A stretch of 42,085 bases of DNA. Origin: an uncultured beta proteobacterium. Its GTDB lineage: Bacteria > Pseudomonadota > Gammaproteobacteria > Burkholderiales > Burkholderiaceae_C. The translations under genes were made by a program, and so were the position numbers. Position 1 is the first letter of the stretch. Each line of letters opens with the position of its first letter. The stretch is taken from contig CAIRBF010000427.1 of NCBI GenBank assembly GCA_903876715.1, positions 1 through 42,085 on the forward strand. Reading direction: 5' to 3'. Under the pieces are notes generated by a model. The model had not been told where the DNA came from. It saw nothing but the letters and a program-made list of their open reading frames with translations, and ran no database searches. This document shows positions 1 to 42,085 of this stretch, one piece after another.

Positions 1-26
1 CCCGCCGCCGCGCCGCAGGCAACGCC

Positions 27-1013
27 ATGACGGCGCCCTCGCTCCTCCTCCTGCGCCGGCCGCTCCGGTCCCGCGCCGCCCTCTGCGGTGTGCTCGCGGC
101 CCTGACGCTGAGCGCGCATGCCCAGTCCGATCCTCTGCGGGACCGCTTGCGTGACCTGCTGCAGCGTCCGCGGCCTGCCGCACCGGCCGCCCCCGCCCAG
201 CCGGTGGCTCCAGCGACGCCGGCTGCGCCCCAGGCGCCTGCCGGCGTGCAGGTGACGGCCCCGGCGCCCGATCCAGCGGCAGAGGCACCGATCCGCATCC
301 CACCCGTGGGTCGCGTGCCCGTGGAAGACGAATTACGGCTCGGCCGGCAGGTGGCTGGCAACCTGCTCGGCGTCGCGCCGTTGGTGCGCGACGACCGCCT
401 TCAGGCCTATGTCAATCTCGTCGGGCGCTGGATCGCCCTGCACAGCGACCGACCGGACCTGAAGTGGACCTTTGGCGTCATCGAGTCCAAGGACATCAAC
501 GCTTTTGCCGCGCCCGGCGGCTACATCTTCGTCACGCGCGGGCTGTACGCGCGGCTGCGCGACGAATCGGAACTGGCGGGCGTGCTTGCGCACGAGATCG
601 CGCATGTGCAGGAACGGCACCACCTCAAGGTCGTGCAGAAGAGCCAGGCCGTGGACTTGGGCGCGCGACTCTTGCGCCAGCGCGTGGGGGAGGCCGGCTC
701 GACCGTGCAGCGTCTGATCGGCAGTGGTGCCGAGATCATGGCGCGTGGGCTGGACAAGGACGCCGAGTTCGAGGCCGATCGCGTGGGCGTCGTGCTCGCG
801 ACCCGGGCAGGCTACGACCCCTGGGGGCTGCCCTCGGTGCTCCAGGGCCTGGCCACAGTGAGCGCCAAGGACAGCGCCGTGGGACTGCTCTTCAAGACCC
901 ATCCGCACCCTGATGAGCGGCTGCTGCTTCTGTCAGAGAGCATCGGCACCCGCCTCGACGACCTGCAAGGGGCCGCGCTCCCACCGGATCGGTTCCTGAG
1001 ACTCGCGCCCTGA
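27..1013 (+). CDS. M48 family periplasmic metalloprotease
   Basis: Zinc-dependent peptidase of the M48 (HtpX/BepA-like) type, probably acting in envelope protein quality control. The first 33 residues look like a signal peptide (basic start, hydrophobic LCGVLAALTLSAHA, cleavage near AHA-QS). A Pro/Ala-rich linker follows at about 48-80. The catalytic HEIAH motif with a nearby histidine-rich stretch lies at about residue 190, and the third zinc ligand sits in EFEADRVG near residue 248. At 328 aa it has no TPR tail, so it is shorter than BepA. It converges with the next gene, 45 bp away. The family call is firm; the substrate is unknown. Confidence 0.9.
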   Translation: MTAPSLLLLRRPLRSRAALCGVLAALTLSAHAQSDPLRDRLRDLLQRPRPAAPAAPAQPVAPATPAAPQAPAGVQVTAPAPDPAAEAPIRIPPVGRVPVEDELRLGRQVAGNLLGVAPLVRDDRLQAYVNLVGRWIALHSDRPDLKWTFGVIESKDINAFAAPGGYIFVTRGLYARLRDESELAGVLAHEIAHVQERHHLKVVQKSQAVDLGARLLRQRVGEAGSTVQRLIGSGAEIMARGLDKDAEFEADRVGVVLATRAGYDPWGLPSVLQGLATVSAKDSAVGLLFKTHPHPDERLLLLSESIGTRLDDLQGAALPPDRFLRLAP

Positions 1014-1058
1014 GCCGGCTCGCGGCGCCTGTCCCAAGCGGGAGACCACCCACGGCCC

Positions 1059-1865
1059 TCAGGCCGTACCCACGTCTGCCGTGCTGCCGCCGAAACTGTC
1101 GTGGAAGGTGAACAGCAGCGAGACGTAGAACACGGTGGAGAAGATCAGCACCGAGGGCAGCAGCAGGATGCCGGCCATTTCACGCGCCGAGAGCAGCGCG
1201 CTCAGGGTGGCGGTGACGGCGCCGAACACGGCGATCATGAGCGCCCACGACACGATGTACACCACAAAGGCCCCCTTGGCGCGCCAGATCGCCAGCGTGC
1301 TCGAGAACAGGGCCTGGCCCCAGCCCTGGCCGCCCCAGTGGACGAGTGCCGGCGCGTGCCAGAAGGGCACCGACAACAGCGCGATGGCGCCGAAGCGCAC
1401 GAACGCACCCCAGGCCAGGCGCGGGTCGGCGAGCAGGTCTTCGATCTCCGCGCCCGAGGCGCCCTGGGCGAACAGGCGCTGCAGGCGCTCGAAGCGGCCG
1501 CCGTCGATCCCGTCGCTCAGCAGCATCACCACCAGCGAGGCGGCGCCGTAGGCCAGACACAAGCTCAGCAGCGCCCGACGCCGGCCTGGCGGGCCTCGCA
1601 GCGGCTGGATGAACTGACCCGGATGGATCGGCCCGCCTCGCAGCGCCGACTCGGCGGCGACCATGAAGCCCAGCGACATCAACGGCAGCCCCGCCAGCAT
1701 CACCAGGGGCCCGAGCAGCGGCACCATCGACACCACCAAGGCCGCGACCAGGAAGGACACCAGCATCAGGCTGAAGGCCAGCGGGTGACGTCCGAAGAGG
1801 CGGAAGCCATCGCGCATCCAACGGGCGCCCTGCGACGGGGCGACGATCTTGAGCAGCAGTGCCAT
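1059..1865 (-). CDS. BPSS1780-family integral membrane protein
   Basis: 268-aa membrane protein with about six hydrophobic segments, for example around residues 30-50, 52-72, 98-118, 155-175, 200-222 and 232-255. The N-terminus (amphipathic start, then QGARWMRDGFRLF and the first helix) matches the betaproteobacterial BPSS1780 family, whose function is unknown. It starts 3 bp after the thrB stop, so it is very likely co-transcribed with thrB and the DUF2782 gene as their last member. No catalytic motif is visible, and nothing beyond membrane location can be assigned. Confidence 0.8.
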   Translation of the reverse strand: MALLLKIVAPSQGARWMRDGFRLFGRHPLAFSLMLVSFLVAALVVSMVPLLGPLVMLAGLPLMSLGFMVAAESALRGGPIHPGQFIQPLRGPPGRRRALLSLCLAYGAASLVVMLLSDGIDGGRFERLQRLFAQGASGAEIEDLLADPRLAWGAFVRFGAIALLSVPFWHAPALVHWGGQGWGQALFSSTLAIWRAKGAFVVYIVSWALMIAVFGAVTATLSALLSAREMAGILLLPSVLIFSTVFYVSLLFTFHDSFGGSTADVGTA

Positions 1866-1868
1866 CGC

Positions 1869-2837
1869 CTACGCCGGAACCTGCCAGGGGTGGTCGATGC
1901 GGTTGCGCAGCACGCGTTCGAAGTGAGCGGGGTCCTTGGGCTGCAGCATCGCGGCAGCGCGCGGCAGGTGCCAGTCCCACAGACGCGACAGCCAGAAGCG
2001 GAACGCGGCAGCGCGCAGCATGGCCGGCAACAGGGTCAGTTCCGCCGGCGACAACGGTCGCGCCTGCCGGTAGGCCTCGAGGAAGGGGTGGGCGAGGGCG
2101 TCGACCAGATGACCGCTGGCGTGGTCGATGCACCATTCGTTCAGGCACACGGCCACGTCGAACAGCAGTGTGTCGGTGCCGGCGAAGTAGAAGTCGAAGA
2201 AGCCGCACAGGCGGTCCTCGCCGGCGGTCTCGTCGAACATGACGTTGTCGCGGAAGAGGTCGGCGTGGATGGGGCCGCGTGGCAGCGCTGCCGCCTCGGG
2301 CGAGGCGCCGATGCTCGCCTGGTAGGCCAGTTCCCCGCTCAGCAGCAGGGCCGTAGGTACGTCCAGGCGCGGCAGCACCTCCGGCACGGTGTTCACCCAC
2401 CAGTCCAGCCCGCGCAGGTGCGGCTGGCGCCCCGGGAAGTCCGCGCCGGCGACGTGCATGTGGCCCAGCATCGCGCCGACCTGGCGCGCATGCGCCGTCC
2501 CGGGCGCCAGGCGGTGGCTGCCAGGCAGGCGCGTGACCACGGCCGCCGGCTTGCCAGCGAGCGTGTGCAGAAGCTTGCCGGCGGCGTCGGGCTGCGGCGC
2601 AGGCACGGGGATGCCGCGCTGCGCCAGGTGGCGCATCAACTCCAGGTAGTAGGGCAGTTGCGCGCGCGTCAGGCGCTCGAACAGGGTCACCACCCACTGG
2701 CCGCGCGTGGTCAGCGCGTAGTAATTCGTGTTCTCGATGCCCGAGCGTATTCCCTGCAGGTCTGTCAGATCACCCAGCCCGAGCGCCCGCAGCAGCGACG
2801 CTGCCTCGTCGAACGCGACCTCGGTATAGACCGCCAT
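1869..2837 (-). CDS. thrB: Homoserine kinase, type II (APH fold)
   Basis: ATP-dependent phosphorylation of L-homoserine to O-phosphohomoserine, the step before threonine synthase. The 322-aa protein has the choline/aminoglycoside kinase fold: GIENTNYYAL in the N-lobe, the Brenner-type catalytic loop GPIHADLFRDNVMF near residue 190, and the metal-binding FFDFYFAGTD after it. The start MAVYTEVAFDE is chosen because it matches family N-termini and follows a purine-rich GAGGCAGG; the frame stays open about 39 codons further upstream. It lies 13 bp downstream of the DUF2782 gene, the usual polA-adjacent arrangement in Betaproteobacteria. Confidence 0.93.
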   Translation of the reverse strand: MAVYTEVAFDEAASLLRALGLGDLTDLQGIRSGIENTNYYALTTRGQWVVTLFERLTRAQLPYYLELMRHLAQRGIPVPAPQPDAAGKLLHTLAGKPAAVVTRLPGSHRLAPGTAHARQVGAMLGHMHVAGADFPGRQPHLRGLDWWVNTVPEVLPRLDVPTALLLSGELAYQASIGASPEAAALPRGPIHADLFRDNVMFDETAGEDRLCGFFDFYFAGTDTLLFDVAVCLNEWCIDHASGHLVDALAHPFLEAYRQARPLSPAELTLLPAMLRAAAFRFWLSRLWDWHLPRAAAMLQPKDPAHFERVLRNRIDHPWQVPA

Positions 2838-2850
2838 TGCGGCACCTGCC

Positions 2851-3177
2851 TCAAAAGCTGAACAGGCGCCAGCGGCGCTCTCCGCCGCGCGGCGTGGGGC
2901 TCCTGGAGGGGTCGATCGTGGCCGACGGTGGCGTGATCTCGTAGCTGCCGCCAACCTTCTGCTCGACGACGATGCGTTGCACCGCGCCGCGCACTCGTGT
3001 CTCCTCGATGCGGACCTGATCGTCCTGCGTCACGGTGCGCACGACCACCGGTTCGGGCGTCTGGGCGCGGGCCGGCAGGGTCGAGATGGCGGCGGCGGTC
3101 AGCATCAGGCCGGCAGCGGCCTGGATGCCGCGGCGCACAGACGCGACCAGCGGAACGAGGTTGTTAGCATCGGGCAT
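2851..3177 (-). CDS. DUF2782 domain-containing exported protein
   Basis: 108-aa small protein with an N-terminal signal peptide (hydrophobic AAAGLMLTAAAISTLPARAQ ends near residue 39) and a conserved core rich in charged residues (VRTVTQDDQVRIEETRVRG, then VGGSYEITPP). This matches the DUF2782 family found next to polA and thrB in Betaproteobacteria. Function is unknown; a periplasmic or outer-membrane-associated role is inferred only from the signal sequence. First gene of the probable DUF2782 > thrB > BPSS1780 operon and divergent from polA across 100 bp. Confidence 0.85.
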   Translation of the reverse strand: MPDANNLVPLVASVRRGIQAAAGLMLTAAAISTLPARAQTPEPVVVRTVTQDDQVRIEETRVRGAVQRIVVEQKVGGSYEITPPSATIDPSRSPTPRGGERRWRLFSF

Positions 3178-3277
3178 GAACGGATTCTATTGATTCGGCG
3201 TGACGATGCCCGAATCGATGCCGGTGCCGCGGATGGCCCCATCCACCAGCACCGACCGCCAGCCCTTCGAGGACACG

Positions 3278-6073
3278 ATGAGCGAACCCACTTTGCTGCT
3301 GGTGGATGGATCCAGCTACCTCTACCGGGCCTACCATGCCATGCCCGACCTGCGCTCGCCCGACGGCTTCCCGACCGGGGCGATCCACGGCATGGTCAAC
3401 ATGATGCGTCGTCTGCGCGAGCAGGTGCCGGCCGAGCACGCCGCCTGTGTTTTCGACGCCAAGGGCGATACCTTCCGCAACGCTTGGTATGCCGCCTACA
3501 AGGCGCATCGGCCGCCGATGCCCGAGCCGCTGGCACAGCAGATCGAGCCCATCCACGAAGTCGTGCGCCTGCTGGGCTGGCCGGTGCTCGAGGTGCCCGG
3601 CATCGAGGCGGACGACGCGCTCGGCACGCTCGCGCGCGTCGCGGCCGCGAGCGGCCACCGGGTCGTCGTCTCCACCGGCGACAAGGACCTGGCGCAGCTC
3701 GTCACGCCGCGCGTGACGCTGATCAACACCATGAGCGGCGAGGCCCTGGACGAGGCCGGCGTGCTGGCGAAGTTCGGCGTGCCGCCCCAGCGCATCGTCG
3801 ACTACCTGTCCTTGATCGGCGACGCCGTGGACAACGTGCCCGGCATCGACAAGGTCGGGCCGAAGACGGCCGCGAAGTGGCTGGCCGACTTCGGCTCGCT
3901 CGACGGCGTGATCGCCGCCGCCGGGACGATCAAGGGCGTCGCCGGCGAGAACCTGCGCCGCGCCCTGGACTGGCTGCCGCAGGCGCGGCGGCTCGTCACC
4001 GTCGTGACCGATTGCGACCTCTGCGCCCATGTGCCGGGTTGGCCGGCACTCGAGGCGCTCGCCCTGCGCGAGCCTGATCGGGCAGGCCTGCTGGAGTTCT
4101 TCGTCCGCCACGGCTTTCGCACCTGGCGGCGCGAGCTCGAGGAGTCCCTGGGCTTGCCCGCTGTCACGGCCGGGGCCGGGGCCGACGCGCCGCCGGGGGC
4201 GGTGCCGGGCGATGCCGGCAGCGGGCCGGGCGATGCCGCCGTGGCCGCTGCCATGGCCGTGCCGCTCGCGCACGACTACGAGACCGTGCTGAGCCAGGAC
4301 CGTGTCGCGCACTGGATGGCGGCCGTGCGCGCCGCGCCGCTGGCCGCGGTCGATACCGAGACCGACTCCCTTGACCCGATGCGCGCCCGCATCGTCGGCA
4401 TCAGCTTGGCCGTCGAGCCGGGGCGGGCCGCCTATATCCCGGTTGCGCATGACGGCCCTGGAGCGCCAGCGCAGCTGCCGTTGGCGCTCGTTCTGGAGCA
4501 CCTGAAACCCTGGCTGGAGGACGCGGACGCGGCCAAGCTTGCGCAACACGCCAAGTACGACACGCACGTCTTCGCGAACCACGGCATCGCGCTGGCCGGC
4601 GTGCGCCACGACACCATGCTCGAGAGCTACGTGCTCGAGGCCCACCGCCCCCATGGGCTGGAGAGCCTGGCCGAGCGCCACCTCGGCCGCCGCGGACTGA
4701 GCTACGAGGACCTGTGTGGCAAGGGCGCGAACCAGATTCCGTTCTCGCAGGTCGACGTCGAGCGCGCGACGCGCTACTCTGGCGAGGACAGTGAGATGGC
4801 GCTGCACGTGCACCAGGCGCTGTGGCCGCAGTTGCAGGCCGAGCCACGGCTGCGCGAGGTCTACGAGCGTATCGAGATGCCCACCAGCCGCGTGCTCGGC
4901 CGCATCGAGCGTCACGGTGTGCTGATCGACAGCGCGCTGCTGGCGCGCCAGAGCCGCGAGCTCGCCGAGCGCATGGTGGCTATCGAGCAGCAGGCCCACG
5001 AACTTGCCGGCCAGCCGTTCAACATGGGCTCGCCCAAGCAGATCGGCGAGATCCTCTTCGGCCGCCTGGGTCTGCCGGTGAAGAAGAAGACCGCCAGTGG
5101 CGCGCCCAGCACGGACGAGGAGGTGCTTCAGGAGCTGGCGGCTGACTACCCGCTGCCCGCGCGCATCCTCGAGCACCGCAGCCTGGCCAAGCTCAAGGGC
5201 ACGTACACCGACAAGCTGCCGCAGATGGTGAATCCGGTCACCGGGCGCGTGCACACGAACTATGCGCAAGCCGTGGCCGTCACCGGACGGCTGTCGAGCA
5301 ACGAGCCCAACCTGCAGAACATCCCCATCCGCACGCCCGAGGGCCGGCGCGTGCGCGAGGCCTTCATCGCGCCGCCGGGCCACCGCATCGTCAGCGCCGA
5401 CTACTCGCAGATCGAGTTGCGCATCATGGCCCACCTCAGCGGTGACCCCGGCATGCAGCGGGCCTTCGCCGAGGGCGAGGACATCCATCGCGCCACCGCG
5501 GGCGAGGTCTTCGGCGTGCCGCCGGCGGAGGTCACGAGCGAGCAGCGCCGCTATGCCAAGACCATCAATTTCGGTCTCATCTACGGCATGGGCGCCTTCG
5601 GCCTGGCGCAGAGCCTGGGTATCGAGCAGAAGGCCGCGCGCGACTACATCGAGCGCTACTTCGCGCGCTTTGCCGGTGTGCGCAGCTACATGGAGGAGAC
5701 CAAGGCGCGGGCGGCCGAACTCGGCTACGTCGAGACCGTCTTCGGCCGGCGCCTGGTGCTGCCGGAGATCCGCGGCGGCAGCGGCCCTCGGCGCGGCGGC
5801 GCAGAGCGCCAGGCGATCAATGCGCCGATGCAAGGCACGGCCGCCGATCTGATCAAGCTCGCGATGATCGCGGTGCAGGACACGCTGGACCGCGAGGCCC
5901 GCGCGACGAGGATGATCATGCAGGTGCACGACGAACTGGTGTTCGAAGTCCCCGAGGCCGAGCTGGAATGGGTGCGTGAGGCCGTGCCTCGCCTGATGGC
6001 CGGCGTGGCCGAGCTCAAGGTGCCGCTGCTCGCCGAAGTGGGCGTCGGCGCGAACTGGGAAGAGGCGCACTGA
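3278..6073 (+). CDS. polA: DNA polymerase I
   Basis: 931-aa full-length Pol I for Okazaki-fragment maturation and repair. N-terminal 5'-3' exonuclease (residues about 1-300): LLVDGSSYLYRAYHAMP, IEADDALGTLA, STGDKDLAQLV, IGDAVDNVPGI. The 3'-5' proofreading domain (about 330-540) keeps its acidic residues: VDTETDSLD, KYDTHVFANHG and YSGEDSE. The polymerase domain has motif A DYSQIELR at about residue 708, O-helix RRYAKTINFGLIYGMG, and motif C QVHDELVFEV at about 885. The start MSEPTLLLVDGSS follows ordinary PolA N-termini; the frame is open 26 codons upstream but that stretch is unlike PolA. Confidence 0.97.
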   Translation: MSEPTLLLVDGSSYLYRAYHAMPDLRSPDGFPTGAIHGMVNMMRRLREQVPAEHAACVFDAKGDTFRNAWYAAYKAHRPPMPEPLAQQIEPIHEVVRLLGWPVLEVPGIEADDALGTLARVAAASGHRVVVSTGDKDLAQLVTPRVTLINTMSGEALDEAGVLAKFGVPPQRIVDYLSLIGDAVDNVPGIDKVGPKTAAKWLADFGSLDGVIAAAGTIKGVAGENLRRALDWLPQARRLVTVVTDCDLCAHVPGWPALEALALREPDRAGLLEFFVRHGFRTWRRELEESLGLPAVTAGAGADAPPGAVPGDAGSGPGDAAVAAAMAVPLAHDYETVLSQDRVAHWMAAVRAAPLAAVDTETDSLDPMRARIVGISLAVEPGRAAYIPVAHDGPGAPAQLPLALVLEHLKPWLEDADAAKLAQHAKYDTHVFANHGIALAGVRHDTMLESYVLEAHRPHGLESLAERHLGRRGLSYEDLCGKGANQIPFSQVDVERATRYSGEDSEMALHVHQALWPQLQAEPRLREVYERIEMPTSRVLGRIERHGVLIDSALLARQSRELAERMVAIEQQAHELAGQPFNMGSPKQIGEILFGRLGLPVKKKTASGAPSTDEEVLQELAADYPLPARILEHRSLAKLKGTYTDKLPQMVNPVTGRVHTNYAQAVAVTGRLSSNEPNLQNIPIRTPEGRRVREAFIAPPGHRIVSADYSQIELRIMAHLSGDPGMQRAFAEGEDIHRATAGEVFGVPPAEVTSEQRRYAKTINFGLIYGMGAFGLAQSLGIEQKAARDYIERYFARFAGVRSYMEETKARAAELGYVETVFGRRLVLPEIRGGSGPRRGGAERQAINAPMQGTAADLIKLAMIAVQDTLDREARATRMIMQVHDELVFEVPEAELEWVREAVPRLMAGVAELKVPLLAEVGVGANWEEAH

Positions 6074-6158
6074 GCGCCAGGGCGGGCGCATTCCGGCGCT
6101 GGCGTCGCATGCGCGCCATCCCGACGCACGCTCAGGGTGGCGCGGTGTCTGGCGGGGA

Positions 6159-7310
6159 TCAGGCTGCGAGGAGGCCGTGCAGGAAGCGCTCGCACGCCGC
6201 GAGTTGCTCGAGGCTGACGTACTCATCGGCCTGGTGGGCCTGGGCGATCGATCCCGGCCCGCAGATCACGGTCGGTATGCCGGCGCGTTGGAACAGGCCT
6301 GCCTCGGTGCCGAAGGCCACGAGCGCGGTCTGCGACGTGCCGGCCAGGCGCTGCGCCAGGGCCACCGCCGGGTCTCCCTGCGGCGCCTGGAAAGCCGGCA
6401 TCGAGGCGAAGGCCTCGAACGCGAAGCCGGCCGAGGGCTCCACTGCCCGCATCGGCGTCTCCAACTGCGCCGCGCGCTCCCGCACCGCCTGCTGCATGGC
6501 CTCCTCGTCGGTGCCCGGCAGGTTGCGGAACTCGTAGTGGACGCGGCACTCCTCGGGCACCACGTTGTCGGCGATGCCGCCGTGCATCACGCAGGTGGCT
6601 GCGGTCGTGTAGGGCACGTCGAACCCGGCCTGGAACGGTCCCTGGTCGCGCCAGCGGTCCGCCATGTCGGCGATGTGCGCCACGAGGCGCGCGCCTGCTT
6701 CGACGGCGTTGACCGAGGTGGGCGTGAGCGAGGAATGCGCGGCCTTGCCGCGGATGCAGCAGCGCCAGCGGTGCACGCCCTTGTGTGCCACCGCCGGCAC
6801 CATGGCTGTGGGCTCGCCGACGATGCAGCGCGTGGGGCCGACGCCGGCCGCCTGCATGTCGGCGATGAGGCGCCGAGCGCCGAAGCCGCCGACCTCCTCG
6901 TCATAGCTGAAGGCGTAGTGGATGGCGTGTGGCAGGTCGGCCTCGAGGAAAGCGCGCGACTGCGCCACGACGATGCCGATCCAGCCCTTCATGTCGGCGC
7001 TGCCGCGGCCGTACAGACGGCCGTCGCGGATTTCGCCGGCCAGCGGGTCCACGGTCCAGTCCTGGCCGTCCCAGGGCACGGTGTCGGTGTGACCTGACAA
7101 GACCACGCCGCCGGGCTTGCCAGCGCCCAGCGTGGCCACGAGATTGGCCTTGCGGCGGTCGTCGTCCCAGGTCAGGCGCGGCTCGACGCCCAGCGCACGC
7201 AGGTGGTCGGCGATGCATTCGATCAGCGCCAGGTTGGACTGGTGGCTGACGGTGTTCATGCGCACGAGGCGCTGCGCCCAGGCCAGGGCGTCGGGTGAAA
7301 GTTGCTGCAT
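6159..7310 (-). CDS. argE: Acetylornithine deacetylase (M20 peptidase family)
   Basis: Hydrolyses N-acetyl-L-ornithine to ornithine and acetate in arginine synthesis. The 383-aa M20 enzyme shows the dinuclear metal site: SGHTDTVPWDGQDW (His, Asp), GRGSADMKGW (bridging Asp), DEEVGGFG (catalytic Glu pair), VGEPTAM, and a C-terminal metal His in QAHQADEYV. Length and the GPGSIAQAHQADE signature favour ArgE over succinyl-diaminopimelate desuccinylase. It stands about 16.5 kb from argF-argD in the window, so it is not in their operon. Its start is only 17 bp from the divergent PLP-enzyme gene. Confidence 0.93.
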   Translation of the reverse strand: MQQLSPDALAWAQRLVRMNTVSHQSNLALIECIADHLRALGVEPRLTWDDDRRKANLVATLGAGKPGGVVLSGHTDTVPWDGQDWTVDPLAGEIRDGRLYGRGSADMKGWIGIVVAQSRAFLEADLPHAIHYAFSYDEEVGGFGARRLIADMQAAGVGPTRCIVGEPTAMVPAVAHKGVHRWRCCIRGKAAHSSLTPTSVNAVEAGARLVAHIADMADRWRDQGPFQAGFDVPYTTAATCVMHGGIADNVVPEECRVHYEFRNLPGTDEEAMQQAVRERAAQLETPMRAVEPSAGFAFEAFASMPAFQAPQGDPAVALAQRLAGTSQTALVAFGTEAGLFQRAGIPTVICGPGSIAQAHQADEYVSLEQLAACERFLHGLLAA

Positions 7311-7327
7311 CGCAGTAGCATAGCCCG

Positions 7328-8296
7328 ATGGACAAGACCGACGAAGCCGTGGGCCCCAGCCAGGGGGTTGTGGATCGCGAGGCCGTGCTCGCCGCTGTGC
7401 GCCGCACCGCAGGCGACGTGCTGCGCACGCCGCTGTGGCGCCTGCCGGGCAGCGCCCTGGGCCTCGACGTGGCCGAGGTCTGGCTCAAGCTCGAGCACCT
7501 GCAGGCCAGCGGCAGCTTCAAGGCGCGCGGCATGTTCAATCGCCTGCGCAGCGCGCAGGTGCCCGCTTCCGGTGTCGTCATCGCCTCCGGCGGCAACGCT
7601 GGCATCGCCGCTGCCCATGCGGCGCGTGCTCTGGGCGTGCGTTGCGAGGTCTTTCTGCCCGAGGTCTCGACGGCGGCCAAGCGCGCCCGGCTGGCCAGTC
7701 TGGGCGCGCAGGTGACAGTCGAGGGCGCGGTCTATCCCGAGGCGCTGGCCGCGTGCCTGCGCCGTCAGGCGCAGACCGGCGCCCTGCTGATGCACGCCTA
7801 TGACCAGCCCGAGGTGGTCGCTGGCGCCGGCACCCTGGGCGTGGAGATCGAGGACGAGGCCGGGCTGCCGGACCGCGTGCTTGTCAGTGTCGGCGGGGGC
7901 GGGCTCGTGGCTGGCCTGGCGGCCTGGTTCGCCGGACGCTGCCACATCGACGCCCTCGAGCCGGTCCGGGCGCCGACGCTGCACGCCGCGCGAGCGGCCG
8001 GCAGGCCCGTGGATGTGGAGGTCGGCGGCGTGGCGGCGGACTCGCTGGGCGCACGCCGCATTGGCGGCATCGCCTGGGCGCTGCAGGTGCAGGTGCAGGG
8101 CGCGCACTTGCTGGACGACGAGGCCATCACGCGCGCCCGCTGCCGGATGTGGGAGGAAATGCGGCTGGCGGTCGAGCCGGCGGCGGCACTGCCGCTGGCG
8201 GCGTTGTGGGAGGGGACGGTCCGCCCGGCCCCGCAAGAGCGTGTGGCCGTGATCGTCTGCGGCGCGAACACCGACCCGGCGACGCTGGAGGCCTGA
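7328..8296 (+). CDS. Threonine/serine dehydratase-like PLP enzyme
   Basis: 322-aa fold-type II PLP enzyme. The Schiff-base lysine is in QASGSFKARGMFNRL (about residue 65), the substrate/cofactor loop is ASGGNAGIAAAHAARAL, and the phosphate-binding glycine loop is SVGGGGLVAGLA near residue 185. These mark the serine/threonine dehydratase group. It lacks the C-terminal ACT domain of biosynthetic IlvA, so it resembles catabolic or short dehydratases; the true substrate (Thr, Ser, hydroxyamino acid) cannot be read from sequence. It converges with the UxaA-type dehydratase gene 126 bp downstream. Confidence 0.85.
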   Translation: MDKTDEAVGPSQGVVDREAVLAAVRRTAGDVLRTPLWRLPGSALGLDVAEVWLKLEHLQASGSFKARGMFNRLRSAQVPASGVVIASGGNAGIAAAHAARALGVRCEVFLPEVSTAAKRARLASLGAQVTVEGAVYPEALAACLRRQAQTGALLMHAYDQPEVVAGAGTLGVEIEDEAGLPDRVLVSVGGGGLVAGLAAWFAGRCHIDALEPVRAPTLHAARAAGRPVDVEVGGVAADSLGARRIGGIAWALQVQVQGAHLLDDEAITRARCRMWEEMRLAVEPAAALPLAALWEGTVRPAPQERVAVIVCGANTDPATLEA

Positions 8297-8392
8297 ACGG
8301 CGCTGGTCCGCAGGCCCGCGCAGGGGGGGCTGCGGAACCGGACGGACGCGGCCTGGGGCCTCAGGAACGGAGCGTCTTGGCGTGCGGGGCGG

Positions 8393-8415
8393 GCCTGGAG
8401 GAAACCCTCCCAGGC
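8393..8415. terminator. Hairpin between convergent genes
   Basis: GCCTGGAGG pairs with CCTCCCAGGC (one bulged base) around a four-base loop, between the stop of the PLP dehydratase and the stop of the UxaA-family dehydratase. No T-tract follows on either strand, so intrinsic termination is uncertain. Confidence 0.3.
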
Positions 8416-8422
8416 TCTCAGC

Positions 8423-9958
8423 TCACATCACCGCGCCAAGCTGCCAGGGTACGAACTCGTTCTGCCCGTAGCCGTGCAGTTCGCTCTTCGTCGCGCGGCC
8501 CGAGGCGGTCTCCAACATCAGGCGGAAGATCCGTTCACCCACCTCGTCCACCGACTCCAGCCCGTCGATGACGGTGCCGCAGTCGATGTCGATGTCCTCC
8601 TGCTGCTTGTGCCACAGCGCGGTGTTGGTCGACAGCTTCAGCGACGGGCTGGGCGCGCAGCCATAGGCCGAGCCGCGACCGGTGGTGAAGCAGATCAGGT
8701 TGGCGCCGCCGGCCACCTGGCCTGTGGCCGAGACCGGGTCGTAGCCAGGAGTGTCCATGTAGACGAAGCCGCGCGCCTTGACGGCTTCAGCGAACTCGAC
8801 CACGTCCACGAGCGCCGTCGTGCCGCTCTTGGCGATCGCGCCCAGGCTCTTCTCGAGGATGGTCGTCAGCCCGCCGGCCTTGTTGCCGGCCGAGGGGTTG
8901 TTGTCCATCTTCATGCCGTTGCGCGCGGTGTAGGCTTCCCACCAGGCGATGCGCGCGAGCAGCTTGTCGGCGACATCGCGGCTGACGGCGCGGCGCGTCA
9001 GCAGGTGCTCGCCGCCGTAGATCTCGGGCGTTTCGGACAGGATGGCCGTGCCGCCGTGGCGCGCGAGGCGGTCGACCGCGGCGCCGAGCGCCGGGTTGGC
9101 GCTGATGCCCGAGTAGCCGTCGCTGCCGCCGCACTGCAGGCCCACCGTCAGGTGGCTGGCCGGCACGGGCTGGCGCTTGACGCGGTTGGCATGCGGCAGC
9201 ATGCGCTTGATCAGTTCGACCCCGCGCGCGACCGTCTTCGCGGTGCCGCCGGTGTCCTGGATGCTGAAGGTCTGCAGGTGGGCGCCTTCCTCCAGGCCCT
9301 CCTGCGCAATGAGACCCTGGATCTGGTTCGTCTCGCATCCCAGGCCGACGACGAGCACGGCGGCGAAGTTGGCGTGCCGGGCGTAGCCGCCGAGCGTGCG
9401 GCGCAGCACCAGCAACTCCTCGCCCGCGCTGTCGGTGGCGCAGCCCATGCCGTGCGTCAGTGCGACCACGCCGTCCACGTTCGGGTAGTCGGCCAGGGCC
9501 TCGGGCCGGATGTCGCGCCTGAAGTGGTCGGCGATCGCGCGAGCCGCGGTGGCAGAGCAGTTGACGCTGGTCAGCACGCCGATGTAGTTGCGTGTGGCCA
9601 CGCGCCCGTCAGCCCGCACGATGCCGTCGAAGGTGGCGGGATCGGTTGCGTGGAGGGTGGGCAGCGCCCCGGCCCCGGGTTCGTGCGTGCGCGCGAACTC
9701 GCTGAAGGCGAGGTTGTGCACGTGCACGTGCTGGCCCGGGGCGATAGGCTGGGTTGCGCTGCCGATGATCTGCCCGTAGCGCCGCACCGGCTCGCCGGCG
9801 GCGATCGGGCGGGTGGCGATCTTGTGCCCCGGCGGCACCAGACCGGCCACCGTGACGCCTTCCTCGGCCAGCACCGTGCCGCCGAGCAACTGTCGGCGGG
9901 CGATGACGACGTTGTCTTCGGGGTGGATGCGGATGGCAGCGGAGGTGGTGGCGGTCAT
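8423..9958 (-). CDS. UxaA-family (altronate/galactarate-type) sugar-acid dehydratase
   Basis: 511-aa single-chain member of the D-altronate/galactarate dehydratase family, with an N-terminal SAF-like domain (about 1-95, PEDNVVIARRQLLGGTVL) and a C-terminal catalytic domain (NYIGVLTSVNCSATAARAI, LTHGMGCATDSAGEEL, LGCETNQIQGL, LQCGGSDGYSGISANPALG). The family uses metal to convert an aldonate or aldarate to the 2-keto-3-deoxy acid. Members linked to a FAH hydrolase and an SDR, as here, act in non-phosphorylative L-fucose/L-galactose/D-arabinose-type pathways. It is last in the minus-strand arm, 35 bp after the FAH gene. The specific substrate (fuconate, galactonate, arabinonate) is inferred, not shown. 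Confidence 0.85.
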   Translation of the reverse strand: MTATTSAAIRIHPEDNVVIARRQLLGGTVLAEEGVTVAGLVPPGHKIATRPIAAGEPVRRYGQIIGSATQPIAPGQHVHVHNLAFSEFARTHEPGAGALPTLHATDPATFDGIVRADGRVATRNYIGVLTSVNCSATAARAIADHFRRDIRPEALADYPNVDGVVALTHGMGCATDSAGEELLVLRRTLGGYARHANFAAVLVVGLGCETNQIQGLIAQEGLEEGAHLQTFSIQDTGGTAKTVARGVELIKRMLPHANRVKRQPVPASHLTVGLQCGGSDGYSGISANPALGAAVDRLARHGGTAILSETPEIYGGEHLLTRRAVSRDVADKLLARIAWWEAYTARNGMKMDNNPSAGNKAGGLTTILEKSLGAIAKSGTTALVDVVEFAEAVKARGFVYMDTPGYDPVSATGQVAGGANLICFTTGRGSAYGCAPSPSLKLSTNTALWHKQQEDIDIDCGTVIDGLESVDEVGERIFRLMLETASGRATKSELHGYGQNEFVPWQLGAVM

Positions 9959-9993
9959 GGTCGCGGTGTGGTGCGGGTCGGTGGGGAGGGGAC

Positions 9994-10857
9994 TCAGGCG
10001 TCGATGCGGGCCGGGTCCCAGGCGTGGACCGTCTGGCGCTGTTCGCCCAGCTTCTCGATGCCCAGGTGCATGACGTCACCGGGCTTCAGGAACACCGGGT
10101 TGGGCTTGGCGCCCAGGCCCACGCCCGGGGGGGTGCCGGTGGTGATCAGGTCGCCCGGATACAGGGTCATGAAACGGCTGACGTAGGAGACGAGTTCGGC
10201 CACGCCGAAGATCATGGTCTTGGTGCTGCCGTTCTGCCAGCGATGGCCGTTGACCTCGAGCCACATGGACAGGTTCTGCGGGTCGCCGACCTCGTCGGCG
10301 GTGACCATCCAGGGGCCCACCGGGCCGAAGGTGTCGCAGCCCTTGCCCTTGTCCCAGGTGCCGCCGCGCTCGATCTGGTATTCGCGCTCCGAGACGTCGT
10401 TGACGACGCAGTAGCCGGCCACGTGCTTCAGCGCGTCGGCCTCGCTGACGTAGCGCGCCATGCTGCCGATGACCACGCCGAGCTCGACCTCCCAATCGCT
10501 CTTGACCGAGCCCTGCGGCAGCACGACATCGTGGTTGCAGCCCACGGCCACGCTCGTGGGCTTGGTGAAGATGATCGGCTCCTTCGGAATCGGCGCGCCC
10601 GTCTCGGCGGCGTGGTCGCTGTAGTTCAGCCCGATGCACAGGAACTTGCCCATGCCGCTCCAGGGCACTTGCAACTCGCCCTGGGGGACGATGGGCAGGG
10701 TCGAGACGTCGACGCTGGCCAGCGCCGCAAGGCCTGCCGGCGACAGCGTCGCGGGCGTGATGTCGGGCAGCAGCGCGGACAGGTCGCGCACCTGGCCCTG
10801 GGCATCGAGCAGTGCGGGCCGGGGGTGCGACCGAGGGCCGTGGCGAAGTAGTTTCAT
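9994..10857 (-). CDS. FAH-family 2,4-diketo-3-deoxy-sugar-acid hydrolase (probable)
   Basis: 287-aa fumarylacetoacetate-hydrolase superfamily protein. Metal-binding carboxylates are in KSDWEVELGVVIG (about residues 120-130); KGCDTFGPVGPWMVT and the C-terminal GDLITTGTPPGVGLG are the family signatures. Close relatives are often labelled ureidoglycolate lyase, but beside a sugar-acid dehydratase and an SDR the likely reaction is cleavage of a 2,4-diketo-3-deoxy acid to pyruvate and a 2-hydroxyacid. It sits 55 bp after the SDR gene and 35 bp before the dehydratase. Family certain; substrate by context. Confidence 0.82.
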   Translation of the reverse strand: MKLLRHGPRSHPRPALLDAQGQVRDLSALLPDITPATLSPAGLAALASVDVSTLPIVPQGELQVPWSGMGKFLCIGLNYSDHAAETGAPIPKEPIIFTKPTSVAVGCNHDVVLPQGSVKSDWEVELGVVIGSMARYVSEADALKHVAGYCVVNDVSEREYQIERGGTWDKGKGCDTFGPVGPWMVTADEVGDPQNLSMWLEVNGHRWQNGSTKTMIFGVAELVSYVSRFMTLYPGDLITTGTPPGVGLGAKPNPVFLKPGDVMHLGIEKLGEQRQTVHAWDPARIDA

Positions 10858-10912
10858 CGGGGTTCCTGTTCAGGTTGGAGGGGGTGGAAAGAGCGCTGCG
10901 CGCCCGGGGATG

Positions 10913-11668
10913 TCAGAGCGACCAGCCGCCGTCGACGAGGGCGGTCGTGCCCGTGGTGAACCGCGACTCGTCGCTGGCAAGGTAGACGGCCATCATCGCG
11001 ATCTCCTCTGCCGTGCCGAGCCGGCCCATGGGCTGGCGGCCGACGAACATCGCCTCCACCTGCTCAAGACTCTGGCCACTGCTGGAGGAGAGCGCCTGCA
11101 TGCGGTCGCGCAGCGAGGGTGACTCCACCGTGCCGGGGCAGATCGCATTGCAGCGCACGCCGCGGCGGATGTAGTCGATGGCGACGGACTTGGTCAGGCC
11201 GATGACGGCCGCCTTGGTGGCGCCGTAGACGAAACGGTTGGCCGCACCCTTGACGCTGCTCGCGCCCGAGGCGACGTTGATGATCGAGCCGTTGCCGCGT
11301 TCGAGCATGCCGGGCAGGAAGGCCTTGATGGCGCGGTACATGGAACGCACGTTCAGGTCGAAGGCGAAGTCCCACTGCTCCTCGGTGCAATCGAGCACCG
11401 TGTTGTGGTGCACGTAGCCGGCGGCGTTGAAAAGGATGTCCACCTGCGGGTGGCGACGCGCGGCGTCGGCGATGGCCGCAGCGTCGAGCGCGTCCAGGCG
11501 CTCGACCACCAGGCCGGGCGTGCCGTTGACGTCGGCCAGCAATTCGGTCTTCAGGTCGGTGGCGATGACGCGCGCGCCCTCGCGTGCAAAGGCCAGCGCG
11601 GTGGCTCTGCCGATGCCGGCGCCGGCTGCAGTGACGAAGGCGGTCTTGCCGGCGAGTCTCTGGGTCAT
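10913..11668 (-). CDS. SDR, probable 2-keto-3-deoxy-L-fuconate 4-dehydrogenase type
   Basis: 251-aa classical short-chain dehydrogenase: cofactor loop TAAGAGIG, an Asp after strand 2 (VIATDLK) that favours NAD, NNAG-equivalent FNAAG, catalytic Ser in INVASGASS, and YGATK near residue 152. The stretch DILFNAAGYVHHNTVLDCTE resembles the 2-keto-3-deoxy-L-fuconate dehydrogenase/BDH2 subgroup. With the FAH hydrolase and UxaA dehydratase it completes a dehydrate-oxidise-cleave sequence. It lies 122 bp downstream of the idnD-like gene, a gap large enough for a separate promoter. Confidence 0.82.
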   Translation of the reverse strand: MTQRLAGKTAFVTAAGAGIGRATALAFAREGARVIATDLKTELLADVNGTPGLVVERLDALDAAAIADAARRHPQVDILFNAAGYVHHNTVLDCTEEQWDFAFDLNVRSMYRAIKAFLPGMLERGNGSIINVASGASSVKGAANRFVYGATKAAVIGLTKSVAIDYIRRGVRCNAICPGTVESPSLRDRMQALSSSSGQSLEQVEAMFVGRQPMGRLGTAEEIAMMAVYLASDESRFTTGTTALVDGGWSL

Positions 11669-11790
11669 GTTGCTTGTCTCCTGGTCAGGTACCGGCGTGC
11701 GCCGGCGTGGAACATATTGTCGGGGGCGAAGGGGGCCGTCGCGGTGAAGCGCTGGGCGGTGCCTGCGCGGCAGCCCGTGGCCGGAGCCGC

Positions 11791-12822
11791 TCAGACGTCG
11801 GCGACGAGCTGCACCTTGGTGCTGCGCGACTTGTCCAGCGCGAGCTCGAAGGCCTCGCGCGAGCGCTGCAACGGCAGCTGGGCGCTGATCAGCGGCCGCA
11901 CGTCGACGCGACGCGTACGAATGGCCTGCACCGCCCAGTCGAACTCGAGGTGGGCGCGGAAGGCGCCGCGGTAGTCGAGCTCGCGCGCCATCAGGTTGTT
12001 GGCAGGGAAGGGCAGTTCCGGCGGTAGCGTGCCGACCTGGACGATGCGCCCGCCGCGCCTCACCGCGGCCAGGCAGGTGCCGAGCGCCGCAGCGCTACCG
12101 GCGGCCTCGATCGCAACCTCGGCCAGATCTGCCAGTTCGGCGGCAGCCACCTGGTCGGTGCGGATGACGCGGTCGGCGCCGCAGGCACGCGCCATCTCCA
12201 GCGGGCGGTCGGCGATGTCGCAGCAGATCACCTGCGCCGCGCCAGCCAGGCGCGCGGCCAGCACGGTCATGCAGCCGATCGTGCCGCCGCCGGTGACGAG
12301 GACTGTTTCCCCCAGCACCGTGCCGGCGCGGTGCAGGGCGTGCAGGCCGATGGACAGGGGCTCGGCGCAGGCGATCTCTCCGAGCGAGATCCCGGGCTCC
12401 TCGATCGGGGTGAGCTGGCGCTCGCCCATGACGAAGCGCTCGCGGAACATGCCCTGGGCATGCGGGAAGACGCTCGCACTGCCCAGGAAGAACATGTGAC
12501 GGCACAGGTTGCCGCGTCCGGCGCGGCAATAGTCGCAGTGACCGCAGGGGTGCGATGGGTTGATGGCCACCTTCTGGCCCGCACGCACCCGGCTGACTTC
12601 GCTGCCCACAGCCACGACCACGCCAGAGGCCTCATGCCCGGGCACCAGCGGCTCGCGCACGACGAAGGCGCCTACCCGGCCCTCCTTGTAGTAATGCAGG
12701 TCCGAGCCGCAGATGCCGCCGGCACCCAATTGCAACAACACGTCGTGCGGCCCGAGTGGGCGGGCGCTCTCCTCCTGCAGGCGCAGGTCGAGAGCGGCGT
12801 GGATGACGCAGGCCAATGACAT
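11791..12822 (-). CDS. idnD: L-idonate 5-dehydrogenase-like zinc alcohol dehydrogenase
   Basis: 343-aa medium-chain zinc dehydrogenase. Catalytic zinc ligands lie in ICGSDLHYY (about residue 39) and PGHEASGVV; the four structural-zinc cysteines lie in HPCGHCDYCRAGRGNLC; the NAD-binding loop is TGGGTIGCM. Length and the SDLHYYKEGRVGAF stretch match L-idonate 5-dehydrogenase, which makes 5-keto-D-gluconate from L-idonate; sorbitol/xylitol or galactonate dehydrogenases are alternatives. The start MSLACVIHAAL follows GGGAGA; the frame is open 57 codons further up without resemblance to the family. The matching reductase and gluconokinase lie on the other arm at 20.3-21.5 kb. Confidence 0.8.
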   Translation of the reverse strand: MSLACVIHAALDLRLQEESARPLGPHDVLLQLGAGGICGSDLHYYKEGRVGAFVVREPLVPGHEASGVVVAVGSEVSRVRAGQKVAINPSHPCGHCDYCRAGRGNLCRHMFFLGSASVFPHAQGMFRERFVMGERQLTPIEEPGISLGEIACAEPLSIGLHALHRAGTVLGETVLVTGGGTIGCMTVLAARLAGAAQVICCDIADRPLEMARACGADRVIRTDQVAAAELADLAEVAIEAAGSAAALGTCLAAVRRGGRIVQVGTLPPELPFPANNLMARELDYRGAFRAHLEFDWAVQAIRTRRVDVRPLISAQLPLQRSREAFELALDKSRSTKVQLVADV

Positions 12823-13130
12823 TCGGGTCTCCCTTGTTGTGTGTGTCCGACGTTGCAAAGCCGGGCGGCACTCTATGTCCTGGTGTCGGCCCGCGTCAAT
12901 CGGGTTGCACCTGCCCGCGGCCACCTTTGGCCAGGCCAGTCGAAACGGATACCGCCATGCCGCGCTGGAGAGGCGCTGATCTGGGAAGCCCACAGCGCGT
13001 GTCCAGATACGCAGGCTTGTAGTGAGAATTCATCGAGAACTTTGCTATAAGTGCCGTAACTGCTGAGGAGATGCCTTGCATGAGAGCGCTTGTGCAAGCT
13101 TTCGAGGCAAGTTCTTCATCGGAGAGCGAC
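12823..13130. other. 308-bp divergent intergenic region
   Basis: No convincing gene is seen between the idnD-like gene and the molybdopterin-domain gene. The right part (about 13015-13060) is clearly less GC-rich than the surroundings, as expected for a promoter. ATCTGG at 12979-12984 is repeated inverted as CCAGAT at 13003-13008. Short open frames here are GC-driven and lack ribosome-binding sites. Confidence 0.6.
13043..13051 (+). promoter_or_regulatory. Candidate extended -10 promoter element
   Basis: TGCTATAAG has the TGn extension plus a near-consensus -10 hexamer, inside the AT-richer patch. No good -35 is present at 16-18 bp, which an extended -10 can tolerate. It would start a leader of about 70 nt for the molybdopterin-domain gene and the histidine kinase. 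Confidence 0.4.
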
Positions 13131-13649
13131 ATGTCGTTTGGGCGTAGATTGGTGTTGGCCGGGGGTGTCTTGGCTGCTGGTGGCGCCTGCCTCGGTACGG
13201 CTATTTCATCAACCTTGGCTCGTCCGTCCGGTCCCGTGATCCTGACGGTTCGCGGCAAGGTTTCGATCACCAACGGCAGCGCTGGGGCCGATTTCGACAT
13301 GCCCATGCTCGAGCGCATGCCTCAGCGCCGCATCGTGACCAAGACCCCCTGGTACGAGTCGGCGAAAAGTTTCACGGGTCCGCTGTTGCGCGATGTGCTT
13401 GCGGCCAGCGGCGCCAAGGGCACGACGATCCGCGCCATTGCCCTGAACGACTACAAGGTCGAGATACCGTTCGATGATGCGCAGAAGATCGACGTCGTGA
13501 TGGCGAGATTGCTGGACGATCGCCCCATGTCCGTGCGGGAGAAGGGCCCTCTTTTCATCATCTACCCCTTCGACGATCTTCCCGAGGTGCGCTCTGCGGT
13601 CTACTTTGCCCGGTGCGCCTGGCAGTTGAGAACCCTCGAGCTTGTTTGA
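13131..13649 (+). CDS. Exported molybdopterin-binding-domain protein (SUOX-like), likely non-catalytic
   Basis: 172-aa protein starting MSFGRRLVLAGGVL after a GGAGA ribosome-binding site. The N-terminus is an export signal or membrane anchor with two arginines, reminiscent of Tat but without the full motif. The rest resembles the oxidoreductase molybdopterin-binding fold: VILTVRGKV, then TPWYESAKSFTGPLLRDVLA, then PLFIIYPFDDLPEV and the terminal WQLRTLELV. The ligand cysteine of sulfite-oxidase-type enzymes is not seen; the only cysteines are in the signal region and near the C-terminus. A sensory or ligand-binding role for the downstream kinase is inferred. The frame runs open from 13071 but has no better start. 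Confidence 0.7.
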   Translation: MSFGRRLVLAGGVLAAGGACLGTAISSTLARPSGPVILTVRGKVSITNGSAGADFDMPMLERMPQRRIVTKTPWYESAKSFTGPLLRDVLAASGAKGTTIRAIALNDYKVEIPFDDAQKIDVVMARLLDDRPMSVREKGPLFIIYPFDDLPEVRSAVYFARCAWQLRTLELV

Positions 13650-13669
13650 CTCCGGCGGGCGGTCTGGCC

Positions 13670-15679
13670 GTGGAGCCGACATCGCACCCTCACGAGCCTG
13701 CCCAGGCGTCGTCGTTCTCGAGCAATCCCCCCAACGGTGGGTTTCTGACCGCCTTGAGGAGGCCCCGCGGGCTGCTGTGGATGGGCGGGCTGTTCGTGCT
13801 CCTTCTGGGAGCGGTCGCCTGGATGCAGTGGCGCCAGAGTCAGCTCGTCTCGCAGGCCTTGGTGTCGGGTGGGGACAACATCGCGCACTTTCTCTATCAG
13901 GCCGACAACGAGTACCTGAGGTTGCGGGAGAGCTGGCCCAGGCCCGATCCCCGTGCAGCAGCGGACCCCGCTACTTTGCAGCTGCGCTACGACATCTTCG
14001 TCAGCCGCGTCGGGGTGCTGCGCAATGCCGCGCGCGTGCGCGGGATGACCCCGCAGCCCGAGCTTGCCCAGGCTCTCGCTGCGGCGGAGAGCTTCATCGA
14101 GCGAGCCGACAAGCTGTTGGGCCCTGGAGCATCGGCGCCCGATGCCTCCAGCCTGGCCGTCCTGTACCCGGAGTTGGTCCAACTCGACGTCCACATGCGT
14201 ACGCTGACGCAAAGCGCCTCGGACGTGATCGCCGTATCTGCCACCCGCTTGACCGAGGCGGGTCGGGCGCAGAACCGTCTCGGTCTGATGATGACGCTGG
14301 TGCTGGCTTTCCTGGCGGTCGGCTTCGCCGTTCTGACGCTGCGGGAGTTGCAGCGGCAGCAGGAGAAGCGTCAGGAACTTGAGGAGCTGACCCTCAGCCT
14401 GCGGGACGCACAGCGCGCTGCGGAGGCCGCCGCTGCATCCAAGAGCGCGTTCCTTGCGAACATGAGCCACGAGATCCGCACACCGTTCCAGGGCTTGCAA
14501 GGCATGCTCGGCCTCTTGGGCCAGACCCGGCTGGACGACACGCAATCCGGCTACCTGCGCACCGCTGCGGGGTCTGCCAGCCACCTGTTGACCATCCTCA
14601 ATGACATCCTGGACGCATCCAGCCTCGACTCTGGCGCGATCAAGATCGTTCCCGCCTCGCTAGCCCTCGCCGATCTGCTGTCGGAGGTCCAGGCCTTGAT
14701 GCAGCCCCAGGCTGCTCTGAAGGGCCTGCAACTGCGGGTGGAGGCGCTGCCCGGGCTTCCGCAGCGGGCGCTGCTCGACCCCACTCGCATGCGCCAGGTG
14801 CTGTTCAATCTGCTCGCCAATGCGATCAAGTTCACCGACGCTGGTGGGGTCACGCTGCATGTCGGTCCGGTTCGCCAGGGCGACGAGAAAACTCCTGTGA
14901 CAGGGCTGCGCTTTGTGATCAGCGACACGGGGGTCGGCATGGACGCCGCCGGGATGGCGCGCTTGTTCGAGCGCTTCGCCCAGGTAGACAGTTCCCGCTC
15001 GCGGCGATTCGGCGGGACAGGTCTGGGTCTCGAGATTTCCCGCCGGTTGGTCAGGATGATGGGCGGCGACATCACGGTCACGAGCCGCCCTGGCGAAGGA
15101 AGCACCTTCGTGGTGAGTGTGCCCTGGCTCGCGCCCGTCCTGAAGGCGTCCGAGGCGGGAATCGACAGGACGGAAAGTCCGGCCGCAGGCCTTGAACATG
15201 GGCCCTTGCGGGAGGGTGTCAACCCTGATCCAGGGCAGGGCCCGGGCATTCATGACGGCCGGGCCGAGCAAGAGGCCGCCCGACAGCTGAACATCCTCGT
15301 CGCGGAGGACAATGAAGTCAACCGCCTCGTGATGGAGGCCATGTTGGGTGAACTCGGGCACGACGCTCACTTTGCCGTGGACGGGTTGCAGGCGGTCGAG
15401 ATGGCTGCCCGGCGCCACTGGGACGTCATCTTGATGGACCTGCACATGCCCAACATGGATGGCCTCGAGGCCACGCGGGCGATCCGTGCCGGGTCCGACC
15501 CCGTCAAGGCCGCCGTGCCCGTCGTGGCATTGACTGCGGATGTGTTCGAGTCGACCCGTCAGCGGTGCGACGCGGAAGGCATTTCCGTTTTTCTCACCAA
15601 GCCTGTATCGGTCGCTGAACTCAAGGATTGCCTCGACCGCCATGGGGCGGCGCGCAGCAAGGCCGGCCGGCCGACGTGA
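13670..15679 (+). CDS. Hybrid sensor histidine kinase with C-terminal receiver
   Basis: About 669 aa. Order: TM1 (about 34-54), an extracytoplasmic sensor region of about 150 residues with no recognised fold, TM2 (about 204-225), a short coiled coil, HisKA with phospho-acceptor His near 267 in NMSHEIRTPFQG, HATPase (LLANAIKFT, SDTGVGMD, FGGTGLGLEISRRLV), and a receiver with Asp near 590 in LMDLHMPNMDG and Lys in FLTKPVS. The start is uncertain: GTG 13670 gives a 20-bp gap after the previous gene, GTG 13613 would overlap it. No separate response regulator or Hpt gene is in the window. It ends 6 bp from the convergent dehydrogenase gene. Confidence 0.88.
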   Translation: MEPTSHPHEPAQASSFSSNPPNGGFLTALRRPRGLLWMGGLFVLLLGAVAWMQWRQSQLVSQALVSGGDNIAHFLYQADNEYLRLRESWPRPDPRAAADPATLQLRYDIFVSRVGVLRNAARVRGMTPQPELAQALAAAESFIERADKLLGPGASAPDASSLAVLYPELVQLDVHMRTLTQSASDVIAVSATRLTEAGRAQNRLGLMMTLVLAFLAVGFAVLTLRELQRQQEKRQELEELTLSLRDAQRAAEAAAASKSAFLANMSHEIRTPFQGLQGMLGLLGQTRLDDTQSGYLRTAAGSASHLLTILNDILDASSLDSGAIKIVPASLALADLLSEVQALMQPQAALKGLQLRVEALPGLPQRALLDPTRMRQVLFNLLANAIKFTDAGGVTLHVGPVRQGDEKTPVTGLRFVISDTGVGMDAAGMARLFERFAQVDSSRSRRFGGTGLGLEISRRLVRMMGGDITVTSRPGEGSTFVVSVPWLAPVLKASEAGIDRTESPAAGLEHGPLREGVNPDPGQGPGIHDGRAEQEAARQLNILVAEDNEVNRLVMEAMLGELGHDAHFAVDGLQAVEMAARRHWDVILMDLHMPNMDGLEATRAIRAGSDPVKAAVPVVALTADVFESTRQRCDAEGISVFLTKPVSVAELKDCLDRHGAARSKAGRPT

Positions 15680-15685
15680 ACCGGT

Positions 15686-16603
15686 TCAGGAGTGGGCGGG
15701 GCCCGGGGTGCGAGGCACGATGCGCGCCCCGGTCAACTGCTCCTGGACCTCGACCAGTGAGGGCACGAACTTGCGCCCATGGCCGAGCGCGCTGGCCAGG
15801 GTCAGCGACTGGTGCACCGCCTCGCCCATGACGCTGGGGATGGCCAGCCCTTCAGCCAGGTGCGTGTAGTAGCGCACGTCCTTGCGTGCGTTGTCCAGCT
15901 CGAACTTCAGCCCGTCCATCTGGCCGTGGAGTGTCTTGGCCATGGCCTGGAAGAGGCCGCAGTTCACGGGGCCCGCTGAGATCAGGTCCACCAGCGCCTG
16001 CAGCTTCAGCCCGCTGCGCTCGCCTACCGCGAAGGCCTCGGCCGTTGCGGTGCAGATGGCCTGGGCGATGAAGTTGTTCAGCAGCTTGATGGTGTGCCCG
16101 GCACCCGGGCCGCCGACGTGGAAGACGTTTTCCGCGAAGCACTTCAGCACCGGCTGCAGGCTCTCGAACACCGCGGGCTCGGCCCCGATCATCACGTTCA
16201 GGCGGCCAGCCTCGGCCTCCACCGGGGTGCGCGACAGCGGCGCATCCGTGAAGGTGATGCCGGCGGCAGAGCAGCGCTCGCGCAGGCGGGCCGTCGACTC
16301 CGGCTCGCTGGTCGAGCAGTCCACGATCATCAGACCCGCGCGCGCGCCCTCGAGCAGACCGCCCGGTCCGGCGACACAGGCCTCGACCTGGGGCGAGCCG
16401 GTGACGCAGATGAAGACAAGGTCGCTGTCGCGCGCGACGTCCGCCAGCGTTGCCGCTTCGCGCGCGCCGGCGGCGAGCAGGTCGGCGACGCGCTCACGGT
16501 TGCGGTGCACGGTCAGCGTGAGTGTGTGGCCCTTGGCCAGCAGGTTGCGGGCCATGCCATGGCCCATCATGCCGCTGGCGCCGACGAATCCGATCCTCGC
16601 CAT
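15686..16603 (-). CDS. NAD(P)-dependent beta-hydroxyacid dehydrogenase (3-HIBDH/GarR superfamily)
   Basis: 305-aa member of the 6PGDH/3-hydroxyisobutyrate dehydrogenase superfamily. The N-terminal Rossmann loop is GFVGASGMMGHG, looser than the usual GLGxMG. The catalytic lysine is in GHTIKLLNNFIAQ (about residue 170). The substrate loop, typically DAPVSGG, reads DAPLSRTPVEAEAGRL, so the usual double glycine is missing and an unusual substrate is possible. Tartronate semialdehyde, threonate and similar sugar-derived hydroxyacids are plausible from context. It is third in the minus arm, 70 bp after the SDR gene, and is cut off from the idnD-like gene by the plus-strand kinase pair. Confidence 0.82.
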   Translation of the reverse strand: MARIGFVGASGMMGHGMARNLLAKGHTLTLTVHRNRERVADLLAAGAREAATLADVARDSDLVFICVTGSPQVEACVAGPGGLLEGARAGLMIVDCSTSEPESTARLRERCSAAGITFTDAPLSRTPVEAEAGRLNVMIGAEPAVFESLQPVLKCFAENVFHVGGPGAGHTIKLLNNFIAQAICTATAEAFAVGERSGLKLQALVDLISAGPVNCGLFQAMAKTLHGQMDGLKFELDNARKDVRYYTHLAEGLAIPSVMGEAVHQSLTLASALGHGRKFVPSLVEVQEQLTGARIVPRTPGPAHS

Positions 16604-16673
16604 CCGGGTGTCTCCTTGTGTGGTCGGGTCTGGGGTTGTCCGTGCGGGTTGGCCGCGCGGGCGACCGGGCTGC

Positions 16674-17423
16674 TCAGCCGCGGCCTACGAAGGGCATCTT
16701 CGTCGCCATCACAGTGGTGAACAGCACGTTGGCCGTCAGCGGCAGTCGCGCCATGGCCATGAAGGTCTCGACCACCGCCGACATGTCCATGCGCGGTTCA
16801 GCCCGGACGCTGCCGTCGGCCTGGGGCACGCCCACCGCCATCCGCGCCGTCATGTCGCTGGCCACGTTGCCGATGTCGATCTGGCCCACTGCGATGTCGA
16901 AGGGCCGGCCGTCGAGCGAGGCTGTCTTCGTCAGGCCGCTGACGGCGTGCTTGGTCGCGGTGTAGGCGATCGAGCCCGGGCGTGGGGCGGTGGCCGAGAT
17001 GGAGCCGTTGTTGATGATGCGCCCGCCTTGGGGCTGCTGCTCGCGCATCAGCTTGAAGGCCGCCGACAGGCAATAGAACATGCCGTGCAGGTTGACGTCC
17101 ACGGCGGTGCGCCACTCGGCGCCTGACAGGTCGTCCGGCGTCGTGGCGCGGGGCGACACCCCGGCGTTGTTGAACAGCAGGTCGAGCCGGCCGAAGCGCT
17201 GCCGGATCTGCGAGAACAGCGCTGCAACCTCGTCTTCCTTCGAGACGTCGGCCGCCAGCGCCAGCCCTCGTGCTGCGTCGGCGCCGCAGGCATCGATCGC
17301 CGCCTGCAGCGCGTGGGCACGCCGGCCCGTGAAGACGACGGTCCAGCCATCGCGCAGCAGGTCCTGGGCGCAGGCCCGGCCGATGCCGCTGCTGGCGCCG
17401 GTGACGAGGGCGATCTTGGACAT
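16674..17423 (-). CDS. SDR family oxidoreductase
   Basis: 249-aa short-chain dehydrogenase with TGASSGIG cofactor loop, Arg-rich strand 2 end (VVFTGRRAH, suggesting NADP), NNAG in LFNNAGVSP, catalytic Ser in NGSISATAP, and YTATKHAVSG near residue 150. The C-terminal third (IDIGNVASDMTARM) belongs to a subgroup often found beside IlvD/Edd sugar-acid dehydratases; its substrate is not known to me. It starts 26 bp after the dehydratase stop, so co-expression is very likely. The start MSKIALVTGAS is chosen over an open upstream frame that overlaps the dehydratase. Confidence 0.82.
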   Translation of the reverse strand: MSKIALVTGASSGIGRACAQDLLRDGWTVVFTGRRAHALQAAIDACGADAARGLALAADVSKEDEVAALFSQIRQRFGRLDLLFNNAGVSPRATTPDDLSGAEWRTAVDVNLHGMFYCLSAAFKLMREQQPQGGRIINNGSISATAPRPGSIAYTATKHAVSGLTKTASLDGRPFDIAVGQIDIGNVASDMTARMAVGVPQADGSVRAEPRMDMSAVVETFMAMARLPLTANVLFTTVMATKMPFVGRG

Positions 17424-17449
17424 GAAGTGCTCTCTACAGGGTGGGGGTC

Positions 17450-19207
17450 TCAGTGGTTGTCCTTGGGGACGAAAGCTCCGCGACGGCCGCGCAGGAAGTC
17501 GAGGTCGGCGCCTTCGTCGGCCTGCAGCACGTGGTCGATGTAGAGCTTCCAGTAGCCGCTGGTCAGCGGCGGCGTCGGCGGCGCCCATGCGGCGCGGCGG
17601 CGCTCGAGTTCCTCGTCGTCCACGTGCAGGTGCAGGCGGCGCGCCGCCACGTCCAGCGTGATCAGGTCGCCGCTCTTCACCAGCGCCAGCGGTCCGCCCG
17701 CGGCAGCCTCGGGGGAGGTGTGCAGCACGACGGTGCCGTAGGCCGTGCCGCTCATCCGGGCGTCGCTGATCCGCACCATGTCCGTGACGCCCTTGCGCAG
17801 CACCTTCGGCGGCAGCGGCATGTTGCCGACTTCGGCCATCCCCGGGTAGCCCTTGGGCCCGCAGTTCTTCAGCACCAGGATGCAGGTCTCGTCGACGTCC
17901 AGGCTCTCGTCGTCGATGCGGCGGTGGAAGTCGTCGCTGTCCTCGAAGACCACGGCGCGGCCCGTGTGCTGCATCAGCGCCGGCGTGGCTGCGCTGGGCT
18001 TGATCACGGCGCCGCGCGGCGAGAGATTGCCGCGCAGGATGGCGATGCCGGCCTTTTCCTTGAAGGGCTGGTCGAAGGGCTTGATCACGTCCGGGTTGTA
18101 GTTGGCCGCATCTGCGATGTTCTCGGCCACCGTGCGTCCAGTGACCGTGACGTGGTCGGTGTGCAGCAGGTGGGCGATCTCCTTCATCACCGCCGGCAGG
18201 CCGCCGGCGTAGCAGAAGTCCTCCATCAGGTACTTGCCACTGGGCTGCAGGTTCAGCAGGCAGGGCAGCTCACTGCCCAGGCGCTCGAAATCGTCCACCG
18301 TCAGCGGCACGCCGATGCGCCCGGCGATCGCGATCAGGTGGATCACCGCGTTCGTGCTGCCGCCGATGGCAGCGAGTGCGCGGATCGCGTTCTCGAAGGC
18401 CTGGCGCGTGAGGACGGTGGAAAGCTTCTGGTCCTCGTGCACCATCTCGACGATGCGTCGGCCGGCCTGGCGCGCAATGACGTTGCGCCGCCCGTCGACG
18501 GCGGGGTAGGCAGCGTTGCCGGGCAGGCCCACGCCCAGAGCCTCGACCATGCTGGCCATCGTGCTGGCCGTGCCCATCGTCATGCAGTGGCCATGGCTGC
18601 GGTGCATGCAACTCTCGGCCTCGAAAAAGTCCTGCAGCTTGAGCGTGCCGGCACGCACCTGCTCGCTCATGCTCCACACACCCGTGCCGGATCCCAGTTC
18701 CTGGCCGCGCCACTTGCCGTTGAGCATGGGGCCGCCGGAGACGCCGATCGTCGGCAGGTCGGCGCTCGATGCGCCCATCAGCAGGCTGGGCGTGGTCTTG
18801 TCGCAGCCGAACAGCAGCACCACGCCGTCGATCGGGTTGCCGCGAATGCTTTCCTCGACGTCCATGCTGGCCAGGTTGCGGTAGAGCATTGCGGTTGGCC
18901 GCAGCAGCGTCTCACCCAGCGACATGACCGGGAACTCCAGCGGGAAACCGCCGGCCTCGTACACCCCGATCTTGACCTGTTCGGCCAGGGTGCGGAAGTG
19001 CGAGTTGCAGGGCGTCAGCTCGCTGAAGGTGTTGCAGATGCCGATGACCGGACGGCCGTCGAACTGGTCGTGCGGGATGCCCTTGCCCTTGACCCAGCTG
19101 CGGTAGGCGAAACCGTCGCGGTCCTGGCGGCCGAACCATTGCTGGCTGCGCAGCGTGGAGGGGTCGCGCCGGGGTTTCTTGGAGGAGGGGGTCTGGTCGT
19201 CGCTCAT
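17450..19207 (-). CDS. IlvD/Edd-family sugar-acid dehydratase (L-arabinonate/D-xylonate type)
   Basis: 585-aa iron-sulfur dehydratase. Cysteines at residues 67 (TPCNSH), 135 (FGCDKTTPS) and 208 (GHCMTMGTAS) are 68 and 73 residues apart, the spacing I recall for the [2Fe-2S] ligands of L-arabinonate and D-xylonate dehydratases. DARMSGTAYG carries the family's catalytic serine. It is distinct from the housekeeping ilvD at the right edge of the window. Product: a 2-keto-3-deoxy acid from an aldonate; pentonate versus hexonate use is undecided. First gene of the minus arm, with its start about 40 bp from the 19.25 kb inverted repeat. Confidence 0.87.
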   Translation of the reverse strand: MSDDQTPSSKKPRRDPSTLRSQQWFGRQDRDGFAYRSWVKGKGIPHDQFDGRPVIGICNTFSELTPCNSHFRTLAEQVKIGVYEAGGFPLEFPVMSLGETLLRPTAMLYRNLASMDVEESIRGNPIDGVVLLFGCDKTTPSLLMGASSADLPTIGVSGGPMLNGKWRGQELGSGTGVWSMSEQVRAGTLKLQDFFEAESCMHRSHGHCMTMGTASTMASMVEALGVGLPGNAAYPAVDGRRNVIARQAGRRIVEMVHEDQKLSTVLTRQAFENAIRALAAIGGSTNAVIHLIAIAGRIGVPLTVDDFERLGSELPCLLNLQPSGKYLMEDFCYAGGLPAVMKEIAHLLHTDHVTVTGRTVAENIADAANYNPDVIKPFDQPFKEKAGIAILRGNLSPRGAVIKPSAATPALMQHTGRAVVFEDSDDFHRRIDDESLDVDETCILVLKNCGPKGYPGMAEVGNMPLPPKVLRKGVTDMVRISDARMSGTAYGTVVLHTSPEAAAGGPLALVKSGDLITLDVAARRLHLHVDDEELERRRAAWAPPTPPLTSGYWKLYIDHVLQADEGADLDFLRGRRGAFVPKDNH

Positions 19208-19243
19208 CGGGCTGCTCGCTTTCCCGGGGGTATCGTGAAGGGT

Positions 19244-19269
19244 AATCGTCCTATTATGGTATGACGATT
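19244..19269. promoter_or_regulatory. Candidate GntR/FadR-type operator between divergent arms
   Basis: AATCGTC (19244-19250) and GACGATT (19263-19269) form a perfect 7-bp inverted repeat with a 12-bp spacer. Overlapping it, TGGTATGACGA at 19257-19267 fits the GntR-family consensus TNGTNNNACNA. TATTAT at 19252-19257 is a good -10 candidate for the plus arm, so a bound repressor would cover it. The site lies in the 100 bp between the start of the IlvD/Edd gene and the start of the 2-hydroxyacid dehydrogenase gene. The FadR-type regulator at 21986 is the natural candidate to bind it. Confidence 0.55.
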
Positions 19270-19307
19270 GCAACCAGTTGGGCCTTACCGGCCCCGAGGA
19301 AACCCCG

Positions 19308-20261
19308 GTGTCCGACATTCATGTTCTTGGAGCAGCCAAGTTCTCGCCGACCTACCTGTCACAACTGCAGGCAGCGTTCGCCTTGCACGATCGGGTGCAT
19401 CAGACCGACCCTGCCGGGTTCGCGACCATCGCGCCTTCCATCCGCGCGGTGGCCGCCAGCGGCGAGTCGCGCGTCGACGCCACGCTGATCGCGGCCCTGC
19501 CGGCGCTGGAGATCATCTCGGTGTTCGGTGTCGGCTACGACGGTGTCGACGTCCAGGCGGCGCGTGAGCGCGGCGTGATGGTCACGCACACGCCCAACGT
19601 GCTCAACGACGACGTGGCCGATCTCGCCATCGGCCTGATGCTGTGCGCCGCCCGTCAGCTCCAAGCGGCCGACCGCCATGTGCGCGGCGGGCACTGGCTG
19701 CAGGGGCCGCTGCCGCTGGGGCGCAAGGTCTCGGGCGCGCGCCTGGGTATCGTCGGCATGGGACGCATCGGCCAGGTGATCGCGCGCCGTGCCCAGGCCT
19801 TCGACATGCGTATCGCCTACACCGCACGCGCGGCCCGGCCCGGCCTGCCCTACGCCTACCACGCCGACCCGGTCTCCCTGGCGGCCGAGTGCGACTTCCT
19901 GATTGTCATCACGCCCGGCGGCGCCGCGACCCGGCACCTCATCGACGCCCGCGTGCTGCAGGCCCTCGGGCCCAAGGGGATCCTGGTCAACGTGGCGCGG
20001 GGCTCGGTGGTCGACGAGAACGCCCTGGTCGAGGCTCTGGAAAGCGGCGCGCTCGGCGGCGCCGCGCTGGACGTCTTCCAGGACGAGCCGCGCGTGCCGC
20101 AGCGCCTGATCGGCTTGCCGCACGTGGTGCTGGCGCCGCACATCGGCAGCGCGACGACGCAGACTCGCCAGGCGATGGCCGATCTCGCCTTTGGCAACCT
20201 GCGCGAGCACTTTGCTGGCCGTCCGGTCCTCAGCCCGGTGCCGGAATGCGCGCCGCGCTGA
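19308..20261 (+). CDS. D-2-hydroxyacid dehydrogenase (GhrB-like)
   Basis: 317-aa D-isomer-specific 2-hydroxyacid dehydrogenase: VFGVGYDGVDVQAA, TPNVLNDDVADLAIGL, NAD loop GIVGMGRIGQVIA near residue 150, catalytic Arg in NVARGSVVDE, Glu in FQDEPRVP and His in APHIGSATT. The family reduces glyoxylate, hydroxypyruvate or 2-ketogluconate; the last would feed the gluconokinase next door. GTG at 19308 is chosen because GAGGA sits 7 bp upstream; a TTG at 19278 lacks such a site. First gene of the plus arm. Confidence 0.87.
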   Translation: MSDIHVLGAAKFSPTYLSQLQAAFALHDRVHQTDPAGFATIAPSIRAVAASGESRVDATLIAALPALEIISVFGVGYDGVDVQAARERGVMVTHTPNVLNDDVADLAIGLMLCAARQLQAADRHVRGGHWLQGPLPLGRKVSGARLGIVGMGRIGQVIARRAQAFDMRIAYTARAARPGLPYAYHADPVSLAAECDFLIVITPGGAATRHLIDARVLQALGPKGILVNVARGSVVDENALVEALESGALGGAALDVFQDEPRVPQRLIGLPHVVLAPHIGSATTQTRQAMADLAFGNLREHFAGRPVLSPVPECAPR

Positions 20262-20286
20262 ATCGGACGGGTGTGAGGCTGCCTCG

Positions 20287-20775
20287 ATGCATCACGTGGT
20301 CGTGATGGGCGTGTCCGGCTGCGGCAAGTCCACGGTCGGGCAATTCTTGTCAGCCCGACTGGGATTGCCCTTCGTCGAGGGCGACGGGCTGCACCCGCCG
20401 GACAACGTGCGCAAGATGGCGGCGGGGACGCCCTTGACCGACGAGGATCGCGCGGGCTGGCTCGACGCCATCGCCGCGCGCCTGGTCGCCGCCCCCGGCG
20501 GCGCGGTCGTCTCTTGCTCGGCATTGAAGCGGCGCTACCGTGAGCGCCTTTGTGCCGACGTCCCGGCGCTGCGCTTCGTGCATCTGCACGGCCCGCGTGA
20601 GCTCCTGGCGCAGCGGTTGGCCGGCCGGCGCGGGCATTACATGCCGTCTTCGCTGTTGGACAGCCAGTTGCACACGCTCGAGCCTCCCGGGCCCGACGAG
20701 CGCGCCATCGCGCTGAGCATCGACCAGCCCCCTGAAACCCTGGCTGCGCTCGCGGCCGCTGCCCTGCAGGCATGA
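20287..20775 (+). CDS. gntK: Gluconokinase (GntK/IdnK type)
   Basis: 162-aa P-loop kinase converting D-gluconate to 6-phosphogluconate. Walker A is MGVSGCGKST at residues 6-15; the substrate region GDGLHPPDNVRKMAAGTPLTD, SCSALKRRYRE, and the lid RRGHYMPSSLLDSQL are typical of the family, and length is normal. It starts 25 bp after the dehydrogenase and stops 4 bp before the SDR. It is the only sugar-acid kinase of the locus and the exit to the Entner-Doudoroff or pentose phosphate pathway. Confidence 0.93.
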   Translation: MHHVVVMGVSGCGKSTVGQFLSARLGLPFVEGDGLHPPDNVRKMAAGTPLTDEDRAGWLDAIAARLVAAPGGAVVSCSALKRRYRERLCADVPALRFVHLHGPRELLAQRLAGRRGHYMPSSLLDSQLHTLEPPGPDERAIALSIDQPPETLAALAAAALQA

Positions 20776-20779
20776 CCCG

Positions 20780-21550
20780 ATGATCGACGACAAGACCTTT
20801 CGCCTCGACGGCCGCCTCGCCCTCGTCACCGGCTCCTCGGCCGGCATCGGCCGCGCGCTGGCGCGCGGCCTGGCCCAGGCCGGTGCCGCCGTCGTGCTCA
20901 ACGGGCGGGACGCGGCCCGGCTGGAGGCCACAGCCGCTGCGCTGCGCGCAGAGGGCCTGACGGTGCATGAGCGGGCCTTCGACGTCTGCGATGCCGCCGC
21001 CGTGGAGGCCGCCATCGCCGGCATCGAGGCCGACATCGGCCCGATCGACGTCCTCGTCAACAACGCCGGCATCCAGCGCCGGGCGCCCTTCCACGAGTTC
21101 GCGCACGCCGACTGGCAGGAACTCATGCGCACCAACCTAGACAGCGTCTTCTTCGTCGGTCAGGCGGTCGCCCGGCGCATGGTGCCGCGCCGGCGCGGGC
21201 GCATCATCAACATCTGCTCGGTGATGAGTGAGCTCGGTCGCGCCTCGGTCGTGCCGTACACCGCGAGCAAGGGCGGAGTGAAGATGCTGACCAAGGGCAT
21301 GGCGGTGGACCTCGGCCCGCACGGCATCACCGTCAACGGCATCGGGCCGGGATATTTCAAGACGGAGCTCAATGCCAAGCTGGTTGCCGACGAGGCTTTC
21401 AGCACCTGGCTCGTCAACCGCACCCCGAGCCGGCGCTGGGGCGAGGTCGAGGACCTCGCGCCGGCGGCGGTCTTCCTCGCCAGCGACGCCGGTCGCTTCG
21501 TCAACGGACACATCCTCTACGTCGACGGCGGAGTCACCGCCGCGCTCTGA
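20780..21550 (+). CDS. idnO: SDR, gluconate 5-dehydrogenase-like
   Basis: 256-aa SDR with the N-terminus FRLDGRLALVTGSSAGIG typical of 5-keto-D-gluconate reductases, Arg near the end of strand 2 (NGRDAARL, NADP-leaning), VNNAGIQRRAPFHEF, catalytic Ser in INICSVMSELGR, YTASKGGVKMLTK near residue 160 and GIGPGYFKTELN. It would interconvert 5-ketogluconate and gluconate, linking the idnD-like enzyme to gluconokinase, whose gene ends 4 bp upstream. 2-Keto-3-deoxygluconate oxidoreductase is the main alternative. Confidence 0.82.
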   Translation: MIDDKTFRLDGRLALVTGSSAGIGRALARGLAQAGAAVVLNGRDAARLEATAAALRAEGLTVHERAFDVCDAAAVEAAIAGIEADIGPIDVLVNNAGIQRRAPFHEFAHADWQELMRTNLDSVFFVGQAVARRMVPRRRGRIINICSVMSELGRASVVPYTASKGGVKMLTKGMAVDLGPHGITVNGIGPGYFKTELNAKLVADEAFSTWLVNRTPSRRWGEVEDLAPAAVFLASDAGRFVNGHILYVDGGVTAAL

Positions 21551-21552
21551 CC

Positions 21553-21936
21553 ATGGTCACGTTCACACAGGTGATCCTCGAAACCGGCGCCGACGGGCGG
21601 GCGCGCTTTCGCGAGGCCGTGATCGCGCTCGACGAAGGCACCCCGCAGGCCATGCTGTCGCGCCTGCGGCCCAGCGGTGGACTGCAGCTGCGTATGAGCC
21701 CCGTGGGCTTCCGCAGCGCTTTCCATTGCACCGTGAGGCCGCAATGGCTGTTCGCCCATTCGGGCTGCATGGAGATCGGGCTTCAGGACGGCAGTTCGCG
21801 CCTGTTCGGTCCGGGTGAGCACTTCGACTCGACCGACACGCTGCTTGCGGGGGCCGTCTTCGACCCCGCCGTGCACGGACACTGGAGCCGGCAGGTGGGA
21901 CCCCAGCCGCTGGTGACTGCGTTCGTGCGCGGCTGA
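21553..21936 (+). CDS. Small conserved cupin-like protein, unknown function
   Basis: 127-aa protein starting 2 bp after the SDR stop. It appears to be a single small beta-barrel: LDEGTPQAMLSRL, then FRSAFHCTVRPQWLFAHSG, MEIGLQDGSSRLFGPGEHF, and VHGHWSRQVG near the C-terminus. The Gly-Pro-Gly-Glu-His turn is cupin-like, but a complete metal-binding histidine set is not obvious. Tight linkage suggests a pathway role such as an isomerase or lactone handler; that is only inference. I do not recognise a characterised homologue. Confidence 0.65.
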   Translation: MVTFTQVILETGADGRARFREAVIALDEGTPQAMLSRLRPSGGLQLRMSPVGFRSAFHCTVRPQWLFAHSGCMEIGLQDGSSRLFGPGEHFDSTDTLLAGAVFDPAVHGHWSRQVGPQPLVTAFVRG

Positions 21937-21985
21937 ACGGGGAGTCGGGGTTCCGGCGTCTTCGACACACTGTCTCCTGCTGCCG

Positions 21986-22786
21986 ATGAAGAACGCCCTG
22001 ACCCACACCCTTGGAGCCCTGGGGCGGGCCATCGCCGAGGGTCGCCACCCGCCGGGCTCCACGTTGCCACCCGAGCCCATGCTGGGTGCCGCGCTGGGGG
22101 TCAGCCGCACCGTGGTCCGCGAGGCTGTCAAGTCGCTTGTGGCGAAGGGCATGCTCGTCACCGGCCCCAAGCTCGGCACGCGGGTGCTGCCGGCCGACCA
22201 CTGGAACTGGTTCGACCCCGAACTGGTTGCCTGGCAGGCTGCGGCAGGACTGACGCGCGACTTCCTGCTCGACCTGCAGGAACTGCGCCGCATCGTCGAG
22301 CCCGCGGCGGTGCGGCTGGCGGCACAGCGCGCCGATGCACAGGACCTCGCCGGGCTCGAAGCGGCCTACGCCGGCATGCGTGAGGCGATCGAGCGCGGCG
22401 GCGACTACGTCAGTCACGACCTGCGCTTTCACCAGGGCTTGATGCGGGCTTCCCACAACCGCATGCTGGTGCAGATGAGCAAGGCGCTCGGCGCGCTCCT
22501 GCGCACGAGCTTCGAGATCTCGACTTCGCACGCCCCGGGGCCTGCGCAATCGCTGCGGCTGCACCGGGCGGTGCTCGATGCGGTCGCTTCCCGCCTTCCG
22601 GCTCAGGCCGAGCGTGCCATCATCGAACTCATCGACGGCGCCGCGGAGGACATCGAGCACGTGCTCGCCACCCGTGGCGATCTGCCGTCCCTGGCCATGC
22701 CGCCCAAGCCGCTCGTCGCGCGCCCCGCGCGCGCGGTCGCATCCCCCCGAACCCCATCCCCCCTCTCGCGGAGATCTCCCCCATGA
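21986..22786 (+). CDS. FadR-subfamily GntR transcriptional regulator
   Basis: 266-aa repressor-type regulator. The winged helix (residues about 8-72) includes GSTLPPEPMLGAALGVSRTVVREAVKSL as its core, and the C-terminal FCD ligand domain (about 95-225) has metal-site residues in DLRFHQGLM and LRLHRAVLDAV. FCD regulators of this kind sense sugar acids such as galactonate or gluconate. A Pro/Arg-rich tail of about 27 residues follows the domain. The stop overlaps the start of the DenD-like gene by ATGA. It probably autoregulates its operon through the site at 19244-19269. Confidence 0.9.
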   Translation: MKNALTHTLGALGRAIAEGRHPPGSTLPPEPMLGAALGVSRTVVREAVKSLVAKGMLVTGPKLGTRVLPADHWNWFDPELVAWQAAAGLTRDFLLDLQELRRIVEPAAVRLAAQRADAQDLAGLEAAYAGMREAIERGGDYVSHDLRFHQGLMRASHNRMLVQMSKALGALLRTSFEISTSHAPGPAQSLRLHRAVLDAVASRLPAQAERAIIELIDGAAEDIEHVLATRGDLPSLAMPPKPLVARPARAVASPRTPSPLSRRSPP

Positions 22787-23796
22787 AAATCCTGATCACC
22801 GGCGGCGCCGGTTTCGTCGGTACCCGGCTTGCGCGTGCACTGCTCGAGCGAGGACACCTCAGAGGTCGTCCCATCGACACCCTGGTGCTGACCGATCAGT
22901 TCCCCGCACGCCCTGAGATGGCGCAGCATCCTCGCGTGCAGGTGCGCACCGCGGCGCTGCTGGCCCAGTGCGAGGCGCTGCGCGAAGAACCCTTCGACGC
23001 CGTCTTCCATCTGGCCTCGGCCGTGTCTGGCGAATGTGAAGCCGACTTCGATCTCGGCCTGCGCTCCAATCTGGACAGCACGCGCGCGCTGCTGGACGCA
23101 CTTCGGCACCGCACGGAGCGCGGCGCCGCGCCGACGTGCCTGGTGTTCTCGAGTTCCATCGCCGTCTTCGGCCCCGATCCCGCGTACCCCTTTCCCGAGG
23201 TCGTCGGCGACAGCACGCTGCCGATGCCGCAAACCAGCTATGGCACACAGAAGCTCGTGTGCGAGCACCTGATCGCCGACTACACACGCAAGGGCTACAT
23301 CGACGGCCGTACGGCCCGCCTGGTGACGGTCACGGTGCGGCCAGGTCGCCCCAACGGCGCGGCGAGTTCCTTCTTCAGCGGCATCATCCGCGAGCCCCTG
23401 GCGGGCGAGGACGCGGCGCTTCCGGTGGACCTGTCGGTGCGCCACCCTGTGGGGTCGGTGCAGAGCATGGTGCGGGGCCTGATCGCGGTGGCCGAAGCCA
23501 GCCGCGAGGCCTTCGTCGGGCGCTCGGCGATCACGCTGCCCGGCTTGAACGTCAGCGTTCAGGAGATGCTGGACGCGCTCGAGAAGGTCGCCGGTGCGAA
23601 GGTGAGGGCGCGCGTCAAGCCGCAGCGCGACGAGCGCATCGCCGCCATCGTGGCCAATTGGCCGCGTGGCGTGGTCACCCCGCGGGCGAACGCGCTCGGG
23701 CTGCAGGCCGAGGCGAGCTTCGAGGACATCATCCGCCTTTACATCGAGGATTGCCGGCGCGACAACCCGCAGGCGCTGCGCGGGCTGGACAGCTGA
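22783..23796 (+). CDS. denD: DenD-like NAD-dependent epimerase/dehydrogenase
   Basis: 337-aa extended SDR. NAD loop TGGAGFVGTRLA at residues 6-17, FHLASAVSGECEADF, active-site SSSIAVFG and SYGTQKLVCEHL (YxxxK near residue 153), then VTVRPGRPNGAASSFFSG, characteristic of the D-erythronate dehydrogenase group. DenD oxidises D-erythronate at C2 in tetronate catabolism; however the usual partners (OtnK kinase, OtnC aldolase, OtnI isomerase) are not in the window, so the enzyme may serve another aldonate here. Last gene of the plus arm, translationally coupled to the regulator. Confidence 0.8.
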   Translation: MKILITGGAGFVGTRLARALLERGHLRGRPIDTLVLTDQFPARPEMAQHPRVQVRTAALLAQCEALREEPFDAVFHLASAVSGECEADFDLGLRSNLDSTRALLDALRHRTERGAAPTCLVFSSSIAVFGPDPAYPFPEVVGDSTLPMPQTSYGTQKLVCEHLIADYTRKGYIDGRTARLVTVTVRPGRPNGAASSFFSGIIREPLAGEDAALPVDLSVRHPVGSVQSMVRGLIAVAEASREAFVGRSAITLPGLNVSVQEMLDALEKVAGAKVRARVKPQRDERIAAIVANWPRGVVTPRANALGLQAEASFEDIIRLYIEDCRRDNPQALRGLDS

Positions 23797-23828
23797 AAAG
23801 CCGGCAGGCCTGTGGCCGGGTGACCGCG

Positions 23829-23849
23829 GCCGGGCGCGGGGCGCCCGGC
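23829..23849. terminator. Perfect GC hairpin between convergent genes
   Basis: GCCGGGCGC and GCGCCCGGC pair perfectly over 9 bp around a GGG loop, in the 57-bp gap where the DenD-like gene and argF converge. There is no T-tract on either side, so it may be a weak bidirectional terminator. Confidence 0.45.
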
Positions 23850-23853
23850 GATG

Positions 23854-24765
23854 TCACCCGATGCGGCCGAGCAGCAGGTACTCCATGAGGGCCTTCTGCA
23901 CGTGCAGGCGGTTCTCGGCCTCGTCCCAGACCACCGACTGCGGGCCGTCGATGACCTCGGCCGCCACCTCCTCGCCGCGGTGGGCCGGCAGGCAGTGCAT
24001 GAACAGCGCGTCGGGCGCGGCCGCGGCCATCATGTCCTCGTCCACGCACCAGTCGACGAAGGCCTTGCGGCGCTCCTCGTTCTCGGCCTCGTAGCCCATG
24101 CTGGTCCACACGTCGGTGGTCACCAGGTGGGCGCCGGCGCAGGCCTCCATCGGGTGGTCGAAGACGCGGTAGCAGGCGCTGTCGCGCACGCCGGCCACAG
24201 ACGGGTCGACGGCATAGCCCGCGGGCGTGCTCACGTGGACCGTGAAGCCCAGCAACTCGGCCGCTTGCAGCCAGGTGTTGGCCATGTTGTTGCCGTCGCC
24301 CACCCAAGCCACGACCTTGCCCGCGATCGAGCCGCGGTGCTCGATGTAGGTGTAGATGTCGGCCAGGATCTGGCAGGGGTGGTACTCGTTGGTCAGGCCG
24401 TTGATCACCGGCACGCGCGAGTGCGCGGCGAAGCGCTCCAGCTTGTGCTGCTCGTAGGTGCGGATCATCACCAGGTCGACCATGCGGCTGATCACGCGCG
24501 CGCTGTCCTCGATGGGCTCGGCGCGGCCGAGCTGGCTGTCGCCGGTGGTCAGGTGCACTACCGAGCCGCCCATCTGGTACATGCCGGCCTCGAAGCTGAC
24601 TCGGGTGCGCGTGCTCGCCTTCTCGAAGATCATCGCCAACGTGCGGTCGGCCAGGGGCTGGTAGCGCTCGTAGTTCTTGAAGCGCGTCTTGATGATGCGG
24701 GTGCGCTCGAAGAGGTAGCCATACTCCTCGGCGCGCAGGTCCTTGAACTGCAGGAAATGCTTCAT
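23854..24765 (-). CDS. argF: Ornithine carbamoyltransferase
   Basis: 303-aa anabolic OTCase forming citrulline from ornithine and carbamoyl phosphate. Motifs: FEKASTRTRVSFE (carbamoyl-phosphate loop, about residue 50), HPCQILAD, WVGDGNNMANTW, and MHCLPAHRGEEV near residue 265. Start MKHFLQFKDL is chosen because GGGGGA lies 7 bp upstream; an alternative ATG at 24786 overlaps the argD stop but would add seven unusual residues. It follows argD by 17 bp, so argD-argF form an operon. Confidence 0.94.
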   Translation of the reverse strand: MKHFLQFKDLRAEEYGYLFERTRIIKTRFKNYERYQPLADRTLAMIFEKASTRTRVSFEAGMYQMGGSVVHLTTGDSQLGRAEPIEDSARVISRMVDLVMIRTYEQHKLERFAAHSRVPVINGLTNEYHPCQILADIYTYIEHRGSIAGKVVAWVGDGNNMANTWLQAAELLGFTVHVSTPAGYAVDPSVAGVRDSACYRVFDHPMEACAGAHLVTTDVWTSMGYEAENEERRKAFVDWCVDEDMMAAAAPDALFMHCLPAHRGEEVAAEVIDGPQSVVWDEAENRLHVQKALMEYLLLGRIG

Positions 24766-24782
24766 CAGCCGGTCCCCCGGTT

Positions 24783-26000
24783 TCATGCCGTCGGCTCCGC
24801 GAGGAAGGCCTTCACCAGCGGGGCGAGCAGGGCCACGATCTGGTCGGCTTCTTCGGCGCTGAGGATCAGCGGTGGCACGAGTCGGATCACGCTGTCGGCG
24901 GTGACGCTGATCAGCAACCCGGCGTCGGCCGCGCGCGACAGCAGCACGCCGCACGGGCGATCGAGCTCGACGCCCAGCATCAGGCCGGCACCGCGGATCT
25001 CCTTCACGCCAGGCAGGTTGCCGAGCTCGCGCTCGAGCCCGGCCTTCAGGCGCGCGCCGACCGACGCGGCGTTGTCCAGGATCGCGTCCTCGCGAACGAT
25101 GCGCAGGGTCTCGACACCGGCGCGCATGGCCAGCGGGTTGCCGCCGAAGGTGGTGCCGTGGTTGCCGGGACCGAGCACGCCGGAAGCCTTCGGCCCGGTG
25201 ACAACGGCGCCGATCGGCACCCCGGAGCCCAAGCCCTTGGCCAGCGGCATCACATCGGGCAACACCTCGGCCCATTGGTGAGCGAACCACTTTCCGGTGC
25301 GGCCGATGCCGCACTGCACCTCGTCAAGCATCAGCAACCAGCCGCGCTCATCGCACATCCGGCGCAGGCCCCGCAAGTAGTCCCAGCGGGCCGGGTTGAT
25401 GCCACCCTCGCCCTGGATCGTCTCGAGGAAGACCGCGACCACGTTCGGGTTCGTGCGCGCGACTTCTTCGATCGCGGCCAGATCGTTCAGAGGCACGCGC
25501 ACGAAGCCCTCGACCAGCGGCTCGAAGCCCTTCTGGACCTTGGGGTTGCCGGTGGCGGACAGCGTGGCGATCGAGCGGCCGTGGAAGGCGCGCTCGTACA
25601 CGATGACCTCAGGCCGCGCGATACCGCGGTCGTGGCCGTACTTGCGCGCGATCTTCAAGGCGCACTCGTTCGCCTCCAGCCCGGTCGAGCAGAAGAAGAC
25701 GCTGTCCAGGCCGGAGATCTCGCACAACGTGGCGGCCAGTTGCTCCTGCAGCGGCACCTCGTAGTAATTGCTGCAGTGGATGAGCTTGCCGACCTGCTCC
25801 TGCAGCGCGGGCACGAGCTTCGGGTGGCCGTGGCCCAGCGTGTTGACAGCGATGCCGCCCAAGGCGTCGAGGTATTCGCGGCCCTCGGTGTCCCAGACCC
25901 GGCAGCCTCGGCCGTGCGACAGCGCGATCGGCAGACGGCCGTAGGTGTTCATCACATGCGGCATGGGCCGCGTGACGGCGGGGTGGGCGGGCGCGTTCAT
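24783..26000 (-). CDS. argD: Acetylornithine aminotransferase
   Basis: 405-aa class III PLP aminotransferase: GREYLDALGGIAVNTLGHGH, FFCSTGLEANECALKIAR, FHGRSIATLSATG, LLMLDEVQCGIGRTGKWF (the PLP Asp is in this stretch), and PLAKGLGSGVPIGAV with the Schiff-base lysine near residue 265. Start MNAPAHPAV follows GGAGAA; the frame stays open 24 codons further into the leader hairpin. ArgD fits better than ornithine or succinylornithine aminotransferase because argF follows directly. A terminator-like hairpin lies just ahead of its ribosome-binding site. Confidence 0.93.
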   Translation of the reverse strand: MNAPAHPAVTRPMPHVMNTYGRLPIALSHGRGCRVWDTEGREYLDALGGIAVNTLGHGHPKLVPALQEQVGKLIHCSNYYEVPLQEQLAATLCEISGLDSVFFCSTGLEANECALKIARKYGHDRGIARPEVIVYERAFHGRSIATLSATGNPKVQKGFEPLVEGFVRVPLNDLAAIEEVARTNPNVVAVFLETIQGEGGINPARWDYLRGLRRMCDERGWLLMLDEVQCGIGRTGKWFAHQWAEVLPDVMPLAKGLGSGVPIGAVVTGPKASGVLGPGNHGTTFGGNPLAMRAGVETLRIVREDAILDNAASVGARLKAGLERELGNLPGVKEIRGAGLMLGVELDRPCGVLLSRAADAGLLISVTADSVIRLVPPLILSAEEADQIVALLAPLVKAFLAEPTA

Positions 26001-26021
26001 CGGGGGGCTTCTCCTTGGCGG

Positions 26022-26064
26022 TGGAAAAGAAAAAGGCCGGGGCACCTTCCGGTGCAGCCCGGCC
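26022..26064 (-). terminator. Intrinsic-terminator-like hairpin in the argD leader
   Basis: Read on the minus strand, GGCCGGG and CCCGGCC (26035-26041 with 26058-26064) plus GCACC/GGTGC pair around a GGAA loop, with a 2-nt bulge, followed at once by a T-rich run (complement of 26022-26034). It ends about 8 bp before the argD ribosome-binding site. No minus-strand gene lies upstream that needs ending before rpsT, which has its own terminator, so attenuation of argD-argF is likely. Confidence 0.6.
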
Positions 26065-26244
26065 AAATGCAATTTTAGGGGCGGGCCGGGCCGGTCTCGC
26101 CTGTCAGGTGCGAGCCAGCCTCGTGCGCGATGCTGCGACGCAACACGGCGGCGTCACAATGCGCGGCGTCGGCAAGAGGTGCTCGTCCGCCGGTCCGGCC
26201 CGCAGGGGTCCGACGCACCTTGCCTTGCCGCAAACACCCGTCCC

Positions 26245-26583
26245 ATGCCTGCTTCGAAACGCCAGATCTTCATCCAGGGCATCACGCGCGAGGGGCGCGC
26301 CTTCCGCCCCACCGACTGGGCCGAGCGGCTTGCCGGGGCGATGTCGAGCTTCCGGCCTGGTGGCGCCCAGGCGGGAATCGGCGCGTACATCGGCTACTCG
26401 CCGCTTTGCTTTCCGCGTCTGGTCGAGGGCGTCAAGTGTGTGATCGTCGACGAAGGCCTGCGGGAGGTCGAACCCATGGCCTGGGACTTCGTGATGAACT
26501 TCGCTCGCGACAACGACCTGCGTGTCGTCGAAGCCTGTCTGCTGCCCGAGGGGGCGCCCGGCGCGCCGACCGACTCGCGCTGA
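26245..26583 (+). CDS. DUF3579 domain-containing protein
   Basis: 112-aa soluble protein (KRQIFIQGITREGRAFRPTDWAERLAG, then VEGVKCVIVDEGLREVEPMAWDFVM) matching the betaproteobacterial DUF3579 family, which is regularly found beside argD/argF and rpsT. No catalytic motif is visible and the function is unknown. It is divergent from argD with 244 bp between starts. Start MPASKRQ is the first one consistent with family members; an open frame extends upstream through the argD leader. Confidence 0.85.
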   Translation: MPASKRQIFIQGITREGRAFRPTDWAERLAGAMSSFRPGGAQAGIGAYIGYSPLCFPRLVEGVKCVIVDEGLREVEPMAWDFVMNFARDNDLRVVEACLLPEGAPGAPTDSR

Positions 26584-26601
26584 AGCCCCGCGCTGCTCGA
26601 G

Positions 26602-26633
26602 ACAAAAACAAAAGGCCTGCTCGCGCAGGCCTT
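26602..26633 (-). terminator. Intrinsic terminator of rpsT
   Basis: AAGGCCTGC and GCAGGCCTT (26612-26620, 26625-26633) form a 9-bp stem with a 4-base loop; on the minus strand a TTTTGTTTTTG tract follows. It lies 25 bp past the rpsT stop. Confidence 0.85.
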
Positions 26634-26657
26634 CGGCTCAGCAGGGCAGGGCCGATG

Positions 26658-26954
26658 TCAGGCCGCGAGTGCCTTGATCTTGGCCGACAGACGGCTCTTG
26701 TGGCGCGCGGCCTTGTTTTTGTGGAACAGGCCCTTGTCGGCCACCGAGTCGATCACGCTCTGGCCGGCCTTGAAGAGATCGCTGGCCTTGCCCTTGTCGC
26801 CGGCAATGACTGCTTTCTGGACGTTCTTCACCACGGTGCGGAACTGCGAGCGCAACGAGCTGTTGTGTGCGTTCAGCTTCACGTCCTGGCGCGCGCGCTT
26901 GCGGCCGGAGGCGAGGCGGACGGTTCTCTTCTTGGCTTTGGACGAGGTGGCCAT
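26658..26954 (-). CDS. rpsT: 30S ribosomal protein S20
   Basis: 98-aa basic protein: [20 protein letters not shown] at the N-terminus, [19 protein letters not shown], and [20 protein letters not shown] at the C-terminus are typical S20, which binds 16S rRNA. Monocistronic, with its own terminator downstream and a leader of about 90 nt that contains a short perfect inverted repeat. Divergent from murJ. Confidence 0.97.
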
Positions 26955-27020
26955 GGGCTTGAGCGTTGTCGGTGTTCGATGGGGCGCCAAGCGTGGCCTG
27001 GATGCCCTGAAGTTTGTTGC

Positions 27021-27036
27021 TTGGGTATCTACCCAA
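27021..27036. repeat. Short inverted repeat in the rpsT leader
   Basis: TTGGGTA and TACCCAA are perfect inverted copies separated by 2 bp. The element is about 15 bp downstream of the probable rpsT -10 box and about 67 bp before the start codon. It could be a DNA-binding site or part of a leader structure; nothing identifies a binder. Confidence 0.45.
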
Positions 27037-27050
27037 CGCAAAGACCATCG

Positions 27051-27056
27051 AGTATA
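27051..27056 (-). promoter_or_regulatory. Candidate -10 box of rpsT
   Basis: On the minus strand this reads TATACT, one mismatch from TATAAT, about 95 bp ahead of the rpsT start. The -35 position at 16-18 bp is GC-rich and does not match well. Confidence 0.45.
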
Positions 27057-27186
27057 GCTGATTCGCTCGATTCGCCCGCCGCTCCCCCCGGCGTGGCGCC
27101 CACCTCCCTTAAACTGGATGCGCTTCCGGCCTGGGCTGGCGCCAATCCTGGCCCCGGCGGTCCGCGGCCCCGGAAGCTGCCCGACG

Positions 27187-28746
27187 ATGAACTTGCTCAA
27201 GGCGGCATCGACCGTTTCGCTGTTGACGCTCGCCTCGCGCATCACGGGCCTGGTGCGTGAGCAGATCATGGCCGCGTCCTTCGGCGCGAGCGCTGCCACC
27301 GACGCCTTCAACGTCGCCTTCCGGATCCCGAATCTCTTGCGGCGGCTGTTTGCCGAGGGCGCCTTTTCGCAGGCGTTCGTGCCGCTGCTGGCGGCTTCGC
27401 GCGAGCGCGACGGCGACGATGCGACGCGCGTGTTGCTGGACGCCGTGGCCACGGTCCTGACCTGGGCGCTGCTGGCCACCGTCACCGTGGGCATCGTCGG
27501 CGCTCCGGTGCTGGTTTGGGCGATGGCAGCGGGGCTGGCTGCCTTCGACGAGGCCGTCTTCATGACACGGCTGATGTTCCCATACATCGCCTGCATGTCG
27601 CTGGTGGCACTGGCCGCCGGCGTGCTCAACACCTGGCGGCGTTTTGCCGTGCCGGCGGCCACTCCGGTGCTGCTCAACCTGAGCTGGATCGTCGCTGCCT
27701 GGTGGGGCGCGCCGTGGTTCGCCAGGGTGGGCTGGCAGCCCATCCATGCCGTGGCCGCGGGCGTCGTGGTCGGTGGGGTGCTGCAACTGGCTGTCCAATG
27801 GCCGGCCCTGCGGCGCCTGGGCATGTCGCCGCGCATCGGGCTGACGCTGCCGGCGCTGCGCCGCGCCTGGGTCCACCCCGGCGTGAAGCGGGTGCTGACG
27901 CTGATGGCGCCGGCGCTCCTGGGGGTGTCGGTGGCACAGCTGTCCTTGCTGATCAACACGCAGATCGCCTCGCACCTGGGGGTGGGTTCGGTCTCCTGGC
28001 TGACCTACGCCGACCGCCTGATGGAGTTCCCGACCGCGCTGCTGGGCGTGGCGCTCGGGGTGGTGCTGTTGCCGCAGTTGTCGGCCGCGCAGGCGCGCCA
28101 GGACTCCGCTGCCACCTCGGGGATGCTGGACTGGGGCTTGCGCCTGGCCGTGCTCCTGGCACTGCCTTGCGCGGTGGCGCTGGTCGTCTTCCCGCAGCCG
28201 CTGGTGGCGGTGCTGTATCACTACGGCCGATTCAGCGAGCTCGACGTGGCGCAGACGGTGATGGCGCTGCGTGGCTATGGGGTCGGCCTGATCGGTCTCA
28301 TCGGCGTCAAGGTGCTGGCGCCGGGCTACTACGCGCGCCAGGACATCCGCACCCCGGTGAAGATCGCGGTGGTGGTGCTCGTCGGCACCCAGCTCATGAA
28401 CGTGGCGCTGGTGCCTTGGCTGGCGCACGCCGGGCTGGCGTTGTCGATCGGGCTGGGCGCCCAGCTGAATGCCGGGTGGCTGCTCGGGGGCCTGGTGCGT
28501 CGTGGCGTCTGGCGACCAGCCGCCGGCTGGGCGGGCTTCCTTGGGCGCGTGTTGTTGGCCAGCGTTGCCATGGGGGCGCTGCTGGCCGCTGCGGCGCGGG
28601 GCCTGGATTGGCTGGATCTGCAGCGCACGCCGGGCTTGCGCGCGCTGTGGCTGGCCGGGGTGCTTGGCGCCGCCGCGGTGCTGTACCTGGGGCTCCTGCA
28701 CGCGCTTGGTTTGCGACTGCGTCAGTTTGCGCGCCGCGGGAGCTGA
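27187..28746 (+). CDS. murJ: Lipid II flippase
   Basis: 519-aa polytopic membrane protein of the MurJ/MviN family that flips lipid II across the inner membrane. About 14 hydrophobic segments; family landmarks are [19 protein letters not shown] near the start (with conserved arginines), [20 protein letters not shown] around residues 48-68, and a mid-protein [19 protein letters not shown]. Start MNLLKAAST is typical and has GGAAG upstream; the open frame ahead of it is unlike MurJ. The rpsT-murJ neighbourhood is usual in Betaproteobacteria. Confidence 0.95.
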
Positions 28747-28828
28747 AGGGCTGGCGGCCACCGGGGAACCGGGTGACGGTGCCCTGCGGCTAGACTCGGG
28801 CTGTGTACAAGCTTCCGAAGCGCCAGAC

Positions 28829-29698
28829 ATGAACGCGATGCGTCTGCATGCGCCGTCGCGCCTGGACTACTTCGCCACCCTGGTGGCCGAGGACGAGGGC
28901 TTCCCCCTGCTGGAGGCCGCCGTTGCGGTGGGGCAGGATGTTGACGCGCAGCTCGATCCGCAGGCGGTACTGGTGGAGATGGACACGCTCGGCCGTCGGC
29001 TCGCGCGGCGCATCCCGGCGGACGCGGTGCCCCTGCAGCGATTGCGCTTCCTGAACCGGTATTTCTTCGACGAGCTTGCCTTCGGCGGCAACGTCAACGA
29101 TTACTACGCCCCGGCCAACAGCTACCTCCACCAGGTCCTGGACAGCCGGCGCGGGATCCCCATCACGCTGGCGCTGCTGTACATGGAGTTCGCTTCCCAT
29201 GCGGGCCTGAGGGCGAGGGGCGTCAATTTTCCCGGGCACTTCCTTGTCAAGTTGCGCATGCCGCGCGGTGAGGTGCTCGTCGATCCCTTCAGCGGGCACT
29301 CGCTGTCGCGCGATGACCTGGAGGAACGCCTGGCGCCTTACCGACGGCAGCGCGGCCTTGTGGGCGACTTCGATGTTCCCCTCGGCCTGTTCCTGCAGAC
29401 CGCGTCTGCACGCGAAACGCTGGCCCGGCTGTTGCGCAACCTGAAGGAGATCCACCGCACGGGAGGCGACTGGACTGGGCTGCTGGCGGTGCAGCAGCGG
29501 CTCGTCATCCTGCTGCCGCAGGCGTGGGAGGAGCGACGCGACCGCGGTCTCGCACTGGCCGAATTGGGTCAGGCCGATGCCGCGGCAGTCGACATCGAGA
29601 CCTACCTCGAACATCACGGCGATGCCGACGATGCCGCGGCGCTGCGCCAGCGCCTGTCGGCTTTGCGGGGCGGCGGCGCGCCAGGGTGGCGGACGTGA
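28829..29698 (+). CDS. SirB1-family transglutaminase-like/TPR protein
   Basis: 289-aa protein with the SirB1/transglutaminase-like N-terminal region (LNRYFFDELAFGGNVNDYY, RRGIPITLALLYMEFA, VNFPGHFLVKL, VLVDPFSGHSLS) and a C-terminal TPR-like region after about residue 200 (DWTGLLAVQQRLVILLP, RDRGLALAELGQADAAAVD). The usual transglutaminase nucleophile cysteine is not seen, as is common in this family, so it is probably a scaffold. Function unknown. A TAGACT hexamer at 28791-28796 could be its -10 box. It overlaps the next gene by GTGA. Confidence 0.85.
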   Translation: MNAMRLHAPSRLDYFATLVAEDEGFPLLEAAVAVGQDVDAQLDPQAVLVEMDTLGRRLARRIPADAVPLQRLRFLNRYFFDELAFGGNVNDYYAPANSYLHQVLDSRRGIPITLALLYMEFASHAGLRARGVNFPGHFLVKLRMPRGEVLVDPFSGHSLSRDDLEERLAPYRRQRGLVGDFDVPLGLFLQTASARETLARLLRNLKEIHRTGGDWTGLLAVQQRLVILLPQAWEERRDRGLALAELGQADAAAVDIETYLEHHGDADDAAALRQRLSALRGGGAPGWRT

Positions 29699-30756
29699 CG
29701 CTGAGTCCGACACAGCGGCGAGCGCTCGCCTGGGTTGCCATCGGCGCTGCACTGTTGTGGCTGCTCGCGCTGCTGGCGCCGGTCCTGACCCCTTTCCTGA
29801 TCGGGGCGATCGCGGCGTATGCGCTTCACCCGCTGGTCCAGAGGCTGGTCGCGCGGCGCGTCCCGCGATTGGTGGCTGTCCTGGTGGTCGAGCTTGCGTT
29901 GATCGCCGGGCTGCTGGCGGTGGCACTGCTGATCGTTCCTGTGCTGTCGAAGGAAATCCCCTTGCTGCAGGCGCAGATCCCGCAGTTGGCGGAGAAGCTC
30001 AATCAGACGCTCTCCCCGTGGCTGGCGCAGATGGGCATCGAACTGCGGCTGGACGTGGCCAGCATCAAGGCCTTCGTGCTGAAGTACCTGAGCGCCAATG
30101 CCGAGGAGTGGAGCGCGGCGCTGCTGAGCTCTCTGCGCATCGGCGGCAGCGTGGCGCTGGCGGTGCTGGGCAATGCGCTGCTGGTACCCGTGGTGCTGTA
30201 CTACCTGCTGATGGATTGGCCGCAGATCATGCGAAGGCTGCGGGGCCTCGTGCCGCAGCGCATGCGGGCCGCGGTCGAGGGGTTCTTTTCGGAGTGCGAC
30301 TCCCTCCTGGGTCAGTACCTGCGCGGCCAACTCGCCGTGATGCTGGTGCTGGCGGCCTACTACTCGGCCGCGCTGGCATTGTTCGGCTTCGACCTGGCGC
30401 TTCCTGTGGGCGTGTTCACCGGTCTGGCCGTCTTCATTCCCTATGTCGGCTTCGGCCTCGGGCTGGTGCTGGCGCTCATGGCGGGCATCCTGCAGTTCGC
30501 CTCGCTGCAGGGCCTGCTGGCGGTGGCTCTGGTCTACGGCATCGGCCAGCTGCTGGAGAGCTTCTGGCTCACGCCCCGCCTCGTCGGCGAGCGCATCGGG
30601 CTGAACCCGCTGGCCGTGATCTTCGCGCTGATGGCCTTCGGGCACCTGTTCGGCTTCGTTGGCGTGCTCGTCGCGCTGCCCTTGAGCGCGGTCGCGCTCG
30701 TGGCGGTGCGGCGCCTGCAGTCGCTGTACCTGGACAGCGAACTCTTCCGTCAATGA
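29695..30756 (+). CDS. AI-2E family transporter (PerM-like permease)
   Basis: About 353-aa inner-membrane protein with around eight hydrophobic segments and the family pattern: N-terminal pair (IGAALLWLLALLAPVLTPFL), a soluble middle with QIPQLAEKLNQTLSP, then VLGNALLVPVVLYYLLMDW, FIPYVGFGLGLVLALMAG, LLESFWLTPRLVGERIGLNP and a final hydrophobic pair. Substrate unknown; the family name does not prove AI-2 transport. The GTG start at 29695 overlaps the SirB1 stop; GTG at 29686 is an alternative. In Betaproteobacteria this gene commonly precedes hda, as here. Confidence 0.88.
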   Translation: MTLSPTQRRALAWVAIGAALLWLLALLAPVLTPFLIGAIAAYALHPLVQRLVARRVPRLVAVLVVELALIAGLLAVALLIVPVLSKEIPLLQAQIPQLAEKLNQTLSPWLAQMGIELRLDVASIKAFVLKYLSANAEEWSAALLSSLRIGGSVALAVLGNALLVPVVLYYLLMDWPQIMRRLRGLVPQRMRAAVEGFFSECDSLLGQYLRGQLAVMLVLAAYYSAALALFGFDLALPVGVFTGLAVFIPYVGFGLGLVLALMAGILQFASLQGLLAVALVYGIGQLLESFWLTPRLVGERIGLNPLAVIFALMAFGHLFGFVGVLVALPLSAVALVAVRRLQSLYLDSELFRQ

Positions 30757-31433
30757 GACAGGTGCCTCTGGCTTTGCGGCCCGAGCCGCAGGCGACTTTC
30801 GAGGACTTCCAGGCCGGGCCCGATGTCGTGGCGCTGGAGCACCTGCGAGCCGCCTTGCCGCCTCGTGCCCCGGTCTATCTGTGGGGCCCGCCTGGCAGCG
30901 GCAAGACGCACTTGCTGCGCGCGCTCGCGCAGGCCTGCGCGGCGGCCGGTGTGGGCGTGGCCTGGTTCTACGCCGACCAGCCGACCGCACCGGCGATTGC
31001 CCCGGGCACGAAACTGTTGCTGGTCGACGATGTCCATGCACTGGGCCCGGCATCGCAGCAGCGTCTCTTCGCCGACCTGGTCGAGGCCCAGGGGCAGGGC
31101 GGCACCTGGGCTGCGGCCGGGAATGCGCCGCCTGTGGATCTGCCCTTGCGCGAGGACCTGCGCACCCGCATCGCCTGGGGCCATGTCTTCGCTTTGCAGG
31201 GTCTGGACGACGCCGGAACCCGACGCGTTCTGCTGCGCGAGGCCAGCCGCCGCGGCATCGCGCTGGGCGAAGAGGTGTTGACCTGGCTGCTGTACCGGTT
31301 CGAGCGCGACCTGGGCTCGCTGATGCGGCTGCTGGACCGGCTGGACGACTATGCATTGGCGCAGTCGCGGGCGGTCACCGTGCCGCTGTTGCGGCAGATG
31401 CTGGCCGAAGACGCGCAGGATTGCGCCGCATGA
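30753..31433 (+). CDS. hda: DnaA regulatory inactivator Hda
   Basis: 226-aa AAA+ protein related to DnaA domain III that promotes hydrolysis of DnaA-ATP when bound to the sliding clamp. A QVPLAL stretch at residues 3-8 resembles the clamp-binding motif. Walker A is WGPPGSGKTHLL near residue 50 and Walker B LLLVDDVHAL near 95; RFERDLGSLMRLLDRLDDYAL matches the sensor II region. No DNA-binding domain IV is present, which separates it from DnaA. Overlaps both neighbours by ATGA. Confidence 0.92.
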   Translation: MRQVPLALRPEPQATFEDFQAGPDVVALEHLRAALPPRAPVYLWGPPGSGKTHLLRALAQACAAAGVGVAWFYADQPTAPAIAPGTKLLLVDDVHALGPASQQRLFADLVEAQGQGGTWAAAGNAPPVDLPLREDLRTRIAWGHVFALQGLDDAGTRRVLLREASRRGIALGEEVLTWLLYRFERDLGSLMRLLDRLDDYALAQSRAVTVPLLRQMLAEDAQDCAA

Positions 31434-32098
31434 AGCTGACCCTGTTCGACCTGGACGGCACCTTGCTGCCGATCGACTCCGACCACGCCTTCGGCGAGTT
31501 CATCGTTCGCAGCGGCTGGGCCGATGCCGCCGAGCACGGCCGTCGCAACGATGCCTTCTACCGCGACTACCAGGCTGGCTGTCTGGACATGGACGCCTAC
31601 ATCGATTTCGCCACATCTGCATGGCGTGGCCGCGCTGCCGACGAGGTGGCTGACCTGTCCCAGCGTTTCATGGCCGAGGTCATCATGCCGGCGCTGCAGC
31701 CGCAGGCGCACGCCCTGGTCGAGCGGCATCGCGTCGCTGGCGACGTGCTGGCCATCGTGACCGCGACCAATGACTTCATCACCCGCCCGATCGCGCGCGC
31801 CTTGCGCATCGACGAACTCATCGCCACCGAGCTCGAGCGCGACGGCGCCGGGCGCGTGACCGGACGCATCCGTGGCGTTCCGGCCTTGCGGGAAGGCAAA
31901 ATCACCCGCGTCCAGGCGTGGTTGAGCGCGCGCGGCCAGCGCCTGGAGGACTGCGCCGAGGTCACCTTCTACAGTGACTCGACGAACGATCTGCCTCTGC
32001 TGGAACTGGCGTCCCTGCCCGTGGCCACCAACCCAGGGCCGGCCCTGGAGGCCATCGCGCGCGATCGCGGCTGGCCCGTTCTGAAGCTCTTCGAATGA
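31430..32098 (+). CDS. HAD-superfamily IB phosphatase (SerB-like)
   Basis: 222-aa HAD hydrolase. Motif I LFDLDGTLLPIDSD (nucleophile Asp near residue 7), motif II VTATND, lysine motif REGKITRV, and motif IV YSDSTNDLPLLE are all intact. Subclass IB resembles phosphoserine phosphatase, but this hda-pcnB linked clade is usually listed only as a HAD-IB hydrolase, so the substrate is open. ATGA overlaps at both ends place it in the hda-pcnB operon. Confidence 0.9.
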   Translation: MKLTLFDLDGTLLPIDSDHAFGEFIVRSGWADAAEHGRRNDAFYRDYQAGCLDMDAYIDFATSAWRGRAADEVADLSQRFMAEVIMPALQPQAHALVERHRVAGDVLAIVTATNDFITRPIARALRIDELIATELERDGAGRVTGRIRGVPALREGKITRVQAWLSARGQRLEDCAEVTFYSDSTNDLPLLELASLPVATNPGPALEAIARDRGWPVLKLFE

Positions 32099-33744
32099 TC
32101 AGGAAATTCATCGACCGCCTGCTCGGCAAGAGCGCTGACCCGCCACCGGCAGGTCCTGTGCTCGGCCAGCGCGTCGAGGTCGCCGCCGAGCAGCACGGCA
32201 TCGATGCCGCGTTGCTGGACGAGCACTCGGTGCGTGTCGTGCGCACGCTGAAGGACGCCGGCCACCAGGCTTACATCGTCGGCGGGGCGGTCCGCGATCT
32301 GCTGGTCGGGCGCCGGCCCAAGGACTTCGACGTCGCCACCGACGCCACACCGGAGCAGGTGAAAGCCCTGTTCCGGCGCGCCTTCATCATCGGGCGGCGC
32401 TTCCGCATCGTGCACGTGGTCTTCGGCCGCGGGCGCGAGCACGAGGTCATCGAGGTCTCGACCTTCCGGGCGTTGCTGGCTGCCGACGGGGCCGATCACG
32501 TCGAGGGCAACGAGAAGACGTCGCGCGCGGAGCTCGTCGGCAAGACCCACGTCGTCGACGCGAGCGGCCGGGTGCTGCGCGACAACGTCTGGGGGCCGCA
32601 GATCGAGGATGCGGCGCGGCGCGACTTCACCGTCAACGCGATGTACTACGACCCAGTGTCCCGCGTCGTCGTCGACTACCACGGTGGACTGACCGACGTG
32701 CGTGCCCGTACGCTGCGCATCATCGGCGACCCGGTCATGCGCTACCGCGAGGATCCGGTGCGCCTGCTGCGCGTGGTGCGTTTCGCCGCCAAACTGGGCT
32801 TCTCCATCGAGCCGCGCACCCTGGCGCCGATCCGCGAGCTCGCGCCCTTGCTGGCCAATGTGCCGGGCTCGCGACTCTTCGACGAGATGGTCAAGTTGCT
32901 GCAGACGGGACACGCGATCGCCAGTGTCGAGGAACTGCAGCGCCACGGACTCGTCACGGGGGTCTTCCCCATCCTGGAGGCGGCGCTGGCCGGCAGCGCG
33001 AATGACCCGGTGCGCCAGAAGTTCATCCGTCTGGCGCTCGAGGACACCGACCGCCGAGTTGCCGAAGGCCGCTCGGTCGTGCCGAGCTTCCTGCTCGCCT
33101 GCCTGCTTTGGCACGATGTGCAGGGGCGCTGGAGCGCGCTGAGGGCTGCGGGCGAGGGCGCTTTCCCGGCCCTGCAGCAGGCTATCGACACCGTCTTCGA
33201 CGCCCGCATCGGCGACATCTCCGGCCGCGGCAAGCTCGCGGCCGACATGCGCGAGATCTGGCAGATGCAGCCGCGCTTCGAGCGCCGGACCTTGGCTTCG
33301 GTACCGGCGTTGGTCGAACAGCCGCGCTACCGCGCCGGCTACGACTTCCTGCGCCTGCGCGCGGACGTCGGCGAGGTGCCTGTGGACCTGGCGGATTGGT
33401 GGGAGGACTACGCGCTTGGCACCGACGAGGAGCGCGAGGCGCTGCTCGCCGACTTGCGCCCGGCGCAGACGCGGCGCGTGGCCGGTGGCCGCAGCGGCGG
33501 GGGCAAGGTCGCACAGGCGCTGTCTGACGCGCCGCCTGCCAGCGGGTCGGCCGGAGCCACCTCGACGGTCGTGTCGCCGGCAGAGCGCGCGGCGCCCGAC
33601 GCCGTCGGACCTGCTGGGTCGCTGTCCTCCGAGGGCGACGGGCAGGCCGTGGGCGAAACCGGCGAGCGGCGCAAGCGCCGGCGCAGGCGGCGCCCGCCGC
33701 GGCAGGACGGCGCGGCGGCCGCTGACACGCCGGAGCGCGAGTGA
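32095..33744 (+). CDS. pcnB: Poly(A) polymerase I
   Basis: 549-aa class II nucleotidyltransferase that adds 3' poly(A) tails to RNA and promotes decay. The catalytic head has AYIVGGAVRDLLVGRRPKDF followed by DVATDA with the metal aspartates (about residues 60-85), then FRIVHVVFGRG and the tRNA-nucleotidyltransferase-like RRDFTVNAMYYDP. A C-terminal low-complexity arm ends in a basic run (RRKRRRRRRPPRQ), probably RNA-binding. The N-terminal phase and length separate it from CCA-adding enzyme. The usual downstream folK is absent; a DUF47 gene overlaps its stop instead. Confidence 0.93.
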   Translation: MIRKFIDRLLGKSADPPPAGPVLGQRVEVAAEQHGIDAALLDEHSVRVVRTLKDAGHQAYIVGGAVRDLLVGRRPKDFDVATDATPEQVKALFRRAFIIGRRFRIVHVVFGRGREHEVIEVSTFRALLAADGADHVEGNEKTSRAELVGKTHVVDASGRVLRDNVWGPQIEDAARRDFTVNAMYYDPVSRVVVDYHGGLTDVRARTLRIIGDPVMRYREDPVRLLRVVRFAAKLGFSIEPRTLAPIRELAPLLANVPGSRLFDEMVKLLQTGHAIASVEELQRHGLVTGVFPILEAALAGSANDPVRQKFIRLALEDTDRRVAEGRSVVPSFLLACLLWHDVQGRWSALRAAGEGAFPALQQAIDTVFDARIGDISGRGKLAADMREIWQMQPRFERRTLASVPALVEQPRYRAGYDFLRLRADVGEVPVDLADWWEDYALGTDEEREALLADLRPAQTRRVAGGRSGGGKVAQALSDAPPASGSAGATSTVVSPAERAAPDAVGPAGSLSSEGDGQAVGETGERRKRRRRRRPPRQDGAAAADTPERE

Positions 33745-34388
33745 TCTTCGGCAAGCTGCTGCCGCGCGAGGAGAGCTTCTCCGGCCTCTTCGCCGAGCAC
33801 GCGCAGCGCATCGCCGACGGCGCGCGCGCCTTCGCCGCGATGATCGAAAACTACGACGCGCAGGCGCTGCGCTCGCAGCACGCCGACGAAGTGGACGCCG
33901 CCGAGCGTTCGGCTGATCACGTCACGGCGCAGGTGAGCGAGGCCCTGCGCAAGTCGCTGCTGACCCCGGCGCGCCGTGAGCGCGTGCATGCGCTGATCAG
34001 CGCGCTGGACGACGTGCTGGACCTGCTGCGCGACGTCACCGGCATGCTGCAGCTCTACGACGTGCGCTCCATCCCTCCCAACGTGCGCCGCCTCACCGAC
34101 ATCACGTTGCGTTGCTGCCTGCGCGTGCAGCACGCGGTCAACCTGCTTCAACGCCTGGGAGACGCCGACGTCGCCGAGGCGATGATGAAGACCTGCTCCG
34201 AGATCGACTTCCTGGAAAGCGACGCCGACCGCGTCATGCACGAGGCCGTCGGCCTGCTGTTCCGGGAGGAGCCTGACGTGCGTGAGCTGATCAAGCTGAA
34301 GGCGGTCTACGAGCAGCTCGAGTCCGTGACCGATCGGTGCGAGGATGTGGCCAAGTTGATCGAGAGCATCGTGCTCGAGTCAGCCTGA
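33741..34388 (+). CDS. DUF47 family PhoU-like protein (putative phosphate transport regulator)
   Basis: 215-aa all-helical protein with DUF47 marks: FGKLLPREESFSGLFAEHA at the start, EVDAAERSADHVTAQVSEAL, and IDFLESDADRVMHEAVGLLF, resembling the metal-binding ExxxD patterns of PhoU. Such proteins normally partner a Pit phosphate permease, but none is present here. The GTG start overlaps pcnB by GTGA, and the last 82 bp overlap the convergent TM2 gene tail to tail. Confidence 0.87.
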   Translation: MIFGKLLPREESFSGLFAEHAQRIADGARAFAAMIENYDAQALRSQHADEVDAAERSADHVTAQVSEALRKSLLTPARRERVHALISALDDVLDLLRDVTGMLQLYDVRSIPPNVRRLTDITLRCCLRVQHAVNLLQRLGDADVAEAMMKTCSEIDFLESDADRVMHEAVGLLFREEPDVRELIKLKAVYEQLESVTDRCEDVAKLIESIVLESA

Positions 34389-34843
34389 GCCGGGGCCGCC
34401 CGGGCCGCGCGCTGCGACTCGAGATCCCACTCGAAGTATTTCTGCACGCCATAGGCGATGCTGCTCATCAGTGCGCCAGCGCCGATCAGCAGGGCGGCAA
34501 TCACCCCGAGCACTGGCCCCCAGCCCGTGGGCACCGTGGGGTGGCCCGGGTTGCGCCGTTCGTCCCAACGCTCGTCGGGCGTGAGCCCGTAGATGATCGC
34601 GCACAACATGCCTTGGGCGATCATCAGTCCGAGCAGGGGCGACAGTGCCCAACCGAGGCGGTCATCCTGGCCGAGGTCGCGCAAGCGCTGCACACCGATC
34701 AGTCCGAGCGCGGCGGGTATTGCGTGCAGCCAGGCCCAGGGGTCGCGCAATCCGTGCAGGTAGATGCGGTGCAGGCCGAAGGCCCCGCCGAGCACGGCGA
34801 CCCAGGTGGCGAGCGTCTTCGAGCGATAGTGCGCGTCAGGCAT
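34307..34843 (-). CDS. TM2 domain-containing membrane protein
   Basis: 178-aa protein with an N-terminal TM2-type hairpin (TLATWVAVLGGAFGLHRIYL, residues about 9-28, with the GxHRxYL signature) and further hydrophobic segments around 65-85 and 107-130. The function of TM2 proteins in bacteria is unknown. The C-terminal about 27 residues are encoded opposite the end of the DUF47 gene and have little character, so they may be poorly conserved. Confidence 0.75.
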   Translation of the reverse strand: MPDAHYRSKTLATWVAVLGGAFGLHRIYLHGLRDPWAWLHAIPAALGLIGVQRLRDLGQDDRLGWALSPLLGLMIAQGMLCAIIYGLTPDERWDERRNPGHPTVPTGWGPVLGVIAALLIGAGALMSSIAYGVQKYFEWDLESQRAARAAPAQADSSTMLSINLATSSHRSVTDSSCS

Positions 34844-34853
34844 CCGGATGGCT

Positions 34854-34880
34854 TTGTACTGTGCGGCACAGCACTATAAT
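34854..34880 (+). promoter_or_regulatory. Promoter of the rpsP operon with an internal palindrome
   Basis: A perfect TATAAT -10 lies at 34875-34880. TTGTAC at 34854-34859 is the best -35 by sequence, but with only 15 bp between; CTTTGT two bases upstream would give 17 bp. CTGTGC-G-GCACAG at 34859-34871 is a perfect palindrome filling the spacer and could be an operator. The transcript would have a leader of about 160 nt before rpsP. Confidence 0.7.
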
Positions 34881-35047
34881 GCGCGGTTTTCGGCGACGGT
34901 CCCGGCAGGGGCGTATCTACGGCGCCGAAGCAGCGGCCCAGGCCGGTTTGCAGCGATGCTGTGCCGTCCCGGGTCAAACTTGATTGCCCGCGCCTGCGTG
35001 TCTCCTGGAGCGGCGGTCACTGACACACCGACAAGGCAGAGTTCACC

Positions 35048-35302
35048 ATGGTCGTGATCCGGCTGGCACGGGGCGGCGCCAAGGGCCGTCCCTTCTACAA
35101 CGTTGTCGTCGCCGATTCGCGCGAACGGCGCGATGGGCGCTTCATCGAGCGCGTGGGTTTCTACAACCCGATGGCTGCTGGCGGCGAACAGCCGCTGCGC
35201 ATGGCCCTGGACCGCATCGCCTACTGGGCGGGCGTGGGCGCCAAGCTGTCTCCGACGGTCGAGCGCCTGGCCGGCCAGGCCAAGGCAGCCACCGCTGCCT
35301 GA
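35048..35302 (+). CDS. rpsP: 30S ribosomal protein S16
   Basis: 84-aa S16: [39 protein letters not shown] and [17 protein letters not shown] are diagnostic. Its N-terminus and length are normal. First gene of the conserved rpsP-rimM-trmD-rplS operon. Confidence 0.97.
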
Positions 35303-35324
35303 GGCCGTCGAGGCCGCTGCGTCC

Positions 35325-35978
35325 GTGCAGCCCAGCGGTGCAACCGCAGTGCAAGACGCAGAAGATCCATCCTTCCCGGCCGACGCCGTGGAAGTTGCCT
35401 GGATCGCAGGAGCCTGGGGGGTCAAGGGCTGGTTCAAGGTCGAACCATTCTCGGCCGACCCCCAGGCCCTTTTTTCATCGCGGCGCTGGTTCCTGAAGCC
35501 CGCTGAGAAGGCCTTGCCCCCGCCTGCGGCGGTGCTTGCTTCAGAGGCCGCCAAACCCGGGGTCGAACAGGCGGGTCAGCGGCCTATTGCTTCCGCATCG
35601 CCCGTTTTCCCCGCCTTGCTGCGAGTCACCCAGGCGCGCGAACACGGCGGCGGCGTCATCGCCAGTGCGCGAGACATCGAAGACCGTGGCGCGGCGCAGG
35701 CCCTGCGCGGCGCCCGTGTTTTTGTGTCCCGCGCGAGTTTTCCGACCGCCGGCGATGGTGAGTACTACTGGATCGATTTGATCGGCCTGAGCGTCGTCAA
35801 TCGGGCGGCAGAGACGCTCGGGCGGGTCGCCGGCCTGCTCGAGACCGGAGCCCATTGCGTCTTGCGTGTGCAGGCCGAGGATGGCACCGAGCGGCTGATC
35901 CCTTTTGTGGCCGCGTACCTCGACGAGGTCGACTTGCCGGGGCGTTGCATCCGGGTCGACTGGGGCTCGGATTACTGA
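35325..35978 (+). CDS. rimM: Ribosome maturation factor RimM
   Basis: About 217 aa; assists 30S subunit maturation and binds S19. Core signatures: IAGAWGVKGWFKVEPFSADP, LFSSRRWFLKPAE, YYWIDLIGLSV, LGRVAGLLETGAHCVLRV and a C-terminal LIPFVAAYLDEVDLPGRCI (PRC barrel). No ATG is available; GTG 35325 is chosen with GAGG about 11 bp upstream, while GTG 35349 would give a protein 8 residues shorter. A Pro/Ala-rich stretch of roughly 30 residues (after KPAEKALPPPAA) separates strands of the N-terminal barrel and seems longer than usual. Confidence 0.9.
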   Translation: MQPSGATAVQDAEDPSFPADAVEVAWIAGAWGVKGWFKVEPFSADPQALFSSRRWFLKPAEKALPPPAAVLASEAAKPGVEQAGQRPIASASPVFPALLRVTQAREHGGGVIASARDIEDRGAAQALRGARVFVSRASFPTAGDGEYYWIDLIGLSVVNRAAETLGRVAGLLETGAHCVLRVQAEDGTERLIPFVAAYLDEVDLPGRCIRVDWGSDY

Positions 35979-36026
35979 CCCCTGCCCCAGGTCGTCCGCT
36001 GCCTCGCGCAGTCGAACTTGCCCGCG

Positions 36027-36791
36027 ATGCGCTTCGACGTCATCACCCTTTTCCCGGAACTCTTTGCGCCCCACCTGGCGCACGGCATCACGCGGCGCGC
36101 CTTCGAAACCGGACTCGTCGACGTGCGGCTGTGGCCGCTTCGCGACCACGCGCTGGACGCCTACCGGCGGGTCGATGACCGGCCCTTCGGTGGTGGGCCC
36201 GGCATGGTGATGCTGGCCGAACCGCTCGAGCGGGCGCTGGCGGCGGTGCGGGCCGAGCGTGGCGACGAGCCTGGCCGAACGGGCGAGGCGGGGGTGCCGG
36301 TGATCCATTTCACGCCCGGGGGCCGGCGCCTGGATCAGGCGCTGGTCGAGGGCATGGCCCGTGGCCCCGGAGCGGTGCTGCTGTGCGGTCGCTACGAGGG
36401 CGTGGACCAGCGCGTCGTCGATCGCCACGTGACGCTCGAGATCAGCCTTGGCGACTATGTGCTGTCGGGGGGCGAGTTGCCGGCGCTCGTGCTGCTGGAT
36501 GCCGTGGCCCGTTTGCAGCCAGGCGTCCTGCACCCGCCCTCGTACGAGCAGGAAAGCTTCGCTGACGGCTTGTTGGAAGGTCCGGCGTACACGCGCCCGG
36601 ACGTGCTGCCGGACGGCACCGCTGTGCCTGCGGTGCTGTTGTCGGGCCACCACGGCGAGATCGCGCGCTGGCGGCGCGAGCGTTCGCTGGAACTGACGGC
36701 GCGCAGGCGCCCGGATTTGCTCGCCGCCGCGCGCGAGGCTCGGCGCTTGTCACCCGCAGACGAGCGCTTTCTCGCCCGCCTCGGCCTATAA
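36027..36791 (+). CDS. trmD: tRNA (guanine-N1)-methyltransferase
   Basis: 254-aa SPOUT methyltransferase making m1G37. [17 protein letters not shown] at the start, [54 protein letters not shown] and [19 protein letters not shown] form the knotted AdoMet site; the C-terminal RHSLxxTxxRRPDLL-like stretch ([19 protein letters not shown]) is present. It follows rimM by 48 bp. Its stop codon lies inside a TATAAT hexamer. Confidence 0.97.
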
Positions 36792-36792
36792 T
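36787..36792 (+). promoter_or_regulatory. Candidate -10 box overlapping the trmD stop (rplS promoter)
   Basis: A perfect TATAAT spans the trmD stop codon, about 144 bp ahead of rplS. The region 17 bp upstream (GCGCTT) is a weak -35, so this may be only chance. Confidence 0.35.
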
Positions 36793-36841
36793 CTTCGGTT
36801 CTGCGATCCTCTGCCGGGATTCAACCCTGGGCAGGCCATGT

Positions 36842-36884
36842 GCCGAAGCTGAGGCTTTCGGCGCCGCAGGCTCCAGGGCCTGCG
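36842..36884 (+). promoter_or_regulatory. Two hairpins in the trmD-rplS spacer
   Basis: GCCGAA/TTCGGC (36842-36847, 36857-36862) and CGCAGGC/GCCTGCG (36865-36871, 36878-36884) can form adjacent stem-loops 50-95 nt before the rplS start. They could be a structured leader affecting rplS expression or RNA processing. No known leader family is recognised. Confidence 0.35.
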
Positions 36885-36935
36885 TGCCATGTCCGCATTC
36901 ACAACCACCCGCGCATGATCGTCCCCGGAGCTCCG

Positions 36936-37289
36936 ATGAACCTGATCCAGACCCTCGAGAAGGAAGAGATTGCCCGCCTGGGCAAGCAACTTCCGGCCTT
37001 CGCCCCCGGCGACACCGTCATCGTCAACGTCAACGTGGTCGAAGGCACGCGCAAACGCGTCCAGGCCTACGAAGGCGTCGTCATCGCCAAGCGCAACCGC
37101 GGCCTGAACAGCAGCTTCATCGTGCGCAAGATCTCAAGTGGCGAGGGCGTGGAACGTACCTTCCAGCTCTACAGCCCGCTGATCGCCGGGATCGAGGTCA
37201 AGCGCCGCGGTGACGTTCGCCGCGCCAAGCTTTACTTCCTGCGCCAGCGCAGCGGCAAGTCGGCTCGTATCAAGGCCAAGCTCGACTGA
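36936..37289 (+). CDS. rplS: 50S ribosomal protein L19
   Basis: 117-aa L19: [58 protein letters not shown] and [20 protein letters not shown] are diagnostic. Start chosen at the typical MNLIQTLE with CCGGAG upstream; the open frame upstream covers the spacer hairpins and is unlike L19. Last gene of the operon. Confidence 0.97.
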
Positions 37290-37296
37290 GTACCTC

Positions 37297-37317
37297 CCGG
37301 GCGCCTGGCGCGCCCGG
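37297..37317 (+). terminator. GC-rich hairpin after rplS
   Basis: CCGGGCGC pairs perfectly with GCGCCCGG around a 5-base loop, starting 7 bp past the rplS stop. It lacks a T-tract, so termination efficiency is uncertain. Confidence 0.45.
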
Positions 37318-37375
37318 CGCGCGGTCCTGCGAGGCGCCGTGCCCTGCGGCGCTTGCAGCTACCATCGACGGATTC

Positions 37376-38116
37376 ATGTCGCCGTCAAAGTCCGTCGACC
37401 CTTCGCCTCCTCGCATCACCGACCCGCACGCGGTGCCGGTACACGGCGTGGACAGTCATCTGCCCGCCGTGATGCCTGTGTTCCTGGGTGTCGATTCGAT
37501 CCGGGCACGTTTCCCCATCCCCGCGGGATGGAAGCCTGAAATCCCTGGAGACGGTCGTTTTTCCAGCGACCGGGCACCCGCAGCGGCGGCGGTCCTGGTG
37601 CCGCTGGTCGAGCGTGACGACGGTCTGCACGTGCTGCTGACGCAGCGGACCGCGCACCTGAAGAACCACCCGGGTCAAATCAGTTTTCCAGGCGGCAAGG
37701 CCGAGCCCGAGGATCCCGACCTCGAAGCCACCGCGCTGCGCGAAACCTGGGAAGAGATCGGCTTGGACCGGCGTCACATCGAGATCATCGGACGCCTACC
37801 CACCTACACCACGGTGACCCGCTTCGTCATCACGCCGGTGGTCGGCTTCGTGCGGCCACCGTTCGACTTGATCCCCGACGGGCACGAGGTCGCCGAAGTC
37901 TTCGAGGTGCCGCTGGCCTTCCTGATGAATCCGGCGCACCACCGGCGTCATCTCTACACTCATGACGGAGGCTCGCGCCAGTTCCTTTCCATGCCCTGGC
38001 GGTCCCGCCCCGGCGCGAACGGACCGCGCGAGTTCTTCATCTGGGGGGCGACGGCATCGATGCTGCGCAACTTCTACCGCCTGCTGATCGATGCGTCGCC
38101 GGTCGGGGTGACGTGA
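37376..38116 (+). CDS. NUDIX hydrolase, CoA pyrophosphatase type
   Basis: 246-aa NUDIX protein. The NUDIX box begins at SFPGGKAEPEDPD and continues ATALRETWEEIGL (about residues 103-128), fitting GX5EX7REUXEEXGU. The preceding LLTQRTAHLKNHPGQISFPG is the CoA-pyrophosphatase signature (UPF0035/NudL), which splits CoA into 3',5'-ADP and phosphopantetheine. An N-terminal extension of about 60 residues before the fold is unremarkable. The 142 bp after the stop, before cutA, show no convincing gene. Confidence 0.9.
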   Translation: MSPSKSVDPSPPRITDPHAVPVHGVDSHLPAVMPVFLGVDSIRARFPIPAGWKPEIPGDGRFSSDRAPAAAAVLVPLVERDDGLHVLLTQRTAHLKNHPGQISFPGGKAEPEDPDLEATALRETWEEIGLDRRHIEIIGRLPTYTTVTRFVITPVVGFVRPPFDLIPDGHEVAEVFEVPLAFLMNPAHHRRHLYTHDGGSRQFLSMPWRSRPGANGPREFFIWGATASMLRNFYRLLIDASPVGVT

Positions 38117-38258
38117 TGGGCTGGTGGGCCCTTGCTGCCTGCCGGCTTCGCATGATCCTTCTGGCAGCAGCTCCCGGCCGTGATGGCCTGCGGGCCGGCC
38201 TACGCGGCCCACAGCTACCCGCTGCCCGACCTTCACGAGCGCCGGGCGAGGCGCTGAT

Positions 38259-38633
38259 TCAGTTCCGATGGGCTGTGTCGCCCTGGTCGGCGCACATGTC
38301 CAGTGCCCATGCGATGTACTCGGGCAGGCCGTCGACCACGGGCAGCGCGACCAGCTCCGGCATTTGGTAAGGGTGCAGTCGTGTCAGTGCCTGCTTCAGT
38401 TCCGACATCCGCGCTGCCGTGGCCTTGATCATCAGCGGCCATTCCTGAGCCGTCTCGACGGCGCCCTGCCAGCGATAGACCGAAGTCGCAGGCGACAGTA
38501 CGCTGACGCAGGCGGCGAGGTGCGAGTCGACCAGCGCCCGCGCGATGCGCGCGGCCGTGTCGCTGTCGGGTGCGGTGGTGAACAGCACACGCAGGCCGGT
38601 GTCGCCTGGGGTGTCTCTGGCTGGCGAGTCCAT
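38259..38633 (-). CDS. cutA: Divalent-cation tolerance protein CutA
   Basis: 124-aa CutA1 trimer protein: VLFTTAPDSDTAARIARALV, HLAACVSVLSPATSVYRWQG, PLMIKATAARMSELKQAL, and LHPYQMPELVALPVVDGLPE are typical. Linked historically to copper tolerance; its molecular role is unsettled. Start MDSPARDTPG follows GGAG at 7 bp spacing. It faces the NUDIX gene and is divergent from the fusion-kinase gene (153 bp between starts). Confidence 0.92.
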   Translation of the reverse strand: MDSPARDTPGDTGLRVLFTTAPDSDTAARIARALVDSHLAACVSVLSPATSVYRWQGAVETAQEWPLMIKATAARMSELKQALTRLHPYQMPELVALPVVDGLPEYIAWALDMCADQGDTAHRN

Positions 38634-38786
38634 CGTCTTGCTCCATTGCGGATGCTGCCCACACCAAGGGTCGACAGCGCTGGCCACTTCATTGGAGCAC
38701 GCGCCCCGGCAGATCCGCAGTGAGCCGAATGTGGGCAACCGTCGTGCATCAAGCCGCTGCCGACCGGTCGGTGCGAACATCGAAGC

Positions 38787-40442
38787 GTGCCTGGTCGTCC
38801 CCCGCCTGTACCGCCCGTTGCCGACGAGTTCGCCGAGCGGCAGCGTCGCCATGACGAACTCGTCGATGCCCTGGCGCGCGCTGTCGAGCGCGACCCGCCA
38901 TCGGCTTCAGTCTGGCCTGTCGCCCTGCCGCCGGGCAGTCGCGTCCAGCGTGTGCAGACGCACCTCTCGACCGTGCTCCTGGCCGGTGGGCATGCGCTGA
39001 AGCTGAAGAAGCCCGTGCGGTGGCCCTTTGCCGACTTCTCCACGCTTGATCGTCGCGAGCGCTTCTGCCGGGAGGAATTGCGCATCAACCGCCGCACCGC
39101 GCCCGCTTTGTACCTGGACGTCCTGCCGATCACGGGCACGCGGGACGCGCCGCGTGTCGGGGGGGCCGGGACCGTCATCGACTGGGGCGTGTGGATGCGG
39201 CGTTTCGATGAGGCCGCGCTGTTCGATCGCCTGGCCCGCGAGGGGCGCCTGGCGCCGCAGCATGTCGATGCGCTCGCCGCCACGGTGGCGACTTTCCAGG
39301 CGACCCAGGAGCCTTCTCCGCATCACGGCGACCCGGCCGAGGTGCTGCGCTGGGCTCGGGACAATCTGGCCGAACTGCGCGCCCTGTGCAGCCGGCGCCC
39401 GGCTTGGTCGGCCGCATCCGCCCGGCGCCTGGAGAGGCTGGACGCCTGGACCTCAACCCGGCACTCGCAACTGGCATCGCTGCTGCAGCGGCGCCGCGTC
39501 GAGGGCGCCGTCATCGAAGGCCACGGAGACCTGCACCTGGCCAATATCGCCTGGCACGAGGGGGCGCCGCTGCTGTTCGACGCGATCGAGTTCGAGCCTG
39601 CGCTGAGGAACACCGACCGCGTGGCCGATCTTGCCTTCGTCTTCATGGACCTGATCGACCACGGTCTGCCGCGACTGGCCTGGCGCTGGCTCAGCGGTGT
39701 GCTCGAGCACGGCGGCGACTACGACGGCCTGCCCCTGTTGCGCTGGTTCGTGGTCTACCGCGCGCTCGTGCGGGCCAAGGTTGCGTTGTTGGGAGACCCC
39801 GCGCAGGCTGATGCCGTCGCCCGGCGTCGCATCGCGCTCGCGCAGTCCCTGGCCTGGCCGCCAGCGCCGGCCCGTCTGGTGGTTGTCTGCGGCCTGAGCG
39901 GCAGCGGGAAGAGCACGGTGGCGCTCGGTCTGGTGGAGGCCCTGGGGGCGGTGCGCGTGCGCTCGGATGTCGAGCGCAAGCGGCTGTACGGCCTGGCGCC
40001 CACCCAGCGTGCCGCCGAGCCGGCACTGATCTACAACACCGTAAGTACGGTGCGTACCTATACGCGGCTGGGCGAGGTGGCGCGTGCCGCGCTGGCCGGC
40101 GGTGTAAGCGTCGTCGTCGACGCGGTCTTCAACCGCCGCGAAGAGCGCGAGGCGATGCGCAGGATCGCCGCCGAGTCGGGCGCAGACTGCGTTGTCGTCG
40201 ACTGCCGCGCGGATGCCGCCACGATGCGGGAACGCGTCGAGCGGCGTCTGGCCGGTGGGCAGGATGCGTCGGATGCCGATGCCGCCGTCCTGGCGATGCA
40301 GCAGCACGCTCGCGAGGTTCCCGACCCTGCCGAGGGTTCCATGTTCGTGCTGGATACGGATGGCGCGTTGCCGCAGTGCCGCGCTCGCGTGGAGGCGCTG
40401 GCGTCGGCCCTGACCGGCAGCGGTACGTTGAGCCATCGATGA
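38787..40442 (+). CDS. APH-domain/P-loop kinase fusion protein
   Basis: 551-aa two-domain protein. The N-terminal part (about 20-340) is an aminoglycoside-phosphotransferase-like domain with the catalytic loop EGHGDLHLANIAW near residue 250 and the metal motif FDAIEFEP after it. The C-terminal part (about 360-540) is a small-molecule kinase-like P-loop domain with VVCGLSGSGKSTVALGL, VRVRSDVERKRLYG and VVVDAVFNRREERE. This pairing is known in bacteria as an AAA/APH fusion of unknown substrate. GTG 38787 is the annotated start; no ATG is available nearby in frame. Confidence 0.87.
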   Translation: MPGRPPPVPPVADEFAERQRRHDELVDALARAVERDPPSASVWPVALPPGSRVQRVQTHLSTVLLAGGHALKLKKPVRWPFADFSTLDRRERFCREELRINRRTAPALYLDVLPITGTRDAPRVGGAGTVIDWGVWMRRFDEAALFDRLAREGRLAPQHVDALAATVATFQATQEPSPHHGDPAEVLRWARDNLAELRALCSRRPAWSAASARRLERLDAWTSTRHSQLASLLQRRRVEGAVIEGHGDLHLANIAWHEGAPLLFDAIEFEPALRNTDRVADLAFVFMDLIDHGLPRLAWRWLSGVLEHGGDYDGLPLLRWFVVYRALVRAKVALLGDPAQADAVARRRIALAQSLAWPPAPARLVVVCGLSGSGKSTVALGLVEALGAVRVRSDVERKRLYGLAPTQRAAEPALIYNTVSTVRTYTRLGEVARAALAGGVSVVVDAVFNRREEREAMRRIAAESGADCVVVDCRADAATMRERVERRLAGGQDASDADAAVLAMQQHAREVPDPAEGSMFVLDTDGALPQCRARVEALASALTGSGTLSHR

Positions 40443-40462
40443 AGACCTCACGCGTGTTCCCG

Positions 40463-40544
40463 CATCGGATCCTGCCCAGGACGGCGCCTTGCTGTCGGCC
40501 TGCTTCGCGTCGTCATCGCAAGCGTCTACGCTGAAGATCCGATG
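40463..40544. repeat. 9-bp perfect inverted repeat, 64-bp spacer
   Basis: CATCGGATC at 40463-40471 recurs as GATCCGATG at 40536-40544 in the 159-bp gap between two convergent genes. It could close a long RNA stem-loop or be chance; no T-tract follows. Confidence 0.3.
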
Positions 40545-40601
40545 TGCAGTCGGCCCTTCTGCGAGTGGTGAGCGGAGGATGCGCCAGCAACCCGGTCGCA
40601 T

Positions 40602-41243
40602 TCAGTGGTTCAGCCGCGTGACCTTCGTGCCCTCGATGCTGACCCCGGCCATCAGGCCCTGCTGGTCTGAAAAGAAGGCGTAGACGTCGTCCTTGAGCGT
40701 CTGCGTCGACAGGTTGCGCGCCACGCCCTCGTTGACGACGACGACCGTCGGACCGACGCCGAGTTCCCAGCCCTTGGCCTGCTCCATGTGCTTCAGGGCG
40801 CCGTCGGTCATCAGGAACAGCACGTAGGAATAGGTCTGCGCGCCCGCCTGCCAGCCCCAGGACGCCGAGACCGAGTTGAAGTGCGCCGTCACCCGGCCTG
40901 CCTGCATCAGCACGCCTTCACCGTAGCTGCCGCCGAACACGAGCCCGGCCTTGACGATCTTCGGGAAGATGAGGATGGCCCGGGCCCGCTTGCCGATGAC
41001 GGCCGCCGTCGGGTTCTGCCGGTACAGCGTCCCCAGCGCGCGGGCGGCGTCCTTCTCCAGATCGGCGTCGCTTGCGGCAAGGGCCAGCCCCGCCGGCGAG
41101 GCCAGCAGGGCCACGGTGGCGCCAGCCAGCAGGGTTTCGTGGACCTCCCGGCGCGTGCGGAGGTCGGCCTCGTCGGCGGCGGAAGGCGCACGCCCGCCGG
41201 GCGCGGCCGAGTGAATCTGCTTGGAAGGTGAGGGCGGCTTCAT
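40602..41243 (-). CDS. SYLF/YSC84-domain lipid-binding protein
   Basis: 213-aa protein. Residues about 30-58 contain an internal export-signal-like stretch (TRREVHETLLAGATVALLAS, then GLALAASDA), with an arginine pair that could be a Tat motif. The rest is the SYLF domain: IGKRARAILIFPKIVKAGLV, FGGSYGEGVLM, ASWGWQAGAQTYSYVLFLM and TVVVVNEGVARNLSTQ. The family binds phospholipids; its bacterial role is unclear. The ATG at 41243 is chosen; an upstream TTG at 41261 is possible, and the signal position suggests a start further downstream in a non-ATG codon is not excluded. Confidence 0.82.
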   Translation of the reverse strand: MKPPSPSKQIHSAAPGGRAPSAADEADLRTRREVHETLLAGATVALLASPAGLALAASDADLEKDAARALGTLYRQNPTAAVIGKRARAILIFPKIVKAGLVFGGSYGEGVLMQAGRVTAHFNSVSASWGWQAGAQTYSYVLFLMTDGALKHMEQAKGWELGVGPTVVVVNEGVARNLSTQTLKDDVYAFFSDQQGLMAGVSIEGTKVTRLNH

Positions 41244-41339
41244 GCGGCGTGTCCGATGCAATCCTGACCCGCGCAGCGTAGGCCGCCTTGCGCCCGGCGC
41301 CTTGCGTCAACGCAAGCCGCCGGGCAGTCCGCCGCCGGC

Positions 41340-42085
41340 TCAATCGCCGTCGAGCACCGCCCCCCGGCTGGCCGTCGCCGCATTGCGCGCGAACTTGGCC
41401 AGTACGCCACGCGTGTAGCGCGGCGCCGGCTGCTTCCACGCGGCGCGGCGGGCGGCGATCTCGGCCTCGGGCACGTTCAACTGCAGCAGCAGTTGGTGCG
41501 CGTCGATCGTGATCGTGTCGCCCTCCTGGACGAGCGCGATCACGCCACCTTCGTAGGCCTCGGGCGCCACGTGGCCCACGACCATGCCCCACGTGCCGCC
41601 GGAGAAGCGCCCGTCGGTGATCAGGCCCACGCTCTCACCCAGGCCCTGGCCGATCAGCGCGCCGGTGGGCGCCAGCATCTCCGGCATGCCCGGGCCGCCC
41701 TTGGGGCCCAGGTAACGCAGCACCATCACGTCACCGGCGACGATCTTGCCGGCCATGATGGCGGCCAGTGCGCTCTGCTCGTCGTCGAACACCCGCGCCG
41801 GGCCTGTCATGACCGGGTTCTTCAAGCCGGTGATCTTCGCCACACAGCCCTCCGGGCTGAGGTTGCCCTTCAGGATGGCCAGGTGGCCGTCGGCGTACAC
41901 CGGGTTCGTGACCGGGCGGATGGCGTCCTGGTCGGTGCGCAGCGGCGGCAGTGCGGCCAGGTTCTCGGCCACGGTCTTGCCGGTGATGGTCATGCAGTCG
42001 CCATGCAGCAAGCCGGCGTCCAGCAGTTCCTTCATCACTGCAGGAATACCACCGGCGCGGTGCAGGTCGATGGCCAGGTACTTGC
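41340..42085 (-). CDS. ilvD: Dihydroxy-acid dehydratase, 3' part only
   Basis: About 248 C-terminal residues of IlvD, the valine/isoleucine-pathway dehydratase; the 5' end lies beyond the window. Visible marks: [65 protein letters not shown], and [20 protein letters not shown] with the catalytic-serine region. The C-terminus ([20 protein letters not shown]) is normal. The GRFSGGTWG motif distinguishes it from the sugar-acid IlvD/Edd paralogue at 17.4-19.2 kb, which has DARMSGTAYG. Nothing notable lies in the 96 bp up to the SYLF gene. Confidence 0.95.

Follow-up and report, generated by a model that had tools for sequence, protein, structure and literature searches.

The DNA analyzed here, a stretch of 42,085 bases referred to as the window, contains two divergently oriented gene sets separated by a 100-bp spacer, each of which was assigned to a putative operon on the basis of gene order. 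The first gene of the left operon (17450–19207, − strand; PF00920 and PF24877) encodes an IlvD/Edd-family sugar-acid dehydratase (DHAD), which scored 937.7 bits with model NF004784 and 862.8 bits with the L-arabinonate dehydratase model, below the cut-off of 882 for the latter. The same operon includes a gene encoding a short-chain dehydrogenase (listed as 16674–17588, − strand, with a likely start near 17426) and a gene (15686–16603, − strand) with profile matches to 3-hydroxyisobutyrate-dehydrogenase-like enzymes. The right operon, located on the + strand, begins with a GTG-initiated gene encoding a D-isomer 2-hydroxyacid dehydrogenase (HADH; 19308–20261; PF02826 and PF00389). This gene is followed by an ATG-initiated P-loop kinase gene (20287–20775; AAA_33/SKI match of the longer ORF 20191–20775), the product of which we take to be gluconokinase-like, by a gene encoding a gluconate-5-dehydrogenase-like short-chain dehydrogenase (20780–21550; best models below their cut-offs), and by a small conserved ORF with no Pfam match (21553–21936). 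The last two genes of the right operon encode a DgoR-like regulator of the GntR/FadR subfamily, which represents the proposed operator binder (21986–22786; PF00392 and PF07729), and a D-erythronate-dehydrogenase-like protein (22783–23796; 345.1 bits with NF043036, cut-off 325). A hybrid histidine kinase with a receiver domain is encoded convergently to the left operon (13613–15679, + strand); two ORFs on the − strand (13601–14584 and 14660–15643) lie opposite this histidine kinase gene, are probably not genes, and were rejected as such. A second dehydratase-family match, approximately 40% identical, is found from window position 41358 onward on the − strand. An Rfam search of 19000–19500 returned no match.

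The spacer contains an 11-mer, TGGTATGACGA (19257–19267, + strand), that fits the GntR consensus TNGTNNNACNA, as a previous sequence-only reading of this DNA had pointed out, and that has the properties of a GntR/FadR-type operator core; TNGTNNNACNA is given as the FadR-subfamily consensus in the available part of PMC2230225, and the palindrome with its GT-N3-AC arrangement is present at 19257–19267. That reading had also seen no second match in the intergenic gaps inspected within the locus; this observation extends to the whole window, as TNGTNNNACNA was matched only once in the 42,085 bases (both strands), compared to 2.43 matches expected in the shuffled window. When the 100-bp spacer was dinucleotide-shuffled 2000 times, TNGTNNNACNA was found in 0.7% of the shuffled versions, and TNGTNNNACNA together with a 7-bp inverted repeat in 0.05%. 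The perfect 7-bp inverted repeat to which the sequence-only reading had drawn attention is also present (AATCGTC at 19244–19250 and GACGATT at 19263–19269, separated by 12 nt), and its ungapped extension yields 10-nt arms with 90% identity. By itself, this repeat is unremarkable, since approximately one in ten shuffled spacers yields one (10.3% of the 2000 dinucleotide shuffles, with a loop of 3–20); the density of 7-bp repeats with such loops in the whole window is 0.37 per 100 bp. The noteworthy part is the 11-mer TGGTATGACGA within this spacer, rather than the repeat. A 17-nt imperfect inverted repeat (82%) brackets the spacer (19169–19185 and 19292–19308); the right arm of this longer repeat contains GAGGAAACCCC and adjoins the HADH start.

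Phylogenetic footprinting of the orthologous spacer, proposed in the sequence-only reading as a check of its repeat, supported the 11-mer and refuted the repeat. The footprint was based on 51 DHAD spacers facing HADH (49) or a small ORF (2); 44 of the 51 contained TGGT...AC[GC]A, and 25 remained after filtering to <70% identity in the flanks. This filter removed L003 and L032, the nearest relatives, as redundant with the window. A conserved block surrounds the operator (19251–19271, + strand; relatives' consensus ATACTATGGTATGACGATTGA), with an information content of 0.60–1.91 bit per column across the 25 spacers (lowest at 19254 and 19271) and scrambled flanks; selecting for TGGT...AC[GC]A fixes or narrows columns 19257–19260 and 19264–19267 by construction, and leaves columns 19251–19256, 19261–19263, and 19268–19271, as well as the flanks, free. 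The site in the window scored 27.5 bits with a matrix built from 38 distinct sites without the window's own. Departures among the relatives include TCATATGATGA, which is off consensus, and sites with a varied middle, as in TGGTCATACGA. On this comparative evidence, the predicted GntR-type operator is genuine. An arrangement of two tandem operators (TCGTCCTATTA beside TGGTATGACGA) was also considered and rejected; the left one reached no more than 5.9 bits, and its outer half was unconserved.

The right arm of the 7-bp repeat (GACGATT, 19263–19269, + strand) is conserved because it is located within the operator block, whereas the left arm (AATCGTC, 19244–19250, + strand) is unconserved, with ≤0.09 bit at 19244–19249 and 0.41 bit at 19250; columns 19241–19249, which include most of the left arm, carry ≤0.15 bit each in the 25 spacers. 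Pairing of the two arms at 7/7 positions is seen in the window only; the other 24 of the 25 non-redundant spacers pair at 0–3/7 positions, while the nearest relative (L003 and L032; G059/L032), dropped from the 25-spacer set as redundant, pairs at 6/7. The exact arms in the window and the 6/7 pairing in its nearest relative would fit a reading in which the 26-bp repeat (19244–19269) is itself the operator, and weaker boxes described 7–12 nt off GntR site centres (PMC4494728) would fit one in which the left arm offers a second GntR subunit an additional half-site, as the inner edge of this arm is located 12 nt from the centre. However, the near-zero information content of the left arm across the 25 orthologous spacers, the poor pairing in 24 of these, and the frequency of 7-bp repeats among shuffled spacers make either version very improbable, and the inverted repeat was rejected as the operator on the basis of the footprint. 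Judging from these spacers, the 7-bp repeat is a lineage-local coincidence that overlaps a genuine site and has no conserved role; an eye-catching repeat and a conserved site need not coincide.

From the centre of the site, it is 54 nt to the start of DHAD and 46 nt to that of HADH, which places the site near the middle of the spacer. In 43 related spacers, with starts estimated from alignment ends, the longer the spacer, the farther the site is from the start on either side (r 0.84 and 0.91). Single-site divergons of the FadR subfamily, in which a lone palindrome close to the centre of the spacer is proposed to control both operons, have been described previously (PMC4494728); the locus studied here shares with these the single site near mid-spacer and the distances growing with spacer length, and nothing basic differs, except that the relatives examined here also include a double-site form with a site near each start. 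The site overlaps the −10 candidate that the sequence-only reading had placed within its repeat, TATTAT (19252–19257, + strand), which represents the putative −10 of the HADH-side promoter and is often TACTAT in relatives; across the 25 spacers, no variation occurs at T19252 or A19256, and 84% have A19253, while T19257 is invariant by selection. A putative −10 of the DHAD-side promoter is located at 19251–19256 on the − strand (TAATAG in the window, often TAGTAT or TAATAT in relatives); this assignment is weak, with TACCAT at 19261–19256 as an alternative candidate. Both −10 candidates were called from conservation only, because a consensus scan of the spacer for a sigma-70 −35/−10 hexamer pair scored none.

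The regulator encoded at 21986–22786 matched the GntR profile with 51.2 bits (cut-off 27) and carries the all-helical C-terminal FCD domain that characterizes the FadR subfamily (PF07729; 93.1 bits, cut-off 24.3). Its structure model (pLDDT 88, 13-sequence alignment) has an all-helical C-terminus and matches FadR-type structures, including DNA complexes (E 1e-8 to 1e-6); the best PDB sequence match is DgoR (7c7e, E 3.8e-30). Among 13 orthologues, no variation was seen at S40, R41, T42, V43, R45, and E46, which belong to the recognition-helix region; with regard to covariation of helix and operator, the residues of this helix barely vary. D145, H149, and H193 are also invariant (13 sequences) and align with D146, H150, and H195 of DgoR, identified as metal ligands in the available part of PMC7674646, and R101 matches R102 of DgoR.

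DgoR is described as the GntR/FadR repressor of the Escherichia coli D-galactonate operon, with repeats that overlap the dgo promoter (PMC12288454, available part). The regulator described here resembles DgoR in its wHTH plus FCD layout with a conserved Asp-His-His metal triad, in the location of its gene within an operon proposed as its target, and in a predicted operator that contains GT-N3-AC and overlaps a putative promoter; IR1 of DgoR holds TTGTAGTACAA (PMC12288454 and PMC7674646, available parts). The two systems differ in operator sequence, in the number of repeats (two at dgo, as compared to one here), and in the divergent gene pair present here. They also differ in the ligand pocket, where the D-galactonate contacts Q173, R179, W181, and R224 of DgoR correspond to L172, I178, T180, and about D222, residues that were read by eye, with T180 beside a gap and D222 just past the aligned stretch. 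On these contacts, the regulator was not classed as a DgoR orthologue. Because several D-galactonate-pocket residues differ, the ligand is probably a metal-bound sugar acid other than D-galactonate.

To place the site in its phylogenetic context, 148 related genomes were searched with HADH and GntR as queries, each of which supplied 30 neighbourhoods, and more were taken from 80 further named contigs, the titles of which are mostly Burkholderiales. The region upstream of DHAD was compared for 101 loci, counting the window and including loci that share a genome or come from near-identical ones; 71 of these regions match TNGTNNNACNA exactly, while 30 have no exact match (e.g., TCATATGATGA); 69 of the 71 exact matches are at the homologous place, and two regions (L055 and L072) match elsewhere only. 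A site of >13 bits is present in 100 of the 101 regions (the exception being L110), according to a matrix trained on these same regions, and high scores at related loci thus prove nothing alone. Presence of the motif and presence of the regulator were also compared across genomes. TATSGTATGAYGATTG was found in 31 of the 148 relatives (0/148 for the reversed control pattern), and a GntR orthologue (E up to 1e-40) in 38 of the 148; in a tally made by hand, 30 genomes have both motif and GntR, one has the motif only, eight have GntR only, and 109 have neither (Fisher p 7e-23, a value that ignores shared ancestry). GntR and DHAD move together with the motif as a single locus, and, among the matches listed, 44 of 44 are on a contig with a DHAD, HADH, or GntR match.

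The motif-only genome is G039, in which no GntR was detected and for which the contig has 11,091 bases. Four of the eight GntR-only genomes (G017, G047, G078, and G082) have a variant site upstream of DHAD (19.0–24.3 bits; G047 and G078 belonged to the matrix training set). No complete DHAD orthologue was found in the other four; G019 and G058 have no DHAD at the threshold used, G030 has a contig-end fragment, and G021 has a 68% homologue only. A DHAD match (E up to 1e-250) without a GntR orthologue was found in seven genomes, including G039, which has the site; no operator was seen upstream of DHAD in the other six (best score 7.3 bits), where DHAD identity is 89% in G045 and 66–74% in the other five. 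An open frame on the same strand ends 7–10 nt before the DHAD match in both G045 and G146; DHAD probably follows another gene in its transcript there, so that the missing site says little, and the G045 assembly is 80% complete. The informative negatives are G098, G110, G126, and G111, in which DHAD seems to head its transcript. The DHAD paralogues in G006 and G021 also have no site; the G021 paralogue closely follows an open frame (0–10 nt). One contig titled Akkermansia muciniphila (L073, CALQKH020000016.1) contains a Limnohabitans-like locus with a 67% GntR and similar gene order and sites; this record is probably a mislabelled or contaminated MAG.

The same motif was found at other promoters of the locus in relatives. 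The gene divergent from DHAD is gntR in most loci of Limnohabitans, Variovorax, and Xenophilus, and the spacer between the two carries one or two sites; Limnohabitans spacers often have TCGTATGACGA near DHAD and TCATATGATGA near gntR. An intermediate gene order (DHAD −, HADH +, GntR +) was observed in L045, L082, L085, and L096 and may link the two locus arrangements. A further site is located shortly after HADH in a number of relatives (e.g., CTTATCGTATGATGATTGA, − strand). In L033, which is the one post-HADH-site locus with downstream genes annotated, this site is followed by an ABC transporter (solute-binding protein, two permeases, and an ATPase); in the window, the kinase gene directly follows HADH, and no second site is found there. 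The sequence-only reading had suggested that the spacer site could be the single control point for the outer genes of both arms; shared control was supported by the comparison, and the site is single in the window, but an extra copy is present in some relatives. A search of the window's own genome with TATGGTATGACGATTG at ≤3 mismatches gave one perfect match and six matches with 2–3 mismatches; the six weaker matches (6.6–15.4 bits) look like chance. Reading frames were viewed for two of these six; the best (L115) is inside a 634-aa ORF, while L113 (11.4 bits) is in no frame of >100 aa.

Based on these comparisons, we consider it quite probable that TGGTATGACGA, within its 21-bp block, is the operator of the DgoR-like FadR-type regulator encoded at 21986–22786, and that this regulator represses both arms until a sugar acid relieves the repression; the GntR site and the 21986–22786 protein as its likely binder are among the parts of the sequence-only reading that were supported by comparison, while the repeat as an element was not. 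A GntR dimer would bind the 19251–19271 block and, lying over the −10 regions of the two divergent promoters, would exclude RNA polymerase from both. Held off on the left would be the dehydratase, the short-chain dehydrogenase, and the 3-hydroxyisobutyrate-dehydrogenase-like enzyme; held off on the right would be the 2-hydroxyacid dehydrogenase, the kinase, the short-chain dehydrogenase, the small ORF, the regulator itself, and the erythronate-dehydrogenase-like enzyme. A sugar acid bound at the metal site in the C-terminal FCD domain would free the regulator from the operator, resulting in joint induction of both arms along with the regulator's own gene.

The presence of −10-like hexamers inside the block and of a second box at a fairly fixed upstream distance could also suggest that the block serves as a core promoter or is bound by another regulator, with the GntR protein acting elsewhere. 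We regard this as unlikely, as the block agrees with the consensus of the FadR subfamily, is found again in relatives ahead of gntR and behind HADH, tracks GntR presence among the 148 genomes, and is unseen before the four transcript-heading DHAD homologues in GntR-less genomes. Marginally less probable still is a GntR protein that binds here yet activates one or both promoters; while GntR1/2 of Corynebacterium are reported to activate ptsG from a site centred at −60 (PMC2230225, available part), the site described here overlaps the predicted −10s, suggesting steric repression of the kind reported for DgoR (PMC12288454, available part). By comparison, TGGTATGACGA is thus probably the control point that both arms of this divergent sugar-acid locus share, and the system is of a well-known kind; GguR, AraR2, UxuR, and the GntR regulator of the L-gulonate locus, discussed for microbial-mat proteobacteria in the available part of PMC5507952, similarly represent GntR-family control of sugar-acid loci, several of which include a transporter. 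Literature searches, including searches with the literal operator and box motifs, gave no title on such a regulon among the matches listed, although text in figures or supplements would escape these searches; the regulon may already be predicted in RegPrecise or in supplements of papers. A predicted operator is now available for the GntR orthologue group in many Burkholderiales sugar-acid loci, along with a predicted ligand class and a predicted regulon that comprises the dehydratase and dehydrogenase arms and the ABC transporter found in a relative.

The least ordinary part of the locus is an upstream box, CGCTTTCCC (19217–19225, + strand), which belongs to the HADH-side promoter and has a distance of exactly 35 bp to the downstream TATTAT; read in reverse, as GGGAAAGCG, it differs from GGGWWWNYC by one letter. 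In relatives, GGG[AT][AT][AT]N[CT]C, read in the direction of the downstream gene, precedes the operator core by 29–31 nt in 19 of 22 non-redundant gntR promoters and by the same distance in 20 of 27 promoters of non-query next genes (including the ABC transporter of L033), as compared to a shuffled mean of 0.2 in each promoter class; the shuffles permuted single letters inside a given stretch, and the sequences had been seen before the pattern was chosen. The promoter stretches used for this count were reduced from 170 to 100, and no match was found at −70 to −45 in either class (0/22 and 0/27). On the HADH side, a looser, mirrored box is located 32–38 bp before the −10 in 19 of the 28 spacers retained after near-identical flanks were dropped, at exactly 35 bp in 10 of them; two of the remaining spacers have the box at 23–24 and seven have none, some of these stretches perhaps being cut short. 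Evidence for a DHAD-side box is weaker than for the HADH side, with GGGNNNNCC at −45 to −12 in 11 of 48 regions (3.0 in shuffled sequences) and the strict pattern in 2 of 48; no DHAD-side box was identified in the window.

Before the eight DHAD homologues and paralogues without operator, the box was matched once, 231 nt away, in G021. AGGGTTTWCC had 3–16 matches in each of six genomes, compared to 2–16 for the reversed control, and exceeded the control in five of the six; a role of the box as a global element was rejected after 20 of 63 places, from two of the six genomes, showed no common promoter layout by eye. Class II activators sit near −43. The spacing of the box places it near this position, and it may be an activator site. 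A tentative possibility, to which we give somewhat less than even weight, is that the operons of this locus are preceded by a two-module promoter in which the GntR operator lies over the −10 and the box (roughly CNGG-N6-CCNG) replaces the −35 and is read by an activator, such that, for induction, the repressor would have to leave and the activator would have to be present. The near-fixed distance of the box points to a second regulator. A GGGWWWNYC-like box is shared by several promoter classes, as seen in L033, L047, and L055.
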